This document shows positions 1 through 64,000 of a stretch of DNA of 64,000 nt, one piece after another. Every line of letters begins with the position of its first letter. The first letter of the stretch is position 1. The position numbers were made by a program, and so were the translations under genes. Under the pieces are notes generated by a model that was not told the DNA's origin, made no database searches, and was given only the letters and a program-made list of their open reading frames with translations. This DNA comes from Chloroflexota bacterium (GTDB lineage Bacteria; Chloroflexota; Anaerolineae; Promineifilales; Promineifilaceae). The stretch lies in contig JAJRYT010000151.1 in the NCBI GenBank assembly GCA_024275635.1, forward strand, positions 62,001-126,000, written 5' to 3'.

Positions 1-157
1 TGCGGCCGTTGTGTTAGGTGATTGTTTGCAACCCTGAGATACCATCTCCGTATTGAACGATAATTAAATTCAAAAATAGCGCCCGTTGAGACCAGCGCAG
101 TTTATTACATGTTAAAATCTCGCCAGTCTCAAGCAATAAAAGAAGGATGTAGGAACG

Positions 158-343
158 ATGAATGAAAAACAATTAGTACGCTCAACTGATGATCGCATGA
201 TAGCCGGCGTCGCCTCTGGCGTTGCCAACTACTTGAACCTTGATCCCACGATTGCCCGCTTGCTTTTTGTCCTGCTGGCATTGGCTGGTGGGCCGGGCAT
301 CATAATTTACCTCATTTTATGGGTCGTCATGCCGGAAGCGTAA
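158..343 (+). CDS. PspC domain small membrane protein
   Basis: This 61-residue protein is essentially one PspC domain. The N-terminal half carries the family pattern of a basic stretch followed by IAGVASGVANYL and a short helix. The C-terminal half is one hydrophobic segment at about residues 34-58 ending WVVMPEA. PspC proteins sit in the inner membrane and act in envelope stress or as anchors. The start is supported by AAGGATG upstream of the ATG. No psp partner genes lie nearby, so a stress role here is inference from the family. Confidence 0.85.
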   Translation: MNEKQLVRSTDDRMIAGVASGVANYLNLDPTIARLLFVLLALAGGPGIIIYLILWVVMPEA

Positions 344-396
344 CTCACAAATTCAGGCAACTCCGGGATAAGAACCCCGTATTGAGAGTAAGATTT

Positions 397-560
397 GGTT
401 GAGAGACCTAAACAATTAAATTGAACAGTTCTTGGTCATCTGACCGGCATTAAGAAACCAACGTGACAACTATATGTCTGAGCCGGATGCCAGATAAAAA
501 TAGATTTCGAGGCTCTCAACAAAGCATAAAGCCACCAACCCCGGTTGGTGGCTTTTATTT
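397..560 (+). ncRNA. Candidate structured RNA ending in a terminator
   Basis: No ORF fits here, but the segment folds by eye. GTTGAGAG at 398-405 pairs with CTCTCAAC at 513-520, extended by CC/GG across a bulged A. Inside are smaller pairings, such as GGCAT near 450 with ATGCC near 487. A strong intrinsic terminator follows directly. A closed outer stem plus terminator suits a small RNA of about 160 nt or a riboswitch-like leader, 250 nt upstream of the AhpD-like gene. It matches no family I recognise, including 6S RNA and common riboswitches. Confidence 0.4.
529..560 (+). terminator. Rho-independent terminator
   Basis: A perfect 10-bp stem, GCCACCAACC / GGTTGGTGGC, with a two-base loop at 531-552 is followed by TTTTATTT. 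It is 186 bp past the PspC stop codon, so it may end that transcript or the candidate RNA at 397. Confidence 0.8.
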
Positions 561-703
561 ACCAAAGGATGTGGGAATTTTTAATTTGATGAGTTTTCCA
601 TTAGGCACGGCCGTTGACGTTTACACGCTTTAGGCGCTGATGCAAGAAGATGCGGCCGATTACTTTTTGTCGGCGAAGATGGCGTAGTAGTAAGTTTGCG
701 GTG

Positions 704-738
704 AAACGGCCGTTTTCCCCTCAGGAAACGGCCGTTTT
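704..738. terminator. Terminator-like hairpin built from two ACGGCCGT copies
   Basis: Two copies of AAACGGCCGTTT separated by about ten bases pair with each other and end in TTTTTG. It precedes the AhpD-like gene, so it could act as a terminator of incoming transcription. It illustrates how paired octamers make strong hairpins. Confidence 0.5.
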
Positions 739-810
739 TGTCGTCTAAACAGCATAATTGGGTCACAATCAATGATGCAGAAAATAGGCAGCGAATTAAA
801 GGAGCAAATT

Positions 811-1158
811 ATGACAACCCGTTTAGACGCATTTAACGCCTACCGCGATAAAATGAACGCCCGGATTTTTGAATTAGATCATTTGGGGATAAAACGCTTC
901 TTCAACCTGGATACGGCCGCTTACCGGGCCGGCGCGCTGGATGAAAAAACAAAGGAGTTGCTGGGATTGGTCGCTTCAACCGTCCTGCGCTGCAACGACT
1001 GCATTGATTACCACCTGATTCAATGCATGGAAGCCGGCTGGAACGATGAAGAAATCGTAGACGCACTCAACGTGGCTCTGATCGTCGGCGGCAGCATCGT
1101 GATCCCCCACTTACGCCATGCGATTGAAACAATGGACTTACTGCATGAGAAGGCATAA
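811..1158 (+). CDS. Carboxymuconolactone decarboxylase / AhpD-like protein
   Basis: The 115-residue protein has the CMD fold signature: the redox motif RCNDCIDYHL, i.e. CxxC followed by a His three residues on, near residues 57-66. Alpha-helical segments follow, including EEIVDALNVALIVGG. AhpD-type members are thiol peroxidase partners that use this Cys pair. Other CMD proteins are decarboxylases, so the exact substrate is unknown. I chose ATG 811 over the ATG at 772 because AAAGGAG lies eight bases before it. The gene stands alone. Confidence 0.85.
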   Translation: MTTRLDAFNAYRDKMNARIFELDHLGIKRFFNLDTAAYRAGALDEKTKELLGLVASTVLRCNDCIDYHLIQCMEAGWNDEEIVDALNVALIVGGSIVIPHLRHAIETMDLLHEKA

Positions 1159-1180
1159 AAAAAGGGCGATTACTCGCCCC
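1157..1180 (-). terminator. Rho-independent terminator for leftward transcripts
   Basis: Read on the minus strand, GGGCGA and TCGCCC pair around a four-base loop and are followed by seven T. It abuts the AhpD-like stop codon and would end transcription of the TauE-like gene about 215 bp upstream on the minus strand. Confidence 0.7.
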
Positions 1181-1394
1181 AGCCTGTGTTCTTGATAGTC
1201 GCTCGCATTTCACCACGGCCGTATGACGGTTTGTGCCGAAATGGATTGATACAAACCAACAGCCCCACGAAAGAGATTATTAAAATGATCGTTAGCGTTG
1301 ACATCTCTCTAAATACCTCGTTAATCAATACAAATACCAGTACTTAAGTCCTATAGTAAGCAGTCTGCCTGACAAATGACCTTAAGAAAATCCT

Positions 1395-2102
1395 TCATGC
1401 CCCCCAAAGCAGCCACCCGCCCAAAAATAGCAGCACAACTAACACGATCTGGCGAAAAATTTGGGGGTTAATCCACCGATCCAGACTGATTCCTGCCCAC
1501 AGTCCTAAAATGATAGCCGGCGCGCCCAGGCCGAAACTGCGCCAGACAAGCGGCGTAAAATTCCCGCTAACAGCATGGAGAACCATGACAACCAGGCTGT
1601 TCAGCAAGAAAAAGGCCTGTAAATTGCTCTTGAATTCGGCCGGGGGCCATTGGCGGCAGCTGCCATAAATGATCACCGGCGGCCCGCCTGTATTATATGC
1701 GCCGCTTAACAAACCAGAGGCAAAGCCAAAGCCATAGGCCCATATCCGTCGCTTCAGTTGGGGTAAACGCGGACTGAATAAGGCAAAGAGCGCATACCCC
1801 AACACAATGACGCCCAAGATTTTAGTAATGAGTTGGGCGTCGGCCCGGCGCAGGATAAATACGCCCAGGGGAATGGCAGCTACCGCAGCAAGGGATAAAT
1901 GGCTGACAGCCCGCAAGTTGAAAGCGTGCCGGTAACGAACTAACATGATTGTCTCGATGGCCACGCCGATGAGAGAGACCAGCGGCGTGGCCGCGCGAAT
2001 GCCCAAAATTCCCACAAGCAGCGGCATAGAAACGAGCGCCAGACCAAATCCTGTGGCGCCTTGTACAAACGAGGCTAAGAACACAATGAGGGAGATAAGC
2101 AT
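1395..2102 (-). CDS. TauE/SafE family membrane permease
   Basis: This 235-residue, very hydrophobic protein has about seven to eight membrane segments. It shows the family hallmarks: an N-terminal QGATGFGLALVSMPLL and an internal LLSGAYNTGGPPVIIY. TauE/SafE proteins export sulfite, sulfoacetate or related organosulfur anions, and the substrate here cannot be read from sequence. There is no clear ribosome binding site before the ATG, because the 70 bp separating it from the upstream binding-protein gene are filled with AGTGACT repeats. Confidence 0.85.
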   Translation of the reverse strand: MLISLIVFLASFVQGATGFGLALVSMPLLVGILGIRAATPLVSLIGVAIETIMLVRYRHAFNLRAVSHLSLAAVAAIPLGVFILRRADAQLITKILGVIVLGYALFALFSPRLPQLKRRIWAYGFGFASGLLSGAYNTGGPPVIIYGSCRQWPPAEFKSNLQAFFLLNSLVVMVLHAVSGNFTPLVWRSFGLGAPAIILGLWAGISLDRWINPQIFRQIVLVVLLFLGGWLLWGA

Positions 2103-2105
2103 GAG

Positions 2106-2159
2106 GAAGTGACTGGAGGGGGAAGTGACTGAAGTGACTAAAGTGGGGAGTGACTAAAG
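2106..2159. repeat. Short tandem repeat, AGTGACT-based
   Basis: Four to five imperfect copies of AGTGACT with 2-7 bp fillers fill the gap between two leftward genes. This belongs to the class of short degenerate repeats seen in many gaps of the window. Confidence 0.6.
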
Positions 2160-2171
2160 CAGGGAGGCAAT

Positions 2172-3761
2172 TTAGTCGCTTCCCAAAGAAACATAGCGCC
2201 ATTGGGGAACGCCCATGGGGGTCAGGACGTAGTTTTGCAGGCGGGGTTTGACGAGGACGGCCGTCACCCCATGACTCAAAAATACCACCGGCGCATCGGC
2301 CACAATTTGTTGTTCAATGTCGGCGTACAGGGCCAGGCGGGCGGCCACATCCCGCTCCACACGCGCTTTTTCGAGCTGCGCGTCTACCATTAAATTGACA
2401 TAACCTCCTAGATTTTGCGACGACTGGCTGTGGTACAACACATCGAGAAAATTTTGCGGGTCAGGATAATCAGCACACCAGCCGCTGTCGAAAAGTTGTC
2501 CCCCATTACCGGCGTACAATTCATCATAGTAGGTAAACGGATCCAAGATGACCGGCTCAATGGCAGCGCCGAGATTTTCCTGCCACTGGGTGATAACGGC
2601 CGTGACATACCCATTCACATCCCCATACCCGGCCATTGTGTATGACAGCGGCGGCAGGTTGGCCGGATCGGCATAACCGGCCTCGACCAGCAGTTGGCGC
2701 GCCCGCTCCGGATCAAACGGGTAGCCCGGCTGCCGCCCTGTATACCCCGGCATCCCCGGCGGCAGCGGCCCAACCGAAGGCAGGGCATTGCCGCCGGAAA
2801 ACATTTCAATCAGCAGTTCCTTGTCCAGGGCATAATTAAACGCCTGACGCACGCGAACATCATCAAAGGGCGGCCGTTGGTTGTTGAGGCCAATGACCGA
2901 GGTACACAAACTGACGCCCGTCCGCAAATCGGCCGCAAGCGGATCGTTGGGGTCCAAAACCCGTTCCAGCGTGTCGCCGCCAATGCCCACCAGGTCAATC
3001 TGGTCTGTTTCATACAGGGAAAGCGGCAGGCCCGGCCCCAACTGGTAAACCAATCGAGAGATGTGGGCCGGTTCCAAATAATAGTCGTCGTTGCGAACCA
3101 GAATCATGATCTCATCATCCCGCCAGGTTTCCAACTTGAAAGGGCCAGTTCCGTTGGGGTTATGCTCCCAATCGGATTGACTGACATTTTCCCGATCAAC
3201 GACATAAGAGACAGGATAGGCCAATTTTTCCAAAAAGTAGACGACTGGGGCTGTCAGACGCACTTCCAACGTATGATCATCCACTGCCCGCAGGCCGCTG
3301 ATATGGTCAGCCTGGCCCGTGTGCATCGCCTGCACGCCCTCGATGTCGCCCAGGTAGGTTACGACGGTGTCGGAGCCGGCGGCGGGATGGGCGGCGCGTT
3401 CCCACGAGTAGATGATGTCGGCGGCGGCGACGGCACGGCCGTTATGAAACCGCGCGTTCGGGCGCAAATAAAAGGTGTAAACCAGTCCGTCAGCGCTCAC
3501 CGTCCAACCGGCGGCCAGCTCCGGCTGGACTTGCAGATCGGTATCCAGCGCCACCAGGCCGCTGAAAATGTGCCCCAATGCGCCGCTGGGACCGCTGAGG
3601 GTCAGCGCCGGGTCGAGGGTGCGCGGCTGGCTGCCTTGCAGCCGGACGGCGCCTTCGGGGTCGGTAACGGCCGTGCCCCCTTCCAGTAGCTGGTTGGCAA
3701 AATTGCAACTGAGCAAGAGAAAAACGGCCGCTAGAATGAAAATTGGGATACGTTTATTCAT
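2172..3761 (-). CDS. ABC transporter substrate-binding lipoprotein, peptide/family 5
   Basis: The 529-residue protein begins with a lipoprotein signal peptide (lipobox LLSC near residue 19). It continues as a typical family 5 solute-binding protein: LDPALTLSGPSG, an FHNGRAVAAADIIYSWER segment, and RVRQAFNYALDKELLIEMF mid-protein. Such proteins capture oligopeptides, dipeptides, nickel or glycans outside the membrane. No permease or ATPase genes adjoin it, so it is an orphan whose partners must lie elsewhere. Length is normal for the family. Confidence 0.9.
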   Translation of the reverse strand: MNKRIPIFILAAVFLLLSCNFANQLLEGGTAVTDPEGAVRLQGSQPRTLDPALTLSGPSGALGHIFSGLVALDTDLQVQPELAAGWTVSADGLVYTFYLRPNARFHNGRAVAAADIIYSWERAAHPAAGSDTVVTYLGDIEGVQAMHTGQADHISGLRAVDDHTLEVRLTAPVVYFLEKLAYPVSYVVDRENVSQSDWEHNPNGTGPFKLETWRDDEIMILVRNDDYYLEPAHISRLVYQLGPGLPLSLYETDQIDLVGIGGDTLERVLDPNDPLAADLRTGVSLCTSVIGLNNQRPPFDDVRVRQAFNYALDKELLIEMFSGGNALPSVGPLPPGMPGYTGRQPGYPFDPERARQLLVEAGYADPANLPPLSYTMAGYGDVNGYVTAVITQWQENLGAAIEPVILDPFTYYDELYAGNGGQLFDSGWCADYPDPQNFLDVLYHSQSSQNLGGYVNLMVDAQLEKARVERDVAARLALYADIEQQIVADAPVVFLSHGVTAVLVKPRLQNYVLTPMGVPQWRYVSLGSD

Positions 3762-3771
3762 GGCGTAAAAA

Positions 3772-3844
3772 ATAACGAATTGTGAATTGTGAATAACGAA
3801 TGGTGAATGGCCCGTTCACAATTCATCATTCATCATTCATTGTT
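3772..3844. repeat. Degenerate GAATNNT / ATTCATC repeats
   Basis: GTGAATT/GTGAATG-type units are followed by three ATTCATC-type heptamers in the opposite sense, so the whole can fold back. The array runs over the 3' end of the downstream peptidase gene and encodes its last residues. Confidence 0.6.
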
Positions 3845-5182
3845 CCCCTTCTTCCGACGGCTCAGGCCAAAAACCAACAGCAAGGGCATGAGTCCCAACC
3901 CGCAGCCGCCGGGTGACGGCCGTTCCGTTTCCGGTTCGGCTTGCGGCGCGGGGGTGGCGGCGGTCGTTGTCGGCGCGCGGGCCGTTGCTGCCGGCGTGGG
4001 CACACTCACCGGCGCGCCCAGGGGGACAATCGTGGGCACACGGGCGGCGGACAGCGGCGTGGGCGTGGGCGGAATGGGGCGGGGCGGGGCGCCAATCGCC
4101 GCGCGCCAGGCCAGTTCCAGCCCATCCACATTGAAACCGTACACCTGCTCCAGCGCCGCATCATACCCTTCCCCCTGGGCCAGCGTCAGCAGGAGCGTCT
4201 GCATCTTTTCCGGGCCATAGGCGTCCAGCATGAAATCAACCACGCTGTAGCTCTGGCTGTAGGCCATGCCGGCGGCGTCATCATGGGCCGGGAAAGCGCC
4301 GTTGAGACTGCGTAACGGTTCAAATCGGTTATTGCCAATCCCGTCGGCAATGTCGTCCAGCAGGCCGCTGTCCGGCGCTCCCTGAGCATAGACAGCCAGC
4401 CCCTCGTTGAGCCAGGTGGGACGATGGCCGCCGACGCAGCTGCGCCCAAACTGGCCGACGACCAGATGGGCCAGTTCGTGCCGCACCGTCGTGCGTCCCC
4501 AATCGGCGGCAGCGCTGGGCGGCACGCCTATCAAAATGGTGTTGTATTCGCTGAAGGCGACGCCCCCGGCCCAATCCTGGATGTACAGCACCGCCTGACG
4601 CATATCTTCGGAACTGCCGTAGATGTAAAGGTGTACCTCGCTTTGCAGTTCAATGCCCATGTCGGCTTCTAGCTGGGCTAAACCGGCAACGGCCGCATCC
4701 AGCAGCAGCGGCCCCACCTCGTCGCCGCGATACCAGTGCAGGCGGATGTTGTCCGCTGTTACTGTCTGCCAGTCAAAGCGGTCATCGCTGAGGGTGACGG
4801 TCTGGCGCGGCGCAGTGAAGGTACGGCCGTCGGCCGTCGTCAACGTCCATTCCCACCACAGTTCTGCGCCCGGCGGCGGGTTGCCGGAGCGGCTCATCAC
4901 CCACGTCCAGGAGAGGATATTGCCCGTCACTTCGATGGGAACCTGGGCCTCGGCTTCCAGGCAGCTAATTTGGGCCACGTCGTAGGTCAGTGTGACCGCG
5001 GTGATGGCGGCGCTGTCGTCCAGTTCCAGAGTGAAAGTTACTTCGTCGGGAAAATCAATGACGGCTTCGTTGACCAGGATGGCGGGATTGAACTCCTGGG
5101 CGCGTGCGAGGGATACGGCCGTTACCGCCCGCCAGCCCAACAAAGCCAGGAAAAGTGTTCCGGTCAGGTGTTTTTTGTTCAC
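3833..5182 (-). CDS. Surface-anchored peptidase MA-like gluzincin
   Basis: A signal peptide ending near ARA-Q is followed by a beta-rich N-terminal region. The zinc-metallopeptidase core carries RHELAHLVVGQFGR and, some 24 residues on, WLNEGLAVYAQG, which supplies the third ligand Glu. A long Pro/Thr/Ala linker then leads to a Gly-Cys-rich hydrophobic segment and an RRKK tail, suggesting a C-terminal membrane anchor. The frame is open to an ATG at 5281, but that would run through two hairpins. I therefore favour GTG 5182, directly before the signal peptide. The second gluzincin at 55879 has the same architecture class. Confidence 0.75.
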   Translation of the reverse strand: MNKKHLTGTLFLALLGWRAVTAVSLARAQEFNPAILVNEAVIDFPDEVTFTLELDDSAAITAVTLTYDVAQISCLEAEAQVPIEVTGNILSWTWVMSRSGNPPPGAELWWEWTLTTADGRTFTAPRQTVTLSDDRFDWQTVTADNIRLHWYRGDEVGPLLLDAAVAGLAQLEADMGIELQSEVHLYIYGSSEDMRQAVLYIQDWAGGVAFSEYNTILIGVPPSAAADWGRTTVRHELAHLVVGQFGRSCVGGHRPTWLNEGLAVYAQGAPDSGLLDDIADGIGNNRFEPLRSLNGAFPAHDDAAGMAYSQSYSVVDFMLDAYGPEKMQTLLLTLAQGEGYDAALEQVYGFNVDGLELAWRAAIGAPPRPIPPTPTPLSAARVPTIVPLGAPVSVPTPAATARAPTTTAATPAPQAEPETERPSPGGCGLGLMPLLLVFGLSRRKKGNNE

Positions 5183-5237
5183 AACCAGAGAGTACCTGAT
5201 TTGACGGCCGTCTACAAGCCGCCGGTTTACCCATAAA

Positions 5238-5268
5238 GACCGGCGAGGTTTTGGAAACCTCGCCGGTC
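5238..5268. repeat. Perfect 14-bp inverted repeat
   Basis: GACCGGCGAGGTTT and its complement flank three bases. A closely similar palindrome (AGACCTCGCAGGTTT arms) is embedded in the helicase gene at 21879, so this appears to be a dispersed palindromic element. Confidence 0.7.
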
Positions 5269-5280
5269 GGCCCCCATGCA

Positions 5281-5313
5281 AAACGAGGGGGTTCCGCAGA
5301 ACGCCCCTCGTTT
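5281..5313 (-). terminator. Terminator of the 5344 gene
   Basis: AAACGAGGGG and CCCCTCGTTT form a perfect 10-bp stem just past the stop codon of the leftward gene at 5344. The T-run is short, so efficiency is uncertain. Confidence 0.6.
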
Positions 5314-5343
5314 GGTTAGCTGTATCTTAAAATCTGGCAGTTA

Positions 5344-6081
5344 TCAGGCGGCTTGCCGTTTGCGGTTGTAAACCAGCCCGGCGCTGAAGAGAACCAACAA
5401 GCTCACCCCAATTGCAAAGGGTATCACAGGGGACTGACTATTGGCATCTGCTGTTTGCAATGTAATTGCCGTAGGCGCACCACAACCCATACTGACATCG
5501 CCGCCGTCTTCAACATTATCATCTCGATCATTAGTGCGACCATCAAAATATATGCCAGTTGGCACAGTAGCAAGACAGTTCCCAGCATTAAATCCCAGGG
5601 AAGCAAGGTCAACACTGAGTTCAGTAAACCCCCCAATAGTAGCAACATTAGTTGTTGCTACTATTGGGGCAAAGGTACTATCCATAACTGTAACCGTCAG
5701 AGGCGTGGGGCCTTCCACAAGAATATAACGATCATAGCCTGAAGTAAGACAGATTCCCGGATTAGTAGATCCTGTCAGTGTGCTATTATCATTATTAATG
5801 CATATCCACAAATATGGCCTTTGGGGAAGACGGTTCCAGTCAGTAGTAGCAAGTGTTTCAATTAGAAAATAAAAATTTGTCGTATCGTTTGTCCATTGCA
5901 AACGTGTGATGTCAACACCTTGATTTGTAATGAGACCTTCATCCGGATCAGATACGGTACCACCACCATCCCAGGCAGCCTCACGTGTACCATCAATAGT
6001 AATCGTAATGGCATAAGCAACGGCCGTTACCAACACCAACGCCATCATCGTCATTAAAACAACAAACAGTTTCCGATTCAT
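5344..6081 (-). CDS. Secreted protein with CBM9/DOMON-like domain and C-terminal anchor
   Basis: An N-terminal signal peptide ends near residue 24 (AVAYA). The mature protein starts TITIDGTREAAWDGGGTV, the typical opening of carbohydrate-binding module 9 / DOMON-like beta-sandwiches. The C-terminus has one hydrophobic segment and a NRKRQAA tail. AAAGGAG lies before the ATG. It is in a leftward run with two other anchored surface proteins. A sugar-binding or matrix role is inference from the domain opening only, and the middle of the protein I do not recognise. Confidence 0.65.
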   Translation of the reverse strand: MNRKLFVVLMTMMALVLVTAVAYAITITIDGTREAAWDGGGTVSDPDEGLITNQGVDITRLQWTNDTTNFYFLIETLATTDWNRLPQRPYLWICINNDNSTLTGSTNPGICLTSGYDRYILVEGPTPLTVTVMDSTFAPIVATTNVATIGGFTELSVDLASLGFNAGNCLATVPTGIYFDGRTNDRDDNVEDGGDVSMGCGAPTAITLQTADANSQSPVIPFAIGVSLLVLFSAGLVYNRKRQAA

Positions 6082-6263
6082 TTCAAACTACTCCTTTCAT
6101 TGCGCGCAAATTGCATAATTTACACATCTTCACGGTATTTTCACTGGCATTATACCGGGTTGGGGGAAAAAGAAGGTTCGGGTTCTGTTAGAAACGATTC
6201 CCGGCTTGATACCGGCAACCGAAAATAAACCTCCGATTTCTGGTTTCAGCCGCTGAACGCCAT

Positions 6264-8024
6264 TCATCGACGGCCGTTTCTAACCACCCAGCCCGCTAAT
6301 CCCAACGCCAACAGCGCCCCGGCCCCGATGAACCAGTAGGAAAGGGCGTTGGGGATTGGGGATTGGGGATTAGAGAGCGATGATTGGGAATTGATGATTG
6401 GGGATTGGGGATCGGTTGTGGGGGTGGGCACGGCCGTTTGTGTCATCGTTGGGGCGGGTGTGCCGGAGGGTGCGGTTGTGGGAACGGCCGTGTTTGTCGC
6501 CGTCGTCGTTTGCGTGGCCGTCGCCGTGGGCGTTGCCGCCGGGGTGGACATGTCGGCCAGCCCAATGTTGAGCGCCGCCAGCCGGGTCGGGTTGAGCGTG
6601 GCGATTGGACTAGACGGAGTCGGGTCGGCGGAAACGGCCGTATCGCCCCCCGCAGGCGGCAGAACGGGCGGCGCGGGCGGCACGCCCCCGCCATCCAGCG
6701 TCTGCACCAGGTAGTATGTCTGGCCGCCGATCATGCAGTAATCGCCGGCCGACTGGCTGCACAACGCGCCGGGCAGATGAACGGGAAAAACGCCGTTAAC
6801 GGCCGTTACCCCCCGGCGTCCCCCCCACATGTCTACCAAGACGGCCGTGTTGGCTGTGGCCGTCACCTGCGCCGTCTGCGGCGCGGGCAGACGGGAGAAC
6901 AAGACCGTCGTCGTCTGCCCCCCCTGCTCCAGCCGAATCTGGCCCACACTGTCCCACCGTTCGCGGGAAACGGCCGTCATCCCCGCCAGGTAACGCATGG
7001 CGATTTGGTAAGTGGTAAACGCGGGGCGGCGACGGCCGTTCATGCTGATCAGGCCAAATGGCTCCGGATTGGCCGCGCGGTCAGTGGGCGTATCCTTCAG
7101 CTTAAAAACGGCGATCCGCTGCGCCCCGGCCGCCAGCGCAGAGGCCAGCGCCTGGGGCATAAACGCCGCCTGCTCGTCCAGCGTCACGGCAAACATCCCA
7201 TCCGGCACCGGCCACTCCGGGTCATCCACCGGCGGCGCATTCGTCTCCGCCAGCCAGATTGGTTTCCAAATCCCATGCCCGCCCATCGCCCCATAAAACA
7301 CTTGGATGATGTCGTAAATCATGCCCGGCTGGAAATAAAGGTGGGCCGTAGCCACGTCAAAATAATAATTGTTCTCCGCCGCCGCCGGATCGGCCATCAC
7401 CACATCCAAAAAGCGGTCGAAGTAACCAGGGTCCCAAAAATGGGTGAAGGCGGCCAGGTGAATGACGGCGTTGGGGTTGGCCTGCTTGGCAACGAGGTAG
7501 GCCGTGCGCTGTAATTGGAAAAAATCCTCGACGGAGCCGTTCCAGGTGTGGGCCACCGCCCCGGCGCTGATGTCGGGTTCGTTCCAAATCGTCCAATGGT
7601 CAATGCGCCCCTGGTAGCGGGTGACGGCGTCGCGCACAAAGACGGCCCAGGTGTTGTTGGGATCGTCGTGGGGCAGCCACAAGCCGTGTGGCAGCCCCTT
7701 CTCATCCGTCGCCCAGCCGGGTATGCCGATGAGCAGACCGGTGACGAGCCGTCCGGCGTTGATTTCGCCGTTGATTTGGGCATCGCTCACCGGCGGCAGC
7801 CATTCGCCGGAACCGTTGGGCTGGGTTTCGGCCCAGTGGAATTGGACGCGAGTCCAGGATGCGCCCAACGCGCCAGCTTCGCCGGGCGCTTCGGCGCTCT
7901 CGATGACGCCAAAGCGCCAATCTATGCCGGCCTGGGGATCGGTGGCGGACACGGCCGTTTTCGGGGCGGATATGGCTATGAATAACAAAATCACAAATAA
8001 TAAAATCAGCTTACTTCGGTTCAT
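6264..8024 (-). CDS. Membrane-anchored glycoside hydrolase-like TIM-barrel protein
   Basis: After a signal peptide (residues 1-27) comes a clan-A glycoside hydrolase-like barrel. It contains WTIWNEPD with the presumed acid/base Glu near residue 149, and IWLAETNAP with the presumed nucleophile near residue 260. This matches GH39/GH5-like proteins, and the substrate is unknown. The C-terminal 170 residues are a Pro/Thr/Ala linker, then a membrane segment and RNGRR tail. Part of the linker, rich in Ser, Asn and Pro, is encoded by a GGGGATT repeat array, so the repeat has been absorbed into the reading frame. Confidence 0.8.
   Translation of the reverse strand: MNRSKLILLFVILLFIAISAPKTAVSATDPQAGIDWRFGVIESAEAPGEAGALGASWTRVQFHWAETQPNGSGEWLPPVSDAQINGEINAGRLVTGLLIGIPGWATDEKGLPHGLWLPHDDPNNTWAVFVRDAVTRYQGRIDHWTIWNEPDISAGAVAHTWNGSVEDFFQLQRTAYLVAKQANPNAVIHLAAFTHFWDPGYFDRFLDVVMADPAAAENNYYFDVATAHLYFQPGMIYDIIQVFYGAMGGHGIWKPIWLAETNAPPVDDPEWPVPDGMFAVTLDEQAAFMPQALASALAAGAQRIAVFKLKDTPTDRAANPEPFGLISMNGRRRPAFTTYQIAMRYLAGMTAVSRERWDSVGQIRLEQGGQTTTVLFSRLPAPQTAQVTATANTAVLVDMWGGRRGVTAVNGVFPVHLPGALCSQSAGDYCMIGGQTYYLVQTLDGGGVPPAPPVLPPAGGDTAVSADPTPSSPIATLNPTRLAALNIGLADMSTPAATPTATATQTTTATNTAVPTTAPSGTPAPTMTQTAVPTPTTDPQSPIINSQSSLSNPQSPIPNALSYWFIGAGALLALGLAGWVVRNGRR
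6349..6413. repeat. GGGGATT heptamer array inside a coding region
   Basis: Seven or so copies of GGGGATT and relatives (GATGATT, GGGAATT) lie within the linker-coding end of the hydrolase gene. Three heptamers equal seven codons, so array length changes in threes would preserve the frame. Confidence 0.7.
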
Positions 8025-8046
8025 TGAGGATAAGTCTAGAATGGAA

Positions 8047-8101
8047 AACGGAACACGGATTACGAATTACGGATTACGGAACACGGATTACGGATTACGA
8101 A
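8047..8101. repeat. GGAACAC / GGATTAC heptamer array
   Basis: About eight degenerate heptamers alternate GGAACAC, GGATTAC and GAATTAC upstream of the hydrolase gene. The same units recur at 16673 and at 62740. Confidence 0.75.
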
Positions 8102-8106
8102 AAAAG

Positions 8107-8191
8107 TAAGCGTTCACTCCCCCCTGGAGACTTTTGAAGTTTTGACGCTCTATGCAAAACTTCAAAAGTCTGTTGGCGACTGAACGGTTAC
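8107..8191. repeat. Dispersed hairpin element A, copy 1
   Basis: The element has ends GTAAGCGTTCA and TGAACGGTTAC, and a central stem AGACTTTTGAAGTTTTG / CAAAACTTCAAAAGTCT. Copies 2 and 3 at 23007 and 46915 share both stem arms and one end nearly exactly, but have a longer loop. It has no coding capacity and behaves like a miniature inverted-repeat element. Confidence 0.8.
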
Positions 8192-8213
8192 CGAAAAAAG
8201 CCGTTCTTCCGTT

Positions 8214-9044
8214 TCACGTTTTCCATTTTTCGTCATAATTGAGAATCAGCAGTTCCTTCACCGGCCCGCGGCGGGCGGGGTTGCTGTTGATGTTGCGGCG
8301 AGCCTGGATGTCAATGAGGCGGTAGGGAGAACGGCCGTACAGTTCGTACACCAGATCGGCGCTGGAATTACTTAACATAACTTTAACGCCTCGTTCTGTG
8401 AGATGCCCCACCGTTTCCGCCAACCGGACCTGATCATCCGGTCCAAATCCAGCTTTGTTGTAGCTGGTAAAATTACTGGTTTGACTCAAGGGGACATAAG
8501 GCGGGTCAAAGTAAACAAAATCACCGGGGACGGCCGTTTTGATCGCCTCGGCAAAATCGGCTACCTGCAGCGACACGCCCTGCAAAGCGGCCGCGGCCGC
8601 TTCCAGCCGCGGCGCATCGCATATCTTGGGGTTCTTGTAGCGGCCAAAGGGGACGTTAAATTCCCCCTTCCGGTTCTCCCGGTACAGGCCGTTGTAGCAA
8701 GTCTTGTTCAGAAAAATGAGCCGCGCCGCCCGCTGCGCCTTTGTCAGATCGTCCGGATTCTGCGCCCGGATTGAATAGTAATAATCGGCCTCATTTCGGT
8801 GCGGCTTGAGCGCGGCAATTACCCCAGCCACATCATCGCGCACTATTTTATATACTTCAATGAGCTTTTCATTTTGGTCGGATAATGCTGCCGGGATGTT
8901 CAATTGCAGGGAAAAGAAGACGGCCGCGCTGCCGATGAATGGCTCAAAATAATGATTGATGCACGCTATCGGAGGGAAAAACGGCTTGTATTGGCTCAGA
9001 ACTCTTTGCTTGCCGCCGGCCCATTTGAGGAAAGGAAGTGTCAC
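8214..9044 (-). CDS. DNA adenine N6-methyltransferase, Dam/D12 class
   Basis: The 276-residue protein matches D12-class adenine methylases. It has PFLKWAGGKQRVL at the N-terminus (AdoMet site), FEPFIGSAAVFF, and the catalytic DPPY in VYFDPPYVPLS near residue 190. Relatives such as Dam and DpnM modify GATC, but the target here is not provable from sequence. No endonuclease gene lies beside it, so it is probably a solitary methylase used in replication, repair or gene control rather than restriction. The gene is full length. Confidence 0.9.
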   Translation of the reverse strand: MTLPFLKWAGGKQRVLSQYKPFFPPIACINHYFEPFIGSAAVFFSLQLNIPAALSDQNEKLIEVYKIVRDDVAGVIAALKPHRNEADYYYSIRAQNPDDLTKAQRAARLIFLNKTCYNGLYRENRKGEFNVPFGRYKNPKICDAPRLEAAAAALQGVSLQVADFAEAIKTAVPGDFVYFDPPYVPLSQTSNFTSYNKAGFGPDDQVRLAETVGHLTERGVKVMLSNSSADLVYELYGRSPYRLIDIQARRNINSNPARRGPVKELLILNYDEKWKT

Positions 9045-9046
9045 AA

Positions 9047-9097
9047 TTAATGATTGATGATTAATGATTAATGATTGATGATTGATGATTGATCAAT
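9047..9097. repeat. ATGATTG / ATGATTA heptamer array
   Basis: About seven heptamers span the gap between the Dam-type gene and the methyltransferase gene and run into the 3' end of the latter, where they encode its last residues (SSIINH). Confidence 0.75.
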
Positions 9098-9988
9098 CGG
9101 TTCTTTGAAGTCGTACAGGCCATTTTCGACGCGCCATTGCTGGCCGCAGTCGGGGTTAGCGCAGGCAAGACGGCCGTTTTCTACTTCGCCCAGTGGCGTT
9201 TTACAAGTTGGGCAGGCAAAGAAGGTGTGGGAAACGGCCGTTACCCCCTGCTTCGGATGCGCGTTATGCACAAACACACTCGGCGCTAGTTGCCACCAAT
9301 TTCCCGTCCACTGCGCCAATGAATCGAGCCGCGCCAGCAGTCCCGTCGGCGCAAGCCGCTTCAAAAAGCCAATGCGAAAATGAGAAACCGTCAACCTCCG
9401 GCCCGGCGCAAAGCCCATCGCCTGCAACTGCTCATCAATCCAGCGTGGATGAAAATCAAAATTTAGCGCGGCAAATTCCACCGGCTCCCGCGCAAACGGC
9501 GACCAGGATTGGCGTTTCAGTCCAAACCGCAGCATCGCCTTCAAATTTTGCTTGTTGGCAAACTCCAAAATATAGTGTCCGCCCGGCTGGGCAATGCGCG
9601 CCAGTTCGCGGAAAAGCGCCGGGGCATCGGCCGCATGATGCAGCGTGCGAATCTGCACCATCGCCGCGAACAAACCATCCACAAACGGCATGTTGTACCA
9701 ATTCCCGGCCACGTAAATAAAACGCGCGTCATCCGCTAAATGCGCCTGCGCCTCGCGCAGCAGCGAGCGGGAATAATCAAACAGAACAACTTTTTCGTAA
9801 CCGGTGTATTCATTGGCCAGGCGGCCAAACCCAGCCCCAATTTCAATCAGCGTTGTCCCGGCCGGCGGCAGCATCCGGCGCAGGGCAATGCGCTCCACGC
9901 GATCCTCGTAATCGCGCCCCTGGTTCTCCCAAAACCGGGTGCGGTAGTCGGAGCCTTCGTAATCACAAACAGGAGGGGTATCGGTCAA
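9068..9988 (-). CDS. Class I SAM methyltransferase with C-terminal Trm112-like zinc ribbon
   Basis: Residues 1-190 are a Rossmann methyltransferase with motif I LIEIGAGFGRLANEY near residue 45 and AQPGGHYILEF. The C-terminal 50 residues hold two Cys pairs, CPTCKTPL and CANPDCGQQW, a Trm112/YcaR-like zinc ribbon. In eukaryotes Trm112 is a separate activator of RNA and protein methylases, and here activator-like and catalytic parts are on one chain. The substrate is unknown. The last codons come from the ATGATTG repeat. Confidence 0.8.
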   Translation of the reverse strand: MTDTPPVCDYEGSDYRTRFWENQGRDYEDRVERIALRRMLPPAGTTLIEIGAGFGRLANEYTGYEKVVLFDYSRSLLREAQAHLADDARFIYVAGNWYNMPFVDGLFAAMVQIRTLHHAADAPALFRELARIAQPGGHYILEFANKQNLKAMLRFGLKRQSWSPFAREPVEFAALNFDFHPRWIDEQLQAMGFAPGRRLTVSHFRIGFLKRLAPTGLLARLDSLAQWTGNWWQLAPSVFVHNAHPKQGVTAVSHTFFACPTCKTPLGEVENGRLACANPDCGQQWRVENGLYDFKEPIDQSSIINH

Positions 9989-10028
9989 GTCTCGTAGTCT
10001 CGTAGTCTTCAGTCTGTTAGTCTCTCAA

Positions 10029-10652
10029 TCACTCACTTCCCACAGCCACCGGCTCGACTGCATCAGCATCGCGTCCAAGAATGCGGTCGAATAAATCGGC
10101 GTTGCTGGATGGCAGCCCGCCGAGCAGTTCGGCCAATGGTTCAAACAAGGAACGCAGTTTGTTGAAGGGGCCGCCCAGTTCTGTTTCGCTCAAAGGAATG
10201 TCCACATCAACGGCTAAATTCACCGGGATTGTCTGGTCAACGGGCACATCCAGGCCCAGTTGAACCGGCAGCAATAATCCTTTGGGCAAACTCAGGAATA
10301 CCTGCCCGTTGATCGCGCCGCCGCCGCCGGGCAGAAGAAACTGGGCGGGCACGCCTTCCAACTTCACATCCTCCACCACAAGCACATTGGTTGTAGCTGA
10401 CAGGGGCAGGGTAAAGGCGATGTCCATCTCGTCATTAACTTCGATGCGCCGGGAAATGGTGGCCGTGCTCATGTCTACAAAGCTGTCGTTCAACCCGCCA
10501 ACGATGGGGTTGGCAATGTCGTTTACGATGGGGAGGATGAGCGGGGCGGCCAACAATAACACAATCAACAGCACAAAATTCATCACAAAGGAGAATAAAA
10601 TGGCGAAAGTTTTGAAGGCTTGCCAGGGTTTCATGTCTCGAAATCGTTCCAT
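10029..10652 (-). CDS. Membrane-anchored protein of unknown function
   Basis: A 207-residue protein with one long N-terminal membrane segment (about residues 14-42) and a mainly beta extracytoplasmic part rich in Val, Leu and Pro. This part holds a GGGG turn and paired VP/IP segments (DVPVDQTIPVNLAVDVDIP). I do not recognise the family. It follows the parS-like pair and is read leftward alone. Confidence 0.6.
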   Translation of the reverse strand: MERFRDMKPWQAFKTFAILFSFVMNFVLLIVLLLAAPLILPIVNDIANPIVGGLNDSFVDMSTATISRRIEVNDEMDIAFTLPLSATTNVLVVEDVKLEGVPAQFLLPGGGGAINGQVFLSLPKGLLLPVQLGLDVPVDQTIPVNLAVDVDIPLSETELGGPFNKLRSLFEPLAELLGGLPSSNADLFDRILGRDADAVEPVAVGSE

Positions 10653-10742
10653 CGTCTACCTCCGGTTACGGCAACAGGTTGACATAGTATTATCAATACG
10701 ATGGTAACATGGTTTAGGTAAATGGCAAAGCAAGCGGGAAAA

Positions 10743-10798
10743 TGTTTCACGGGAAACAATTGGAAAGGGAACGGCCGTCCATTGTTTCCCGTGAAACA
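10743..10798. promoter_or_regulatory. Pair of inverted parS-like sites
   Basis: TGTTTCACGGGAAACA (10743-10758) and TGTTTCCCGTGAAACA (10783-10798) each differ by one base from the bacterial ParB site TGTTTCACGTGAAACA. They are exact reverse complements of each other. Between them lies one ACGGCCGT. Near-consensus parS sites normally mark the origin-proximal part of a chromosome. The two together also form a long hairpin, so a structural element is the alternative. Confidence 0.6.
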
Positions 10799-10877
10799 AT
10801 TGCAGGAATGACCGAATCTAGTAGAATTACCAAACACTTTCAGGCCGAAAGCAGCCTACCTCGAAGAGAACACATTC

Positions 10878-12095
10878 ATGACCCATGACATCGCTATATT
10901 TTTAGATTTGGATAACCTGGTAATAGGGGCCAAACAAGTCAATCTAGCATTTGATATCAACTTATTATTGAATCATATCAAGGAGGTAACGAACGGCCGT
11001 ATCGTCCTCCGTAAATCCTACGGCGATTGGCGGCAGAGCCAAAAGCTGATGCAGGAGTTGGCAACGGCCGGTTTCACCACCCAATCGGCCGTGCGCTTAA
11101 ACAGCTTCAGTAAAAATCTGGCCGACATGCAAATTGTGGTGGATACGATGGATACATTGGTGGATGGTCACCAATACAGCACCTACGTTCTCATGACCGG
11201 CGACCGGGATTTCACGCCGCTGGTGCAATCTTTACGCAAGCGCGGCAAACGGGTCATTGGCGTCGGCATTAAAGAGGCAACGAGTCGCAGCTTTGCCAGT
11301 TTGTGCGACCAGTATATTTATTATGAAGACCTGGTTCCGACGCCGAAATTAACTAAACCGCAAGTGGAAGAGCTGCTGTCGCGCGCGCTGAACGAGCAGT
11401 TGAAGGAGCAGCCGCGGGTGCGTGCCAGTGTCCTCAGCCAGCGGATGCAGGAGTTAAGCGGGGGACTGTTTGACAAAAATTCTTATGGGGAAAAGAGTTT
11501 CGGCAAATTTCTGGCCCGGTATCCTCATCTGGCTGAGTTGGAGCAGGAAACCAGCACAACCTATGTCATCCGCCCACAAAAAAAACCGGCGGTACGGCCG
11601 TTACACCAACGTTACCGCAGTGAGCTAAAAAAACGCCGACTGCGCGTTGTCCCCTCAGAATCTCGCTTCCAGATTCTCAAAGACCTCATCCATCTTCTAC
11701 AACAAGAAAAGGATTGCCGTTGGCGGCAGATCATTGATGCACTGGCTGAAAAGTATCAAAAGAACAACCAACACATCTCCAAAAACAGCATCAACGCCAT
11801 CTTATTAGTCGCCCGACGCGCCCAAGTTATCCACACCCTCAAGGGCCAATCGCTGGCCTCGGCGCCTGTCTTGTTAGCCATTGAAGACGCCAAACCGTTC
11901 CAGGAAGCCATTCTGCGCTGCGACGCGACCTACTTGCAAGAAATCCTCGATTCGACAGAACCGTTTGATTTGCAAGAAGCGGCCATTGCCCTGTACGACA
12001 CCCCCAACTACGCCCGTTATTTACAAGTTGTCATGAATAAATGGGTAAAAAAACGTAAGCCTACATTACCAGTTACCAACCCCATCGGCCGCTAA
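10878..12095 (+). CDS. NYN (LabA-like) nuclease domain protein with LOTUS/OST-HTH repeats
   Basis: Residues 1-155 form a PIN-like NYN domain with acidic residues in IFLDLDNL, MQIVVDTMD and LMTGDRDFTPL, the usual metal-binding positions. Two helical stretches at about 163-235 and 265-325 look like OST-HTH/LOTUS RNA-binding domains (RVRASVLSQRMQELSG is typical). Such proteins are thought to be RNA-binding or RNA-cleaving. The 3' end overlaps the convergent flavin-protein gene by 30 bp. Confidence 0.85.
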   Translation: MTHDIAIFLDLDNLVIGAKQVNLAFDINLLLNHIKEVTNGRIVLRKSYGDWRQSQKLMQELATAGFTTQSAVRLNSFSKNLADMQIVVDTMDTLVDGHQYSTYVLMTGDRDFTPLVQSLRKRGKRVIGVGIKEATSRSFASLCDQYIYYEDLVPTPKLTKPQVEELLSRALNEQLKEQPRVRASVLSQRMQELSGGLFDKNSYGEKSFGKFLARYPHLAELEQETSTTYVIRPQKKPAVRPLHQRYRSELKKRRLRVVPSESRFQILKDLIHLLQQEKDCRWRQIIDALAEKYQKNNQHISKNSINAILLVARRAQVIHTLKGQSLASAPVLLAIEDAKPFQEAILRCDATYLQEILDSTEPFDLQEAAIALYDTPNYARYLQVVMNKWVKKRKPTLPVTNPIGR

Positions 12096-12539
12096 ATTAA
12101 TTTCGTCCCGGTGACCAAACCCTTTGCCGTTATCCACAAAATAGAGCCTTTCGGGACGCAGGCGATACCAATTGACCTGGGCGAAAGCGGTTTGAATAAC
12201 CGGCGGAGCCTGGGCAAGAAAGGTGAATTTTTCTTGGTACAAGGCAACGGCCGATTGGCGGGCTTCTCCCTGTAACAACTGTACCATTCCCTCAAGCTGA
12301 ATGCCTTGAACGGCCGTCCACTCGGTATAATCACTGTGGATCGCCGCTGCCGCACGAGGAGATAAGGCTATGTTACGGCCGTGCCGCGTATGCCCGGCCG
12401 ACAGGAAAAACAAATCAAAACCACGATTCACATAAAAAACGGCCGCCGCCCAAACCCCATCCGGTCCCGTTGTCGCCAGCGTCATCACCTGATGTCGCCT
12501 CAAATAATCTAGCGCCATCTGCCGGGCCTCACGACTCAA
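12066..12539 (-). CDS. Pyridoxamine 5'-phosphate oxidase-like FMN-binding protein
   Basis: The 157-residue protein has the split-barrel pattern of the PNPOx-like superfamily: VMTLATTGPDGVWAAAVFY near the N-terminus, LFFLSAGHTRHGRNIALSPRAAAAIHSDY in the middle, and WYRLRPERLYFVDN at the end. Members bind FMN, F420 or heme and act as reductases or oxidases. The gene overlaps the start-side gene ubiX by 11 bp, which suggests co-translation with the flavin prenyltransferase. Confidence 0.8.
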   Translation of the reverse strand: MSREARQMALDYLRRHQVMTLATTGPDGVWAAAVFYVNRGFDLFFLSAGHTRHGRNIALSPRAAAAIHSDYTEWTAVQGIQLEGMVQLLQGEARQSAVALYQEKFTFLAQAPPVIQTAFAQVNWYRLRPERLYFVDNGKGFGHRDEINLAADGVGNW

Positions 12540-13116
12540 GGCTGGCTTTGCCTCCGGCCCAGCGTGTAAACAGGTCAGTGGGCAGTTCTATCGCCATCAA
12601 ATCTAACACCCGGTTCACGGTCTGATTAATCACATCATCCAGAGAGCGCGGCTGATGATAAAATGCGGGCAGAGGCGGAGCAATGATGGCTCCCATTTCC
12701 GTCGCCTGTGTCATCAAGCGCAAATGACCCAGATGCAGCGGCGTCTCCCGCACAACCAGCGCCAGCCGCCGCCGCTCCTTCAAAACCACGTCGGCCGCCC
12801 GCAAAAGCAGATTATCGCTGAAGGAATTGGCAATACCAGCCAATGTCTTCATCGAACAGGGGATCACAACCATGCCTCCGGTTTTGAAGGAACCGGAGGC
12901 AAGAGAGGCAGCAATATCTTTGAACCGGTACACGACATCGGCCAGCGCCATCACCTGCTCCGGAGTATAGGCAGTCTCCAGGCTGATGGTCGTGCTGGCA
13001 GCCGTACTCATGACAAGATGCGTTTCAACTTCGGGCACATCACGCAGCGCCTCCAACATGCGAATGCCGTAGATGGCGCCGCTGGCACCGGAGATGCCAA
13101 TGATTAATCGTTTCAT
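12529..13116 (-). CDS. ubiX: UbiX/Pad1 family flavin prenyltransferase
   Basis: The protein begins MKRLIIGISGASGAIYGIRMLEAL, the phosphate/flavin-binding start of UbiX. It continues with SGSFKTGGMVVIPCSMKTLAGI and LVVRETPLHLGHL, all family signatures. UbiX joins dimethylallyl phosphate to FMN to make the prenylated flavin used by UbiD decarboxylases. No ubiD gene is in the window. The frame is open nine codons further to 13143, but ATG 13116 opens exactly at the conserved motif. Confidence 0.9.
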   Translation of the reverse strand: MKRLIIGISGASGAIYGIRMLEALRDVPEVETHLVMSTAASTTISLETAYTPEQVMALADVVYRFKDIAASLASGSFKTGGMVVIPCSMKTLAGIANSFSDNLLLRAADVVLKERRRLALVVRETPLHLGHLRLMTQATEMGAIIAPPLPAFYHQPRSLDDVINQTVNRVLDLMAIELPTDLFTRWAGGKASLES

Positions 13117-13212
13117 AATGTCATTGTAGGGTATGTAGCTCAAAAGCTCAAATAGGTCTAAAATCTTTGGCGAAATAGTTAGCCGCCAACTGAAATGTTA
13201 AAAGGAACTATT

Positions 13213-14169
13213 GTGAAATCATTATATGCTGCTGAACTTCAAGTGGGCGATAGCCTGGATAATGAATCGTTTTTATTGAATGATGTGAACCGGCGAACGA
13301 CGAAGGACGGCCGTCCCTACTTACTGCTCGTCCTGCGCGATAAAACCGGCCAGGTTAACGCTGTTTTTTGGGATGTACCCGACCATGTTGATGGCTGGGC
13401 CAAAACAGGCATGGTTGCCGAGGTAACAGGACGGGTGGTCAGTTACAAAGAGGCGCTGCAAGTAACGGTGACGGATTTGAATGTTGCTCCGCAGCCAGAC
13501 ATGACCAACTTCCTGGCCTCCAGCCAACGGCCCCGCGATGAAATGATTGATGATCTGCGCCAGCAAATCGGCCGTTTAGTCGAACCCTGGCAGGGGCTGG
13601 CCAGCCATTTGCTTTTGGACAAGACGTTTTTGCCCATGTTTGCCAATGCGCCGGCGGCGCGGGGGATGCACCACGCGTACATCGGCGGCTTGTTGGAGCA
13701 TACGCTCAGCATGGCTACGCTGGCCGACTACCTGGCCGATCACTATCCTTATGTCAACCGGGATTTGTTAATTACCGGGGCGTTGCTGCATGATATGGGC
13801 AAGGTTCATGAATATTCAATTGAAGGAGGATTTACGTTTTCGGATGACGGCCGTTTAGTCGGCCACATTATTCGCGCCATTACGTTGGTGGAAACGGCCA
13901 TCGCCGAACTCAGCACCCTCAGCCGCAGCCAGACCCGCCAGATCATCCACCTCATCGCCTCCCATCACGGAACCCTGGAATGGGGGTCGCCCATACTACC
14001 CAAAACCCTGGAAGCCGTCCTGCTGCATCAAATTGACCTGCTGGACAGCCGCGTACAAGGCTTCTTTGACCACCTTAACAACGATCAAGGAAAGGATGAC
14101 TGGACGCTGAAAAGCAGTTTTATGTTCAAGACCGAATTGCATCGTCCCGACGGCTATGAAAAGAGTTAG
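13213..14169 (+). CDS. yhaM: 3'-5' exoribonuclease YhaM-like (OB fold plus HD domain)
   Basis: The N-terminal 100 residues are an OB-fold nucleic-acid-binding domain (RPYLLLVLRDKTGQVNAVFWD). The C-terminal two thirds is an HD hydrolase domain with HHAYIGGLLEHTLS, the metal-binding GALLHDMGKVHEY and a later SHHG. This order is that of YhaM, an exoribonuclease also able to degrade ssDNA. I favour GTG 13213, with AAAGGA six bases upstream, over ATG 13195, which has no ribosome binding site. Length matches the family. Confidence 0.85.
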   Translation: MKSLYAAELQVGDSLDNESFLLNDVNRRTTKDGRPYLLLVLRDKTGQVNAVFWDVPDHVDGWAKTGMVAEVTGRVVSYKEALQVTVTDLNVAPQPDMTNFLASSQRPRDEMIDDLRQQIGRLVEPWQGLASHLLLDKTFLPMFANAPAARGMHHAYIGGLLEHTLSMATLADYLADHYPYVNRDLLITGALLHDMGKVHEYSIEGGFTFSDDGRLVGHIIRAITLVETAIAELSTLSRSQTRQIIHLIASHHGTLEWGSPILPKTLEAVLLHQIDLLDSRVQGFFDHLNNDQGKDDWTLKSSFMFKTELHRPDGYEKS

Positions 14170-14180
14170 GAAGGGGTGTT

Positions 14181-14398
14181 AAGGGTTCGTTCAAAATTAA
14201 CTTTGCAGTTTGCTGGTAATTGGGTAATTGGGTGATTGGGTAATTGGGTAATTGAGTAATTGGGTAATTGGGTAATTGGGTAATTGGGTAATTGAGTAAT
14301 TGGGTGATTGGGTAATTGAGTAATTGGGTAATTACCAGTTACCAATTACTTGGTTCCAACTTTTCAAACGCCAAAGTTATAAACGAACGCACCCTTAG
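14181..14398. repeat. Element C, copy 1, with internal GTAATTGG array
   Basis: The ends are imperfect inverted repeats, GGGTTCGTTCAAAATTAACT and the complement of AGTTATAAACGAACGCACCC. Between them are about a dozen GTAATTGG-type octamers and a reverse-complementary stretch, so the whole can fold. It lies between convergent yhaM and the glycosyltransferase gene, and its right end supplies the TAA stop codon of the latter. Copy 2 is at 36511. Confidence 0.8.
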
Positions 14399-16581
14399 CC
14401 GTCCGGCACAACCTCATAGGCGGCAAACAGCATCGGCCCTTTGTCGGAGAAGAATTCACGGTAACGGCCGTTCGGGTAACGCGCCCGCACCCAATCCAAC
14501 TCCGGCAGACGCTCCGGCAAAAAGACAAACAGGGTTGGCCCCTCCAGGTTCCACTCCGGCAGCGCAGCCAACGGCTCAATTACATCCTCGCCATCCATTC
14601 GGGGCGCCAGAAATTGAATCGTCGCCAGACTAAAATAGCCCATGCGCGGGAAGCCAAAGAAATACACCTTCTGCTCCGGAATGTCATGATCGCGCAGATA
14701 GTAGGCGACTTGGGTCGCCGCTTCGGTGTTCCCGCCGCCCATCACATAGGTGTCATACACCTCAAAAAAGTAATAGTGCAGATCGGCCCAGGCAACAGCG
14801 GCCAGGACAAGAGCCAGGCTAATGATAAGCAGCGTCTTTGTCCGCGGCCACAACTGCTGCAGCCAATCACCGGCCAAACGCAAAGGCAACACAACCATGA
14901 TAGCCACCAGTGGCATTGCCATGATGAACCGCTGCGACGCCGGCGGGTTGTGGCTGAAGCCGCCGCTGATGATGACTGCCAACATGGGTAGGGCGATAAG
15001 CAGGTATTTCAAATCGAAGTGCATGACCGCCCAAAAAACGCCCATCAAAAACAGCACCGCCGCCCCGCCCAGCAGGAGCGGCGCGCCAGGATTGTACAGC
15101 AGGCGCAAAGGCTGGTGGGTAAAACCCAGCGCCGTCGTCAACATTTGCCCGGTGATGACTTGAACGGCCGTTTGCTCATTTTGGGCCATCGCTTGCGGCA
15201 GCCAATCACCCGAGAAGACCGAAACCCGGCTCAAAGGCGCCATAAAATTGTCCCAATGACGCACTACCTGAATCCCAAGCGGCAAAACGATAATCAGCGC
15301 AATAAACGCGGCCAGGATCAGTCCCGGCAGGCGCTGGCGAAATGTGTCCCGATCAAGCCAAAAGGTCGCCCCGGCCCAGACCAGGAAAATAATCGGCAGC
15401 GCCCGGATACTCACATAAAAATACTGCCCCAACCCCAGGCCAACCCCGGCCAAAATAAAACTGCTGCGGCGGCCCGTTTTCCAGCCGTGCCACAACCCCA
15501 GGATCGCCAGCGTGCCGAAAAAGCTGTCCCAAACGTTGTTAAGTCCATTGCGGCTCATGTGGATGTGGTAATGGGAAGCGGCCAGGTAAATTGAGGCGAA
15601 GACGCCTGTTAACCGGTCAAACATCACCCGCGCCAGCCAGTACACCGCCACCACCGCCAGCGCCCCGCCCACAGCCGACGACATCCGCAGCCCTTCTGCC
15701 GTCTGCCCCCAAAAGCGCAGGCCCACGCCCTGGATGACGAAGTACAATGACGGGAAGGAAAACCAGCCAAACGTAAAGAGGTTATTGGCCTCGCCGTTGC
15801 GGAAGGAGAGCGCAACCAGACCGGAGGCAGCCTCGTCACCCGACAGCGTATTAGGCATCCCGGCCAGATTGGTGCCACGTAAAATAAAAGCGACAGTGAG
15901 CAAAACGGCCGTAAAGATCATCTCGCCGCGCCCAATTCTGGGAATCTCGCGGCTGCCCAACGCCCAGCTGCCAGTCACAGCCATCCCCACCGCCAGCAGC
16001 CAGGCAATGGTAGCAATCGTGCCATGCCGCGCTTGCAGCAAATCGCCAGCAGACAGATAGGCCAACAGCACAAAAACAGGCGACAGCAGCAATAAAGCCA
16101 ACTGCCCACCCGACACGCCCAAAAAGCGAGATACCCTCTGCGCTAATCTAACAACGCCGAGCGGCAAGTGCCGCTGGTTCACAAGCTGTCCCGCCGCCAC
16201 AAAAGCCAGACCGCCCAGCCCTATCAGTGTCCACAACCAACTACGCTCAGTGGGCGGCAGCCCATCTCTGATAGCCAGTCCCGCCAAAACCACCAGCCCG
16301 CCGCCCAACAGGAACACAGCGGCCGGGAAACGAACCTGCTCCAGAGTTAACGCGCCAGGTTCAGGGGAATTGGTCGTTTGTTCCGCCGCTGTTGCCCCAT
16401 CATTTGTGCCGGGCGGCGACAGCAGCCAGGTTTGCAAACGAGATAACCAGGAAAAACGGCCGTCCGCCGGCCTGGTTAAAAGCGCTGTTCGTCGGCGGCG
16501 CAGGCGGCGCGCCAAAAGGAGCGCCAATCCCACAATAACAACGGTTACGCCCCATAAATAAAGGAGTTCAACTGGCATCAT
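14395..16581 (-). CDS. GT-C glycosyltransferase, family 39/PMT-like, integral membrane
   Basis: The 728-residue protein has roughly a dozen or more membrane segments. The GT-C hallmark NTLSGDEAASGLVALSF sits in a loop, with Asp-Glu as the presumed catalytic acidic pair. Later come YWLARVMFDRLTGVFAS and HYHIHMSRNGLNNVWDSFFGTL, typical of ArnT/PMT-like enzymes that move sugars from polyprenyl carriers. The first 190 residues, with an additional set of membrane helices, are less typical. The acceptor, lipid or protein, cannot be told. Confidence 0.8.
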   Translation of the reverse strand: MMPVELLYLWGVTVVIVGLALLLARRLRRRRTALLTRPADGRFSWLSRLQTWLLSPPGTNDGATAAEQTTNSPEPGALTLEQVRFPAAVFLLGGGLVVLAGLAIRDGLPPTERSWLWTLIGLGGLAFVAAGQLVNQRHLPLGVVRLAQRVSRFLGVSGGQLALLLLSPVFVLLAYLSAGDLLQARHGTIATIAWLLAVGMAVTGSWALGSREIPRIGRGEMIFTAVLLTVAFILRGTNLAGMPNTLSGDEAASGLVALSFRNGEANNLFTFGWFSFPSLYFVIQGVGLRFWGQTAEGLRMSSAVGGALAVVAVYWLARVMFDRLTGVFASIYLAASHYHIHMSRNGLNNVWDSFFGTLAILGLWHGWKTGRRSSFILAGVGLGLGQYFYVSIRALPIIFLVWAGATFWLDRDTFRQRLPGLILAAFIALIIVLPLGIQVVRHWDNFMAPLSRVSVFSGDWLPQAMAQNEQTAVQVITGQMLTTALGFTHQPLRLLYNPGAPLLLGGAAVLFLMGVFWAVMHFDLKYLLIALPMLAVIISGGFSHNPPASQRFIMAMPLVAIMVVLPLRLAGDWLQQLWPRTKTLLIISLALVLAAVAWADLHYYFFEVYDTYVMGGGNTEAATQVAYYLRDHDIPEQKVYFFGFPRMGYFSLATIQFLAPRMDGEDVIEPLAALPEWNLEGPTLFVFLPERLPELDWVRARYPNGRYREFFSDKGPMLFAAYEVVPDG

Positions 16582-16672
16582 ATCTCCTGATCAAGTGTCT
16601 ATATTCACATCAATTATGCAATTTTTGCCCCAATTGACAATGGGTGTGCCTCATTTCGGTTGTCATAGCCAT

Positions 16673-16767
16673 GTTCCGTGTTCCGTGTTCCGTGTTCCGT
16701 GTTCCGTGTTCCGTGTTCCGTGTTCCGAATTACAAATTACGAATTACAAATTACGGATTACGGATAA
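16673..16767. repeat. GTTCCGT heptamer array followed by AATTACA/GGATTAC units
   Basis: Eight GTTCCGT units in perfect tandem are followed by about six ATTAC-ended heptamers. The units are the complement of the GGAACAC series at 8047 and 62740. Confidence 0.85.
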
Positions 16768-16873
16768 CTCATCTGAAACACACCCATTGACAATTCCAGA
16801 GCAGGGAGAAGAGTAGAATATATGATTGAACAATCGTTCAGACTGCTATTCAGGTCGCCAACGGCCGTTATCC

Positions 16874-16889
16874 TGCTAAAATCTCGGCT
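16874..16889 (+). promoter_or_regulatory. Extended -10 box giving a leaderless start
   Basis: TGCTAAAAT ends seven bases before the ATG at 16890, so transcription would start at or next to the start codon. No ribosome binding site precedes that ATG. Confidence 0.5.
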
Positions 16890-18050
16890 ATGGATAAAAC
16901 TATACGCCAACTGGTGCAAGCGATCCACGACAGCCCGGCCAAAACCGTTCTGGTAGCCGCCGGCGCAGGAACTCTGGCCCTGTCTGATTTACTCAGTGTA
17001 GCCGGCGCAACGCGAACATTATTGGAGGCGCTCGTGCCTTACAGTCAGGCGGCCTTTGCTGACTTCTTAGGCCAAACCCCACCCCAGTTTGTGGCTCCGG
17101 AAACGGCCCGTCTGCTGGCCGGACGCGCCTTTACCCGCGGCCGCTGGCTGGAAGCGGAAACGGAAAACAGCCCGGTAGTCGGGATGGCCTGCACGGCCAC
17201 CATCATCACCGACCGCCCCAAACGAGGCGAACACCGGGCCTACATTGCCACCTGGCAAGCGGAGCGGCTGGTGTGGCATGGTCTCCACCTGGACAAAGGG
17301 GCGCGGGAGCGATCTGGGGAAGAAGAACTGGTCAGCCGCGTCATGCTCAACAGCCTGGCCCAGGCGATGGGCATTGATTACCAGATTCCCCTCCCGCTGC
17401 GGCCAAAAGACCATCTGGAGACAGAAATACGCGATTTTTCCCAGGCGACAGCCCGATTAATGAAAAAGGAAATAGATTATTTTAGCGTGGCCGATAACGG
17501 CCGTATCCACACCAGCGGCAGCGCCCCCCAGTCTATCCTCAGCGGCGCATTCAATCCGCTTCACAACGGTCACCTGCGCATGGCCCAGGCCGCGGCTAAA
17601 CTACTGGAGCAGCCAGTCACATTTGAGTTATCGGCCGTCAATGTAGACAAGCCCCCACTTACCCACCAAACCATATTAGAACGAGTCGCCCAATTCGCCG
17701 GGCGTTGGCCGGTCATGGTCAGCGCCGCCCCAACCTTTGTGGAAAAAGCGCGTCTGTTTCCGGGCGCAACGTTCATCGTCGGTCACGACACAGCCGAACG
17801 CATCCTGCACCCCCGCTATTACCAAAACAACCAGGAGAATATGTTGGCAGCGCTGGCCGAAATCCGCGAAAAAGGGGGCCGCTTCCTTGTCGCTGGGCGC
17901 GTAGATCATCGCGGCGCATTCCGCAACCTGGCCCATTTAACCATCCCGCCCACATTCGACGATTTATTCCAACCCATCCCCGACACCCATTTCCGCGAGG
18001 ACATTTCCTCAACACAGCTACGAAAGACAGGCCGGCGGGGAAGCAGATGA
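16890..18050 (+). CDS. CinA C-terminal-like / NadD-like nucleotidyltransferase fusion
   Basis: Residues 1-165 resemble the CinA C-terminal (PncC, NMN deamidase) domain, with an AAGAGTLALSDLLSVAGAT start and VGMACTATIITDRPKRGEH. Residues 210-386 are a NadD-type adenylyltransferase, with SGAFNPLHNGHLRMA (nucleotide-binding HxGH), a VGHDTAERIL segment and the C-terminal ISSTQLR. If both halves are active, NMN would be deamidated to NaMN and then adenylated, two successive NAD-salvage steps on one chain. Active-site competence of the first half is not established. Confidence 0.75.
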   Translation: MDKTIRQLVQAIHDSPAKTVLVAAGAGTLALSDLLSVAGATRTLLEALVPYSQAAFADFLGQTPPQFVAPETARLLAGRAFTRGRWLEAETENSPVVGMACTATIITDRPKRGEHRAYIATWQAERLVWHGLHLDKGARERSGEEELVSRVMLNSLAQAMGIDYQIPLPLRPKDHLETEIRDFSQATARLMKKEIDYFSVADNGRIHTSGSAPQSILSGAFNPLHNGHLRMAQAAAKLLEQPVTFELSAVNVDKPPLTHQTILERVAQFAGRWPVMVSAAPTFVEKARLFPGATFIVGHDTAERILHPRYYQNNQENMLAALAEIREKGGRFLVAGRVDHRGAFRNLAHLTIPPTFDDLFQPIPDTHFREDISSTQLRKTGRRGSR

Positions 18051-18079
18051 AGGGGTAAAGAGGCGCAGGAGTGAACGGT

Positions 18080-18799
18080 TCACCTCTTCGTCTTCTCCAT
18101 GCGCCGCACGGTTTGGCGCAGTTTGATGATGCTGTTGGGCGAATGGTAACCTTTACGAAGGCTGAGGTTGGCATAGACAAGCGTATTGCGGCCAACGAGG
18201 CAGCCGGGGTTGAGGACAGCATTACAGCCGGTTTGCGTCCCGTCGCCGAGGATAGCGCCTAATTTAGCCAGCCCTGTGTCATAGGTCTCGTCGCCGATTG
18301 TTAAGCAGATAGACGGCCGTTTCCCCGACGCCTTATCCTTCTCACTCAAAATACCCAGATTACTCAGCTTGGTCCCAGCCCCCAGATTCACATGATGGCC
18401 CAAGATACTGTCGCCCACATAATTAAAATGAGGCGCACACGCGCCGGGTAAAAAGAGGCTGTTCTTCGCCTCGCTGTCATGGCCCAGGATGCTGCCCGGC
18501 AGCAAAACTACATTTTCACGCACAAACGCGCCATGCCTTACCGCCGCGCCCGCGCCAATATACGCTGGGCCATGCACATACGCCCCCGGTTCAATTCGCG
18601 CCCCCACGCCAATATAAATAGGGCGCGCACTCACATAAGCTCCCGGCATCACTTCGCCCAAAATCGTCTGTTCCCGCCCCACCAGGCGCAATAAATGCCT
18701 TTCGATTTGGGTGACCGCTTGCCACACATAGATACAATCCTCAAAAAATGACGCCGTTAACGCATCGCTCAAATCGAAAAAATCTTCTGGCTGCAACAT
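18080..18799 (-). CDS. Left-handed beta-helix (hexapeptide-repeat) transferase-like protein
   Basis: After a 60-residue helical lead, the protein is a run of hexapeptide repeats (IYIGVGARIEPGAYVHGPAY). A HFNYVGDSILGHHVNLGAGT block follows that is very like the acetyltransferase half of GlmU-type enzymes. There is no N-terminal uridylyltransferase domain, so it is a stand-alone helix domain acting on an unknown sugar phosphate. The ATG at 18856 lies in the upstream terminator, and ATG 18799 has GGGTGG before it. Confidence 0.75.
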   Translation of the reverse strand: MLQPEDFFDLSDALTASFFEDCIYVWQAVTQIERHLLRLVGREQTILGEVMPGAYVSARPIYIGVGARIEPGAYVHGPAYIGAGAAVRHGAFVRENVVLLPGSILGHDSEAKNSLFLPGACAPHFNYVGDSILGHHVNLGAGTKLSNLGILSEKDKASGKRPSICLTIGDETYDTGLAKLGAILGDGTQTGCNAVLNPGCLVGRNTLVYANLSLRKGYHSPNSIIKLRQTVRRMEKTKR

Positions 18800-18844
18800 A
18801 ATCCACCCTAAAAGACCGTCCTGTTTTGTGTAACGACTGCAATG

Positions 18845-18879
18845 AAAAAAGGGCACAACGGCTGGCGTTGTGCCCTTTG
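18845..18879 (-). terminator. Terminator of spoVS
   Basis: AAAGGGCACAACG pairs perfectly with its complement around five bases and is followed by a run of six T on the minus strand, 20 bp past the spoVS stop codon. Confidence 0.9.
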
Positions 18880-18897
18880 ATCTAATAATTACAGAAA

Positions 18898-19164
18898 CTA
18901 TCCAGGGCGTGGCTCAACTAAAATCCGAATAGCCGTACGTTCCTGACCGTCAATTTCTACGTCCACAAACGAAGGCGTACAAACAATATCAACGCCCTCC
19001 TCAGCTAAGTAGCCTTTGGCAATGATGATTGCCTTTATGCCCTGGTTAACCGCTCCCGCTCCAATTGCCTGGACTTCTGCCCGATTTGCCTCGCGCATTA
19101 CGCCGGCTACCGCTCCAGCCACTGCCGCAGTGCGAGAGCGCGCAGATACCTTAATCACATTCAT
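18898..19164 (-). CDS. spoVS: Stage V sporulation protein S homologue
   Basis: The 88-residue protein matches SpoVS along its length: MNVIKVSARSRTAAVAGAVAG, VQAIGAGAVNQGIKAI and the C-terminal DGQERTAIRILVEPRP. SpoVS is a small Alba-like nucleic-acid-binding protein that is also common in non-sporulating Chloroflexota and Deinococcota. No other sporulation gene is in the window, so a general regulatory role is more likely than spore formation. GGAGG stands seven bases before ATG 19164, which favours it over ATG 19176. Confidence 0.93.
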   Translation of the reverse strand: MNVIKVSARSRTAAVAGAVAGVMREANRAEVQAIGAGAVNQGIKAIIIAKGYLAEEGVDIVCTPSFVDVEIDGQERTAIRILVEPRPG

Positions 19165-19209
19165 GCTTGCCTCCATGCTATTATCAAACAGATCTTGACC
19201 TCACCGAGA

Positions 19210-19223
19210 GAGTACTGGTACTC
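19210..19223. promoter_or_regulatory. Operator-like palindrome upstream of spoVS
   Basis: GAGTAC TG GTACTC is a perfect dyad 46 bp upstream of the spoVS start codon, in the likely promoter or leader. Confidence 0.4.
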
Positions 19224-19342
19224 AAGACCTATTAAATTCTAGTCAATATCAACAGGAATTGTCAAGAAATTGGAGAGGCAAAAAAATCAATGGGGGTTTT
19301 TCATTGCCGCCAACGCTACCATCTGCTACAATGCTGCCATAT

Positions 19343-19366
19343 TTCTCAATCAGGCTTGATTGAGAA
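19343..19366. repeat. Perfect 10-bp hairpin in the candidate origin
   Basis: TTCTCAATCA and TGATTGAGAA flank a four-base loop. It could be a protein-binding dyad or a small terminator. A second imperfect stem with TTTT lies at about 19415-19446. Confidence 0.55.
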
Positions 19367-19821
19367 TGTAGGCAAATTGCCGCCAACACCTATGTGCCCC
19401 ATGGGCCAAAGTGAAAGGGTCAGGTCATGTTTGATCTGGCCCTTTTGGTTTCTCGACGTGGTTTTCTGTGGATAACTCGCCCAATCCTGTGGAGAAAGGG
19501 CTTGTATTGTGGATAAACCCGACCTAACAATTAGAACGGCTGTGCGGGGATTGACTGCATATAGGCGCTGAGTACTGGATACCCCCACATGCAGGGGACA
19601 TGTGTGACGGCAGCAAAAACGGCCGTTTCCACCAATACCCAAAACCATCCACAATAAAGAGGCAGCCGGAACAACTCTAATTCCCCAGAAACAGGGGTCA
19701 TAGGAAAAACGTCCGCATATATAGGGGGGAAAAACCATTGTCCACATATCAACAAGCCCTACTACGACATACTATAAAAATAAAACTAAAAGAAAACATC
19801 TGAATAACTTATGTATGCGGC

Positions 19822-19833
19822 TATAATACGCTT
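19822..19833 (+). promoter_or_regulatory. TATAAT -10 box giving a leaderless helicase mRNA
   Basis: TATAAT at 19822-19827 ends six bases before the ATG of the helicase gene, which has no ribosome binding site. Transcription would begin at about the start codon. Confidence 0.5.
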
Positions 19834-22413
19834 ATGCCACTTTCAGAAATAGTGTCCGCCTTGCGGGTTAATCGTGATTTTATGCGCCAGGTTGTGGCCT
19901 GGGAACGCATACCGCCGCGGCAGCCCCGATGGGCGCCGGGAGATGGATTGGTGGCCGCTACGTTACGGGCTGCGCTGCGCCAGCGCGGGGTGGACAGATT
20001 TTTCACTCACCAGGCGAAGGCGATAACGGCCGTTTCCCAGCGCCAGAACGTCGTCATCGCCACCGCCACCGCCTCGGGCAAATCCCTTTGCTACACCGTC
20101 CCCGTTTTACAGCGGATGCTGGAACGGCCCACTGCCCGCGCCCTCTACCTGTTTCCTACCAAAGCGCTGGCCCACGACCAAACCGCCGCAACCAAGGCCA
20201 TCATCGCCGCCGGCAAGCTGCCGATTGAAGTTAACAGCTACGATGGCGACACGCCGCGCGGCCGCCGCGGCAAAGTGCGCCAGGCCGTCGGCATCCTCAT
20301 CAGTAACCCCGATATGCTTCACGCCGGGATTTTGCCTTACCATACCGGCTGGCGTGATTTGTTCAGCAATTTGGAATTTGTGGTGTTGGACGAGATCCAT
20401 GCTTACCGGGGTGTCTTTGGCAGTCATGTGGCTAATGTCCTGCGCCGATTACGCCGCATTTGCCAATTTTACGGCAGCGATCCCCAGTTTATTTGCTGCT
20501 CGGCGACGATTGCCAATCCGAAGGAACATGCGGAACGGTTGGTGGAACGGCCGTTTTCCCTCATTGACGACTCTCAAAACGGCGCGCCGCGCGGGGAGAA
20601 ACAGTTCATTTTGTACAATCCGTCCATCATTGACGAGGAATTGGGGCTGCGGGGCAGCGCGATCTTGGCGGCGCGGGATGCGGCCATTTCTTTTTTGGCG
20701 CAGGATGTGCAGACGATTTTGTTTGCCCGCACGCGCCAATCGGTGGAACTGCTGCTAACCTACCTGCGCGATGAATTGGCGTATCGGGAGAAGGAGGGAA
20801 CGGCCGTGACCGGTTACCGCGGCGGCTATCTCCCCCTGGAACGGCGCGAAATTGAACACGGCTTACGCTCTGGGCAACTGCGCGGCGTGGTGGCGACTAA
20901 TGCGCTGGAATTGGGCATTGACATCGGCGAATTGGATGCTGCCATCATCACCGGCTATCCGGGTTCCATCGCCTCCACCTGGCAGCAAGCCGGCCGCGCC
21001 GGACGCCGCACTGACCAATCTATCGCCATCATGATTGCCAGTAACAGCCCGCTCGATCAATACATTTGCCATCATCCGCGCTACCTTTTCGGCCGTTCCC
21101 CGGAACACGCGCTGACTAATCCCGACAATGCGCGCATCATGGTCAAGCATTTGCAATGCGCCGCCTACGAACTGCCTTTTCGGCAGGAGGAAGCGTATGG
21201 CGCATTCGGTCCGGTAGATTCGCTGCTGGAGGCGCTGGCGGATGCGGGTATCTTGCACCAGACGCGACAGCAATACCATTACCTGGGCGAAGGCGCGCCC
21301 GCCGGCAGTGTTTCTTTGCGTACCGGTAGTGATGAGACAGTTGTCATTCATGAAATTGGGGGAATAAAGCCTGTCGTCATCGGCGAGATGGATTTGGAAA
21401 GTGTGCCGATGCTGTTGTATGAGGATGCGATTTATATGCACCAGGCGCGGACGTTCTTGGTGGAATCGTTGGATTGGCACGGCCGTATCGCTCATGTGCG
21501 CCCGGTCGAAGTGGATTATTACACCCGCGCCAGTGTCGGCAGCAGCATCCGCGCCCTGCGCCCGGAGGATGAGCGGGACGAGGACGGTCTGCTGCGCGCC
21601 TGGGGGGATGTTTCCGTCGTCACGCAGGCAACCGGCTACCGCAAAATAAAACGGTATACCTACGAAACATTAGGATTTGGCGAGATTGATTTACCGGAAA
21701 TACTTTTGGAAACGAGCGGTTACTGGTTGGTCATTGGCGATGCGCTGGCGGAACGGCTTTATGAACAGGGTGTTTTGCTGCGCCCCAATGATTACGGCCC
21801 CAACTGGCAGCAGCAGCGGAAGCGGGCGTTGGAACGGGACGGCCGTCAATGCCGGATGTGCGGAGTGGGTGGTGACGGAGACCTCGCAGGTTTGGGAAAA
21901 CCTGCGAGGTCTATAACGCTGCATGTGCATCATATACGGCCGTTCCGCGAATTTAACTACCTGCCCGATCAAAACGAAGCCTACCGCGAAGCCAACCAAC
22001 TGGACAACCTCATCACCCTGTGCCCCAGCTGCCACCGGCAGGCCGAGACTGGTCAACAAACCCGGTCCGCGTTAGGCGGGCTGGGCTACGTCCTGGGCAA
22101 CCTGTCCCCGCTTTACCTGATGTGCGATCCCGGCGACATCCGGGTCAGCGCCGAGAGCCGCAACCCGGTGACCAAAGCGCCTACCGTTGTCGTTTATGAG
22201 CGGGTGGCGGCCGGCGTTGGCTTCAGCCAGCGCCTGTTTGATTTGCATGATGAATTGCTGCCGGCCGCGCTGGAACTGGTCGCCGACTGCCGCTGCCGCG
22301 GCGGCTGTCCCGCCTGCGTCGGCCCGCCCGGCGACATCGGCCCGGATACAAAAGGAATCACGCGGCAATTGTTAAGAATTTTAATCGGACATAAAACGAA
22401 CGAACCTATATAA
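19834..22413 (+). CDS. MrfA/YprA-like superfamily 2 helicase with inserted HNH domain
   Basis: The 859-residue protein has the DEAD-like core: ATATASGKS (Walker A, about residues 75-84), VVLDEIHAYRG (DEIH near 186), CCSATIANP, and ATNALELGIDIGELD with QQAGRAGRR (motifs V-VI). The C-terminal part is DUF1998-like, ending in the zinc cysteines CRCRGGCPACVGP. This is the layout of MrfA, a mitomycin-repair helicase. Between core and tail, residues 672-735, sits an HNH endonuclease module (CRMC, HVHHIRPF, LCPSCHRQAE). A 34-bp palindrome is embedded in that module's gene segment. Confidence 0.85.
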   Translation: MPLSEIVSALRVNRDFMRQVVAWERIPPRQPRWAPGDGLVAATLRAALRQRGVDRFFTHQAKAITAVSQRQNVVIATATASGKSLCYTVPVLQRMLERPTARALYLFPTKALAHDQTAATKAIIAAGKLPIEVNSYDGDTPRGRRGKVRQAVGILISNPDMLHAGILPYHTGWRDLFSNLEFVVLDEIHAYRGVFGSHVANVLRRLRRICQFYGSDPQFICCSATIANPKEHAERLVERPFSLIDDSQNGAPRGEKQFILYNPSIIDEELGLRGSAILAARDAAISFLAQDVQTILFARTRQSVELLLTYLRDELAYREKEGTAVTGYRGGYLPLERREIEHGLRSGQLRGVVATNALELGIDIGELDAAIITGYPGSIASTWQQAGRAGRRTDQSIAIMIASNSPLDQYICHHPRYLFGRSPEHALTNPDNARIMVKHLQCAAYELPFRQEEAYGAFGPVDSLLEALADAGILHQTRQQYHYLGEGAPAGSVSLRTGSDETVVIHEIGGIKPVVIGEMDLESVPMLLYEDAIYMHQARTFLVESLDWHGRIAHVRPVEVDYYTRASVGSSIRALRPEDERDEDGLLRAWGDVSVVTQATGYRKIKRYTYETLGFGEIDLPEILLETSGYWLVIGDALAERLYEQGVLLRPNDYGPNWQQQRKRALERDGRQCRMCGVGGDGDLAGLGKPARSITLHVHHIRPFREFNYLPDQNEAYREANQLDNLITLCPSCHRQAETGQQTRSALGGLGYVLGNLSPLYLMCDPGDIRVSAESRNPVTKAPTVVVYERVAAGVGFSQRLFDLHDELLPAALELVADCRCRGGCPACVGPPGDIGPDTKGITRQLLRILIGHKTNEPI
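21879..21912. repeat. Palindromic element inside the HNH-coding segment
   Basis: AGACCTCGCAGGTTT and its perfect complement flank GGGA. It encodes the segment DLAGLGKPARS between the first Cys pair and the HHI motif of the HNH domain, a loop that is usually variable. The intergenic palindrome at 5238 is a close relative. Confidence 0.75.
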
Positions 22414-22441
22414 TCCTCAAGATTGATACTGTACGCTTATT

Positions 22442-22726
22442 ATGGTTGGTGAACAAAGTAGGATGTATATTTATTTGAAAGTCGAGTTGCCTTTTTGCCT
22501 TTATCTGGAAGACGAATGCTATGAAGTCTTTGCCTCTGATTCTGAGAATACTGAACCTGTTCGTGTATATTTGAGCAAGAAAAGACGGGACAAAGAAAAA
22601 AATCGGTTACAAAACTTTTTGGCAAGTAGAAGCAGTGGGACGGGGGGAATTGTGGCGAGACAAATATGGCACGTTTCGCAGAACAGTCGCATTGATTGTG
22701 TTTCCTCCTTCGTTAATATCTTTTGA
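22442..22726 (+). other. Open frame of doubtful coding status
   Basis: A 94-codon frame starts at ATG 22442. Its product shows no recognisable domain and mixed hydrophilic composition, and it has no ribosome binding site. It lies in a low-constraint stretch next to a gene remnant and a repeat element. The 22414-22722 interval otherwise holds nothing I can name. Confidence 0.2.
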
Positions 22727-23001
22727 ATTGGATTATTATAAACCGCTTGCGTCGTTTACGTCTCAAAGGCATCATTGAACGAATACCGAAAACGCATCAA
22801 TACCGATTAACTCAATTGGGCGCTAAAGTGTCAACCTTTCTGACGAAGCTGTATGAACGATTGTTTCGTCCTGGGTTGACAGCATCGTTGCCATCGCCTA
22901 CTTTCCCGTCAGATTTATCCCAAGCGCTTGATGCGGTTGCCACAATTATTGATATCCGATCTCAGGAGGCTTCATTGGTCCCAACCAGGGCAATTCCCTG
23001 A
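22723..23001 (+). pseudogene. Winged-helix protein C-terminal remnant
   Basis: The translated segment RLRRLRLKGIIERIPKTHQY followed by RLTQLGAKVSTFLTKLYERL looks like the C-terminal winged-helix part of a longer family. The frame opens right after a stop codon, uses only a TTG start and lacks any upstream domain. I read it as a decayed gene end. Hairpin element A lies immediately downstream. Confidence 0.45.
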
Positions 23002-23006
23002 AATTT

Positions 23007-23135
23007 GCTCTGTTTGTAAAGAATTTTTGTAAACAAATGTTCACTCCCCCCTGAAGACTTTTGAAGTTTTGATGCTCTGTGTGGTTGTGTACTCGACTGC
23101 AAAACTTCAAAAGTCTGTTGGCGGCTAAACGGTTA
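23007..23135. repeat. Dispersed hairpin element A, copy 2, with leader segment
   Basis: The stem arms AGACTTTTGAAGTTTTG and complement are separated by about 33 bases, including a GTGTGGTTGTGTACTCGACT loop shared with copy 3. The preceding segment GCTCTGTTTGTAAAGAATTT is repeated in reverse at 48513-48534 beside element B, so the two element types share flanks. Confidence 0.8.
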
Positions 23136-23272
23136 CTTTTCTCACAACCTCATCTTAAGCGTAACGTATAGAAGATAGTTTTTGTCAATTTAGATTGCGT
23201 CTTGAGGGCGCAATGGATGCGGCAAGAAAAAATCCACGCAGGTTTCCTCAAGACAAACAGGAGAGAATAGAA

Positions 23273-24961
23273 ATGTTTAAGCGTTCAGGGTGGAAGGCTT
23301 TAATTTTAGTTGCTGCTTTGTTCGTTTTTGCCAACCCGGTTTTGGCCCAGAAAAGTTACAGCGCCGAGCGGTTTGACGTGAACGTCGTTGTCCAGGAAGA
23401 TGGCTCGCTGCTGGTAACGGAGACGGTAGTCTTTGACTTTGTAGGCGGCCCGTTTACTTACGTCTTCCGCGATCTGCCCACCGATCATACCGATGGCATT
23501 GTGGATATTGTGGGCAGCGTGGACGGCCGTTCCCTTCCCCTCGGCGATCAACCCAACCAACTCGAACTCACCGGGCGCGATCCCATCCGCGTCACCTGGC
23601 ATATGGAGCCGACCAGCAGCGACACACGCACTTTCGTCCTCAGCTACCGCGTTCTGGGCGTCGTCCGCCAAGAGGAAGGGAGTGATTTGCTTCTGTGGCA
23701 GGCGCTGCCCGATGAGTATGAGTACACCATTGCCAGCAGCACGACAACGCTGACGATCCCGAATGATCTGTTAGTTGTCGGGGGACCATTGGTACAGGCC
23801 GGGGAAACGGCCGTTTCCCGCGACGGTAATCAATTCATCTTCACCAGCCAGAACCTCGCCCCCAACAGCCCGTTGGTCGTGGGCCTGCGCTTCCCGGCCG
23901 GCAGCATCCTGTCCGCGCCGCCGGCGTGGCAGGCGCGCCAACAAGACCAGTCGGCACAAGCCCCCATCTGGATTGCGGTGGGACTGGGCATACTTGCGTC
24001 AGGACTCACGGCGTTGTTCGTCCAGGTTCAACGTCACCGTCCTCGCGTCGCCAACAAGGCCGGCATTGCCTACGAGCCGCCCGACAAGCTGGTTCCCGGA
24101 CTGGCGGCTGTTTTACTCAGTCAGGACGCCAGCCCCACCTGGGCGGCCGCGCTGGGCGCGCTGTTCAGTCTGGCCGAACAGGGAGCGCTGGAAATTGACG
24201 AATCGCCGGACAAAAAATGGTATCGTCAGCATGATTTTCTCATCCGGCAGGCAGCGGAACCGGCTGCTCCCCGGCCGCACGAGCAGGCGCTGCTGGATTT
24301 GCTGTTCGAGACAAAACACGGCCGTGCTAAAACCGTCAAATTCTCCGACCTGCAAAAGGTAATCTCTTCTCGCCGATGGAAAGAATTCAAAGAGACAGTG
24401 CGCGTCGAGTTGAAGGCCGCCAATCTGTATGACGAAGAACGCAAACAGGTGCGGAACGGCCTGGTTTTTGTCGGGCTGCTTTTTGTGGCCGTTGGTATTG
24501 CCGCCATGATTCTGGTGGGCGCGATGAACCAAACGGTTGGCCCGGCAGCGCTGGCCGTAGGCGGTAGCCTCATGGCCCTGGGCATCATCGCCATCATTGC
24601 CCAAGCGGTTGTGCCGCCCCTGACCGATGAAGCGGCAGTCCAGGCAGCCGAGTGGCGGCGATTTTCCAACTACCTGCGCCAGGTGACAAAGGGGAAAGCG
24701 GCCGTAGACAGCCCCAATATGTTCCTCAAATATTTGCCTTTTGCCGCCGCCTTTGGCCTGCTGCCCCAATGGACGCGCCATTTTGAGAAGGCGGGTTGGA
24801 CGGATGTTCCGCCTTATTTCCATGCGCTGCCTACCAACGACCCGGCGCAGAGCATGGCCGCCTTTGCCGCTATGTCATCGGCATCCTCGTCGGCGGGAGG
24901 CAGCGCCGCCGGGGCGGCTGGAGCCGGGGCCGCCGGCGGCGGGGCCAGCGGCGCAGGGTAA
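23273..24961 (+). CDS. DUF2207 predicted membrane protein
   Basis: A signal peptide (ending near VLAQ) is followed by a beta-rich extracytoplasmic domain that begins YSAERFDVNVVVQEDGSLLV, the standard DUF2207 opening. A membrane helix comes next, then a cytoplasmic region, two more helices and a low-complexity Ser/Ala/Gly tail of about 30 residues, also typical of the family. The function of DUF2207 proteins is unknown. ATG 23273 has AGGAGAG seven bases upstream. The frame is open to 23195, but that would put 26 charged residues before the signal peptide. Confidence 0.85.
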   Translation: MFKRSGWKALILVAALFVFANPVLAQKSYSAERFDVNVVVQEDGSLLVTETVVFDFVGGPFTYVFRDLPTDHTDGIVDIVGSVDGRSLPLGDQPNQLELTGRDPIRVTWHMEPTSSDTRTFVLSYRVLGVVRQEEGSDLLLWQALPDEYEYTIASSTTTLTIPNDLLVVGGPLVQAGETAVSRDGNQFIFTSQNLAPNSPLVVGLRFPAGSILSAPPAWQARQQDQSAQAPIWIAVGLGILASGLTALFVQVQRHRPRVANKAGIAYEPPDKLVPGLAAVLLSQDASPTWAAALGALFSLAEQGALEIDESPDKKWYRQHDFLIRQAAEPAAPRPHEQALLDLLFETKHGRAKTVKFSDLQKVISSRRWKEFKETVRVELKAANLYDEERKQVRNGLVFVGLLFVAVGIAAMILVGAMNQTVGPAALAVGGSLMALGIIAIIAQAVVPPLTDEAAVQAAEWRRFSNYLRQVTKGKAAVDSPNMFLKYLPFAAAFGLLPQWTRHFEKAGWTDVPPYFHALPTNDPAQSMAAFAAMSSASSSAGGSAAGAAGAGAAGGGASGAG

Positions 24962-24983
24962 GAGTGATTGATGATTGATGATT

Positions 24984-25021
24984 AAAGGCGGCATGGTTTC
25001 ACAATCCAAGCGGCCTTTTTT
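24984..25021 (+). terminator. Probable terminator after the DUF2207 gene
   Basis: AAAGGCGGC pairs with GCGGCCTTT (one mismatch) around 17 bases, ending in TTTTTT. Three ATGATTG heptamers sit between it and the stop codon. Confidence 0.5.
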
Positions 25022-25074
25022 GTTGGCAAAACGGCCGTTTCCACCTATAGTGGGGCCGCTTCAAGGAGGATTTT

Positions 25075-25716
25075 ATGTTGACTGTTGTGTTGTCTGTTTT
25101 GATAGTGATAACGGCCGTTCTCGCCATCTGGGGAGAATATAAACCCGCCCGCGCCCAGAAATACATCTTTAAGCCCCTGACCACTATCCTCATCATTCTC
25201 ATCCCCCTAGTTGGGGTGAACAACGAAACCCCCGCCTACAAATGGCTTATCGTTGTCGGGCTAATCTTGTGCCTGGGCGGGGATATCTTTCTCATGCTGT
25301 CCCCTAAATATTTCATCGCTGGGCTGGTTAGCTTTCTTATCGGTCACATTTTCTACATCATCGCCTTCGTCAACGATGCCGGGTTCAATCTTGGCCTGGG
25401 CTGGCTTCTTCCCCTGGCTGTTTATGGAGCCGCTTTCTACCGTTTCCTGGCGCCGGGTTTGGGCAAATTAAGAGAGCCGGTCATCCTCTATCTCCTCGCT
25501 ATTTTGACAATGATCTGGCAGGCATTGGGCCGTTGGTCGGCATTGGCCACAACCGGCGCGCTCCTGGCGGCAGCGGGGGCGGCGCTTTTCGTCATCTCAG
25601 ATTCCGTGCTGGCGGCGGATCGCTTCCGGCAGAAATTTCAATCGGCCCGCGTCATTGTTCTCTCTACCTACTGGGCAGCGCAGTGGCTGATTGCCTTCTC
25701 GGTCATCACCGCATGA
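25075..25716 (+). CDS. YhhN family protein, lysoplasmalogenase-like
   Basis: The 213-residue protein has about seven to eight membrane helices. It carries the YhhN signature residues KPLTTILIILIPL near residue 33, LCLGGDIFLMLSPKYFIAGL near 73 and SDSVLAADRF near 180. Animal TMEM86B of this family hydrolyses lysoplasmalogen vinyl ethers, and bacterial activity is known for few members. AAGGAGG before the ATG supports the start. It stands alone between DUF2207 and an EamA transporter. Confidence 0.85.
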   Translation: MLTVVLSVLIVITAVLAIWGEYKPARAQKYIFKPLTTILIILIPLVGVNNETPAYKWLIVVGLILCLGGDIFLMLSPKYFIAGLVSFLIGHIFYIIAFVNDAGFNLGLGWLLPLAVYGAAFYRFLAPGLGKLREPVILYLLAILTMIWQALGRWSALATTGALLAAAGAALFVISDSVLAADRFRQKFQSARVIVLSTYWAAQWLIAFSVITA

Positions 25717-25776
25717 GGAATGAGAATTTAACAACTGGCGAAGCTTCATCAACGTGGCAAAGCCACAACCAAAAAA

Positions 25777-25852
25777 TCGGTATACACGGATAGGAGAAAC
25801 ACGGATAAAGATTTTGACCAAATCCGCGTTCTTTCCTATCCGTGTATACCGA
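25777..25852. repeat. Long hairpin with 19-bp perfect arms
   Basis: TCGGTATACACGGATAGGA and its exact complement flank about 38 bases that themselves hold weaker ACACGGAT/ATCCGCG pairing. It lies in the gap after the YhhN gene and may terminate that transcript. Confidence 0.75.
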
Positions 25853-25950
25853 AATTAACGCACATGGCGCACATTTTGCAGACAAACTGAGTAATTACCG
25901 ATTACGAATTACCAATTACTACTGTGTGTAAGCCGCGAAGTTAATAACGT

Positions 25951-26844
25951 ATGACAACCGCCATCAAATCGCCGCTAAAAAGCGGGCCTTTATTTGTCAT
26001 TGCCGCCGCTGTTTTGTGGGGAACAACGGGTACAGCGCAGACTTTTGCGCCCCCCGGCGCCCAACCGGTATCTGTTGGCGCGGTGCGGCTGGCTGTTGGC
26101 GGGCTGGCTCTGCTGGCGTTGGCCGTCTTGCGTGGCTCGTTTAACAATTTCCAACCCTGGCCGAAGAGGGCGACCGGCCTGGCCGCGGCGAGTATGGCGG
26201 CTTACCAGCTTTTCTTTTTTGCCGGCGTGGCGCGCACGGGCGTGGCGGTGGGTACGGTGGTGACGATTGGCAGCGGGCCGGCGTGGGCCGGTTTGCTGGG
26301 CATTTTGGCATGGGGAGAACGGCCGTCCCGCCGTTGGATAAACGCAACGGCATTGGCCGTTCTGGGCTGCATTTTGCTGGTAACGGCGGGCAGCGATATT
26401 CATGTGGATGTTGGCGGAATCGGCTTGGCTTTGGGAGCGGGGTTGTCATACGCGGCTTACGCCGTCGCTAGTAAGGCGGTTTTGGATGCGCAGCCGCCGG
26501 ATGCGGCCACGGCCGTTATCTTTACTCTGGGCGCTGTTTTCCTGCTGCCCTGGCTGTTCATAACTGATTTGACCTGGCTGACGCAGCCGGGCGGGTTAGC
26601 TGTGGCGTTACACCTGGGCCTCCTGGCGACGGCGGCGGCCTATGCTTTGTTCGCGCGCGGGTTACGGCTGGTTCCGGTGGCCACGGCCGTTACCCTCTCC
26701 CTGGCCGAACCCCTCACCGCCGGATTATTGGGCGTCTTCCTCCTGGGCGAACAACTCACCATCCTGGCGCTGCTGGGCATCGTCTTGTTGTTCATCGGGC
26801 TGGCATTGCTGTCAGCGCAACCACCTAATCATGAGGTAAAATAA
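25951..26844 (+). CDS. EamA/DMT family transporter
   Basis: The protein has 297 residues with ten membrane helices in two EamA repeats. The first begins ALLFVIAAAVLWGTTGTAQ-like (here FVIAAAVLWGTTGTAQTF) and the second starts near GVGLALGAGLSYAAYAVASK-like sequence. The C-terminal end LAEPLTAGLLGVFLLGEQL is typical. Such proteins export amino acids or other metabolites, and the substrate is unknown. Confidence 0.85.
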   Translation: MTTAIKSPLKSGPLFVIAAAVLWGTTGTAQTFAPPGAQPVSVGAVRLAVGGLALLALAVLRGSFNNFQPWPKRATGLAAASMAAYQLFFFAGVARTGVAVGTVVTIGSGPAWAGLLGILAWGERPSRRWINATALAVLGCILLVTAGSDIHVDVGGIGLALGAGLSYAAYAVASKAVLDAQPPDAATAVIFTLGAVFLLPWLFITDLTWLTQPGGLAVALHLGLLATAAAYALFARGLRLVPVATAVTLSLAEPLTAGLLGVFLLGEQLTILALLGIVLLFIGLALLSAQPPNHEVK

Positions 26845-26847
26845 ACC

Positions 26848-26949
26848 CAGTAGATCCAGAATCTGACACGAATTTCACGAATCTCACGAATTAAGAACTT
26901 ACTTCTCGTACAATTTGCATCATTCGTGGCGAAAATCTCGATCTACTGA
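26848..26949. repeat. CACGAAT hairpin repeat
   Basis: CAGTAGATC and GATCTACTG close the structure. Inside, three CACGAAT units face one ATTCGTG. Related CACGAAT hairpins occur at 34447 and 40393. Confidence 0.65.
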
Positions 26950-26973
26950 AACCAGATGAATAAGGAAAAACGT

Positions 26974-27330
26974 ATGGAGTTGGAAGCGCTGCGGGTTTAT
27001 TTGTTAGCCAAAAAGGGAACGACAGAGGAACGGCCGTTTGGCCCTCAAGCCCTCGTTTACAAAGTGATGGGCAAGATGTTTGCCCTGGTTGCCTGGCAGG
27101 AAGAGCCGCTGGACATCAGCCTCAAATGCGACCCGGACGAAGCGCTCTTTTTACGCGATATGTATACGGCCGTCCGCCCCGGCTACCATATGAACAAAAA
27201 ACATTGGAACACCGTCACGCTGGATGGTTCGATCCCCCAAAAAGAACTGCTGCGGATGATTGACGATTCCTACACGCTCGTCGTCAAAGGGTTGACCAAA
27301 GCCCAACGCCAGAAGCTTACGACAATGTAA
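26974..27330 (+). CDS. MmcQ/YjbR family protein
   Basis: A 118-residue CyaY-like fold protein with the family pattern: EERPFGPQALVYKVMGKMFAL, then PLDISLKCDPDEALFLR, PGYHMNKKHWNTVTLDG and a C-terminal SYTLVVKGL. MmcQ/YjbR members may bind DNA, but no activity is proven. AAGGA seven bases before ATG 26974 makes it the better start than ATG 26956. The end overlaps the convergent RelE-like toxin gene by 14 bp. Confidence 0.85.
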   Translation: MELEALRVYLLAKKGTTEERPFGPQALVYKVMGKMFALVAWQEEPLDISLKCDPDEALFLRDMYTAVRPGYHMNKKHWNTVTLDGSIPQKELLRMIDDSYTLVVKGLTKAQRQKLTTM

Positions 27331-27598
27331 GGTACGCGCTGCTCCTGGGGGCAATACGCACTATCAGGATCACCAACCGATCGTCCTCAATGGCATAAAC
27401 AATTCGCCAACTTCCCACCCGCACCCGGTAAAGGTTTTCATAACCAGCCAGTTTTTTGCAGCCTGATGGGCGCGGATCATCGGCTAAAGCCCATATAGCC
27501 ACCCGGATTCGCTGTAACAGGTTTTTGGGGAGCCGCTTCAACATTTTTTCCGGCTGACGTTCCATTTCGATCTGCCAGCTAGCGCTCCCCTCACTCAT
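27317..27598 (-). CDS. RelE/ParE family toxin
   Basis: A 93-residue basic protein with the RelE fold pattern: a helical start with KRLPKNLLQRIRVAIWALADDPRPSG, then KKLAGYENLYRVRVGSWRIVYAIEDDRLVILIVRIAPRS. The Arg-Val-Gly-x-Trp-Arg strand and the C-terminal Arg are those of mRNA interferases. It follows the Phd-like gene with an 8-bp overlap, the usual antitoxin-first order of a type II module. Confidence 0.9.
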   Translation of the reverse strand: MSEGSASWQIEMERQPEKMLKRLPKNLLQRIRVAIWALADDPRPSGCKKLAGYENLYRVRVGSWRIVYAIEDDRLVILIVRIAPRSSAYLTLS

Positions 27599-27878
27599 CT
27601 AATAAGCCTTCGGCAATCAGTTCTGCTTCGATTTCTTTCCAGGGACGAGCGGTCGAAGGGTCTTTTTTCCACTCCTCGTAGGCAGCAGCGCCTAACCGCG
27701 CGTCACGCAAATCTTCCAATTCTTCTAAAAGCGCCGCAAAATCTTCGTAGGCGATGAGGGCGGCTATTGGCTTGCCGTACCGCTCGATAACGACATCGGC
27801 CGTTCCTTTATCCACCGTGTCTAATAAATCGCGCCACCGCGCGCGCGCTTCCTTGCTGCTCATTGTTGCAATCGGCAT
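27591..27878 (-). CDS. Phd/YefM family antitoxin
   Basis: The 95-residue product starts MPIATMSSKEARARWRDLLD, then VVIERYGKPIAALIAYEDF, the Phd/YefM DNA-binding fold, and ends in an acidic flexible tail that should clamp the toxin. GGAGG stands six bases before ATG 27878. The frame is open to 27929, but that would include the likely operator. It should repress its own operon together with the toxin. Confidence 0.9.
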   Translation of the reverse strand: MPIATMSSKEARARWRDLLDTVDKGTADVVIERYGKPIAALIAYEDFAALLEELEDLRDARLGAAAYEEWKKDPSTARPWKEIEAELIAEGLLDE

Positions 27879-27889
27879 AACAGCCTCCA

Positions 27890-27921
27890 AATATGTAAAT
27901 GATGTACATAATGTATATGAT
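27890..27921 (-). promoter_or_regulatory. Likely toxin-antitoxin operator/promoter
   Basis: An AT-rich stretch of overlapping dyads (ATGTACAT in the centre, TATGTA/TACATA around it) directly precedes the antitoxin leader, where Phd-type proteins usually bind. Confidence 0.4.
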
Positions 27922-27955
27922 TCACACACTTCTTGTCAAGTTTGAAATCCTGGCG

Positions 27956-28606
27956 TTAAGTCTGAGACGAAATCGGCATAATGGTCGCTTCATTCGTCTC
28001 TATGATCTCCGCTTCCAGACGGCCGTGCGAAAGTTCGCGCAGCGCATCCTGGAAGCTGGGGAATTTTTCAACAATGAACTGAATGGTGATGGTGATGTCG
28101 GCGGCGAATTCTTGGTCCAGGATACGGCCGTTCCACCCCCCAATCAACAACTTCACCGGCTCATACAAAGTGTATGGCGCAGCCAAAAGAACCGTATGCG
28201 TTGGAACCTTTTCCGCGCGCGGCAAAATCGCCAAAATCGCCTTGACTGCGTCCCCATACGCCCTCACTAGGCCGCCCGTCCCCAGCTTTGTACCGCCAAA
28301 ATAGCGCGTCACCACCACCGCCACATCCCCCAAACCGCTGCCTTGCAGAACCGCCAGCGCCGGCCGTCCCGCTGTGCCTGACGGTTCCCTATCATCATTG
28401 CAGTGAGCGATCACCGATGGCCCAAAGCCAACGACAAATGCGGGGACATTATGGGAAGCGTCGCGGAACTCCTGTTTGATGCGCTTAATAAAATCTTTGG
28501 CCTCATCCACGCTAAAAACGGGGGCGGCCGTGGCAATGAAGCGCGAGTTTTTCACTTCGATTTCTGTTCTCGTTTCAGCAGCGGGGATGGGATAGCATTT
28601 ATTCAT
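27956..28606 (-). CDS. YigZ/IMPACT family protein
   Basis: The 216-residue protein has the UPF0029/IMPACT signatures: NSRFIATAAPVFSVDEAKDFI, SHNVPAFVVGF, DDREPSGTAGRPALAVL and VVVTRYFGGTKLGTGGLVRAY. A C-terminal DUF1949-like ferredoxin fold follows. IMPACT proteins bind ribosome-associated partners in eukaryotes, and YigZ's bacterial role is unsettled. I chose ATG 28606 because the family starts near this point. Confidence 0.9.
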   Translation of the reverse strand: MNKCYPIPAAETRTEIEVKNSRFIATAAPVFSVDEAKDFIKRIKQEFRDASHNVPAFVVGFGPSVIAHCNDDREPSGTAGRPALAVLQGSGLGDVAVVVTRYFGGTKLGTGGLVRAYGDAVKAILAILPRAEKVPTHTVLLAAPYTLYEPVKLLIGGWNGRILDQEFAADITITIQFIVEKFPSFQDALRELSHGRLEAEIIETNEATIMPISSQT

Positions 28607-28771
28607 GATAGATATTGTAACGGCCGTCACCTTCCCCGCCAATGCCGGGCGAGACGGCGCAGAGATAAGGTCAATTGTCCCTGCCCAGACCGTACCTCCA
28701 TCTTGCCCCTACACGCTATAAAATTCGTTAGAACCGCGTAAGATTTCCCACCGCAGACCAGTCAAAAAAAC

Positions 28772-29689
28772 ATGAACATTCATTGGCAAAACGCTTTACC
28801 CCACCCCATCGCCTTCGTTCTGTCCGGCGGCGCCGCCCTCGGTGCGATCCAGGTTGGTATGCTCAGAGCGCTGCACAACGCTGGCATCGCCCCCGATTTA
28901 GTTGTTGGTACGTCTGTCGGAGCTCTCAACGGCTCTGTCATCGCCGACAAAGGGTTGGACGAAGGAGTCATGGCGCTGGAATCGTTGTGGCACCGGCTGG
29001 GACGCACAGACATCTTCCCCGGCGGCCTCATTGCTCAGGCCCGCCGCCTCCTTTCCACTCGCATCAGTCTGTTTCCCAACGACCAGCTCACCAAGCTGGC
29101 CTGCCGAATGCTCGGCGCTGTCCGTTATGAAGATATGATGCTTCCTTTTGGCGCGTTGGCTACCGAACTGCTCACCTATCACGGCGCGCTATTCACGGCC
29201 GGCGACCTGCACCTGACCCTGCTGGCCAGCGCCGCTATCCCTGGCGTTTTCCCGCCCGTGAATATTAACGGAACGCTTTACGTGGACGGCGCGCTGACCG
29301 CTTACGTGCCGATAGCCGCCGCTGTCCAAATGGGCGCGGCTTCTCTGGTTATTATGGATGCGGGCGAACCGTGCCACCGTCAGGAACCGCCGCGCCACGC
29401 TGCCGAGATGTTCACGGCGACGATGCAGGCGGCGATGCGGCAGCGGGTGCGCGTCGAGGCCAATGCTATCGCCAACGACTACCCCATTCTTTACCTGCCT
29501 ACGCCCTGCCCCATTTCCACTTCGCTTCTCGATTTTTCCAAGAGCGCGCTTTTGATGGCCCAGGCGGCCGACATGGCCGCGGCGTTTCTGACTGAAACGG
29601 CCGTTCCCACCCCAGGTCACATGTCCGGCGCGCCCCACCATCACGACGACATGCCCATGCGCCATTTGACCCGCCTGGTCGCTGCATAG
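28772..29689 (+). CDS. Patatin-like phospholipase
   Basis: The protein shows the patatin catalytic layout: the oxyanion hole LSGGAALGAIQVG near residues 18-28, nucleophile Ser48 in VVGTSVGALNGSV, and the dyad Asp in LYVDGALTAYVPI near residue 170. It is 305 residues, as usual for short bacterial RssA/NTE-like members, with a His-rich C-terminal tail. It likely hydrolyses acyl esters of membrane lipids from the cytoplasm. A kinase-like gene follows after 38 bp. Confidence 0.9.
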   Translation: MNIHWQNALPHPIAFVLSGGAALGAIQVGMLRALHNAGIAPDLVVGTSVGALNGSVIADKGLDEGVMALESLWHRLGRTDIFPGGLIAQARRLLSTRISLFPNDQLTKLACRMLGAVRYEDMMLPFGALATELLTYHGALFTAGDLHLTLLASAAIPGVFPPVNINGTLYVDGALTAYVPIAAAVQMGAASLVIMDAGEPCHRQEPPRHAAEMFTATMQAAMRQRVRVEANAIANDYPILYLPTPCPISTSLLDFSKSALLMAQAADMAAAFLTETAVPTPGHMSGAPHHHDDMPMRHLTRLVAA

Positions 29690-29727
29690 GTTTTGTCCCC
29701 CTGGAGCGATTTTGTTATCGTTTGGAC

Positions 29728-30645
29728 ATGGTCCAACCCATTCCCCCTAACCTTGTTCGCACGACGATTGAACTATATGGCGATAACGGCCGTTCCTGGC
29801 TGCAAAACCTGCCCCATCTCATCGCCGACTGTGAAAAACGCTGGTCTCTGACCGTCCGACCGCCCTTTCTTGACCTGTCATACAACTACGTCGCCCCGGC
29901 TATCCGTTCCGATGGCACCGCCGTTGTCCTCAAACTGGGCATCGTCAATCCGGAACTGCTGACCGAAATCGAAGCCCTGCGGCTGTATGATGGGCGCGGT
30001 AGCGCCCGCTTGCTCGAAGCCGACCCGGAGCAGGGCATTTTGCTGCTGGAACAACTGCAGCCGGGTATACCTTTAATCAACCTGGATGATGATGAAGAGG
30101 CAACTATCATCGCCGCCCAGGTGATGCGGCAGTTGTGGCGGCCCCTTCCGCTGACGCATCCCTTCCCGACGGTGGCCCGGTGGGCGGCCGGACTGACTCG
30201 GCTGCGCCAACTATTTGACGGCGGAACCGGCCCCTTTCCGGCTAAATGGGTAAACAAAGCCGAATCCCTTTTTAACGAACTCCTCCCCTCCCAGGCGGAG
30301 CCGGTTCTGCTGCACGGCGACCTGCACCATTGGAACATCTTGCAGGCCCAACGCGCCCCCTGGCTGGCCTTAGACCCTAAGGGCATCGCCGGCGAACCAA
30401 TCTACGAGGCAGGCGCGCTGCTACGTAATCCGTTCCCCTGGCTGGCCGAGCAGCCCAGCCCAACGCGCATCCTGGCGCGGCGGGTGGACATCCTGGCCGA
30501 ACTGTTGGGCTTTGACCGGGGACGGATCATTGACTGGGGCGCAGCCCAGGCGGTGTTGTCCGGCTGGTGGCTTTTTGAGGATCATGGGCATGGCTGGGAG
30601 GGGATGTTTGCTTTTGTTGAGTGGTTAACGGCCGTTCCCAGGTGA
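29728..30645 (+). CDS. Aminoglycoside/hydroxyurea phosphotransferase-like kinase
   Basis: A 305-residue protein of the APH(6)/hydroxyurea kinase type. GTAVVLKLGI holds the ATP-binding Lys, VLLHGDLHHWNIL the catalytic Asp, and LALDPKGIAGEP the metal-binding Asp. The family phosphorylates streptomycin or other small molecules. A resistance role is not demonstrated and these genes are common in soil and sludge bacteria. The ATG at 29728 is favoured over an in-frame TTG at 29722, and neither has a good ribosome binding site. Confidence 0.85.
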   Translation: MVQPIPPNLVRTTIELYGDNGRSWLQNLPHLIADCEKRWSLTVRPPFLDLSYNYVAPAIRSDGTAVVLKLGIVNPELLTEIEALRLYDGRGSARLLEADPEQGILLLEQLQPGIPLINLDDDEEATIIAAQVMRQLWRPLPLTHPFPTVARWAAGLTRLRQLFDGGTGPFPAKWVNKAESLFNELLPSQAEPVLLHGDLHHWNILQAQRAPWLALDPKGIAGEPIYEAGALLRNPFPWLAEQPSPTRILARRVDILAELLGFDRGRIIDWGAAQAVLSGWWLFEDHGHGWEGMFAFVEWLTAVPR

Positions 30646-30698
30646 AGCTGTTCCCTGTCTGCGCTATAATCCCCCGCAAACTATGCTGAGGATGCCAT

Positions 30699-31373
30699 AT
30701 GTTTCTGAAAGTTGCTCGCTTTATTCTCCGGATAATTCTGCGCTTAATCGCCCGCGTAGAACTCATAGATTTTGATCGTGTCCCTCAAACTGAAACCGTC
30801 ATCGTCGTTTCCAACCATTTGGGCAGGCTCGACGCCATACTCGGCTACATCTTGATAGACCGCGCCGACGTCATCATGATGGTGGCCGAGAAATATGAGA
30901 AGGCGGCGTTGTGGCGCTGGGTGGGCAAGAAACTGGATGTGATCTGGCTCAACCGGTTTGAGGCCGATATTCATGCTCTTCGAGAAACCACGCGCAGATT
31001 ACGCCAGGGCGGGATTTTGGCCGTGGCTCCGGAAGGAACCCGCAGCCCCACGGAGGCTTTGCAGCAAGGCAAACCGGGGGCCGCTTTCCTGGCGGCCAAG
31101 GCCAACGTTCCCCTCATGCCGGTGGTTTTAACCGGCACTGAAGACCGGGCGGTCAAAGATCGATTGCGCCGGCTGCGCCGGCTGAATATCACAGTTCGAG
31201 TTGGTGAACCGTTCACACTGCCGCCAATGGATCGCCAAAATCGAGAGGCTTTTTTGACCGCGCAGACAGACGAGATTATGTGCCGTATCGCCGTTCTGCT
31301 GCCGGAGGGCTATCGCGGCGTCTACGCCGATCATCCGCGTTTGCAAGAATTGCTCGTTGAAAGAGAGGGTTGA
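30699..31373 (+). CDS. plsC: 1-acyl-sn-glycerol-3-phosphate acyltransferase (PlsC-like)
   Basis: The N-terminal membrane helix (residues 3-20) is followed by the acyltransferase motifs: SNHLGRLDAIL (H40xxxxD45), the VIWLNRF block and PEGTRSPTEALQQGKPGAAF near 110. VPLMPVVLTGTE follows near 140. The family makes phosphatidic acid from lysophosphatidic acid at the membrane. TGAGGATG stands before the ATG and a TATAAT lies 30 bp upstream. Confidence 0.88.
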   Translation: MFLKVARFILRIILRLIARVELIDFDRVPQTETVIVVSNHLGRLDAILGYILIDRADVIMMVAEKYEKAALWRWVGKKLDVIWLNRFEADIHALRETTRRLRQGGILAVAPEGTRSPTEALQQGKPGAAFLAAKANVPLMPVVLTGTEDRAVKDRLRRLRRLNITVRVGEPFTLPPMDRQNREAFLTAQTDEIMCRIAVLLPEGYRGVYADHPRLQELLVEREG

Positions 31374-31450
31374 TTTTAGCTGGATGAACGGCAGGGAATC
31401 ACCTTGCTATTCTGCCCAGACGCTCGTAAAATTTGCTTACTGGAGTCTGG

Positions 31451-31483
31451 TGCGTAAGGCGATTTTCAAAATCGCCCTACGCT
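31451..31483. repeat. GCGTAaGGCGATTTT hairpin
   Basis: A 15-bp stem with one mismatch and a one-base centre lies between plsC and the next small gene. It is followed by AAAAAG, not a T-run, on the plus strand. Confidence 0.6.
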
Positions 31484-31545
31484 GGAAAAAGTAAAAACGA
31501 CAGCGTCCAGTTGCTTACAAGGAGTAGTTGGATAAGGAGAATTTT

Positions 31546-31779
31546 GTGGCGACGACAACAGATGTAAAGGCAACTCAAGAAGCAGCTTTGAAGAAAATCC
31601 GCGATGGTCTGGCGACTAAAGCGCGGGTGTTGGCGAATCGTGATTGCTGTCCTGCCTGCCGGGCAACTGAAGGGGTGTATGATTTTGACGATGCGCCAGA
31701 ACTGCCGGTTGTTGGTTGTTCGCACCCAGATGGCTGCCGCTGTCATTATGCGCCGGTGCTGGATCAATTTGGCCCGTAG
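31546..31779 (+). CDS. Small Cys-rich protein of unknown function
   Basis: A 77-residue protein. After a helical N-terminal third it has CCPACRATEG and VVGCSHPDGCRCHYAPVL, a likely zinc-binding pair of knuckles near residues 41-70. I do not recognise the family. GTG 31546 has AAGGAG six bases upstream, which makes it a better start than the in-frame TTG at 31528. Confidence 0.6.
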   Translation: MATTTDVKATQEAALKKIRDGLATKARVLANRDCCPACRATEGVYDFDDAPELPVVGCSHPDGCRCHYAPVLDQFGP

Positions 31780-31799
31780 CTTTTATTGAAGTCAGACAT

Positions 31800-31854
31800 C
31801 CTCCCGGAGGTTTATGTGTGCTTAGCTGGTTTCGTCAAGTAACCTCCGGGAGGG
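31800..31854. repeat. CCTCCCGGAGGTT inverted repeat
   Basis: Perfect 13-bp arms separated by 28 bases. The core CTCCGGGAGG recurs in element B at 48424 and near 46875, so it seems part of one dispersed family. Confidence 0.65.
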
Positions 31855-31889
31855 TTGGTAGCTGCTGTTAAGGTTTGAGTTTGTTGGCA

Positions 31890-31918
31890 AGAGACACTTT
31901 ATCTAAGTGTCTTTTGTT
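31890..31918 (+). terminator. Rho-independent terminator
   Basis: AGACACTT and AAGTGTCT pair around five bases and run into TTTTGTTGTTTG. It would end the transcript of the small Cys-rich gene. Confidence 0.7.
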
Positions 31919-31958
31919 GTTTGTGCGCTGGGATACGGTGGGGAAACGGCCGTCCCGC

Positions 31959-31970
31959 TAAACTATCCCC
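31959..31970 (+). promoter_or_regulatory. -10-like box next to the 31971 start codon
   Basis: TAAACT ends six bases before ATG 31971 with no ribosome binding site between, another leaderless-type start. One ACGGCCGT lies just upstream. Confidence 0.35.
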
Positions 31971-32312
31971 ATGACAAAACATATCCGTATCACCCATCTG
32001 CCCAGCCAGCAGTTGTTAGCCGAAGGGCCGCTCGGCTGGGGCATCGCGCCTTTTGAAGGCAACTTGTACATTCGCCGAAAATATTTGTTGACCGACGGCT
32101 TTAAGCCCAACTTTATACCGGGGCTGTGTTTCTACAAATTTCTGTACGTCTGGCTGGATTTGGTTTGGGGGAACGGCCGTAAATCGCGCAATCTGGGCTG
32201 GTTGTACTGGCTGCCCAATCCGCTGTTTCCCTGGATTTGGTTCCGCGTAGCCCTGCCCCGCATCCATCCGGAACTGATGGTAGAGGAATTTGAAGGGAGC
32301 GATCAATCATGA
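31971..32312 (+). CDS. DUF427-like or unassigned small protein
   Basis: A 113-residue aromatic-rich protein: IRITHLPSQQLLAEGPLGWG, EGNLYIRRKYLL, then a hydrophobic middle rich in Trp, Phe and Tyr (FYKFLYVWLDLVW). The opening resembles small DUF427-type sandwich proteins, but I cannot place it firmly. It may associate with the membrane. It precedes a possible short ORF and the HIT protein. Confidence 0.55.
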   Translation: MTKHIRITHLPSQQLLAEGPLGWGIAPFEGNLYIRRKYLLTDGFKPNFIPGLCFYKFLYVWLDLVWGNGRKSRNLGWLYWLPNPLFPWIWFRVALPRIHPELMVEEFEGSDQS

Positions 32313-32435
32313 GGCCGCGTTCGTTCATATGAGCCGTTCACGCAAAAGAAACGCCTTCACAGGCGTCATAACTGCTGTGAGCGAGAAGCAAGACAAACGT
32401 CTGGCAAATCGCAAAGATCGCAGGGTTATAAATGT

Positions 32436-32564
32436 ATGTTGCGATTTACAGATGATGAAGCCCGTCTTCGAACGAAGCGTGAACTAAGTGATGTCTGGCG
32501 TATGGACAAAGACGGCAAAATGAGATTCGATCCCCAAAAGCGTCCCCAGCTAATGCGGAAATGA
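32436..32564 (+). CDS. Possible 42-residue protein coupled to the HIT gene
   Basis: A short frame coding for MLRFTDDEARLRTKRELSDV and 22 more charged residues ends in TGA that overlaps the ATG of the HIT gene as ATGA. That overlap is the usual form of translational coupling. The product is very hydrophilic and has no known domain, and a weak AGGG precedes it. It is either a real small protein or a leader peptide. Confidence 0.4.
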   Translation: MLRFTDDEARLRTKRELSDVWRMDKDGKMRFDPQKRPQLMRK

Positions 32565-32947
32565 AACGCATTTTTAATCGTATATTATTCATTCTGTCCC
32601 GGTCGCCTATCGGTAACTTTTTTAGCGGTATAATTGGTTGGATATTTACCCACATGAGCTTTGCGATTCCTGTAAACCGTTTGCGAGAGACTGATACGCT
32701 CATTGCATTTCATCACCCACAGCCCAGTCATGCGTTCCACGTTTTGCTCGTCCCCAAGCGGAAACTGCCTAATTTAATGGCCGTACAGCCAACTGATTCT
32801 GACTTCCTCACCGACCTGTACCAAACTGTGCAAGAACTGGTCGTCGAATTTGAATTGGAAGAGTCTGGTTACACCCTCCTTGTCAACGGCGGCGCGTACC
32901 AGGATGTGCCCCATCTCCATTTTCACCTGATTGCCGACAAAAAATAG
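32561..32947 (+). CDS. HIT family hydrolase
   Basis: A 128-residue protein ending in the histidine triad HLHFHLI just before the C-terminus. It has the family's upstream elements TLIAFHHPQPSHAFHVLLVPKRKLPNL and GYTLLVNGGAYQDVPH. HIT hydrolases cleave nucleotide phosphoramidates or dinucleotides. The N-terminal 30 residues include a hydrophobic helix, unusual for the family, so membrane association is possible. Confidence 0.85.
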   Translation: MKRIFNRILFILSRSPIGNFFSGIIGWIFTHMSFAIPVNRLRETDTLIAFHHPQPSHAFHVLLVPKRKLPNLMAVQPTDSDFLTDLYQTVQELVVEFELEESGYTLLVNGGAYQDVPHLHFHLIADKK

Positions 32948-33165
32948 GAAAGGGACACGGAGCGGCACGGAGGAGACACAGAGATACGCGGAGAGGGAGG
33001 AGGAATTTTGACTTGTACTCAGTAATTGTGTAATTACGTAATTGCTCAATTACACTGGCGAATGAACAATTTGCCAGACTCTTGCGAACCAATGTGCCTT
33101 TTTCGCTATTATCTCTCTGTGAATCTCCATCTTTCTCTGTGAATCTCTGCGTCCCGCTTTGATAC
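32948..33165. repeat. Fold-back region of degenerate CACGGAG / CTCTGTGAATCTC repeats
   Basis: Purine-rich CACGGAG/CACAGAG units follow the HIT gene. GTAATT units come next, then CTCTGTGAATCT units in the opposite sense. The outer parts are complementary enough to pair. There is no gene here. Confidence 0.5.
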
Positions 33166-33236
33166 GTAACAACGGCCGTTTTCAGATCGTCATACTCACA
33201 GACGATGGCTTGTTGTTGGCGTAAAGGCGAGAAAAT

Positions 33237-34439
33237 ATGAGCAAAAAATGGCGTACATTATGGCTGCTTTCATTGGCTGAACTGTTGGGGATGGCTGTCT
33301 GGTTTTCGGCGTCGGCAGTGGTGCCGGCGCTGACAGAAGCGTGGAGTCTGAACGACGGCGGGCGGGCCTGGCTGACGATGTCGGTGCAGATTGGATTTGT
33401 GGTCGGGGCGTTGGGATCGGCCGTGTTCAATCTGGCCGACCGCCTCCCGGCGCGATGGTTTTTCACCGGCGCGTCATTCCTGGCTGGGGCAGCGACTGCG
33501 CTCATTCCCCTGCTGGCAGATGGGTTGGGCGCAGCCTTGATTTTGCGCTTTTTGACGGGCGTGTTCCTGGCAGGCGTGTACCCGGTGGGGATGAAGATCA
33601 TGGCGACCTGGACGAAGGAAGACCGGGGACTAGGCATTGGGCTGCTGGTGGGAGCGCTGACGATTGGCTCTGCCTCGCCCCATCTCATCAATGTGTTTGG
33701 CGGGGTGGAACGGTGGCAGCCAGTGATGTTTCTGGCGGCGGCTTTGGCGTGTGCGGGCGGATTCATCGGCCTGCTTTTTATTGACGAGGGGCCGTACCAG
33801 GCAAAAACGCCGCCGTTTGATTGGCGGCAGATCGGACGTATTATGCGCGAGCGCGAGGTGATGCTGGCGAATGTGGGCTACCTGGGGCATATGTGGGAGT
33901 TGTACGCGATGTGGGCCTGGGTTCCGGTGTTTTTGCTGGCTAGTTTTAAGCTGGCGGGGGTGGGAGCGGCCTGGGCCAGCACGGCCGCTTTTGCAGTGAT
34001 TGCGGTGGGAGGATTGGGCAGTTTTGTGGCTGGGCGGTTGGCGGATCGGTACGGCCGTACCACCATCACCATCGCCTCCCTCATCATCAGCGGCCTGGCC
34101 GCGCTGACGGTCGGCTTCCTCTTTGGCGGCAGTCCCGTCTGGCTCGTCATCGTTTTATTGGTGTGGGGTTTTGCCGTCGTGGCCGATTCGGCCCAGTTTT
34201 CGGCGGCCGTCAGTGAACTGTCGCCGCGCGAATATGTGGGAACGGCGCTGACGCTGCAAACGAGTATGGGCTTTTTGCTGACCTTGTTCACGATTCGCTT
34301 GATTCCGCCATTGGAAACGGCCGTTGGCTGGCGTTTTGCCTTTGTCATTCTGGCGCTTGGCCCGGTGGTGGGCATCTGGGCGATGGCCGCGTTGCGGCGG
34401 GCGCCGGCAGCTGTGAAGCTGGCCAGCGGCCGTAGATAG
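33237..34439 (+). CDS. Major facilitator superfamily transporter
   Basis: A 400-residue protein with twelve membrane helices. Features of the family are LAEL near the first helix, GSAVFNLADRLPARW in loop 2-3 (motif A position) and VGMKIMATWTKEDRGLGIGLLVGALTIG. The second-half counterpart is GRLADRYGRTTITIASLIISG. It resembles nitrate/cyanate or drug-type carriers, and the substrate is unknown. It stands alone. Confidence 0.88.
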   Translation: MSKKWRTLWLLSLAELLGMAVWFSASAVVPALTEAWSLNDGGRAWLTMSVQIGFVVGALGSAVFNLADRLPARWFFTGASFLAGAATALIPLLADGLGAALILRFLTGVFLAGVYPVGMKIMATWTKEDRGLGIGLLVGALTIGSASPHLINVFGGVERWQPVMFLAAALACAGGFIGLLFIDEGPYQAKTPPFDWRQIGRIMREREVMLANVGYLGHMWELYAMWAWVPVFLLASFKLAGVGAAWASTAAFAVIAVGGLGSFVAGRLADRYGRTTITIASLIISGLAALTVGFLFGGSPVWLVIVLLVWGFAVVADSAQFSAAVSELSPREYVGTALTLQTSMGFLLTLFTIRLIPPLETAVGWRFAFVILALGPVVGIWAMAALRRAPAAVKLASGRR

Positions 34440-34446
34440 CCCTTTT

Positions 34447-34499
34447 TTGCCACGAATTCCACGAATTAAAATGAGCCTATTCGTGAAATTCGTGGCAAA
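34447..34499. repeat. GCCACGAATTCCACGAAT hairpin
   Basis: The arms carry two CACGAAT-type units each and pair almost perfectly around about 11 bases. It probably terminates the MFS gene transcript. It belongs with 26848 and 40393. Confidence 0.7.
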
Positions 34500-34526
34500 T
34501 TCCCCCTCTGCAGAAATAATACGACC

Positions 34527-34561
34527 TTGTGAGACCGGCTCGGTTTTGCGACAATAGCCGT
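34527..34561 (+). promoter_or_regulatory. Promoter for a leaderless alkyltransferase-like gene
   Basis: TTGTGA and GACAAT are 17 bp apart, and the -10 box ends six bases before ATG 34562. No ribosome binding site is present. Confidence 0.45.
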
Positions 34562-34927
34562 ATGCCTAATTTTTATGAGCAGGTCTATGCCGTTGTGCGT
34601 CGGATTCCACGGGGGAAGGTGACCAGTTACGGCCGTATCGCCCAAATGCTCGGCCGTCCCCGCGCTGCCCGCGCTGTTGGCTATGCCCTTAACGCTCTCA
34701 AAGACAAGCAGGATGACGCTGTGTATGCGGCCGTTCCCTGGCAGCGCGTCATCAACAGCCAGGGGCGCATCAGCATCGTCAACCGCGAAAACAGCCCCAA
34801 CCGGCAGGCCGAACTGCTGCGGGAAGAAGGCGTTGTCGTCAACGAAAATTTGCGCGTTAATTTAGATGTCTATTTGTGGAAGGGACTGCACTGGGTGGAA
34901 ATTGATGATATTGTTGGTGACCGGTGA
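34562..34927 (+). CDS. Alkyltransferase-like (ATL) protein
   Basis: This is the C-terminal-type domain of O6-alkylguanine DNA alkyltransferases: FYEQVYAVVRRIPRGKVTSYGRIA (DNA-binding helix) and ARAVGYALNAL. The active-site motif PCHRV reads PWQRVINSQGRIS here. Loss of the reactive Cys, replaced by Trp, defines ATL proteins, which bind alkylated guanine and flag it for nucleotide excision repair. At 121 residues the length is typical. Confidence 0.9.
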   Translation: MPNFYEQVYAVVRRIPRGKVTSYGRIAQMLGRPRAARAVGYALNALKDKQDDAVYAAVPWQRVINSQGRISIVNRENSPNRQAELLREEGVVVNENLRVNLDVYLWKGLHWVEIDDIVGDR

Positions 34928-34957
34928 CCATTTGGTTATCGGCCACCAACAAACCAT

Positions 34958-35278
34958 TTATATGTCAAAAACCTGCATGGACTTCATGACTGCGTTCAGG
35001 TCGCCTTCTACTTTTACTTTGCCGGACATGAAGGCCATCATCGGGTTTAGTTTCCCGGTGATCATGTCGTGGTAATCGCCGGCGTCCATGCGAACAGTGG
35101 CCTTGGGGCTGTCGACGGGGCCGGCAGCGATGTTACAAGCGCCATCAGCAATGGTAACGGCCCACTGCCCGCCACCATCGCCAGACAAATCAAATAGAAT
35201 CACCGCGTTCATATCGCCGGCTTTTTCGGCGTTGAATTGGCCGGACATTTTTTCAAATAATTCGGCTACAGTTGCCAT
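34958..35278 (-). CDS. SCP2 sterol/lipid-binding domain protein
   Basis: A 106-residue single-domain protein with the SCP2 pattern: MNAVILFDLSGDGGGQWAVTIADGAC, PKATVRMDAGDYHDMITGKLNPMMAFMSGKVKVEGDLNAVMKSM. It probably carries a fatty acyl or other hydrophobic ligand. AAGGAGA precedes the ATG. The upstream region has three repeats that look like an operator, so expression is probably regulated by a TetR-like or similar factor encoded elsewhere. Confidence 0.9.
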   Translation of the reverse strand: MATVAELFEKMSGQFNAEKAGDMNAVILFDLSGDGGGQWAVTIADGACNIAAGPVDSPKATVRMDAGDYHDMITGKLNPMMAFMSGKVKVEGDLNAVMKSMQVFDI

Positions 35279-35307
35279 GTGTGTCTCCTTATTTTGCGTA
35301 AGCTCCC

Positions 35308-35361
35308 GATTGTAGAAACTACAATTAGTAGAAACTACAATTAGTAGAAACTCTATTTAGA
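35308..35361 (-). promoter_or_regulatory. Three direct repeats with dyad TTGTAG-AAA-CTACAA
   Basis: The 16-bp unit TAGAAACTACAATTAG recurs with period 16 about three times (the last copy diverged). The unit itself contains a dyad, TTGTAGAAACTACAA. Position and form suit an operator for the SCP2 gene. Confidence 0.6.
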
Positions 35362-35426
35362 TGAGGGGAAGTATAGCAACGGCCGTTTCGGTGTCAAGAT
35401 TACAGAACGGCCGTTTGTCCCCTCCC

Positions 35427-35438
35427 TATAATTAACAT
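35427..35438 (+). promoter_or_regulatory. TATAAT box adjoining the DUF3179 start codon
   Basis: TATAAT at 35427-35432 ends six bases before ATG 35439. There is no ribosome binding site, so the mRNA is probably leaderless. Confidence 0.5.
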
Positions 35439-36512
35439 ATGATGAAATATACGACCCGAAAACAGTTCATTCGGTGGGCGGGCTTGGCGCTCTTGTTGAC
35501 TCTTTCCGCTTGCATCCGCCAACAAACCACCCTCACAAATACTGCCCATGATACCGAATACGAATTGATTACCCTGCTGCCGCGCGACGCCATCCCAGCC
35601 ATAGACAACCCCCAATTCCTGACGGCCAGCGAAGCCGAAGCCTTTTATGATGCCGACGAACTTGTCCTGGGCGTCGAATTTGACGGCGACGCCCGCGCTT
35701 ACTCCGTTCCCTTCCTCAGCAACCACGAAATTGTCAACGATACTGTCGGCGGCGTCAAAATCGCCGTCACGTGGTGACCGCTTTGCTTTACGGGCATCGT
35801 GTATGCCCGCGAAATTAACGGCGAAGAATTCACCTTTGGCGTATCCGGCAAACTGATCCGCAATGTATTGGTGATGTATGACCGGCAGACAGAAAGTTAT
35901 TGGAGTCAGCTCTTGGGCGAAGCGGTCGCCGGCGAGATGGAAGGGACGAAGCTGGAATTTGTGCCTTCCTGGATGATGACGTGGGGTGAGTGGCAGGCGC
36001 AGCATCCGAACACCGTCGCTTTGGACAAAGGCGGGCGGCGTGGCGGGGGCGATTCTTATGCCAGCTATTACCAATCCGGTTCGGCCGGGGTGATTGGCGA
36101 GACGTTCCAGGATGACCGGCTGTACACGAAGGAGTTTGTGGTGGGACTGGAAGTGGATGGGGAAGCGGTGGCTTACCCGTTCAGCCGTTTGAATGATGAG
36201 CCGGTTATCAATGATACGATTGCCAATCAGCCTGTGCTGGTGGTTTTTGATCAGGAATCAGCGGCCAGCAGTGTGTTTGAGCGAGAGGTGGATGGGCAGG
36301 TGTTGACGTTTACGGCCGTTTCCTCCGCCACCTCCCTCACCCTCACCGATGCCGAAACAGGCAGCACCTGGGGGGCGTTTAGCGGCACAGCCACAGATGG
36401 CCCGCTGGCCGGTAAACAATTGACGCGCCATAAAAGTACCGTTTCCTTTTGGTTTGGTTGGAAAGATTTTTATCCTGAAACAGAAGTATATGGCCTGGCG
36501 GCAGATGACTAA
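35439..36512 (+). CDS. DUF3179 lipoprotein with in-frame TGA, candidate selenoprotein
   Basis: The reading frame from ATG 35439 to TAA 36512 is continuous except for TGA at 35775-35777 (codon 113). Both sides match DUF3179: AFYDADELVLGVEFDGDARAY before, and TGIVYAREINGEEFTFGVSG with MYDRQTESYWSQLLGEAVAG after. The family motif VTxCPLC reads VTW-stop-PLC here, so the TGA stands exactly for the first Cys of CxxC. A stem-loop suitable as bacterial SECIS follows. A lipobox (LSAC) near residue 25 makes it an exported lipoprotein. Alternatives are a TGC/TGT-to-TGA mutation or a base-call error. Confidence 0.7.
35791..35809 (+). promoter_or_regulatory. SECIS-like stem-loop after the TGA
   Basis: CGGGCAT (35791-35797) and ATGCCCG (35803-35809) form a perfect 7-bp stem with loop CGTGT. 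The loop begins 20 nt after the TGA and has G as its second base, within the published bacterial SECIS model of 16-37 nt spacing and G in the first two loop positions. Confidence 0.5.
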
Positions 36513-36610
36513 GGGTTCGTTCAAAAGCAACTTTGCAGTTTGCTGGTAATTGAGTAATTGGGTAATTGCCAGTTACCAATTACTTGGTTACAACTTTTCA
36601 AACGCCAAAG

Positions 36611-36720
36611 GTATCTTCTCAAAATTTCGGGGCAAAGATTACAAAAGTTTCAAAACGGGCGCTATGCAGACAATATGTTGTTAAAACTTTTGTAATCTCC
36701 CCAGTTTATTGAGAAGATAC
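36611..36720. repeat. Nested hairpin element with 12-bp perfect terminal repeats
   Basis: GTATCTTCTCAA and TTGAGAAGATAC are the ends. Inside, AGATTACAAAAGTTT and its complement pair perfectly around some 35 bases. It sits exactly at the break in element C. In design it resembles element A, with different sequence. Confidence 0.75.
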
Positions 36721-36899
36721 TTATTCCCGAATAATTCTTAAATATGGGCGCGTGTTGTATTTCTAATAGCGAGGCGCGTCCCGAATTGTAAAGCGTTTCC
36801 CCCTCTCTGGCTGCAGTATCATTCGACATTTTTACCAGGCTCGGCTATACTTGGGCCATTCAATTAGGTGATTATTATAAGGAAGATACGTTGGGTTTT

Positions 36900-37036
36900 T
36901 ACCCCGCAAACCGCGGGGTTGTTTGATTTAAGATCAAGAATTGAATAATTTAGGTTCTTCAGGAATTGGTGGGAATGAAATCAACCTCCGAGAGGTTTCA
37001 GGTGTTGTCAGGGCCGTTGAAGAAACCTCTCGAAGC
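36900..37036. repeat. Two hairpins upstream of greA
   Basis: CCCCGC and GCGGGG around five bases, followed by TTGTTTGATTT, form a terminator-like structure at about 36902-36925. A second stem, GAGAGGTTTC / GAAACCTCTC, lies at about 36989-37035. The rest of 36721-37139 holds no gene. The region could be the greA leader. Confidence 0.5.
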
Positions 37037-37157
37037 TTCATGAGTGGTCGATCGTTTTAGTCAGGTTAACCACCGGAAGAGTTATAGCTAAGCTACCACT
37101 AAAGTTATAAACGAACGCGCCCATCATAGGCCAAGATGGTTGGATGGAGAAAGCAGG

Positions 37158-37634
37158 ATGAACTACGACAACAATGTTCTTTACATCACGAAAGAAGGGC
37201 TGCAAGAAATTCACGACGAATTGACATATCTAAAAACAACCAAGCGAGAGAAACTGGCGCTAAAGTTGGAAGCAGCTATTGCCCAGGGCGATCTTAGTGA
37301 AAATGCAGATTATCATGCGGCTAAAGAGGAACAGGGCTTTGTAGAAGGACGTATTCGTGATTTGGAAGATTCATTACGTCGCGCTCAGATTATTGAGGAG
37401 CATGTTCCTGCCGATGTTGTGAGTGTCGGGAACAAGGTTACAGTAATTGAAGAAGGATATGATACGCCGGAAACGTACCATATTGTCGGCCCCCATGAGG
37501 CGAATCCGGGCAACGGCCGTATTTCCAACGAATCTCCTTTCGGCCATGCTTTACTAGGCGCAAAAAAAGGACAGACCGTTATGGTCAAAACACCGGGCGG
37601 CCAAATTCGATTGCAGATTCAAGCGATAGAATAG
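37158..37634 (+). CDS. greA: Transcription elongation factor GreA
   Basis: The 158-residue protein is full-length GreA: the N-terminal coiled coil with LKLEAAIAQGDLSENADYHAAKEEQGFVEGRI, carrying the acidic tip DLSENADY, and the C-terminal globular domain ending ESPFGHALLGAKKGQTVMVKTPGG. GreA rescues backtracked RNA polymerase by stimulating transcript cleavage. ATG 37158 with GGAGA upstream is preferred to ATG 37140. Confidence 0.95.
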   Translation: MNYDNNVLYITKEGLQEIHDELTYLKTTKREKLALKLEAAIAQGDLSENADYHAAKEEQGFVEGRIRDLEDSLRRAQIIEEHVPADVVSVGNKVTVIEEGYDTPETYHIVGPHEANPGNGRISNESPFGHALLGAKKGQTVMVKTPGGQIRLQIQAIE

Positions 37635-37841
37635 ATAAATCACGCACAATGCGCGTGCGACCTCAATGGGTGAAGCGGGAGTTTAAGCTGAGTTTTCTGG
37701 ATGTGTTGATTGCGTCCACGGCCGTCACCCACAACTTCCCCTCTAAACCCGCAATCTCACAGATTTCCACACCATCCCCGAACTGAAACTTTAGCGGCCA
37801 GTTGCGTAATGAGGGTAAAAACGGCCGTTTCTCCCCGGCCG

Positions 37842-39110
37842 TCAAGCTGATACCAACAACCGCTCAACAGGCACGGCCCAGAGATTAGGTTCCAATTGTT
37901 CAATCGTCGCGCCAGTGTAGGCGACAATGCCGCCCCGCCAGCGCGCTCCCAAAGCCTGACCTACCTGGCGCAGACCGCGCCAGTCTGCCCGACCCAGCCG
38001 GCGCGCCGACTTGATTTCAATTCCCCAGATGCCGTCTGGCGTCGTTAGCAATAAATCCACTTCCAACCCGGATCGCGTGCGGTAAAAGGCCAATTCCGCA
38101 TCCCGTTCTTGTGTTTTGATCCATTTGTGAATTTCGGTAACGACCATGGTTTCCATCAGTTGACCTGTTACCGGCCCAAAGTAGCGTATTTGCTGTCGCC
38201 AGAGGCCAATATCCCACCAATAGATTTTGGGCGATTTGATGACGGCGCTGGTAAGGTTGGTCGAATAGGGCGGCAGCAAAAATGTTTGGTAGGACAAACG
38301 CAAATACTCGATGTAGCGGCGGCTGGTCGTTACGCCCAAGCCCGCGTCCCGCGCCAATTTTGAATAGGAAAGTAGCTGCCCCGAACGCAGCGCGCACAGG
38401 CGTTGAAATTGGCGAAAGGGCATCAGGTCGCGCAGTCGCGCTAAATCGCCCAGGTCACGTTCCAGGTAGGCGGTATCGTAGGATTGCAGCCATTTGCGCC
38501 GCTCTTGGTCGCTAAGAGGAAGCAGCGCCGGCATCCCGCCCCAGGTTAACAGATGTTCGATGGCGGCTGCGCCTTGATTGGCCGCTTCGCCGACCAGGAT
38601 GTTGGGCACGGCCGTAAAAATCGCATCGGCCGTGCCCGGTTCAACCAGTAATCGATCCAGCAGCGGCAGGGCGGGCGGCGCATCGGCTTGACTCACAAGC
38701 TCGCTGGCTAACAGCGGCCATAATTCATAGATAAACGCCCGGCCCGCTAAAGTCTCGCGCACCTTTTGCAGCATCATAATTTGCGAAGAACCGAGCAAAA
38801 CCGATTTTGTGATTTGCCCGGCGTCGAATGCATATTTGACTTTGTTAAATACGATAGGTTCTTTTTGGGCTTCATCCAGGATGGCGACGCCAACGGCCGT
38901 TGCCCAGGCGTCGGTACGGATGTTACGCACGGCCTCCCGCTGTTCGATGGCATCCAGGTTGATGTAGTTGTAGTCGGGATAAGCGGCTTGCGCCAACGTT
39001 GTTTTGCCCGTTTGCCTGGCGCCGGTGATGACAACCAGACGCGGGGTGGAAAACTGAGCGGACTCTAATCGCTGCCGCAAAAAACGAAAACGCTGTAAAT
39101 TTGTTCTCAT
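37842..39110 (-). CDS. AAA_14/DUF4143 family ATPase
   Basis: The 422-residue protein has Walker A VVITGARQTGKTTLAQ near residue 30, Walker B VAILDEAQK near 85 and LLGSSQIMMLQKVRETLAGRAF. A C-terminal DUF4143 domain with nuclease-like residues follows (ELAFYRTRSGLEVDLLLTTPDGIWGIEIKSARRL). Such proteins are frequent in accessory regions, and the function is unproven. The start at M13 of the longest frame gives the usual family N-terminus. Confidence 0.85.
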   Translation of the reverse strand: MRTNLQRFRFLRQRLESAQFSTPRLVVITGARQTGKTTLAQAAYPDYNYINLDAIEQREAVRNIRTDAWATAVGVAILDEAQKEPIVFNKVKYAFDAGQITKSVLLGSSQIMMLQKVRETLAGRAFIYELWPLLASELVSQADAPPALPLLDRLLVEPGTADAIFTAVPNILVGEAANQGAAAIEHLLTWGGMPALLPLSDQERRKWLQSYDTAYLERDLGDLARLRDLMPFRQFQRLCALRSGQLLSYSKLARDAGLGVTTSRRYIEYLRLSYQTFLLPPYSTNLTSAVIKSPKIYWWDIGLWRQQIRYFGPVTGQLMETMVVTEIHKWIKTQERDAELAFYRTRSGLEVDLLLTTPDGIWGIEIKSARRLGRADWRGLRQVGQALGARWRGGIVAYTGATIEQLEPNLWAVPVERLLVSA

Positions 39111-39184
39111 AAGGGATGATTTTACAGTAAAAATGACCGTCGTCAATTTTGGGGTGAGGCGTGTTCAGGGAGACGGCCGTTTCC

Positions 39185-39260
39185 CACAACCTCTCCCTCT
39201 GCACCCTCAACCTCAAGAACTTCCGCTACATCCCCGACCTGGGAACCTGCTCCGCCTTTA
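39185..39260 (+). pseudogene. Possible PIN-domain (VapC-like) remnant
   Basis: The translated segment HNLSLCTLNLKNFRYIPDLG resembles the last strand and helix of VapC toxins (T-x-N-x-x-x-F). Nothing else of such a gene remains. It lies next to the BrnTA pair, in a small toxin-antitoxin hot spot. Similarity is by eye only. Confidence 0.3.
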
Positions 39261-39399
39261 GCGAGACGGCCGCTGAAGCGCTACGAGAAGTTGATCTGGC
39301 TAAGCCGGCGTTTCTCCTCACTGTCCTGTCCGGCGCAAGCCATAAGGTTCGGGAGGGGAATCGCCATACAAATATATTGCTATTTAACCATATTAAGTG

Positions 39400-39411
39400 T
39401 AGAATAATCAT
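39400..39411 (+). promoter_or_regulatory. TAGAAT -10 box for brnT
   Basis: TAGAAT ends six bases before ATG 39412 with no ribosome binding site in between, another leaderless-type start. Confidence 0.45.
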
Positions 39412-39708
39412 ATGGGCATACCGGAAACTTCATCATTTGAATGGGATGACGAAAAAGACAAACTGAATCGAAAAAAACACGGCGTCCCCTTTGTCCTGGC
39501 GCAGTACGCTTTTGCCGATCCCCACCGCGTGATTTTGGAAGACATCTCACACAGCGCCGAAACCGAAAAGCGATATTATTGTGTGGGCAAAATTGGCGAA
39601 GGCATTATGACGGTAAGATTCACGTATCGCGCTGACCGGATACGCATTTTTGGCGCCGGTTATTGGCGCAAAGGGAAACGGATTTATGAGCAAGAAAATC
39701 AATTATGA
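39412..39708 (+). CDS. brnT: BrnT family toxin
   Basis: The 98-residue protein matches BrnT: FEWDDEKDKLNRKKHGVPFVLAQYAF, then SAETEKRYYCVGKIGEGIMTVRFTYRADRIRIFGAGYW. BrnT is a RelE-fold ribonuclease. The next gene begins inside its last codons, as in known brnT-brnA operons. Confidence 0.92.
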   Translation: MGIPETSSFEWDDEKDKLNRKKHGVPFVLAQYAFADPHRVILEDISHSAETEKRYYCVGKIGEGIMTVRFTYRADRIRIFGAGYWRKGKRIYEQENQL

Positions 39709-39919
39709 AGAAGGACCGATGAACGAAGTTAAAGTCGTTGCTGATTTTTTACCGCCGCCGGAAGAACTAGCCTTTCGCGAGGAAACGATCAAAGTCACGA
39801 TTGCCTTAAGCCGCGCCAGCGTGGAGTTTTTCAAGCATGAAGCGGGTAAATATCACGTTTCCTATCAAAAAATGATTCGCCGCTTGTTGGATGAGTACGC
39901 GCTGCATCATTCAACATAA
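39686..39919 (+). CDS. brnA: BrnA-like antitoxin
   Basis: The 77-residue protein has a short polar start and then a ribbon-helix-helix segment, IKVTIALSRASVEFFKHEAG followed by YQKMIRRLLDEYA, as in BrnA and other CopG-type antitoxins. It overlaps brnT by 23 bp, so the two are translated together. ATG 39686 opens the conserved part. The frame extends upstream to 39650 within brnT. Confidence 0.85.
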   Translation: MSKKINYEEGPMNEVKVVADFLPPPEELAFREETIKVTIALSRASVEFFKHEAGKYHVSYQKMIRRLLDEYALHHST

Positions 39920-40077
39920 CGGGAGATAGGTTGCCATCTCTTGACTGCAGTACTGCCTTGAAAGACAATGCGATTCTCTAACGGTTGAATTAGAAGGCAA
40001 AATTAAGTTTTCCGTTTACAATTGAATTGTTATATAATGCTAGCGAAACAGGTGTTCTGATATTGGGAGGCTAACAT

Positions 40078-40503
40078 ACGATACTTTATGTAAAAGGCAA
40101 TTTATTCAATTCTCCCGCTCAAGTTCTTGTTAATACAGTCAATACCGTAGGCGTAATGGGTAAAGGAGTTGCGCTTGAATTTAAACGTTTGTTTCCTGAT
40201 ATGTACAAGCAGTATCGTGCCTTATGTGAACAAGATAAATTCAGAGTTGGTATGCTCTGGCTATACAAAAGCCCTAACAAATGGGTCTTAAACTTTCCTA
40301 CTAAAAAACATTGGCGAAATCCGTCTAAAATCGAATACATTGAGGCTGGTCTTAAAAAATTGGGGTTCTTTAGGATTTCGCGGGGTCGAGGAAAAAACTT
40401 GACACGAATAACACGAATGACACGAATAACACGAATGACACGAATAATAAGAAAATACGTGAAAATTCGTGCCATTCGTGTCAAAAAATTAACCATCCGG
40501 TGA
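40078..40503 (+). pseudogene. DarG-like macro-domain gene, start lost and C-terminus replaced by repeat
   Basis: The frame reads ILYVKGNLFNSPAQVLVNTV, then GVMGKGVALEFKRLFPDMY and FPTKKHWRNPSKIEYIEAGL, the N-terminal macro domain of DarG-type ADP-ribosyl-DNA glycohydrolases. GGGAGG is correctly placed, but the codon after it is ACG (40078) where ATG is expected. After about 98 codons the frame runs into CACGAAT repeats and loses similarity. No DarT toxin gene adjoins. It is most likely dead. Confidence 0.7.
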
Positions 40504-40530
40504 ACTAACCACGCGAAATCCCAGAGACCC
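40371..40530. repeat. CACGAATNA array with inverted flanks, inserted in macro-domain gene
   Basis: Five to six tandem 9-bp CACGAATNA units face ATTCGTGCCATTCGTGTC. Outside them GGATTTCGCGGGGT and its near complement ACCACGCGAAATCC form the ends. The unit truncates the macro-domain reading frame. Confidence 0.65.
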
Positions 40531-40573
40531 ACAAAATTCTTGATGTGGTTAACCTTACCGTCCCTACCCCCAT

Positions 40574-40639
40574 CAGGGAACTTTTCACCATTAAGCTGCG
40601 TCTTACCCAATAACGACACCTTTTACGGAGGATGCAGCC
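40574..40639 (+). promoter_or_regulatory. Duplicated leader, copy 1
   Basis: About 70 bp from CAGGGAACTTTTCACC through ACGGAGGATGCAGCC up to the start codon are almost identical to 41420-41485. The ribosome binding site GGAGG is included. The two genes thus share their 5' region. Confidence 0.75.
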
Positions 40640-41287
40640 ATGAAGAAAAAACTAACGCTTATCCTTCTTTTGATTGTTACCGCAGCTTGCACTGGTTCTG
40701 TGGTTGCGCCAGAGCCAGCGGTAATTGCCAACCCAGCTCCGTCGCCATTACCTACACCCTTGCTCCCGTCAACGCCGTTGCCGGTTGAGGCTGTAACGAT
40801 CATATCTACAGTTGTCGCCGCTCCCACGGACAAAGAAGCGTTAGTATTGGAACAAGCTGCTCAGGCCGTGAGGTGCTTTCCCGACCAATACGAAATCGCT
40901 ATCGAAGACGCTATCTACCACTTGGTTTGCGTCGTGGCGGCTGGGCACAGTGTCGATGTACAAATACAACGCTTGCCCGGTTCAGTTGAAGCGCGGGCAC
41001 TGTTTGACGTGATGCGGGAGGGCAACCCCGTTCATTGTTTTTCCGGCGCACTCGCTTACGAGTGGCAGTTTGATGAGCGCCCTGATGATTCTGCTTTGCC
41101 CATGAGACATCAAGGTCATGCCTGGCAAATTGAAAGCTGGCTAATTGTGGCACATACCTTCGACGACACTGGCTATACTCTGGCGCCTAAACCATTGCTT
41201 GTCTCTGAGGCTGTCTATCAAGCAGCCACAATGAACGGCTTGTTTCCGGTTCAGGCAAGCAGGGAGCCGGCATATTCTTGCCCTTAA
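40640..41287 (+). CDS. Lipoprotein of unknown function
   Basis: A 215-residue protein with a lipoprotein signal (TAAC, Cys near residue 17), a Pro/Thr/Ala linker to about residue 55, and a globular part with four Cys. That part runs from AVRCFPDQYEIAIEDAIYHLVC to a C-terminal Cys-Pro. I do not recognise it. It shares a duplicated leader with the VWA gene downstream, so the two are probably expressed alike. Confidence 0.7.
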   Translation: MKKKLTLILLLIVTAACTGSVVAPEPAVIANPAPSPLPTPLLPSTPLPVEAVTIISTVVAAPTDKEALVLEQAAQAVRCFPDQYEIAIEDAIYHLVCVVAAGHSVDVQIQRLPGSVEARALFDVMREGNPVHCFSGALAYEWQFDERPDDSALPMRHQGHAWQIESWLIVAHTFDDTGYTLAPKPLLVSEAVYQAATMNGLFPVQASREPAYSCP

Positions 41288-41419
41288 CCCTACAAAACCC
41301 ATTAGCCGCAATGTCCAATCGCGTTCACCCAGCGCGAATTAGGATAGATAAACGCAGTTGCAAGGGCGCTTCAAGATTGGGTGGCTGTGGGACTGGTAAC
41401 GGCCGTTCCCCCACCCCCC

Positions 41420-41485
41420 CAGGGAACTTTTCACCATCCGGCTGCGTCTTACCAGATAATGACACCTTTTACGGAGGATGCAGCC
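41420..41485 (+). promoter_or_regulatory. Duplicated leader, copy 2
   Basis: The second copy of the 70-bp leader, with a perfect GGAGG eight bases before ATG 41486. It differs from copy 1 at only a few positions (ATCCGG for ATTAAG, for example). Confidence 0.75.
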
Positions 41486-43600
41486 ATGAAGAAGACAATT
41501 GTTTGGTTAGTTTTGTTGGTTAGTTTGTTAGGCGGTTTGTTGGCGAGCGGCACGGCCGTTTCCGCCCAAACCCCCGATCCTTTACCCCCCATTCCCCCCA
41601 TCTGGAACTTCGAGGGACTGAGAATTGATTACCAGCGCGTGAACGTCGCCATCGAAGACCAGGTGGCGACGACCCACATTGACCAGTTGTTCGTCAACGA
41701 CAACGATTGGATGCTGGAAGGGACGTACCTGTTTCCTTTGCCGGAAGGCGCGGCCGTTTCCCAGCTCACCATGTGGGTAGACGGCAACCCCATCGAGGCC
41801 AAAATCTTGGAGCAGGACGAAGCGCGGCAGATTTACGATGAAATCGTGCGCCAACTGCGCGACCCGGCGCTGCTGGAATACGTCGGGACGCAGGCCATCC
41901 AGGCCAACGTCTTCCCCATCCCGCCCCGCGCCGAACGGCGCATCGAAATCGAATATACTCAAATCCTGCCCGCCGAAAATGGGCTGATTCATTACGTCTA
42001 TCCACAGTCCACCGACCTGTACACCAACACGCCGCTGGACGAGCAGAGCATCCGCGTGGAAGTGCGTTCCAACGAGGCCATCCGGGCTATCTACTCGCCC
42101 AGCCACCCCGTGGACATCAGTCGGGACGGCGATTTTCGCGCCGTTGCCGGATATGAAGACGCCGACGTCACGGCCGATAAAGATTTTGAGATGTACTATA
42201 CCGTCTCGCCAGAAGAGATCGGCCTCAATCTGCTCAGTTACCGCGAATCGGGGCAGGATGGCTTCTTCCTGCTGCTGGTCGCTCCCAGCGTAGACGCGGG
42301 CGAGGTGGTGGCTAAAGATGTGATTTTGGTCATGGACACCTCCGGCAGCATGGAAGGGGAGAAGATGGCCCAGGCCAAAGAAGCGGCGTTGTACGTCGTG
42401 GATCATCTCAATCCCGAAGACCGGTTCAACATCGTCAGCTTCAGCACCGGCGTACGCAGCTACGCCGCCGGTCTGACCCGCGCCGATGACGCCGGGAACT
42501 ACGCCAGCTTCATCAACAGCCTGGAAGCGATTGGCGGCACCAACATCAGCATGGCGCTGCTGGAAGCGGTCGAGCAAGCCGACGCCGAACGGCCGACCAC
42601 CCTCATCTTCCTCACCGACGGTCTGGCGACGGAAGGCATCACCGAAACCGATTTGCTGCTGGATGCCGTCAAGCAAGCCGCGCCGCGCAACGTGCGCCTC
42701 TTCGCCTTTGGCGTGGGCGACGACGTGGACCCGATTTTGCTGGACAGCCTGACGCAAAATCACCGGGGCACGACGACGTATGTACGGCCGTTTGAGAGCA
42801 TTGAAGAAGAAGTGAGCGGTTTTTACGCCAAAGTCAGCTCGCCGGTACTGGCCGACATCAGCCTGGATTTTGATGGCATTATCGTCGAGCAACAATACCC
42901 GCAGGATATGCCCGACCTGTTTGCCGGGACGCAGTTGGTGTTGACCGGGCGCTACCGCGAGGGCGGCCCGGCGACGATTACGCTGGAAGGTGACGTGAAC
43001 GGCCGTACCCAAACCTTCACCTACCGCGATAACAACTTCCGCACGCGCGGCGGCGACGACTTCATTCCCCGCCTGTGGGCGACGCGGGCCATCGGCCATC
43101 TGCTGACCGAAATCCGGCTGCGCGGCGAAGAGCCGGAATTGGTGCAGAGCGTCGTCAATTTGAGTATTCGTTACGGCATCATCACGCCCTACACCAGCTA
43201 CCTCATCGAGGAAGACGACATCTTCAGCCAAAGCGGGCGCAATACGATTGTTGACGAAGCGATGATAGAAGGCGAAACGGTGGCAGTGACGCGCGTTGCA
43301 AGCGAGTCGGTTGTAGAAGAAGCAGCCGCTTCCGCCGATATGGCCGCCGCCGAAGCGCCGATGGCGCTGCCCACGATGACGGCCGACAAAGATGCTGGCG
43401 GCGCGACGGCCGTAGCCGTCGAAGAAATGGTGCATCTGGTGGGCAGCAAGACGTTTGTGATGCGCGATGGGGTCTGGATGGACACCGCTTTTGACGCTGA
43501 TACGCAAACGCCGCAGGAAGTTGGCTTTGCCTCGGATGCGTACTTTGATTTGCTGACGGCCGTGCCCGAATTAGGCCAATACCTGGCGCTTGGCGAGTAA
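41486..43600 (+). CDS. VIT and VWA domain surface protein
   Basis: A signal peptide (to about residue 27) is followed by a VIT domain (IEDQVATTHIDQLFVNDNDW, LFPLPEGAAV). A von Willebrand A domain comes next, with the metal site VILVMDTSGSMEG near residue 281 and LIFLTDGLATEG. The inter-alpha-trypsin-inhibitor-like layout suggests adhesion or protein binding at the surface. The frame stops at TAA 43598, but the next 94 codons in the same frame encode the usual continuation and membrane anchor. This is therefore either a truncated, released form or an interrupted gene. Confidence 0.85.
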   Translation: MKKTIVWLVLLVSLLGGLLASGTAVSAQTPDPLPPIPPIWNFEGLRIDYQRVNVAIEDQVATTHIDQLFVNDNDWMLEGTYLFPLPEGAAVSQLTMWVDGNPIEAKILEQDEARQIYDEIVRQLRDPALLEYVGTQAIQANVFPIPPRAERRIEIEYTQILPAENGLIHYVYPQSTDLYTNTPLDEQSIRVEVRSNEAIRAIYSPSHPVDISRDGDFRAVAGYEDADVTADKDFEMYYTVSPEEIGLNLLSYRESGQDGFFLLLVAPSVDAGEVVAKDVILVMDTSGSMEGEKMAQAKEAALYVVDHLNPEDRFNIVSFSTGVRSYAAGLTRADDAGNYASFINSLEAIGGTNISMALLEAVEQADAERPTTLIFLTDGLATEGITETDLLLDAVKQAAPRNVRLFAFGVGDDVDPILLDSLTQNHRGTTTYVRPFESIEEEVSGFYAKVSSPVLADISLDFDGIIVEQQYPQDMPDLFAGTQLVLTGRYREGGPATITLEGDVNGRTQTFTYRDNNFRTRGGDDFIPRLWATRAIGHLLTEIRLRGEEPELVQSVVNLSIRYGIITPYTSYLIEEDDIFSQSGRNTIVDEAMIEGETVAVTRVASESVVEEAAASADMAAAEAPMALPTMTADKDAGGATAVAVEEMVHLVGSKTFVMRDGVWMDTAFDADTQTPQEVGFASDAYFDLLTAVPELGQYLALGE

Positions 43601-43882
43601 GTGCTGGTCGTCTACGCCGATCAGGTATATCAGGTCGTGCCTGGCGACGGCAACGCAACTGTCACTTTACCCGAACCGACGCTGATCGACGAACCGGAGC
43701 AGACGACAACGATTGGCGGGGAAACGGCCGTACCCACAAAACCGGACGCGCTCATCCCCCCGGCGAACAGCCCGGATGGCGCAGCAACTTCGTTCAATTG
43801 GGTTCTGTTTGGGGTAAGTTTTGTGTTAGGTTTGGCGGTGATTGTGTTGTTAGTGAATACATTGGTGGGGAAACGGCCGTAA
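43601..43882 (+). pseudogene. Detached C-terminal anchor of the VWA protein
   Basis: Directly after TAA 43598-43600 and in the same frame, the sequence reads VLVVYADQVYQVVPGDGN, a Pro/Thr linker, a membrane segment (VLFGVSFVLGLAVIVLLVN) and a GKRP tail. It begins GTG but has no ribosome binding site. I read it as the end of the upstream gene separated by one nonsense codon. Confidence 0.65.
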
Positions 43883-43900
43883 CATAAAAACCTGATAACC

Positions 43901-43942
43901 AGAGACTGTGAGACTGGAGAAATGACCAGTCTCCAGTCTCTA
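43901..43942. terminator. Bidirectional terminator-like hairpin
   Basis: AGAGACTG..AGACTGG and CCAGTCT..CAGTCTCT pair in two steps between the convergent VWA and histidine kinase genes. A further CAGTCTCT unit follows. Confidence 0.55.
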
Positions 43943-45214
43943 ATCCCCAGTCTCTGTAACCTTTGGCAGCGTAAAACTAAATGTGCTGCCTTCTCCTTTA
44001 ACACACGCAGCTTCCACTTTTCCCCCCAGCTTTTCCACAATGCGGCGCACAATAGAAAGTCCTAAACCATGACCATTCTGCGGTTGATTAGACGTTCTTG
44101 GCCGTAGTTGCGTGACCGGCACAAACAATTGATTCTTTATCTCCAGATCAAACCCATCCCCATTATCGCGCACCCAAAAGCGCACTATCCCATAAGCTTC
44201 TTCAGCGCTGCCCACTTCAATACGCGGCGGATCGCCGCCATATTTGACCGCATTACTCAAGTAATTTTCCCAAATCTCCTCAACCCAGGGCGCATAGCCC
44301 AAAACAGTCGGCCATATTTCCGGCAATATGATTTCCGCCCCAGCCTCTGTAATCATGCGATCCAAACGCCGTAAAGCATTAGATACAATCCTTTCCATTT
44401 GCAGCGGCTTGACCGCGACTTCCGTTTTGCGTACGCTGGCCAGCAGCAAAAGTTCTTGAATAATGCTGCTCATTTTAGTAGCGCTGCTGTTTAGCGCATT
44501 TACAGAATACAGCCGTTCTTCATCAGATAAATCATTGAGCTTGAATTGCAGCAACTGGGCAAAGCCGACAACTTGAGATAAGGGGTTTTGCAAATCATGG
44601 GCGACGGAATGGGCAAAGGCGTCTAAATCCTCATTCCGCATTTGTAAATCGTCTACCTGCTGCTGCAAAGACTCAACCAGACACGCATGACTGATGGCAA
44701 CAGCAGCTGACGCGGTTACTGTTTCAGCCAATACCTGATCCTGGTCAGTGAACGGCCCTTCATGCTTGTTAATGAATTCAAAAACACCTATTAGGGTATG
44801 ATTGGAAACAATGGGTATGGCTAACAAATTGCGAACAGTCCCGCTCCCCAGGGCATTAATATCCGGAGATACGCGAATATCGGCCGTTACCTCAGGGATC
44901 ATCATCGGCTGGCCCGTCTTGAATACCTGGCCGGCCACGCCCTCGCCTGGTTTCAGCGGCAATTCAACCTGAAACTGATCTAGCCAGGTATGGTAAGCAG
45001 AACGACAAATTAATTGCGCTGGTTTGTCACGATTCTGGAGCCAGATGAGACAACCTTCTACACCTAAATGATCGGTTGCTTCACGCGCTAAATAGGTTAA
45101 GACTGTCTGTGAGCGGCGTGTAGATAAAAATATCTGGTTTGCTGTTTGGAGCAGATTAAAGGCGAACTCATTGCGGTTAAGCGTAACTGCTGACAATAGC
45201 GCCGTATTTTCCAT
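43940..45214 (-). CDS. GAF domain sensor histidine kinase
   Basis: The 424-residue protein has a GAF domain at about residues 30-175 (LGVEGCLIWLQNRD, LAIPIVSNHTLIGVFEFIN), a short coiled coil, then HisKA with phospho-acceptor His206 in HSVAHDLQNPLSQ. The ATPase domain carries N box ENYLSNAVKYGG, G1 DNGDGFD and G2 NGHGLGLSIV. There is no membrane segment, so it senses a cytoplasmic signal. No response regulator gene adjoins it. Confidence 0.9.
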   Translation of the reverse strand: MENTALLSAVTLNRNEFAFNLLQTANQIFLSTRRSQTVLTYLAREATDHLGVEGCLIWLQNRDKPAQLICRSAYHTWLDQFQVELPLKPGEGVAGQVFKTGQPMMIPEVTADIRVSPDINALGSGTVRNLLAIPIVSNHTLIGVFEFINKHEGPFTDQDQVLAETVTASAAVAISHACLVESLQQQVDDLQMRNEDLDAFAHSVAHDLQNPLSQVVGFAQLLQFKLNDLSDEERLYSVNALNSSATKMSSIIQELLLLASVRKTEVAVKPLQMERIVSNALRRLDRMITEAGAEIILPEIWPTVLGYAPWVEEIWENYLSNAVKYGGDPPRIEVGSAEEAYGIVRFWVRDNGDGFDLEIKNQLFVPVTQLRPRTSNQPQNGHGLGLSIVRRIVEKLGGKVEAACVKGEGSTFSFTLPKVTETGD

Positions 45215-45376
45215 TACTTTTCCCCTGTCAGGTAGGATTCTATTACAATTATCAATCAGTTAGACGACGTAAATTAAAATGGGTCACAATTGCATTTTTG
45301 AGCGCAGCAGCGAAAAGCGTTGGCCTTGGAATCCTCCCCCATATAGTATCATTTTCTGACGCTTGCGTAAACTGGT

Positions 45377-45411
45377 ATAAAAAAGAGCAGACGCTCCCTG
45401 TGCCTGCTCTG
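45377..45411 (-). terminator. Terminator of the 45450 dehydrogenase gene
   Basis: AGAGCAG and CTGCTCT pair around 13 bases and are followed by TTTTTTAT on the minus strand, 40 bp past the stop codon. Confidence 0.8.
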
Positions 45412-45449
45412 TCTCATGAATGGTTGTTGCCTTGTTATTCTGGCGCGGA

Positions 45450-46703
45450 CTACACCCAACCGCGTAAGCGCACGGCTTCGGCAACCCGGCTTACGGCGAC
45501 CAGGTAGGCGGCTACCCGCGTGTCCACATGTTTTGATAAGGACATGTCGTGAACTGCGCGGAAGGCGTTGGTCATTTTTATGTCCAGCCGCTTGTTGACC
45601 ATGTTCTCGTCCCAATAGAATTGGTAGCCATTTTGCACCATCTCAAAATATGAGACTGTCACACCGCCAGCATTACATAAGAAATCAGGAATGATGTAAA
45701 TGCCTTTATCGTTAAGGATATTGTCCGCTTCGGGAGTGGTGGGACCGTTGGCTAACTCGGCCACGATCTTGGCCTTGATTTGATCGGCATTCTGGCTGGT
45801 TAATTGGTTTTCGATGGCTGCCGGTATGAGAATGTCAACGTTTAGTTCCAGCAGCCCTTTATTGCTGATGGGTTCAGTTCCAGGACATTCGACGACTTTG
45901 CCAGTTTTGTTCAGGTGGTCAACTACGGTTTGATAGGCAATGCCATTTTCATTGTAAATGCCGCCAAATTCATCACTGACGGCGACTACTTTAGTCTCGA
46001 ACATTTCCTCGGCTAATTTGTGGGCGAAGGAGCCGACATTGCCGAATCCTTGAATGGCGACTGTGGCTCCTTTTAGCGCGAAACCAACTGTTTTGGCCGC
46101 TTCGCGGATGGTGAACATGCCGCCCAGGGCTGTGGCCGGGGTACGGCCGGCTGAGCCGCCCAGAGCCAGGGGTTTACCAGTGATGACGCCCGGTTCACGG
46201 TGGCCCATCAGCATCTCGTATTCATCAAGCATCCAGGACATGATTTGGGGATTGGTGTTGACATCGGGTGCGGGTACATCTTGGTAAAGGCCGACGTAGC
46301 GGGCGATGTTCCGCATGTAGGCCCGGCTTAGCCGTTCCAGTTCCCCCTGGGATAGCTCGCGGGGGTTGCAAATAATGCCGCCTTTGGCGCCGCCGAGGGG
46401 GATGTCGGCGACGGCCGTTTTCCAGGTCATCCAGGCTGCCAAAGCACGAACGGTATCAATTGTCTCGTCCGCATGGAAGCGAATGCCGCCTTTTGCCGGT
46501 CCACGCGCGTCGTTGTATTGAACACGGAACCCTTTGAAGGTTTTGGTGGTTCCGTCATCCATCCGAACCGGGATGCTAAAGTGAAACTCACGCATTGGTT
46601 CACGGAGAAATGTGTGCATAGCCGGGTCCAACTGTAAAACTTCTGCAGCTTCAGCCAACTGCGCTTGGGCAATGGCGAATGGGTTCAGTTCTTCTTGTTT
46701 CAT
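45450..46703 (-). CDS. gdhA: Glu/Leu/Phe/Val dehydrogenase, paralogue 1
   Basis: The 417-residue protein is a glutamate dehydrogenase-type enzyme. It has [20 protein letters not shown], the substrate site VADIPLGGAKGGI with the catalytic Lys region, PAPDVNTNPQIMSWMLDEY, and the nucleotide-binding GATVAIQGFGNVG. It interconverts glutamate and 2-oxoglutarate with ammonia. The frame is open to 46754, but that region holds a hairpin. The neighbour at 47027 is a close paralogue, most residues being the same by eye. Confidence 0.92.
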   Translation of the reverse strand: MKQEELNPFAIAQAQLAEAAEVLQLDPAMHTFLREPMREFHFSIPVRMDDGTTKTFKGFRVQYNDARGPAKGGIRFHADETIDTVRALAAWMTWKTAVADIPLGGAKGGIICNPRELSQGELERLSRAYMRNIARYVGLYQDVPAPDVNTNPQIMSWMLDEYEMLMGHREPGVITGKPLALGGSAGRTPATALGGMFTIREAAKTVGFALKGATVAIQGFGNVGSFAHKLAEEMFETKVVAVSDEFGGIYNENGIAYQTVVDHLNKTGKVVECPGTEPISNKGLLELNVDILIPAAIENQLTSQNADQIKAKIVAELANGPTTPEADNILNDKGIYIIPDFLCNAGGVTVSYFEMVQNGYQFYWDENMVNKRLDIKMTNAFRAVHDMSLSKHVDTRVAAYLVAVSRVAEAVRLRGWV

Positions 46704-46742
46704 TAGTTTATAGACTCCAAATAGTGTGAATATTACAAAAAT

Positions 46743-46771
46743 AAAGGGACACATGGAAATGTGTCCCTTCT
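46743..46771 (-). terminator. Terminator or attenuator between the dehydrogenase genes
   Basis: AAGGGACACAT and its complement pair around four bases, followed by TTTATTTTTG on the minus strand. It lies only 40 bp upstream of the gdhA-1 start, so it either ends the upstream transcript or attenuates the downstream gene. Confidence 0.7.
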
Positions 46772-46914
46772 CTTAATTCATGTTAACGAATAACAACCTT
46801 TAACAAGAATGTAAATGATAAAGATTTTGGCATAAATTAGCAAATAATACGTTGCCAGAGTAAATCGTTCACCTTCCCGGAGGGTGAGATAGGCTAAATC
46901 CCACCTAATTCGTT

Positions 46915-47030
46915 GTAACCGTTCAGCCGCCAACAGACTTTTGAAGTTTTGCAGTCGAGTACACAACCACACAGAGCGTCAAAACTTCAAAAGTCTCCAG
47001 GGGGGATTTATCGGGGGAGTGGGCGGTTAC
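46915..47030. repeat. Dispersed hairpin element A, copy 3 (inverted)
   Basis: Bounded by GTAACCG and CGGTTAC, with the shared stem AGACTTTTGAAGTTTTG and complement and the same loop as copy 2. Its right end overlaps the stop codon of the upstream dehydrogenase gene. Confidence 0.8.
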
Positions 47031-48277
47031 ACCCAACCACGCAAACGTACTGCCTGGGCACCACGGGCCACAGCAACCAGGTACGCAGCGACGCGGTTGT
47101 TAACTTGCTTGGCCACAGCCATCTCATGAACAGCCTGAAAAGCTTTGGTCATCTTTTGGTCAAGGCGCTCATGCACCATCTCCACAGGCCAATAATACTG
47201 ATACGCATTTTGGGCCATCTCGAAATAGGAGACAGTTACGCCGCCGGCATTACAGAGGAAATCGGGTAAAACATACACCCCGTTTTCATAAAGGATAGCA
47301 TCGGCTTCCGGCGTGGTGGGGCCATTGGCCAACTCGGCGCTAATTTTTGCTTTGATCCGGCCAGCATTTTGGGCTGTGATGACGTTTTCCAACGCCGAGG
47401 GGAAAAGCACGGTTACATCCAATTCCAGAAGTTCTTCATTGGTAATGCTATCGGCGCCAGGGAAACCACCGACAGAGCCGTTGTTGGCTTTATGGGCTAT
47501 GGTTTCGGCGGCTGGCAAGCCGTTGGCGTTGATGATGCCGCCGCGCGAATCGCTGACAGCTATGACTTTGAGGCCCAGGATTTCTTCGGCCAGTTTGTGG
47601 GCGAATGTGCCCGCATTGCCGTAACCTTGAACCGCCGCCGTCTTGCCCTGGAGATCGATGCCCAAAACCCTGGCGGCTTCCCGCACAACGTAAACGCCGC
47701 CGCGGGCTGTTGCATCGCCGCGCCCTGCCGACCCGCCTAATTCCAGTGGTTTACCGGTGATTACTCCTGGCTCATGATGTCCTACGAGCATCTCGTATTC
47801 ATCCATCATCCAGGCCATGATTTGCGGATTGGTGTATACGTCTGGCGCGGGGACGTCTTTGGTTAGACCGACGTAGCGGGCGATATTACGCATGTATCCC
47901 CGGCTGAGTTGTTCTAGCTCTCTTGGGGAGAGTTCGCGCGGATCACAGATGACGCCGCCTTTGCCACCGCCCAATGGGATGTCTACAACGGCCGTTTTCC
48001 AGGTCATCCAGGCGGATAATGCGCGCACGGTATCAATTGTCTCATCAAAATGAAAACGAATACCGCCTTTATTCGGCCCGCGTGCATCGTTATACTGAAC
48101 GCGAAACCCCTTAAAAATTTCGGTATGTCCATCGTCCATACGGACAGGGATCAAGAAGTGAAATTCCCGCATGGGATTACGAAGAAAAGCGTGCATGGCC
48201 GGTTCCAGCTGTAATATTTCGGCGGCCTCATCAAGCTGTGCTTGCGCAATTGAGAACGGGTTTAAATTTTCACTCAT
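47027..48277 (-). CDS. Glu/Leu/Phe/Val dehydrogenase, paralogue 2
   Basis: The 416-residue paralogue has the same motifs as its neighbour: [52 protein letters not shown] and [13 protein letters not shown]. Tandem paralogues may form mixed hexamers or differ in coenzyme or regulation, and the sequence alone does not decide. AGGAGG precedes the ATG at a good distance. The stop codon lies in the end of element A copy 3. Confidence 0.92.
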
Positions 48278-48423
48278 CGCTTACCTCCTAGTAAACGTCG
48301 ATCTGAGACAGATATGTCCAGATCTGGAATTGATTGAATTTGGATCGTTTGTACAATGATAATGGGGGCTTTGTTGGTTAAATTATACAGAATTCCCTCG
48401 TGTGCGTAAACAAGAGAGCAATC

Positions 48424-48503
48424 GTTCACTCTCCTGGAGGCGGCGATGAGCTAAAATCCAACTAATCCGTGAGCCTCCGGGAGGATTTGCTAGGAGAGTG
48501 AAC
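48424..48503. repeat. Element B with 12-bp perfect terminal inverted repeats
   Basis: GTTCACTCTCCT and AGGAGAGTGAAC bound 80 bp that also hold CTGGAGGCGGC / GCCTCCGGGAGG pairing. The adjoining 48504-48540 carries the GCTCTGTTTGTAAAG segment in reverse, as beside element A copy 2. The remaining 48541-48696 shows ATCTGTG-type repeats and no gene. Confidence 0.75.
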
Positions 48504-48696
48504 AGTTGTTAGCGAAAATTCTTTACAAACAGAGCAGATTTTGGGACGTGGATTAACACGGTTTTTTATCTGTGTTCATCTGTAAAAATCTGTGCCCTAT
48601 TCACGGGTTTAGGCGAAGCTCCGCTAGACGGTTACAAAAAATAGCCGCCTTCTACCCGTATGGAGGGCGCTCTGGTAAACTTACGGCGGCATTATC

Positions 48697-49500
48697 ATGA
48701 TGATGAATCTCGTTTATGCTTTTTTGATTAGCAGTGTCATTGTGGGGTTGGCCTTGTGGCGCGGCGCTCTTTCCCACTCTGGCGCCGTGACGGCAATGAT
48801 TGTAGGCACGCTGATTTTTGGGCTGGGTGGCTGGCAGTGGGGGGGGATGCTGGGCGTTTTTTTTGTCTCGTCTAGTTTATTGTCCCATTTTAAGGAAGCA
48901 GAAAAACAGGCGGCGGCGGAGAAGTTTGATAAAGGCCATCAGCGTGACATGGGCCAGGTGGCGGCGAATGGCGGCCTGGGTTCGTTGATTGCTGTGTTGA
49001 GCGTTATCGCGCCATCAGCGGCCTGGTTTCCGCTGTTTGTGGGGGTGATGGCGACAGTAACGGCCGATACCTGGGCGACTGAGTTGGGCACTTTGAGCCA
49101 GAAACCGCCGCGATTGATTACAAACGGCCGTATCGTTGAAGTGGGTACATCGGGCGGCGTATCCTGGTTGGGGACGGCCGTTTCTCTGGCCGGCGGGCTA
49201 TTCATTGGTTTGATTGGAGGGCTGACGATGAACGGGTTTTTAGGGTGGGGAACGGCCGTTGTCGGGGCCGTCGGCGGGCTGGCCGGTTCCCTGTTCGACA
49301 GCTTCTTGGGAGCAACCGTGCAGCGCATCTATTACTGTGATGTATGCCAGAAAGATACTGAACGCCGACGGCACAAATGCGGGCAGGAAACACGGCCGTT
49401 ACGCGGCTGGCCCTGGCTTAACAACGATCTGGTGAATTTGCTGGCCTCATTCGGCGGCGGCGTAGTGTCTGTCGCGCTTTGGTTCGTTTTTTTATTGTAG
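48697..49500 (+). CDS. DUF92 family membrane protein
   Basis: The 267-residue protein has about six membrane segments and the DUF92 marks: ALSHSGAVTAMIVGTLIFG, ADTWATELGTLSQ, LITNGRIVEVGTSGGVSWLGT, and a C-terminal DSFLGATVQRIYYC with paired Cys. Plant VTE6 of this family phosphorylates phytyl phosphate for tocopherol synthesis. A polyprenyl-phosphate kinase role here is inference. Three ATG codons in a row (48697-48705) leave the exact start open. Confidence 0.85.
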   Translation: MMMNLVYAFLISSVIVGLALWRGALSHSGAVTAMIVGTLIFGLGGWQWGGMLGVFFVSSSLLSHFKEAEKQAAAEKFDKGHQRDMGQVAANGGLGSLIAVLSVIAPSAAWFPLFVGVMATVTADTWATELGTLSQKPPRLITNGRIVEVGTSGGVSWLGTAVSLAGGLFIGLIGGLTMNGFLGWGTAVVGAVGGLAGSLFDSFLGATVQRIYYCDVCQKDTERRRHKCGQETRPLRGWPWLNNDLVNLLASFGGGVVSVALWFVFLL

Positions 49501-49560
49501 AATGCCTGAAATCTAGGATAATCCACTTTACCCATAACCTGTATTTATAACTTGAGAAGT

Positions 49561-50499
49561 ATGCAAAGAGAAAAGAAACCGGCCGGGTTTATACTTCGGC
49601 ACACGCTCAAAGCGAATAATCGCAATATGACCCGTTTGGCCTGGTCGCCAGACGGCCATACCCTGGCTTCAGCCTCTTATGACCAGACGGTTCGCATCTG
49701 GGATACTGAAAACGGCCAGGAACTGCGTAAGTTGTATGGGTACAGCGGTTCTGTATTCGCTGCTGCCATCGCGCCAGACGGTCGTTTCCTCCTGTCAGCC
49801 TCCAAGAACAGCCTCAAGATATGGGATTTGACGGTGGAGACACGTCCGCGTACCCTGCGTGGACATTCTGACTACATTTACGCAGTTGCCGCTGTTCCCG
49901 ACGGCCGTCATGCTATCTCCGGCGCGTATGATCAGACGCTCAGGGTGTGGGACCTGGCGACGGATACCGAACAAGCTGTGTTGACGGGTCATACGGGACG
50001 CATTGTGACCGTTATCGTCACGCCAGACGGCCGTTTTGCGCTTTCTGGCGCTGGCGATGGGTGTATCCATATTTGGGATTGGGCCGCCGGGCAGCGGGTT
50101 CATACGCTGTCCGATCATCAAGATGAGGTTTTGTCGTTGGCGCTGTCGCCGCACGGCCGTTTCCTGGCTTCCGCCGACCATGCCGGCCACATTCGCGTAT
50201 GGGATGCGGCTGACTGGAGCCTGATTACCGTTCTGACCGCGCATGAAAAAATGGTGACAGGAGTATCTTTTGCGGCAAACGGCCGTTTCCTGGCTTCTAA
50301 ATCAGCCGATGGCAGCGTGTGCCTATGGCGCTGCGATAAGTGGGAACCAGCCGCCATCCTGACCGAGTCCCACTCCGGCTTTGCCTTTGCCGGACTGGCC
50401 TTCCACCCCGGACAACCAACACTGGCTACATTAGGTGAAAGAGATAGAATAATCCGCATCTGGGACCTGGATTTTGACATCTTAACGAACGAGAAATAA
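49561..50499 (+). CDS. WD40 repeat protein
   Basis: The 312-residue protein is made of about seven WD40 blades of 42 residues, each with a PDGR turn and an IWD/VWD end. It should be one beta-propeller binding partner proteins. Four successive blades carry the octamer ACGGCCGT at the same codon position (49901, 50027, 50153, 50279), exactly 126 bp apart, as the Gly-Arg of the turn. No signal peptide or effector domain is present. It ends where the ssb promoter begins. Confidence 0.88.
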   Translation: MQREKKPAGFILRHTLKANNRNMTRLAWSPDGHTLASASYDQTVRIWDTENGQELRKLYGYSGSVFAAAIAPDGRFLLSASKNSLKIWDLTVETRPRTLRGHSDYIYAVAAVPDGRHAISGAYDQTLRVWDLATDTEQAVLTGHTGRIVTVIVTPDGRFALSGAGDGCIHIWDWAAGQRVHTLSDHQDEVLSLALSPHGRFLASADHAGHIRVWDAADWSLITVLTAHEKMVTGVSFAANGRFLASKSADGSVCLWRCDKWEPAAILTESHSGFAFAGLAFHPGQPTLATLGERDRIIRIWDLDFDILTNEK

Positions 50500-50527
50500 T
50501 TGTAAAATGGAACGCTTGTGCTATAAT
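50500..50527 (+). promoter_or_regulatory. Probable ssb promoter
   Basis: TTGTAA (50500-50505) and a perfect TATAAT (50522-50527) are 16 bp apart. The leader to the ssb start codon is about 100 nt. Confidence 0.6.
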
Positions 50528-50633
50528 TAAAGTGTGATTTAGGCATTGAGCATTTAAGTAAACATGGTACTATTTGTGTGTCGTTTCGTTTATAGCATTG
50601 TGCCATAAACTTTACTTTTTTAAGGAGATGGGT

Positions 50634-51062
50634 ATGTACCAAAAGATCATTGTTGTGGGAAATCTAGGGCGTGATCCGGAGATGCGTTATATGCCAGATG
50701 GGACAGCCGTTACCAATTTTAGCATTGCCACCAGCCGCCGTTGGGCCGATAAGGCGACCGGCGAACCGAGAGAAGAAACAACCTGGTTTCGGATTACCGT
50801 ATGGCGAAAACAAGCGGAAACAGCCAACGAATACTTAAGTAAAGGAAGTAAGGTTTTAGTTGAAGGGCGTATCAAGCCTGATCCTAATACGGGTGGGCCA
50901 AGACTCTGGACGCGACAGGATGGCACAGTCGGCGCCTCTTTTGAGATAACGGCCGATGCGGTTCGTTTCATGAGTGCGCGGGGCGAAGTCAGTTCTGAAC
51001 AGGCTGGCGGCGGCGACCTGGGCAGCGCCCCCGCCCAGGAAGAGGACGAGATTCCCTTCTAA
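50634..51062 (+). CDS. ssb: Single-stranded DNA-binding protein
   Basis: The 142-residue protein is a canonical SSB: OB fold opening YQKIIVVGNLGRDPEMRY, then TAVTNFSIATSRRW, TTWFRITVWRKQAE and a polar linker. It ends in the acidic tail EEDEIPF that docks replication and repair enzymes. AAGGAG precedes ATG 50634. It is single, not paired with rpsF/rpsR as in many bacteria. Confidence 0.96.
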   Translation: MYQKIIVVGNLGRDPEMRYMPDGTAVTNFSIATSRRWADKATGEPREETTWFRITVWRKQAETANEYLSKGSKVLVEGRIKPDPNTGGPRLWTRQDGTVGASFEITADAVRFMSARGEVSSEQAGGGDLGSAPAQEEDEIPF

Positions 51063-51088
51063 AATCGAAACGCTTTTTGTGGTGTTTT

Positions 51089-51196
51089 TAACAGTAATTG
51101 GTAATTGGTAATTGGTAATTGGTAATTGGTAATTGGTAATTGGTAATTGGTAATTGGTAATTGGTAATTGGTAATTGATCAATTACCAATTACCCT
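51089..51196. repeat. GGTAATT heptamer array with inverted end
   Basis: About eleven perfect GGTAATT units are followed by ATCAATTACCAATTACC in the opposite sense, so the end folds back. It lies between convergent ssb and the GbsR-like gene. Confidence 0.9.
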
Positions 51197-51199
51197 CAA

Positions 51200-51736
51200 T
51201 TATTGAATTTCAATTTTCGTAATCGCTTCAAAATCCAAACTTTCAGCGCTGCCCAAAATCGTTTCTAGGGCGATTTGGGCAAATTTGAAAAAGCTTTGCA
51301 AATCAGCGATGCGCTCCAGATAATATTGGGCCAATTTTAGTTCTTCGGCGGATAGCTCGCTTTCAGCTAATTGTAGTTTTTCAACACTGTCGCCTAAGAC
51401 TTGCAGCGCCAGAAGCACCTCGCGCTGCTCACGGCTGCCGAGGACATTGCGAATCACCTGCCACATATCTGATTCCGCTTTGTAATACTTTTTGCGCTCC
51501 CCGCGCACCCAGACTTCTTTAGCCATTCCCCAACGCTCCAACGCCCGCATATTCATGCTTACGGAGCCTTTACTGATTTTTAACTCGCTGGCTAAATCAT
51601 CCAGGGACATCGCCTCCGGACTTAGGAGAGCGATCCCATATAACCGTCCCATTACTTCGCTAAAGCCAAAGAAACGGGCCAGACGTCCCATTCCGGACAC
51701 AGTACTGCTGTTGACGGCAACTAAGTTTTTGTGCAT
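51200..51736 (-). CDS. GbsR/MarR-like transcriptional regulator
   Basis: A 178-residue protein with a winged helix at about residues 20-95: VMGRLYGIALLSPEAMSLDDLASELKISKGSVSMNMRALERWG and GERKKYYKAE. A helical dimerisation part follows, as in GbsR-like regulators. GAGGG precedes ATG 51736. A 24-bp perfect dyad just upstream suggests autoregulation. The regulated targets are unknown, and thiD lies next on the same strand. Confidence 0.85.
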   Translation of the reverse strand: MHKNLVAVNSSTVSGMGRLARFFGFSEVMGRLYGIALLSPEAMSLDDLASELKISKGSVSMNMRALERWGMAKEVWVRGERKKYYKAESDMWQVIRNVLGSREQREVLLALQVLGDSVEKLQLAESELSAEELKLAQYYLERIADLQSFFKFAQIALETILGSAESLDFEAITKIEIQ

Positions 51737-51746
51737 TCTATCCCTC

Positions 51747-51770
51747 TGCATTCAGAACGTTTTGAATGCA
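51747..51770 (-). promoter_or_regulatory. Dyad operator of the GbsR-like gene
   Basis: TGCATTCA and TGAATGCA are separated by eight bases, immediately upstream of the regulator's ribosome binding site. Confidence 0.6.
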
Positions 51771-51815
51771 GGGATTATAAAGAGCAAGAGGGTAGCCGGC
51801 AAGCGAGGCCGGCAT

Positions 51816-52643
51816 TTACCATTGAGCGACAGGGCCGTGTCCCGCGCCCAGTTGCCAGCCGGCGGCTTTTTGGATGGCGTGTACGGTAAATTGATGAGCC
51901 TGGCGAACGGCCGTTTCCATCCCCATTCCCCTTGCCAATAAGGCGCACACCGCCGCCGAGAGCGTGTCCCCGCTGCCATGGGTGTTTTGCGTGTCAATGT
52001 AAGGCGAGCGCATATGAATGATGTTGTCGCCGTCGTAGAAAACATCAACCATGTCGCCTTCATCACGACCGCCTTTCATAAGGACGTTTTGGGGGCCAAG
52101 CGCAGAGATGCGGCGCGCCGCTTTTTCCATTTCAGCCAGGGTGTTCACCGCCATCCCCGCCAGCAGGGCCGCTTCGGCCCGATTTGGCGTCACCAGGTCG
52201 GCCAGAGGGAACAGCCGGGTAGCGTAAACGGCCGTTACCTCTTCCGGGAACATGGCCTTTCCCTGGTGATTAACCAGCACCGGGTCTATGACCAGAAAAC
52301 CGGGGGCATATTCGTGTAGTTTAGCGGCAACGGTCTCTATGACGGCCGTCCGCCCCAGAAACCCCGTTTTAACGGCCGTTGCCCCATAGTCCGACAAGAC
52401 CGCATCCAGTTGTTGGGCCACAAAATCGGGTGGGAGGGGATGGACGGATGTGACGGCGATACTGTTTTGGGCGGTGACGGCCGTAACCACACTCATGCCA
52501 TAGACCTTCAGCGCGGCAAAAGTACGCAAATCTGCCTGCAATCCCGCCGCCCCGCCGCTGTCCGACCCGGCAATTGTCAACACCTTTGGCGGCTGAACCG
52601 GGGGCGACGATTGATGATTAATGATTGATGATCGCGTACTCAT
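51816..52643 (-). CDS. thiD: Hydroxymethylpyrimidine/phosphomethylpyrimidine kinase
   Basis: The 275-residue protein is a full ribokinase-type ThiD: VLTIAGSDSGGAAGLQADLRTF, YGMSVVTAVTAQNS, VIDPVLVNHQGKAMF, TPNRAEAALL and the anion-hole THGSGDTLSAAVCAL. It makes HMP pyrophosphate for thiamine synthesis. ATG 52643 is favoured because an intrinsic terminator lies before the longer frame's start. Its first residues after the start (RSSIINHQSS) are encoded by an ATGATTG-type repeat. Confidence 0.92.
   Translation of the reverse strand: MSTRSSIINHQSSPPVQPPKVLTIAGSDSGGAAGLQADLRTFAALKVYGMSVVTAVTAQNSIAVTSVHPLPPDFVAQQLDAVLSDYGATAVKTGFLGRTAVIETVAAKLHEYAPGFLVIDPVLVNHQGKAMFPEEVTAVYATRLFPLADLVTPNRAEAALLAGMAVNTLAEMEKAARRISALGPQNVLMKGGRDEGDMVDVFYDGDNIIHMRSPYIDTQNTHGSGDTLSAAVCALLARGMGMETAVRQAHQFTVHAIQKAAGWQLGAGHGPVAQW
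52609..52634. repeat. ATGATTG/ATGATTA units within the thiD start
   Basis: Three to four heptamers lie inside the 5' end of thiD and encode an extension of about eight residues before the conserved fold. Confidence 0.65.
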
Positions 52644-52649
52644 TTGATA

Positions 52650-52686
52650 GAAAAATAGCCATCGGTTAAAACAACCGACGGCTATC
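52650..52686 (-). terminator. Terminator of icd
   Basis: GATAGCCGTCGGTT pairs with AACCGATGGCTAT (one mismatch) around four bases and is followed by TTTTTC on the minus strand, 25 bp past the icd stop codon. Confidence 0.9.
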
Positions 52687-52710
52687 ATATTTCTGCTTTG
52701 CGTTTCGCGC

Positions 52711-53949
52711 TTACATATTAGCGACAATCGCTTGGGCATACTCGGAGCACTTCAGCTTCGTTGCCCCTTCCATCTGGCGATGCAGGTCATACGTTACTGT
52801 TTTTGCTTTCACCGTCTTTGTCATCGCTTCCACAACCATCTCGGCGGCTTCATGCCAGCCTATATATTGCAGCATCATTACGCCGCTCAAAATCAGGCTG
52901 CTGGGATTCACTTTGTCCTGGCCGGCATATTTGGGAGCCGTACCGTGTGTCGCTTCAAATAAGGCGATGCCATCGCCAATATTGGCGCCAGGAGCCATGC
53001 CCAGCCCGCCAACCTGCGCCGCCGCCGCATCACTCATGTAGTCGCCATTCAGGTTCAAGGTGGCGATAATGTCATAATCGGACGTGCGTGTCAGCAGCTG
53101 CTGCAACATATTATCAGCAATCACATCCTTGATAATGATCTTTTCGCCATTGTTGGGGTTCTTTAGCACATGCCAGGGGCCGCCATCCAGCGGTTCTGCG
53201 CCAAACTCGTCGCGGGCCAGTTCGTAGCCCCAATTCTTAAAGGCGCCTTCGGTGAACTTCATGATATTGCCCTTATGCACCAGGGCAACGCTCTTGCGGT
53301 TGGTGTCGATGGCGGCTTGAATTGCCTGACGGACTAACCGTTTCGTACCAAATTCGCTGACCGGTTTGATGCCAATAGCTGACGCCGCCCGGATGTGTTT
53401 GCCTAATTTTTCGCTAATAATCTTAATGAGTTCATTGGCCTCATCCGAATCGGCCGTCCATTCGATGCCAGAATACACATCTTCTGTGTTCTCGCGGTAA
53501 AGGACGATGTCCATCCGCTCCGGGTGCGTGACTGGGCTGGGTGTGCCTGAAATCCAGCGTACCGGGCGCACGCAGGCGTATAAATCTAATTTCTGACGCA
53601 AAGCGACGTTCAAGCTGCGAAAGCCGCCGCCAATCGGGGTGGTCAACGGCCCCTTAAGGCCGACCACATATTCACGCATGGCATCAAGTGTTTCTTCGGG
53701 CATGTAACTGCCATCATAAATTCCGGCCGCTTTTTCGCCGGCATAAATCTCCATCCAGGCCATTTTGCGCTGGCCGCCATACGCTTTTTCTACGGCCGCA
53801 TCCAAAACAAGCAGGGAAGCGGGGGTGATGTCTACGCCAATGCCATCCCCTTCGATGAAAGCGACAATGGGGTTGTCGGGCACATTTAGTTTGCCATCTG
53901 CAAAGGTAATTTTCTCACCCGCAGGTATATTTATTTTCGAGTACGCCAT
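52711..53949 (-). CDS. icd: Isocitrate dehydrogenase, NADP-type
   Basis: The 412-residue protein has the bacterial IDH motifs: [47 protein letters not shown] (substrate arginines), [31 protein letters not shown] and the coenzyme region [21 protein letters not shown]. It converts isocitrate to 2-oxoglutarate in the citric acid cycle, the substrate of the two glutamate dehydrogenases nearby. AGAGGAGA stands before the ATG. Confidence 0.95.
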
Positions 53950-54073
53950 AATATTAAATATCTCCTCTAAAGGTTGGGAATTAGTCTATGAATTGTAACA
54001 CGCCTGATTATACCGGTAATTGGGCGCGATGGGGAAAACATATGACAAATGTCAGGTGGGAAAGGTGTATGAA

Positions 54074-55606
54074 TCAGGTTCGTCTTGCGGGAGACGGCCG
54101 TTCCTTTTCCAATGATGTGGGTTGTATATGATCAAAAAGCTCTTCGCCAAGCGAATGTTCTTTATGGCGACGAGGGCGCATTAACACACGAGTAGACTTG
54201 ATGCGCGCTTCGACAATTTGGCCCCATTTGTCAGACGTAATTTTACAATGTTCAGCGCGAACTCTAGTCGTGGGCGAATCATTCGGCTGGTCATGGGCGG
54301 CAGATTCCCGATGCAGGCCTTCGAGAACAATGCCGCCCGAATCATTTCGCCGGACGCCGGTCCATTGTATTTTCTCTACTTCATCGCCAATTTCTAAAGC
54401 GTGTTTTGCTTCCCAAACGACAACCCGGGTCATGCCGGCGATGCTGTGATAAATGGGGCGGGGCAAATGGCGGTTGGTAGTCCGAACATAGCCGGCAGCG
54501 GCCAGCCAACCAAAGGCGATGCCGGCAATACTCGTTGCCAGCACATATAGTAACCAACTTCGGAGAAAGGACGTCGGTACTGGAAACCAGTCGGGCAGAC
54601 TTGAGCTATCAATCTCTAAACCGGCAGCCGCAGCATATTGTATCAACACATCTACGGCGATATTAATGACATTTGCCTCTTCCTCTGTCGCCGCGCGGGC
54701 CATGTTGCGCAGCATTTGAATAATAATGGAGAGTTCTTGTTCAGAGGTGAGATTGTCTAATTTGCTGGGTGCAAGGCCCGCTTCCACCAAAAGTGTTTCC
54801 AGGCTGTCGGTTACATCTTGGACCGCTTTTTGGGTCGTTTCTGTTGATTGACCTGGAAGCAGCGTTAATGTTTTTAAGAGATCGTCAATTTGTATCACCA
54901 AAGGTTGTTCTGGCTCGTTGGCAAAAAATCTGAGGGCGGCGTCAAATCCCCAGGGGATAAGGATTATTAAAATGAAGGGGACGATAAACATGAAGACGCC
55001 TGATGTAATTAACCCGGCTCGCAGTGGCGGGGCGATTCGCCGCCAAAAGGATTTGTGTTTGGCAATGGGCGTTGTATATTCATGATCCCGCAGCCGTCGC
55101 CAATGACGAGCGCTGGAATTGATGGGGATGAATCCGGCCAGAAAAACGGCCAACAGCAAGATAATGTTCCACCTGATTGAGACGATATTTCGCACCGTAA
55201 TGAAGGCTGCTATCGTTAAGGCCGCAGTAATAATCATCCCTATAAGAAACGATGGGTTTCGCCACCAGTTTTCTGGCGAGCGCAGGATAGCGATCCAGTT
55301 CCGGTTATCGGCGCCGCAGCGGGGGCAGTTAATGAGTGGCGGCGGATCGGCGGCGCGCCAGCGGGAAAACTGGCTGCGATCAAGGCCGGGGTAGGCGCGC
55401 ATTTGAGGGGTGACGGTACGTAGATTACGGTTGGGTTGGTAACGGAGGATTGTATCTATGAAATGATCGGGAACCAGCCGCCAGTGACGGGTGCGTTGAT
55501 CGGTACGGGTGGGGTAATCTTCAGAGACGGTAAAGAGTCCGCGACAGCAGATACATTCGACCTGCCGAGTAATGAGTGTTTCTGGAAATGACGGGAAATT
55601 TAGCAT
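54074..55606 (-). CDS. Multi-pass membrane protein with N-terminal zinc-finger-like region
   Basis: The 510-residue protein starts with two Cys pairs, CICC near residue 20 and CPRCG near 100, with about 80 residues between, perhaps a split zinc ribbon. Four membrane segments follow, with a mostly helical acidic domain between the third and fourth and a basic cytoplasmic tail. I do not recognise the family. GAGGG precedes ATG 55606, which is preferred to the ATG at 55639. No co-directional neighbour suggests a role. Confidence 0.6.
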   Translation of the reverse strand: MLNFPSFPETLITRQVECICCRGLFTVSEDYPTRTDQRTRHWRLVPDHFIDTILRYQPNRNLRTVTPQMRAYPGLDRSQFSRWRAADPPPLINCPRCGADNRNWIAILRSPENWWRNPSFLIGMIITAALTIAAFITVRNIVSIRWNIILLLAVFLAGFIPINSSARHWRRLRDHEYTTPIAKHKSFWRRIAPPLRAGLITSGVFMFIVPFILIILIPWGFDAALRFFANEPEQPLVIQIDDLLKTLTLLPGQSTETTQKAVQDVTDSLETLLVEAGLAPSKLDNLTSEQELSIIIQMLRNMARAATEEEANVINIAVDVLIQYAAAAGLEIDSSSLPDWFPVPTSFLRSWLLYVLATSIAGIAFGWLAAAGYVRTTNRHLPRPIYHSIAGMTRVVVWEAKHALEIGDEVEKIQWTGVRRNDSGGIVLEGLHRESAAHDQPNDSPTTRVRAEHCKITSDKWGQIVEARIKSTRVLMRPRRHKEHSLGEELFDHIQPTSLEKERPSPARRT

Positions 55607-55653
55607 AGCATCCCTCTCTGCCAAACGGCCGTTTTCCACCGCCGCCCAGCTAC

Positions 55654-55830
55654 TTACTGCACATACAAAATCCCGTTACTGCTGGGTTCTGTGCGACCAA
55701 TCCCTTCGTGAAACGCTACAATAGCATATACTATAAACGCGAAATGAATCAAGTGTAGAAATGTAAAATTGTTTACATTTGGTAAATATCTGAATGTGAC
55801 GACGGCAAAGAACGGTATAATTGAACACAT
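55654..55830 (-). CDS. Possible small two-helix membrane protein
   Basis: A 58-codon frame (ATG 55830) encodes two hydrophobic stretches, SIIPFFAVVTFRYL and LIHFAFIVYAIVAF, and a polar tail. It is upstream of and co-directional with the membrane-protein gene, 47 bp away. There is no good ribosome binding site and no family match that I recognise, so it may be non-coding. Confidence 0.3.
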   Translation of the reverse strand: MCSIIPFFAVVTFRYLPNVNNFTFLHLIHFAFIVYAIVAFHEGIGRTEPSSNGILYVQ

Positions 55831-55878
55831 TATTGTTAGCAGCGTCAATAGGCGCTGCCGGGCATAATGTGAGTTGTA

Positions 55879-57603
55879 ATGAGTACCTTGTCGAGATGTG
55901 CCTTTCTTCTCATTCTAAGTTTGATTGTAACGGGCTGTGACCTGGCAACAGATGTGCCAATTGGGACGGTAACGGCCGTTTTCTCCCCCCTCCCCACCCC
56001 GGTTTATACGCCGACAGCGATCATGCCCTCGCCTACGCCGCTGTCTACACCAACAGCCACCCCTTCCCCTGTGCCGCCAGACCTTTCCATCGCCTCGAAT
56101 AATTTACTTCTTTATCCGGCGCCCCAAATTTATGCCGGGGATAAAGTTACTTTCCAAATAATGCCGTTTGTTCCCAGCCAGATCAACCCCAATGATGTGA
56201 CTGTAACTGTAATTGTGGATGGGCAGACAGTAGGCGAAGCGGTTTTGAACGAGTCCAATCTGGCAGGAGATGCCTTTGGTCTGCTCAAGTGGGCCTGGGA
56301 CACTGCCAACCTGGCTGGAGAACATCAACTCCGGGTCATCCTGGATAGAAACGATACTATCCAGGTAGGGGATGAAAACGCGGGTAACAATCAGATATCC
56401 TTGCCCATAATTGTTTATGACCGGGCATTGTTGCCTGAAACTGAGACGGATGTCGTTTGGGTAACGGCCGCTACCGATTGCTGCCGTGTCCATGTAGTCA
56501 GCGGGACAGCAGCTTATCGGGATTTACCGCAATTATTGACGGCTGTGGAAACGGCCGTGCAGCAAGCAGCCGATCGTTTAGACGAATCCCCGCAGCAGCC
56601 CATAGAAATCTACTTCATCGATCGTGTCATCGGTCAGGGCGGATATGCTGGTTCCGAACTTGTTGTCTCCTACCTTGATCGTGATTATGCCGGCATTGAT
56701 TTACACCAGGTACTTGTTCATGAAACTGTACACATTATAGATCGGCAATTTGCACCGCAGCGCATTAGTTTTTTGGCAGAAGGATTGGCTGTCTGGGCCA
56801 GCGGCGGTCATTACAAACTAGATGATAGCGATCAACAAGCCGCAGCCTTACTCGAATCAGGCTTATATGTGCCCCTCGTGGAGCTTGTCAACGATTTTTA
56901 TCCGGTGCAGCATGAAATTGGATACTTAGAAGCGGCCTCGTTTGTTAATTACCTGATAGACGCGCATGGTTGGTCACGCTTTCGCGATTTTTACAGCGCG
57001 GCGACTGTGGACGATGACGTTATGCCAGCGGAAGCGCTGGATATAAACCTGCAAATTTATTACAACAAAACGCTGGCCGACATGGAAGCCGGCTGGTTGG
57101 CTTATTTAGATGAGATGGGGCGGCGTGAAACGGCCGTTACCGACCTTCAAACCACGCTCTTCCAATACAACACCATGCGTCATTATCAGCGCCTGTACGA
57201 TCCCACCGCCTACTTCCTCAACGCCTGGCTGCCCTACCCCAACGAAGTCCGCCAAAATGGCAGCCCCGCCGACCTGACCCGTCACCCCGAATCAGAAACA
57301 AACATCACCCTGGAAGTTATGCTTCAAGCCGCTAGCGAAGAACTACAAGCCGGTAACTACAACCGCACTCACGCCATCCTGGACAGCGTCGAACGAGTCC
57401 TCAACAATGACGGACTCTTTCAAGACCCATTAGCCTTAAGCTATAAAAACATCGTCAATCTGGTTACAGCCAACGATTACCAGGTGCAGCGTATTAACCT
57501 TTCAGGTGACCGTGCCGTCGTTTGGGGAACCTATGCCCACAACAACACCCTGACCAAATTGACTCTTACCCTCGATGGGCAGGGGTGGGTATTGACCAAT
57601 TAA
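55879..57603 (+). CDS. Gluzincin-type lipoprotein peptidase
   Basis: A lipoprotein signal (LSLIVTGC) leads into a Pro/Thr linker and a CARDB-like beta-sandwich at about residues 75-180 (GDKVTFQIMPFVPSQINPND). The metallopeptidase-like core carries VLVHETVHIIDRQFAPQ (HExxH) and ISFLAEGLAVWASGGHY with the distal Glu, and a helical C-terminal region of about 200 residues follows. It likely cleaves or binds proteins at the outer face of the membrane. The gene at 3833 encodes another member with a C-terminal instead of an N-terminal anchor. Confidence 0.8.
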   Translation: MSTLSRCAFLLILSLIVTGCDLATDVPIGTVTAVFSPLPTPVYTPTAIMPSPTPLSTPTATPSPVPPDLSIASNNLLLYPAPQIYAGDKVTFQIMPFVPSQINPNDVTVTVIVDGQTVGEAVLNESNLAGDAFGLLKWAWDTANLAGEHQLRVILDRNDTIQVGDENAGNNQISLPIIVYDRALLPETETDVVWVTAATDCCRVHVVSGTAAYRDLPQLLTAVETAVQQAADRLDESPQQPIEIYFIDRVIGQGGYAGSELVVSYLDRDYAGIDLHQVLVHETVHIIDRQFAPQRISFLAEGLAVWASGGHYKLDDSDQQAAALLESGLYVPLVELVNDFYPVQHEIGYLEAASFVNYLIDAHGWSRFRDFYSAATVDDDVMPAEALDINLQIYYNKTLADMEAGWLAYLDEMGRRETAVTDLQTTLFQYNTMRHYQRLYDPTAYFLNAWLPYPNEVRQNGSPADLTRHPESETNITLEVMLQAASEELQAGNYNRTHAILDSVERVLNNDGLFQDPLALSYKNIVNLVTANDYQVQRINLSGDRAVVWGTYAHNNTLTKLTLTLDGQGWVLTN

Positions 57604-57823
57604 AAATACCGCTCCCCAGGCAACAAAGCACACCAAAACCTCCGCGAACGTTAAATCTTAGGGGATGTACGCACTCAATGACTAATTTACGGATAGAGTC
57701 AAATTCTCATTATTATGACACACATATTTTAGGTGAATCAATTTTTATTTTATGCTACAATGCCAGCAGTAAAGCTTGAACAGATTTTAGAATAAGCGCT
57801 AAAATTTTGCAGTGAGGTCACCT

Positions 57824-58330
57824 ATGGTTGAAGTGGTCATTGACAGCATCCGAATTAGCCTCGTTTCGCAACATCGTATAGTGATGCTAAGAGAAATGGA
57901 CAACGATCGTCAATTGCCCATCTGGATTGGCCCTTGTGAAGCGGATGCCATTACGATTGAATTACAAGATGTAAAAGTAGCCCGCCCAGTTACCCACGAC
58001 CTTCTCAAAAACGTGATCCTTGATATGGGAGGGAAAGTTTCCCACATCTTAATCAAAGCGCTAAACGATGGCGTTTTTTATGCCAGCTTGTTCATTGATA
58101 TCAACGAACAACTCCACGAAATAGACTGCCGGTCATCAGATGCGATTGCACTGGCTGTGCGCGTCAAAGCGCCCATTTTTATCAATGATGATGTCATGGA
58201 CGAAGCTGGCATTTTGCCAGAGAAAGACATTCAGGAACAGGAACAAACTGAAGGCGAGCCAGACCCTGGCTCTTTAGATGCCTTTTCCGATTTTGTCGAT
58301 TCCCTCGATCTAGACTTTGATGATGAATGA
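57824..58330 (+). CDS. Bifunctional nuclease family protein (DUF151)
   Basis: A 168-residue protein opening VEVVIDSIRISLVSQHRIVML, then RQLPIWIGPCEADAITIELQ, RPVTHDLLKNVILDMGGKVSHILI and CRSSDAIALAVRVKAPIF, all BFN/DUF151 marks. An acidic C-terminal tail of about 40 residues follows. Plant members have DNase and RNase activity, and the bacterial role is unsettled. GAGGT precedes ATG 57824. A TGCTACAAT extended -10 box lies near 57753. It leads the dnaB-dnaD-dnaC-like cluster but has its own terminator. Confidence 0.9.
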   Translation: MVEVVIDSIRISLVSQHRIVMLREMDNDRQLPIWIGPCEADAITIELQDVKVARPVTHDLLKNVILDMGGKVSHILIKALNDGVFYASLFIDINEQLHEIDCRSSDAIALAVRVKAPIFINDDVMDEAGILPEKDIQEQEQTEGEPDPGSLDAFSDFVDSLDLDFDDE

Positions 58331-58380
58331 GTGGTGATTCGTTTCCCACACATACGCATTCTGCGCCAATCCATTAAACG

Positions 58381-58420
58381 AAAACGTGAAACGTAGTTGA
58401 ATTACGTTTCACGTTTTATA
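58381..58420 (+). terminator. Terminator after the bifunctional nuclease gene
   Basis: AAAACGTGAAACGTA pairs perfectly with its complement around seven bases, ending TTTTATATTCT, just upstream of dnaB. Confidence 0.85.
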
Positions 58421-58434
58421 TTCTACTTAATACG

Positions 58435-59774
58435 ATGAGTACGATTGAACGTCTACCTCCACACAGTATCGAAGCCGAAGAAGCGGTCCTCGGCTCATTG
58501 CTCATTGACCCGGATGCTATTTTCGAGGTCGGTAATTTTTTGCGCCCCGATGCTTTTTACCGTACTCAAAACAAGTGGATTTTTGAAGCAATTCTGGATT
58601 TGAGCGATCGTCGGGAACCGCTGGATTTGATCACGCTGACAGAAGAGCTGCGCCGTCAGGAACGGCTGGAAGAAGTCGGGGGCGAAGGCTACATCATTGG
58701 CCTCATCAACGCAGTTCCTACCTCCATTAACGCCCGTAACTACGGCAAACTGGTTGAAGCCGCCTCCCTGCGGCGCAAGATGATCTCGGCCGCGGGCACG
58801 ATTGCCAACCTGGCTTTTGACGAAGCGGAAGATGTGAACATTGTCATTGATCGGGCGGAACAAACGCTCTTTAGTATCAGCGAGGAACGCACAACCCGCG
58901 ACTTGGTCCCCATCAAACAAATTGCGCGGGAATACCTGGAACGAATTGAAGAGCTGCATGCGCGAGGCGATGATGTCATTGGCGTGCCCACCGGGTTTAC
59001 CGATCTGGATCGGCTGTTGGGCGGTTTGAATAAGTCCGATCTTATCATTGTGGCCGCACGTCCCGGTATGGGTAAAACATCCTTACAGAACGCGATGGCG
59101 TTAACGGCCGCTAACCGGTACGGCAAACGCATCGCCATGTTTAACCTGGAAATGTCCGGCGAGCAGTTAGTGCAGCGCATGATTGCCGCCGAAACGCGCA
59201 TTGATTCACAGCGGCTGCGCCGGGGCGACCTCCATGAACAAGAGTGGCCCATCTTCATGGAAGCGGTTGGCCGCCTTTCGGAAACGCGCATTTTTATTGA
59301 CGACACGCCATCCATCACGCCGATGCAGCTACGAACCAAATGCCGCCGTCTTTATGCCGAGCATGGACTGGATATGATCATGATTGATTATTTACAGTTG
59401 ATGCAAACGGAACGAGCCTCGAGTAATCGGGTGCAGGAAATCAGCGATATCTCCCGTTCGTTGAAGGGGTGGCGCGGGAATTAGACGTGCCGGTCGTGGC
59501 GGCAGCCCAGTTGAGTCGGGCCGTCGAGCAGCGTTCGGATAAACATCCCATGCTCTCCGACCTGCGTGACTCCGGCTCGATCGAGCAAGACGCCGACATC
59601 GTCATGTTTATCTACCGCGACGAATATTACAACCCCGACACCACCGAACGGCCCAACATCGCCGAACTCAACATCGCCAAACACCGCAACGGCCCCACCG
59701 GAACCGTTGACCTGTACTGGCATGGAAAACTAGCGACATTCAGGAATTTACAAAGACAAGAGATCAATCTCTAA
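58435..59774 (+). CDS. dnaB: Replicative DNA helicase DnaB, with an apparent -1 frameshift
   Basis: The N-terminal domain opens [22 protein letters not shown]. The RecA-like core has [16 protein letters not shown] (Walker A near residue 212) and [13 protein letters not shown] (Walker B). At GGGG 59466-59469 the frame ends after SLKG, and the C-terminal part continues in the -1 frame (GTG 59469) as [20 protein letters not shown] to NLQRQEINL. The two pieces together make a normal 446-residue DnaB. One missing G in a homopolymer is the simplest cause. Programmed slippage is less likely. dnaD and a dnaC-like gene follow. Confidence 0.9.
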
Positions 59775-59811
59775 TAACCAATTACCAATTATCAATTACC
59801 AATTACCAATC
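59774..59811. repeat. CAATTAC heptamers between dnaB and dnaD
   Basis: Five CAATTAC/CAATTAT units fill the whole gap and run up to the dnaD start codon, leaving no room for a ribosome binding site. Confidence 0.75.
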
Positions 59812-60519
59812 ATGAAAGGCTTCCCAGGCTTTCCGGCCGGCAAACTCCGCCTGACCCAGGTCCCCAACCTGTTCTTCAGCGATTTGCTGCCCATCATTGA
59901 CAACCTGGCCGAACTCAAAGTCACCCTCTACGCATTTTGGGCGCTGACGCAGCGCGAAGGCAAAGTGCGCTACCTGCGTCTGGCCGATTTTTTGAATGAC
60001 GCCGAGTTTGTTAAAGGGCTGGCTCCGACGACGACCCTGGCCGCCGAAGCCTTGCTCGATGGCATCGAACGGGCAGTGGCGCGGGGGACATTCCTCCATG
60101 TCAACGTAGAAAGCGCCGACGGCAAAATGGAATTGTACTTTCTCAACACAAATAAAGGCCGGGCCGCCGTCGAAGGCATTACCAAAGGGGAATGGCGGCC
60201 CAATCCTGATGAGGACGAACCGATTACGCTGCTGGTGGAACGGCCGAATATCTTCATCCTCTACGAGCAAAACATCGGCTCCCTCACCCCGCTCATCGCC
60301 GACGAACTGCGTGATGCGGAACAAACCTACCCGCTGCGCTGGATTGAAGAAGCGATTAAACTGGCAGTAGAAAACAATGCCCGCAAGTGGCGCTATATTT
60401 TAGCCATCTTGGAACGATGGCGACGAGAAGGAAAGAAAGATGGAATCGGCCGCCGAGATTCTCAAAAAGAGCTTCGCCGACAAATACCGGATGAATACAA
60501 AGACATCATCAAACGATGA
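59812..60519 (+). CDS. dnaD: DnaD domain replication protein
   Basis: A 235-residue protein with an N-terminal winged-helix-like region (about residues 10-110) and a C-terminal DnaD domain. The latter reads NIFILYEQNIGSLTPLIADE, then TYPLRWIEEAIKLAVENNAR and WRYILAILERWRREGK. DnaD-type proteins help load the replicative helicase. It lies between dnaB and the DnaC-like loader, and its 3' end overlaps the loader gene by 80 bp in another frame. Confidence 0.88.
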   Translation: MKGFPGFPAGKLRLTQVPNLFFSDLLPIIDNLAELKVTLYAFWALTQREGKVRYLRLADFLNDAEFVKGLAPTTTLAAEALLDGIERAVARGTFLHVNVESADGKMELYFLNTNKGRAAVEGITKGEWRPNPDEDEPITLLVERPNIFILYEQNIGSLTPLIADELRDAEQTYPLRWIEEAIKLAVENNARKWRYILAILERWRREGKKDGIGRRDSQKELRRQIPDEYKDIIKR

Positions 60520-61864
60520 CCCGTCGCCCATAAATCTGCCGCCCGACAGCGCCCAAGCGGACGGGCTGGGCCAGATAGATTGTCCTTTCTGTGATGGGTT
60601 GGGGTATGTTATGCCTGATGTGCCGCCGGCCCACCCCAGCTTTGGCCGCGCTGTTATCTGCTCTTGCCGCCGCGCCGAGCGCGAAATGGCCCGAATGGAC
60701 AATTTGCTCAAGTTAAGCCAGTTGGGCGCATTGCAAAATTGCACTTTTGACGCCTTCATGCCCGAAGGTCTGGGCATGACGCCGCAAAAGCAGCATAATT
60801 TGAAGTTCGCTTTTGACTGCGTTCTGGCGTATGCGCAGGATCCGCAAGGCTGGTTGGTGCTGAAAGGCGGTTATGGCTGCGGCAAGACGCATCTGGCGGC
60901 GGCCGTTGCTAACTATCGCCTGGCAATGGGACACACCGCATTATTCGTTAGCACACCCGATTTGCTGGATCATTTGCGCGCCTCTTTCAGCCCCAATGCC
61001 GCGACCAGTTATGACCAGCGCTTTGAGCAGATACGCAATGCGCCTTTACTCATCCTGGATGATCTGGGATCGCAAAGTAACAGCGAGTGGGCGCAGGAAA
61101 AACTGTATCAGATTTTTAACTATCGTTACAACGCCCGCCTGCCTACCATTATCACCACGAATGAGGATTTGGAATCTATTGAGATTCGCATCCGCTCGCG
61201 CATGGTTGACCCTGGCCTAGTGCAAATTATCACCATTTTGGCCCCGGATTTTCGTCGCGCTGGCGTGGATCAGGACCAATCCGACCTGTCTTCGCTTAGT
61301 TTGCATGGCGATAAAACGTTGGATAATTTCGATTTACGCGAAAGGGAACTGCCCAAAGGTCAGGCTGAAAATTTGCGCCGCGCCCTGGAAACAGCCCGCG
61401 AATTTGCGACAAATCCGACGGATTGGCTGGTGTTTAATAGTGTGGGCTATGGCAATGGCAAAACGCATTTGGCCGCAGCCATCGCCAATCATGTGACCAA
61501 CCAGGGAGATTCGGTTTTATTTATTGTTGTGCCTGATTTGCTGGATCATTTGCGGGCGACGTTTAATCCGGCCAGCGGGATGCGGCTGGACAAACGCTTT
61601 GACGAGGTGAAGACAGCGCCTTTGTTGGTGCTGGATGACCTGGGGACAGAAAGCGCAACGGCCTGGGCACGGGAGAAGTTGTACCAATTGTTCAATTATC
61701 GCTACAACGCCCGTCTTCCCACCGTAATTACGACGGCCACGCCGGTGGATGAGTTGGACCCGCGCCTGGCAACGCGGATGCTGGATGGCAGCCGCTGTAC
61801 GTTTTTCTTGATTGAAGCGCCCAGTTACCGGGGTAGGGTGAAGCTGAAACGGAAACGAAATTAG
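60440..61864 (+). CDS. DnaC/DnaI-like helicase loader with two AAA+ modules
   Basis: The 474-residue protein has a Cys cluster at about residues 48-76 (CPFCDGLGYV, CSCRRAE). Two consecutive DnaC-like ATPase modules follow: GGYGCGKTHLAAAVANY near 142 with LLILDDLGSQ, and GYGNGKTHLAAAIANHV near 335 with LLVLDDLGTE. Both modules contain the same PDLLDHLRA and EKLYQIFNYRYNARLPT / EKLYQLFNYRYNARLPT blocks. Loaders normally have one, so this is an internal duplication or fusion. Both P-loops look intact. ATG 60440 lies inside dnaD with GGAAAG before it. Confidence 0.85.
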   Translation: MESAAEILKKSFADKYRMNTKTSSNDDPSPINLPPDSAQADGLGQIDCPFCDGLGYVMPDVPPAHPSFGRAVICSCRRAEREMARMDNLLKLSQLGALQNCTFDAFMPEGLGMTPQKQHNLKFAFDCVLAYAQDPQGWLVLKGGYGCGKTHLAAAVANYRLAMGHTALFVSTPDLLDHLRASFSPNAATSYDQRFEQIRNAPLLILDDLGSQSNSEWAQEKLYQIFNYRYNARLPTIITTNEDLESIEIRIRSRMVDPGLVQIITILAPDFRRAGVDQDQSDLSSLSLHGDKTLDNFDLRERELPKGQAENLRRALETAREFATNPTDWLVFNSVGYGNGKTHLAAAIANHVTNQGDSVLFIVVPDLLDHLRATFNPASGMRLDKRFDEVKTAPLLVLDDLGTESATAWAREKLYQLFNYRYNARLPTVITTATPVDELDPRLATRMLDGSRCTFFLIEAPSYRGRVKLKRKRN

Positions 61865-61917
61865 GATTGATGATTAATGAATAAGAAACGAGGAATTCAT
61901 CAATCATCAATCATTGT
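61862..61917. repeat. ATGATTA/ATGATTG fold-back repeat
   Basis: GATTGATGATTAATGA faces TCATCAATCATCAATCATTG, forming a hairpin between the convergent loader and LysM genes. Confidence 0.7.
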
Positions 61918-61919
61918 TT

Positions 61920-62372
61920 TTAGGGTTGGGGAATCAGCAGGAGACGGCCGACTTCGATGTGGTTGGGGTTGGGGAGGTTGTTAGCGGCGACGATGTCGTT
62001 GACAGATATGTTGAAGCGACGGGCGATCTGGGTGAGGGTTTCGCCGGGCTGGACGATGTGGGTGAGGGTGGTAACGGCCGTTGGCAGATCCTCTCCTTCT
62101 AGCTGCTCTACTGCTGGGACGTTAGCTTCTTCTTCCAGCGCTGGCGGAGTCGTTTCCGCCACTGGCGTTTCCGGAACTGGCTGTTCAACCTCGGTTGTAT
62201 CGGCCGGGATGGGCGCGGACAGGCGACCCTCTCCCATGACGGCCGGGACGATGCGATTGAAGATAAACGGCCGTACCAACGCCACCACCAAAATCGCCCC
62301 CACCAAAATCCCTGCCAGCGCCCAAAATTTCATCCATTCGTGGGAAAGTTTGCTTTCACCCTGTTCACTCAT
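61920..62372 (-). CDS. Membrane-anchored LysM protein
   Basis: The 150-residue protein has a short cytoplasmic start, a membrane helix (about residues 17-38), an acidic Pro/Glu/Thr linker, and one C-terminal LysM domain. That domain reads HIVQPGETLTQIARRFNISV then NDIVAANNLPNPNHIEVGRLLLIP. It should bind peptidoglycan or related glycan outside the membrane. AGGAGG stands six bases before ATG 62372. The TTG at 62378 is unnecessary. Confidence 0.9.
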   Translation of the reverse strand: MSEQGESKLSHEWMKFWALAGILVGAILVVALVRPFIFNRIVPAVMGEGRLSAPIPADTTEVEQPVPETPVAETTPPALEEEANVPAVEQLEGEDLPTAVTTLTHIVQPGETLTQIARRFNISVNDIVAANNLPNPNHIEVGRLLLIPQP

Positions 62373-62739
62373 CGCCAACCTCCTGAGTTGTTATGTCACG
62401 TATTCGACAGAGTATCAGGCTTAATCGTTTTGGTCAAGCGCCTTGACAAGAATAAGCTCTGTTTTATAATGAGCATAATTACATGATTTAACACGTTGAT
62501 CGGGATGAGTAGCCACTGAAACCGCGTTAGAGAATGATGGTCACAGGCTGAAAGCCATCATCGTCAGGACAGCGGCGAAAACCCCCCGTGAGTGATTTTC
62601 TGAAAAATGTAAGGGCAGACTGTATAGTTTGCCCTCTTAGAGGCAGACTCATTCGTCTGCCTCATTTCCCAGAAGAGTAAGAAAATCCGGTTGGCCCCGT
62701 TAACGGCCGTGACGAGCGTTATCGGTAAACAGTAATCCG

Positions 62740-62821
62740 TACACGGAATACGGAACACGGAACACGGAACACGGAACACGGAACACGGAACACGGAACAC
62801 GGAATACGGAATACGGATAAC
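62740..62821. repeat. CGGAACA heptamer array inside the T-box leader
   Basis: About ten CGGAACA/CGGAATA units sit between the last upstream stems and the TGGAACCGCG antiterminator sequence. This is the same unit as at 8047 and (complement) 16673. Confidence 0.9.
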
Positions 62822-62843
62822 GAAATTTGGGTGGAACCGCGAG

Positions 62844-62876
62844 CGCCATCGCCCCAATATGGGTGATGGCGTTTTT
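62844..62876 (+). terminator. T-box terminator
   Basis: CGCCATCGCCC and GGGTGATGGCG form an 11-bp stem with one G-T pair, followed by TTTTT. Its left arm follows, and would compete with, the TGGAACCGCG antiterminator pairing. Confidence 0.92.
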
Positions 62877-62981
62877 ACGTCTAACAACAATTAAAGATTA
62901 ATGATCAAAGATTAGTTTGTTTGTGGCATCAATCCTTAATCATTAATCAGCATTCTGCAATCCTAAAATTTGGAGATAACC

Positions 62982-64000
62982 ATGTCCGAAAACGATAATA
63001 TGCCCTACGAACAATCCGACCTCTACCGCATCCGCCATTCGGCGGCGCACGTCATGGCCGAGGCCGTGCGGGAACATTTCCCCGAAGCCAAACTGGCCAT
63101 CGGCCCGCCCATCGCCGACGGCTTTTACTATGATTTCGACCTGGGCCAAGACGAGAATGGCAAACCCAGAACCTTCTCCCCCGAAGACCTGGAAAAAATC
63201 GAAATCACCATGAAGAAACTGCTTAAAAAGAACGCCAAATTCGAGCAGTCCAGCAAAACCATCGCCGAAGCGCGGGAATTTTTCGCCGACGCCCCCTACA
63301 AACTGGAACTCATCGAAGAACTGGCCGCTGGCAAAGTAGACGAGAACGGCAATCCCATCAGCGAACCCGTCACAGAAGTTGGCATTTACCAGCACCGCAA
63401 CTTTGTAGACCTTTGTCGCGGGCCGCATGTGGGCTTCACCAAGCAAGTCAAGGCCAACGCTGTTAAAATCCTCCGTTCCAGCGGCGCTTACTGGCGCGGC
63501 GACGAAAACCGGGCGCAGCTACAACGCATCTACGGCACAGCCTGGCATAACAAAGCTGAACTGGATACTCACCTGAAACTGCTGGGAGAAGCCAAAGCGC
63601 GCGATCACCGCCGCCTGGGCAAGCAGTTGGGCCTGTTCCACATCTCCCAGTTGGTCGGCTCCGGCCTGCCGCTGTGGCTGCCCAAAGGCGCCATCTTGCG
63701 CGAGGAGTTGGAATCGTTTTTGCGGCAGGCGCAGGTGGAACGGGGCTACCTGCCCGTCATCACACCCCATATTGGCAAATTGGACTTGTACAAGACGAGC
63801 GGCCATTATCCCTACTACAAGGATAGCCAATACACGCCGATTGACGTGGACGACGAGCAGTTTTTGCTCAAGCCAATGAACTGCCCGCATCACATCGAAA
63901 TTTACCGCAGCCAGCCGCGCAGTTACCGCGATTTGCCGCTGCGCCTGGCCGAGTTTGGCACAGTTTACCGCTACGAACAGAGCGGCGAACTGAATGGCCT
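62982..64000 (+). CDS. thrS: Threonyl-tRNA synthetase, 5' part
   Basis: The frame is open from ATG 62982 (GGAGA upstream) to the window edge, 339 codons, about half of the usual length. It lacks the N-terminal TGS domain: the editing-like domain starts within 20 residues (RIRHSAAHVMAEAVREHFPEAKLAIGPP, YYDFD, VDLCRGPHV). The catalytic core then begins (GLFHISQLVGSGLPLWLPKG, LLKPMNCPHH). It charges tRNA-Thr and is controlled by the T-box before it. Confidence 0.95.
   Translation, partial: MSENDNMPYEQSDLYRIRHSAAHVMAEAVREHFPEAKLAIGPPIADGFYYDFDLGQDENGKPRTFSPEDLEKIEITMKKLLKKNAKFEQSSKTIAEAREFFADAPYKLELIEELAAGKVDENGNPISEPVTEVGIYQHRNFVDLCRGPHVGFTKQVKANAVKILRSSGAYWRGDENRAQLQRIYGTAWHNKAELDTHLKLLGEAKARDHRRLGKQLGLFHISQLVGSGLPLWLPKGAILREELESFLRQAQVERGYLPVITPHIGKLDLYKTSGHYPYYKDSQYTPIDVDDEQFLLKPMNCPHHIEIYRSQPRSYRDLPLRLAEFGTVYRYEQSGELNG

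Follow-up and report, generated by a model that had tools for sequence, protein, structure and literature searches.

A DUF3179-family gene with an in-frame UGA codon in a Chloroflexota bacterium very probably encodes a selenoprotein

One gene of the window, by which we mean the whole 64,000-nucleotide stretch of Chloroflexota DNA that was analyzed, very probably encodes a selenoprotein of the DUF3179 family, and this reading, taken whole, is the best explanation of the data presented here. TGA recurs at the same site of the gene across species and is equivalent there to the Cys codon of homologues, the hairpin following it is conserved and covaries, and the genome from which the window was taken holds a complete set of Sec machinery. 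Judged by these comparisons, the gene is almost certainly a selenoprotein gene and not a pseudogene; insertion of selenocysteine, export of the product, and a redox chemistry are what we infer for it. A standard gene caller would split this gene in two, and the evidence that it encodes a selenoprotein is comparative.

The ATG-to-TAA frame of the gene is interrupted solely by the TGA at codon 113 (Table 1). The protein obtained by reading through this codon matched PF11376 (DUF3179) with 305.4 bits, against a gathering cut-off of 27, over positions 1–292 of the 292-position profile (E 5.7e-91). An earlier examination of the letters alone, here called the sequence-only reading, had proposed that both halves of the gene lie in one frame and belong to DUF3179, and the coverage of the whole profile at 305 bits agrees with that proposal. 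The residues around codon 113 are VTW-U-PLC, with the TGA standing where VTWCPLC has its first cysteine. That the codon stands in for the first Cys of CPLC and produces a UxxC pair had likewise been put forward, and was confirmed from the sequence and from alignment to Cys homologues. The read-through protein had no match in NCBIfam, and in an Rfam scan over the whole window no family reached its gathering score.

Table 1. Positions within the window of the DUF3179 gene and of the features assigned to it
Feature	Positions	Strand	Basis and remarks
Predicted Sec-containing DUF3179 gene	35439–36512	+	Open frame with one TGA; 357 residues, U at 113, TAA end
Putative signal sequence with lipobox-like LSAC (residues 22–25; 35502–35513)	35439–35513	+	Read from translation
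Repeat 1, residues 66–205, carries UxxC, predicted Rieske-like	35634–36053	+	hhalign; AlphaFold2; VIA-align Z up to 7.2
Predicted Sec-UGA codon, residue 113	35775–35777	+	Sequence; Cys homologues have the invariant first Cys of their CPxC in this column
UPLC (UxxC) motif, residues 113–116	35775–35786	+	U/C113, P114, and C116 invariant in 97 aligned rows (U shown as C)
Predicted bacterial SECIS hairpin	Arms 35791–35797 (CGGGCAT) and 35803–35809 (ATGCCCG), loop 35798–35802 (CGTGT)	+	Sequence, fold, conserved register, covariation
Repeat 2, residues 224–350, without UxxC, predicted Rieske-like	36108–36488	+	hhalign; VIA-align Z up to 9.0

We searched 59 genomes, the window's own and those of 58 relatives, and found a match of some kind in 26 of them. 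The gene itself or an orthologue 65–77% identical to it was present in nine genomes (the window's own and eight others), in each case with exactly one TGA, at codon 113. When all DUF3179 sequences from the window's genome and its relatives were aligned, the site column carried TGA in 22 genes and Cys (TGY) in 42 sequences, 39 of which are distinct. The sequence-only reading had suggested asking whether the TGA aligns with Cys in homologues, and had named a lack of homologues with TGA at this position as a refutation; the TGA does align with Cys (22 TGA genes, 42 Cys sequences), and TGA homologues are numerous, so that the proposal was not refuted on this count. The other DUF3179 genes of the 59-genome set comprised a second TGA-containing group reading VTW-U-P[ILV]C-YT, many Cys forms, and a group without a recognised CPxC. 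A second TGA-containing DUF3179 gene was found in the window's own genome (L081; G000:C96:561–1427) and belongs to this second group, as VTW-U-PICYTG. Three divergent DUF3179 genes on long branches, L084, L085, and L089, have their TGA in LAAY-U-AAC, LAAW-U-EAC, and LVTF-U-APC, respectively, and are possible further independent Sec sites. One TGA-containing gene of the second group, L054 (G001:C247), lies in two parts in different frames, through frameshift, decay, or assembly error.

Of 400 genomes drawn from the phylum, 75 gave a match with an E of no more than 1e-40. All six non-self matches at 49% identity or above contained TGA (one row contained two). In the four of these six whose sequences were examined, the TGA stood at the codon-113 site, within VTW-U-PLC, ATW-U-PLC, or ITW-U-PLC; an internal TGA was missing only from matches at 46% identity or below. 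At G346:C281:32414–33361, two TGA codons stand inside a DUF3179 match.

The wider distribution was examined with a DNA pattern for VT[WFY]-TGA-P-x-C plus three more residues, which occurs once in the window and in none of 100 shuffles. Scanned over GTDB genome contigs, it gave at least 119 loci. Among the matches listed, 118 of 119 loci (119 of 120 candidates) hold a TGA-containing DUF3179 gene that matches the window protein. By lineage, 87 of those listed fall in Chloroflexota, 28 in nine other phyla, and 3 are unplaced, in a collection whose taxon sampling is uneven and with a pattern that finds TGA forms only. The 28, again among the matches listed, are from Zixibacteria (9), Myxococcota (4, titled Deltaproteobacteria), Fidelibacterota (Marinimicrobia; 3), Nitrospinota (3), Methylomirabilota (3), Tectomicrobia (2), Calditrichota (2), Planctomycetota (1), and Acidobacteriota (1), names that come from record titles and lineages of bins that may be mixed. 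Some of the GTDB loci probably lie on contigs that also supplied loci of the relatives (for example, L161/L003 and L177/L002), and identical sequences were counted once. Viral contigs scanned with the same pattern gave a single match, which was not DUF3179. The family is thus found in at least ten phyla of largely uncultured bacteria, and many of their genomes probably carry its genes wrongly annotated as truncated.

Trees were then used to follow the residue at the site. The first was built from 169 rows out of 202 proteins, with short, duplicate, or X-containing sequences left out, and on it 6 changes among the three states (Sec, Cys, or neither) are required. Small Sec groups (L179; L171, L188, and L207) lie in this tree inside a supported group that is mostly Cys. 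In a second tree, made without the long-branch L084, L085, and L089 (all TGA) and the short L086, Sec versus Cys needs 3 changes, and a single Sec clade was rejected (p-AU 0.010, quick tree). In view of these changes and of the Sec groups nested within a Cys group, Sec and Cys have probably been exchanged several times, in a sample that was drawn on TGA and over-represents Sec. Repeated Cys/Sec exchange at one site would furnish natural pairs in which the benefit of Sec could be studied.

The sequence-only reading had described a 7-bp stem downstream of the TGA, with the loop CGTGT beginning 20 nt away and G as its second base, and every element of this was found. The stem is perfect, the hairpin starts 13 nt after the UGA, and the distance from TGA to loop is 20 nt. 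The bacterial SECIS consensus, as given in PMC13188914, has a loop of 3–9 nt, a stem of 4–16 bp, a G within the first two loop bases, and a distance of 16–37 nt from the UGA; the window hairpin lies within all of these values, with its 5-nt loop, 7-bp stem, G in second place, and 20 nt. Taken alone, the hairpin is mildly unusual (MFE z −1.41, with 19 of 200 shuffles folding equally well or better), and the single sequence is therefore not decisive; conservation across species and covariation are. After omission of L183, which has only 32 nt downstream, the 140 TGA sequences reduced to 134 distinct ones, and 99 of these pair at 6 or 7 of the 7 positions in the register of the window hairpin (register A). 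A second register (B), in which the 3' side is moved by one base, pairs at 6 of 6 positions in 30 of the 134, so that one or the other register fits 129 and neither fits 5. Among the Cys homologues, 0 of 39 distinct sequences had a hairpin in register A or B, a contrast that is partly one between subfamilies, since most of the Cys homologues compared belong to other subfamilies.

Covariation was scored among 92 of the 134 sequences, those of the window's type. The score of 0.278 compares with 0.069 (sd 0.011) in shuffles, none of 500 being as high, and with 0.013–0.048 in controls in which the pairing partner was slid. Paired cells made up 94.8% versus 82.0% in shuffles, and cells changed on both sides of the stem numbered 49 versus 8.1. 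Both-side changes were seen at 4 stem pairs, a number that 44 of 500 shuffles reach and that is consequently less decisive. Counting bases after the TGA, pair 15/31 was seen as G-C, C-G, and U-A, and pair 18/28 as C-G, A-U, U-A, and G-U; pair 17/29 was seen as G-C, C-G, and G-U and was unpaired in 14 of 91 rows. In the relative L005 a G-C pair is swapped to C-G, by which Gly and Ala are exchanged at the two arms, and such a compensating swap is expected if the RNA, and not the protein alone, is under selection. Measured against synonymous-codon shuffles, the MFE had a mean z of −1.17 in Sec genes and −0.25 in Cys genes (Mann-Whitney p 5e-5). The share of genes beating 95% of their own synonymous shuffles was 22% for Sec and 13% for Cys, which makes single hairpins weak evidence.

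The presence of selA, selB, selC, and selD in the genome had also been named as a check, and the absence of the Sec machinery as a refutation; all four were found, and the proposal was not refuted here either. The genome from which the window comes encodes a tRNA-Sec (67.5 bits; anticodon TCA) together with selB (342 bits), selA (561 bits), and selD, the last in two contig-end pieces (L092:1501–1818 and L091; G000:C10 and G000:C62). The first of these pieces reads ASCAGUASK with a TGA, which we take to be the Sec/Cys site of SelD, and in this genome selD itself appears to encode a selenoprotein. All 14 family-f1 genomes with a TGA-containing DUF3179 gene have SelD above the cut-off, and each has a selD piece with one TGA, whose position was examined in the window's genome only. 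Of these 14 genomes, tRNA-Sec, selB, and selA were all found in 9 and at least two of the three in 13; tRNA-Sec was counted from 59 bits and not from the 47-bit cut-off because weaker matches occur in every genome searched. No convincing tRNA-Sec was found in G033 (best 47.3 bits, against 59–78 in clear cases) or G034 (32.7 bits), and no selB above the cut-off in G004 or G030.

For structure prediction, an alignment of 97 rows was obtained from 121 diverse rows chosen. The AlphaFold2 model made with these 97 rows, U being given as C, was a confident one, with a pLDDT of 91.4 and a pTM of 0.86, and residues 40–224 modelled alone had a pLDDT of 95.5. The protein is a tandem duplication, its two repeats (Table 1) aligning by hhalign with a probability of 99.9 at 28% identity, and in the window protein the UxxC of repeat 1 is matched by DQES in repeat 2. 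For repeat 2, VIA-align reached Z 9.0 (92 residues, 3.1 Å), with 24 chains at Z of at least 8; for repeat 1 it reached 7.2 (92 residues, 3.2 Å), with no chain at Z 8. These values are near the stated background of 7 to 8, and the comparisons are second looks at Foldseek's own matches. The best 50 VIA-align rows for each repeat we take, by title, to be Rieske ferredoxins or Rieske-domain enzymes (for example, 2qpz, 3c0d, and 5cxm). In Foldseek itself, the full model had its first Rieske chain at rank 10 (E 0.07, probability 0.99), below nine unrelated large chains of low probability, and repeat 1 had a Rieske-type chain at rank 1 with a weak E of 0.13. Compared by profile with 32 Rieske sequences of the relatives, the family matched weakly, at 2–7% probability. 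By sequence, no solved structure was found for the protein at E 1 or for the profile at E 5, and no thioredoxin-like chain stood among the fold-search matches listed. The predicted fold reads as Rieske-like, of uncertain kinship. Membership in the Rieske iron-sulphur proteins was considered and rejected, as the CxH..CxxH cluster ligands occur in 0 of the 97 aligned rows and the UxxC falls off the CPxH in weak alignments.

The N-terminus has a hydrophobic stretch that ends in LSAC, and signal and LSAC together suggest that the product may be exported and anchored outside the membrane. In a crude scan of the 132 TGA rows that were long enough, 34 had a lipobox-like site and 102 a hydrophobic 15-mer. 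Open reading frames within 3.5 kb of the 119 listed GTDB candidates were compared as neighbors. At the listed loci no conserved operon partner was found other than a further DUF3179 gene, which is present in 10 of them; 11 of 11 such open reading frames match the window protein. The largest neighbor group (27 loci, 28 open reading frames, minus strand) was set aside, as it nearly always overlaps the gene itself and looks like an antisense shadow, and none of the remaining groups was present in more than 7 listed loci.

Between the gene and a divergent upstream open reading frame (34958–35278), a 16-base unit, GTAGAAACTACAATTA, is repeated 2.6 times with 100% identity at 35312–35352, and near it is a promoter-like site (11/12) on the minus strand at 35397–35370. 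Elsewhere the window has tandem arrays with a seven-base period at 6349–6412, 8043–8099, 9046–9093, 16672–16727, 51094–51177, 59773–59810, and 62741–62817. Their units include GTAATTG ×12, TGTTCCG ×8, and ACACGGA ×11; several lie outside the 40 longest open reading frames, and that at 6349–6412 lies inside one. One array has an 8-base unit, GGTAATTG, ×15, at 14215–14333.

A nonsense mutation or an assembly error that truncated an ordinary Cys-type DUF3179 gene would have left a pseudogene, and the window by itself could be read in this way, with a single TGA splitting the frame and a lone hairpin that is mildly unusual. However, the same codon is TGA in eight relatives and at no fewer than 118 GTDB loci, the protein is conserved on either side of it, and the hairpin covaries, all of which makes a pseudogene highly improbable; a read error is also very unlikely, since the TGA recurs in many separate assemblies. 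Decoding of the TGA as an amino acid other than Sec, by a recoded or leaky system, finds its one point of support in G002, the nearest relative, which keeps TGA-containing DUF3179 genes of both groups and in which tRNA-Sec, selA, and selB were not found. The assembly of G002 is only 78% complete, and it has a full-length, TGA-containing selD (379 bits); for these reasons the missing genes are taken as an assembly gap, and they are the least comfortable fact we have. Homologues have Cys at the site, a conserved SECIS follows it, and the full Sec set is present in the window's genome. In addition, the 40 longest non-overlapping table-11 open reading frames of the window end in TAA (17), TGA (15), and TAG (8), and, with the caveat that such frames are stop-ended by construction, TGA-ended frames are common enough that there is no hint of a genome-wide recoding of TGA. 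We therefore give non-Sec decoding very little credence.

On the preferred reading, that of a selenoprotein, UGA codon 113 would be decoded as Sec by SelB and Sec-tRNA(UCA), recruited by the downstream hairpin, and the Sec-protein would be exported and anchored outside the membrane via its lipobox-like LSAC. The Sec and Cys of U-P-L-C would most likely form a redox pair (a selenenylsulfide when oxidised), carried on a body rich in beta structure that consists of two Rieske-like repeats in tandem and lacks iron-sulphur ligands, and the likeliest function would be that of an exported thiol/selenol redox enzyme acting through U113 and C116. The main alternative function is a metal site with H96 and E97; the protein would still be a selenoprotein, with the UxxC binding a metal or cofactor, perhaps together with His96 and Glu97, and not serving as a redox pair. 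The likeness of the predicted fold to Rieske metalloproteins speaks for such a site, as do residues E97, P114, D148, W155, and G165, which are invariant to the same degree as U/C113 and C116, and position 96, which is His in 81 of 97 rows. Against it, in the 97 rows the only Cys columns conserved in at least 60% are 113 and 116, the only His column is 96, and CxH..CxxH is lacking throughout, while UxxC is a frequent motif in the accessible part of the published selenoprotein table (PMC9312934). A metal or cofactor site is accordingly considered rather unlikely. In the papers found that name DUF3179, no function is given for it.

DUF3179 has been listed before. PMC9312934 (2022) includes "DUF3179 domain-containing protein, pfam11376, UxxC/T" among predicted prokaryotic selenoproteins, and PMC13188914 (2026) repeats the entry with PF11376; both cite Zhang and Gladyshev 2007, on the Olavius algarvensis symbiont, for DUF3179. 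The domain also appears in a table of an Idiomarina study. The family is thus already known as one of predicted selenoproteins, and the window gene is a well-supported further member of it. The sequence-only reading had called the gene a candidate new selenoprotein; "selenoprotein" stands, with TGA orthologues, a covarying hairpin, and Sec machinery behind it, and "new" has to be dropped, DUF3179 with UxxC/T being present in two reviews. Chloroflexi and Anaerolineae are mentioned in neither PMC9312934 nor PMC13188914, the accessible parts of the two give no SECIS, phylogeny, or structure for DUF3179, and no literature was found that treats DUF3179 and Rieske together. What is added here is the breadth of the family, two SECIS registers, repeated Sec/Cys exchange, and a predicted double Rieske-like fold without ligands. 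More tentatively, and with somewhat less than even confidence, we propose that DUF3179 proteins are widespread, mostly overlooked exported selenoenzymes on a double, cluster-less Rieske-like fold, in which metal ligands were lost, a UxxC pair was gained elsewhere, and Sec and Cys were exchanged repeatedly, and that their genes are probably annotated as two broken fragments in many uncultured Chloroflexota and other phyla.

Compared with the predicted DUF3179 selenoprotein listed in PMC9312934 and PMC13188914, the window protein has the same Pfam domain and a UxxC, a likeness of domain and motif as listed. Cys-form DUF3179 proteins are homologous to it over nearly the full length, with about 34–46% identity in the relatives and mostly VT[WFY]CPLC; they differ in having TGY where the window gene has TGA and in having the hairpin in neither register (0 of 39 distinct sequences, most from other subfamilies). 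Rieske [2Fe-2S] domains resemble each DUF3179 repeat in predicted fold, whereas CxH..CxxH is theirs and is absent from DUF3179, and the UxxC of DUF3179 does not fall on the Rieske CPxH in weak alignments. Selenoproteins of the thioredoxin fold have UxxC in common with DUF3179. In the thioredoxin fold, which is alpha/beta, the active-site CxxC or UxxC is at the start of a helix, whereas the DUF3179 model is nearly all beta and places Sec at the end of strand 106–113 and ahead of strand 118–123, with no helix between the two strands. If the predicted fold is right, DUF3179 would carry its UxxC on a Rieske-like body and not on a thioredoxin fold, which would be the first structural handle on this domain of unknown function.
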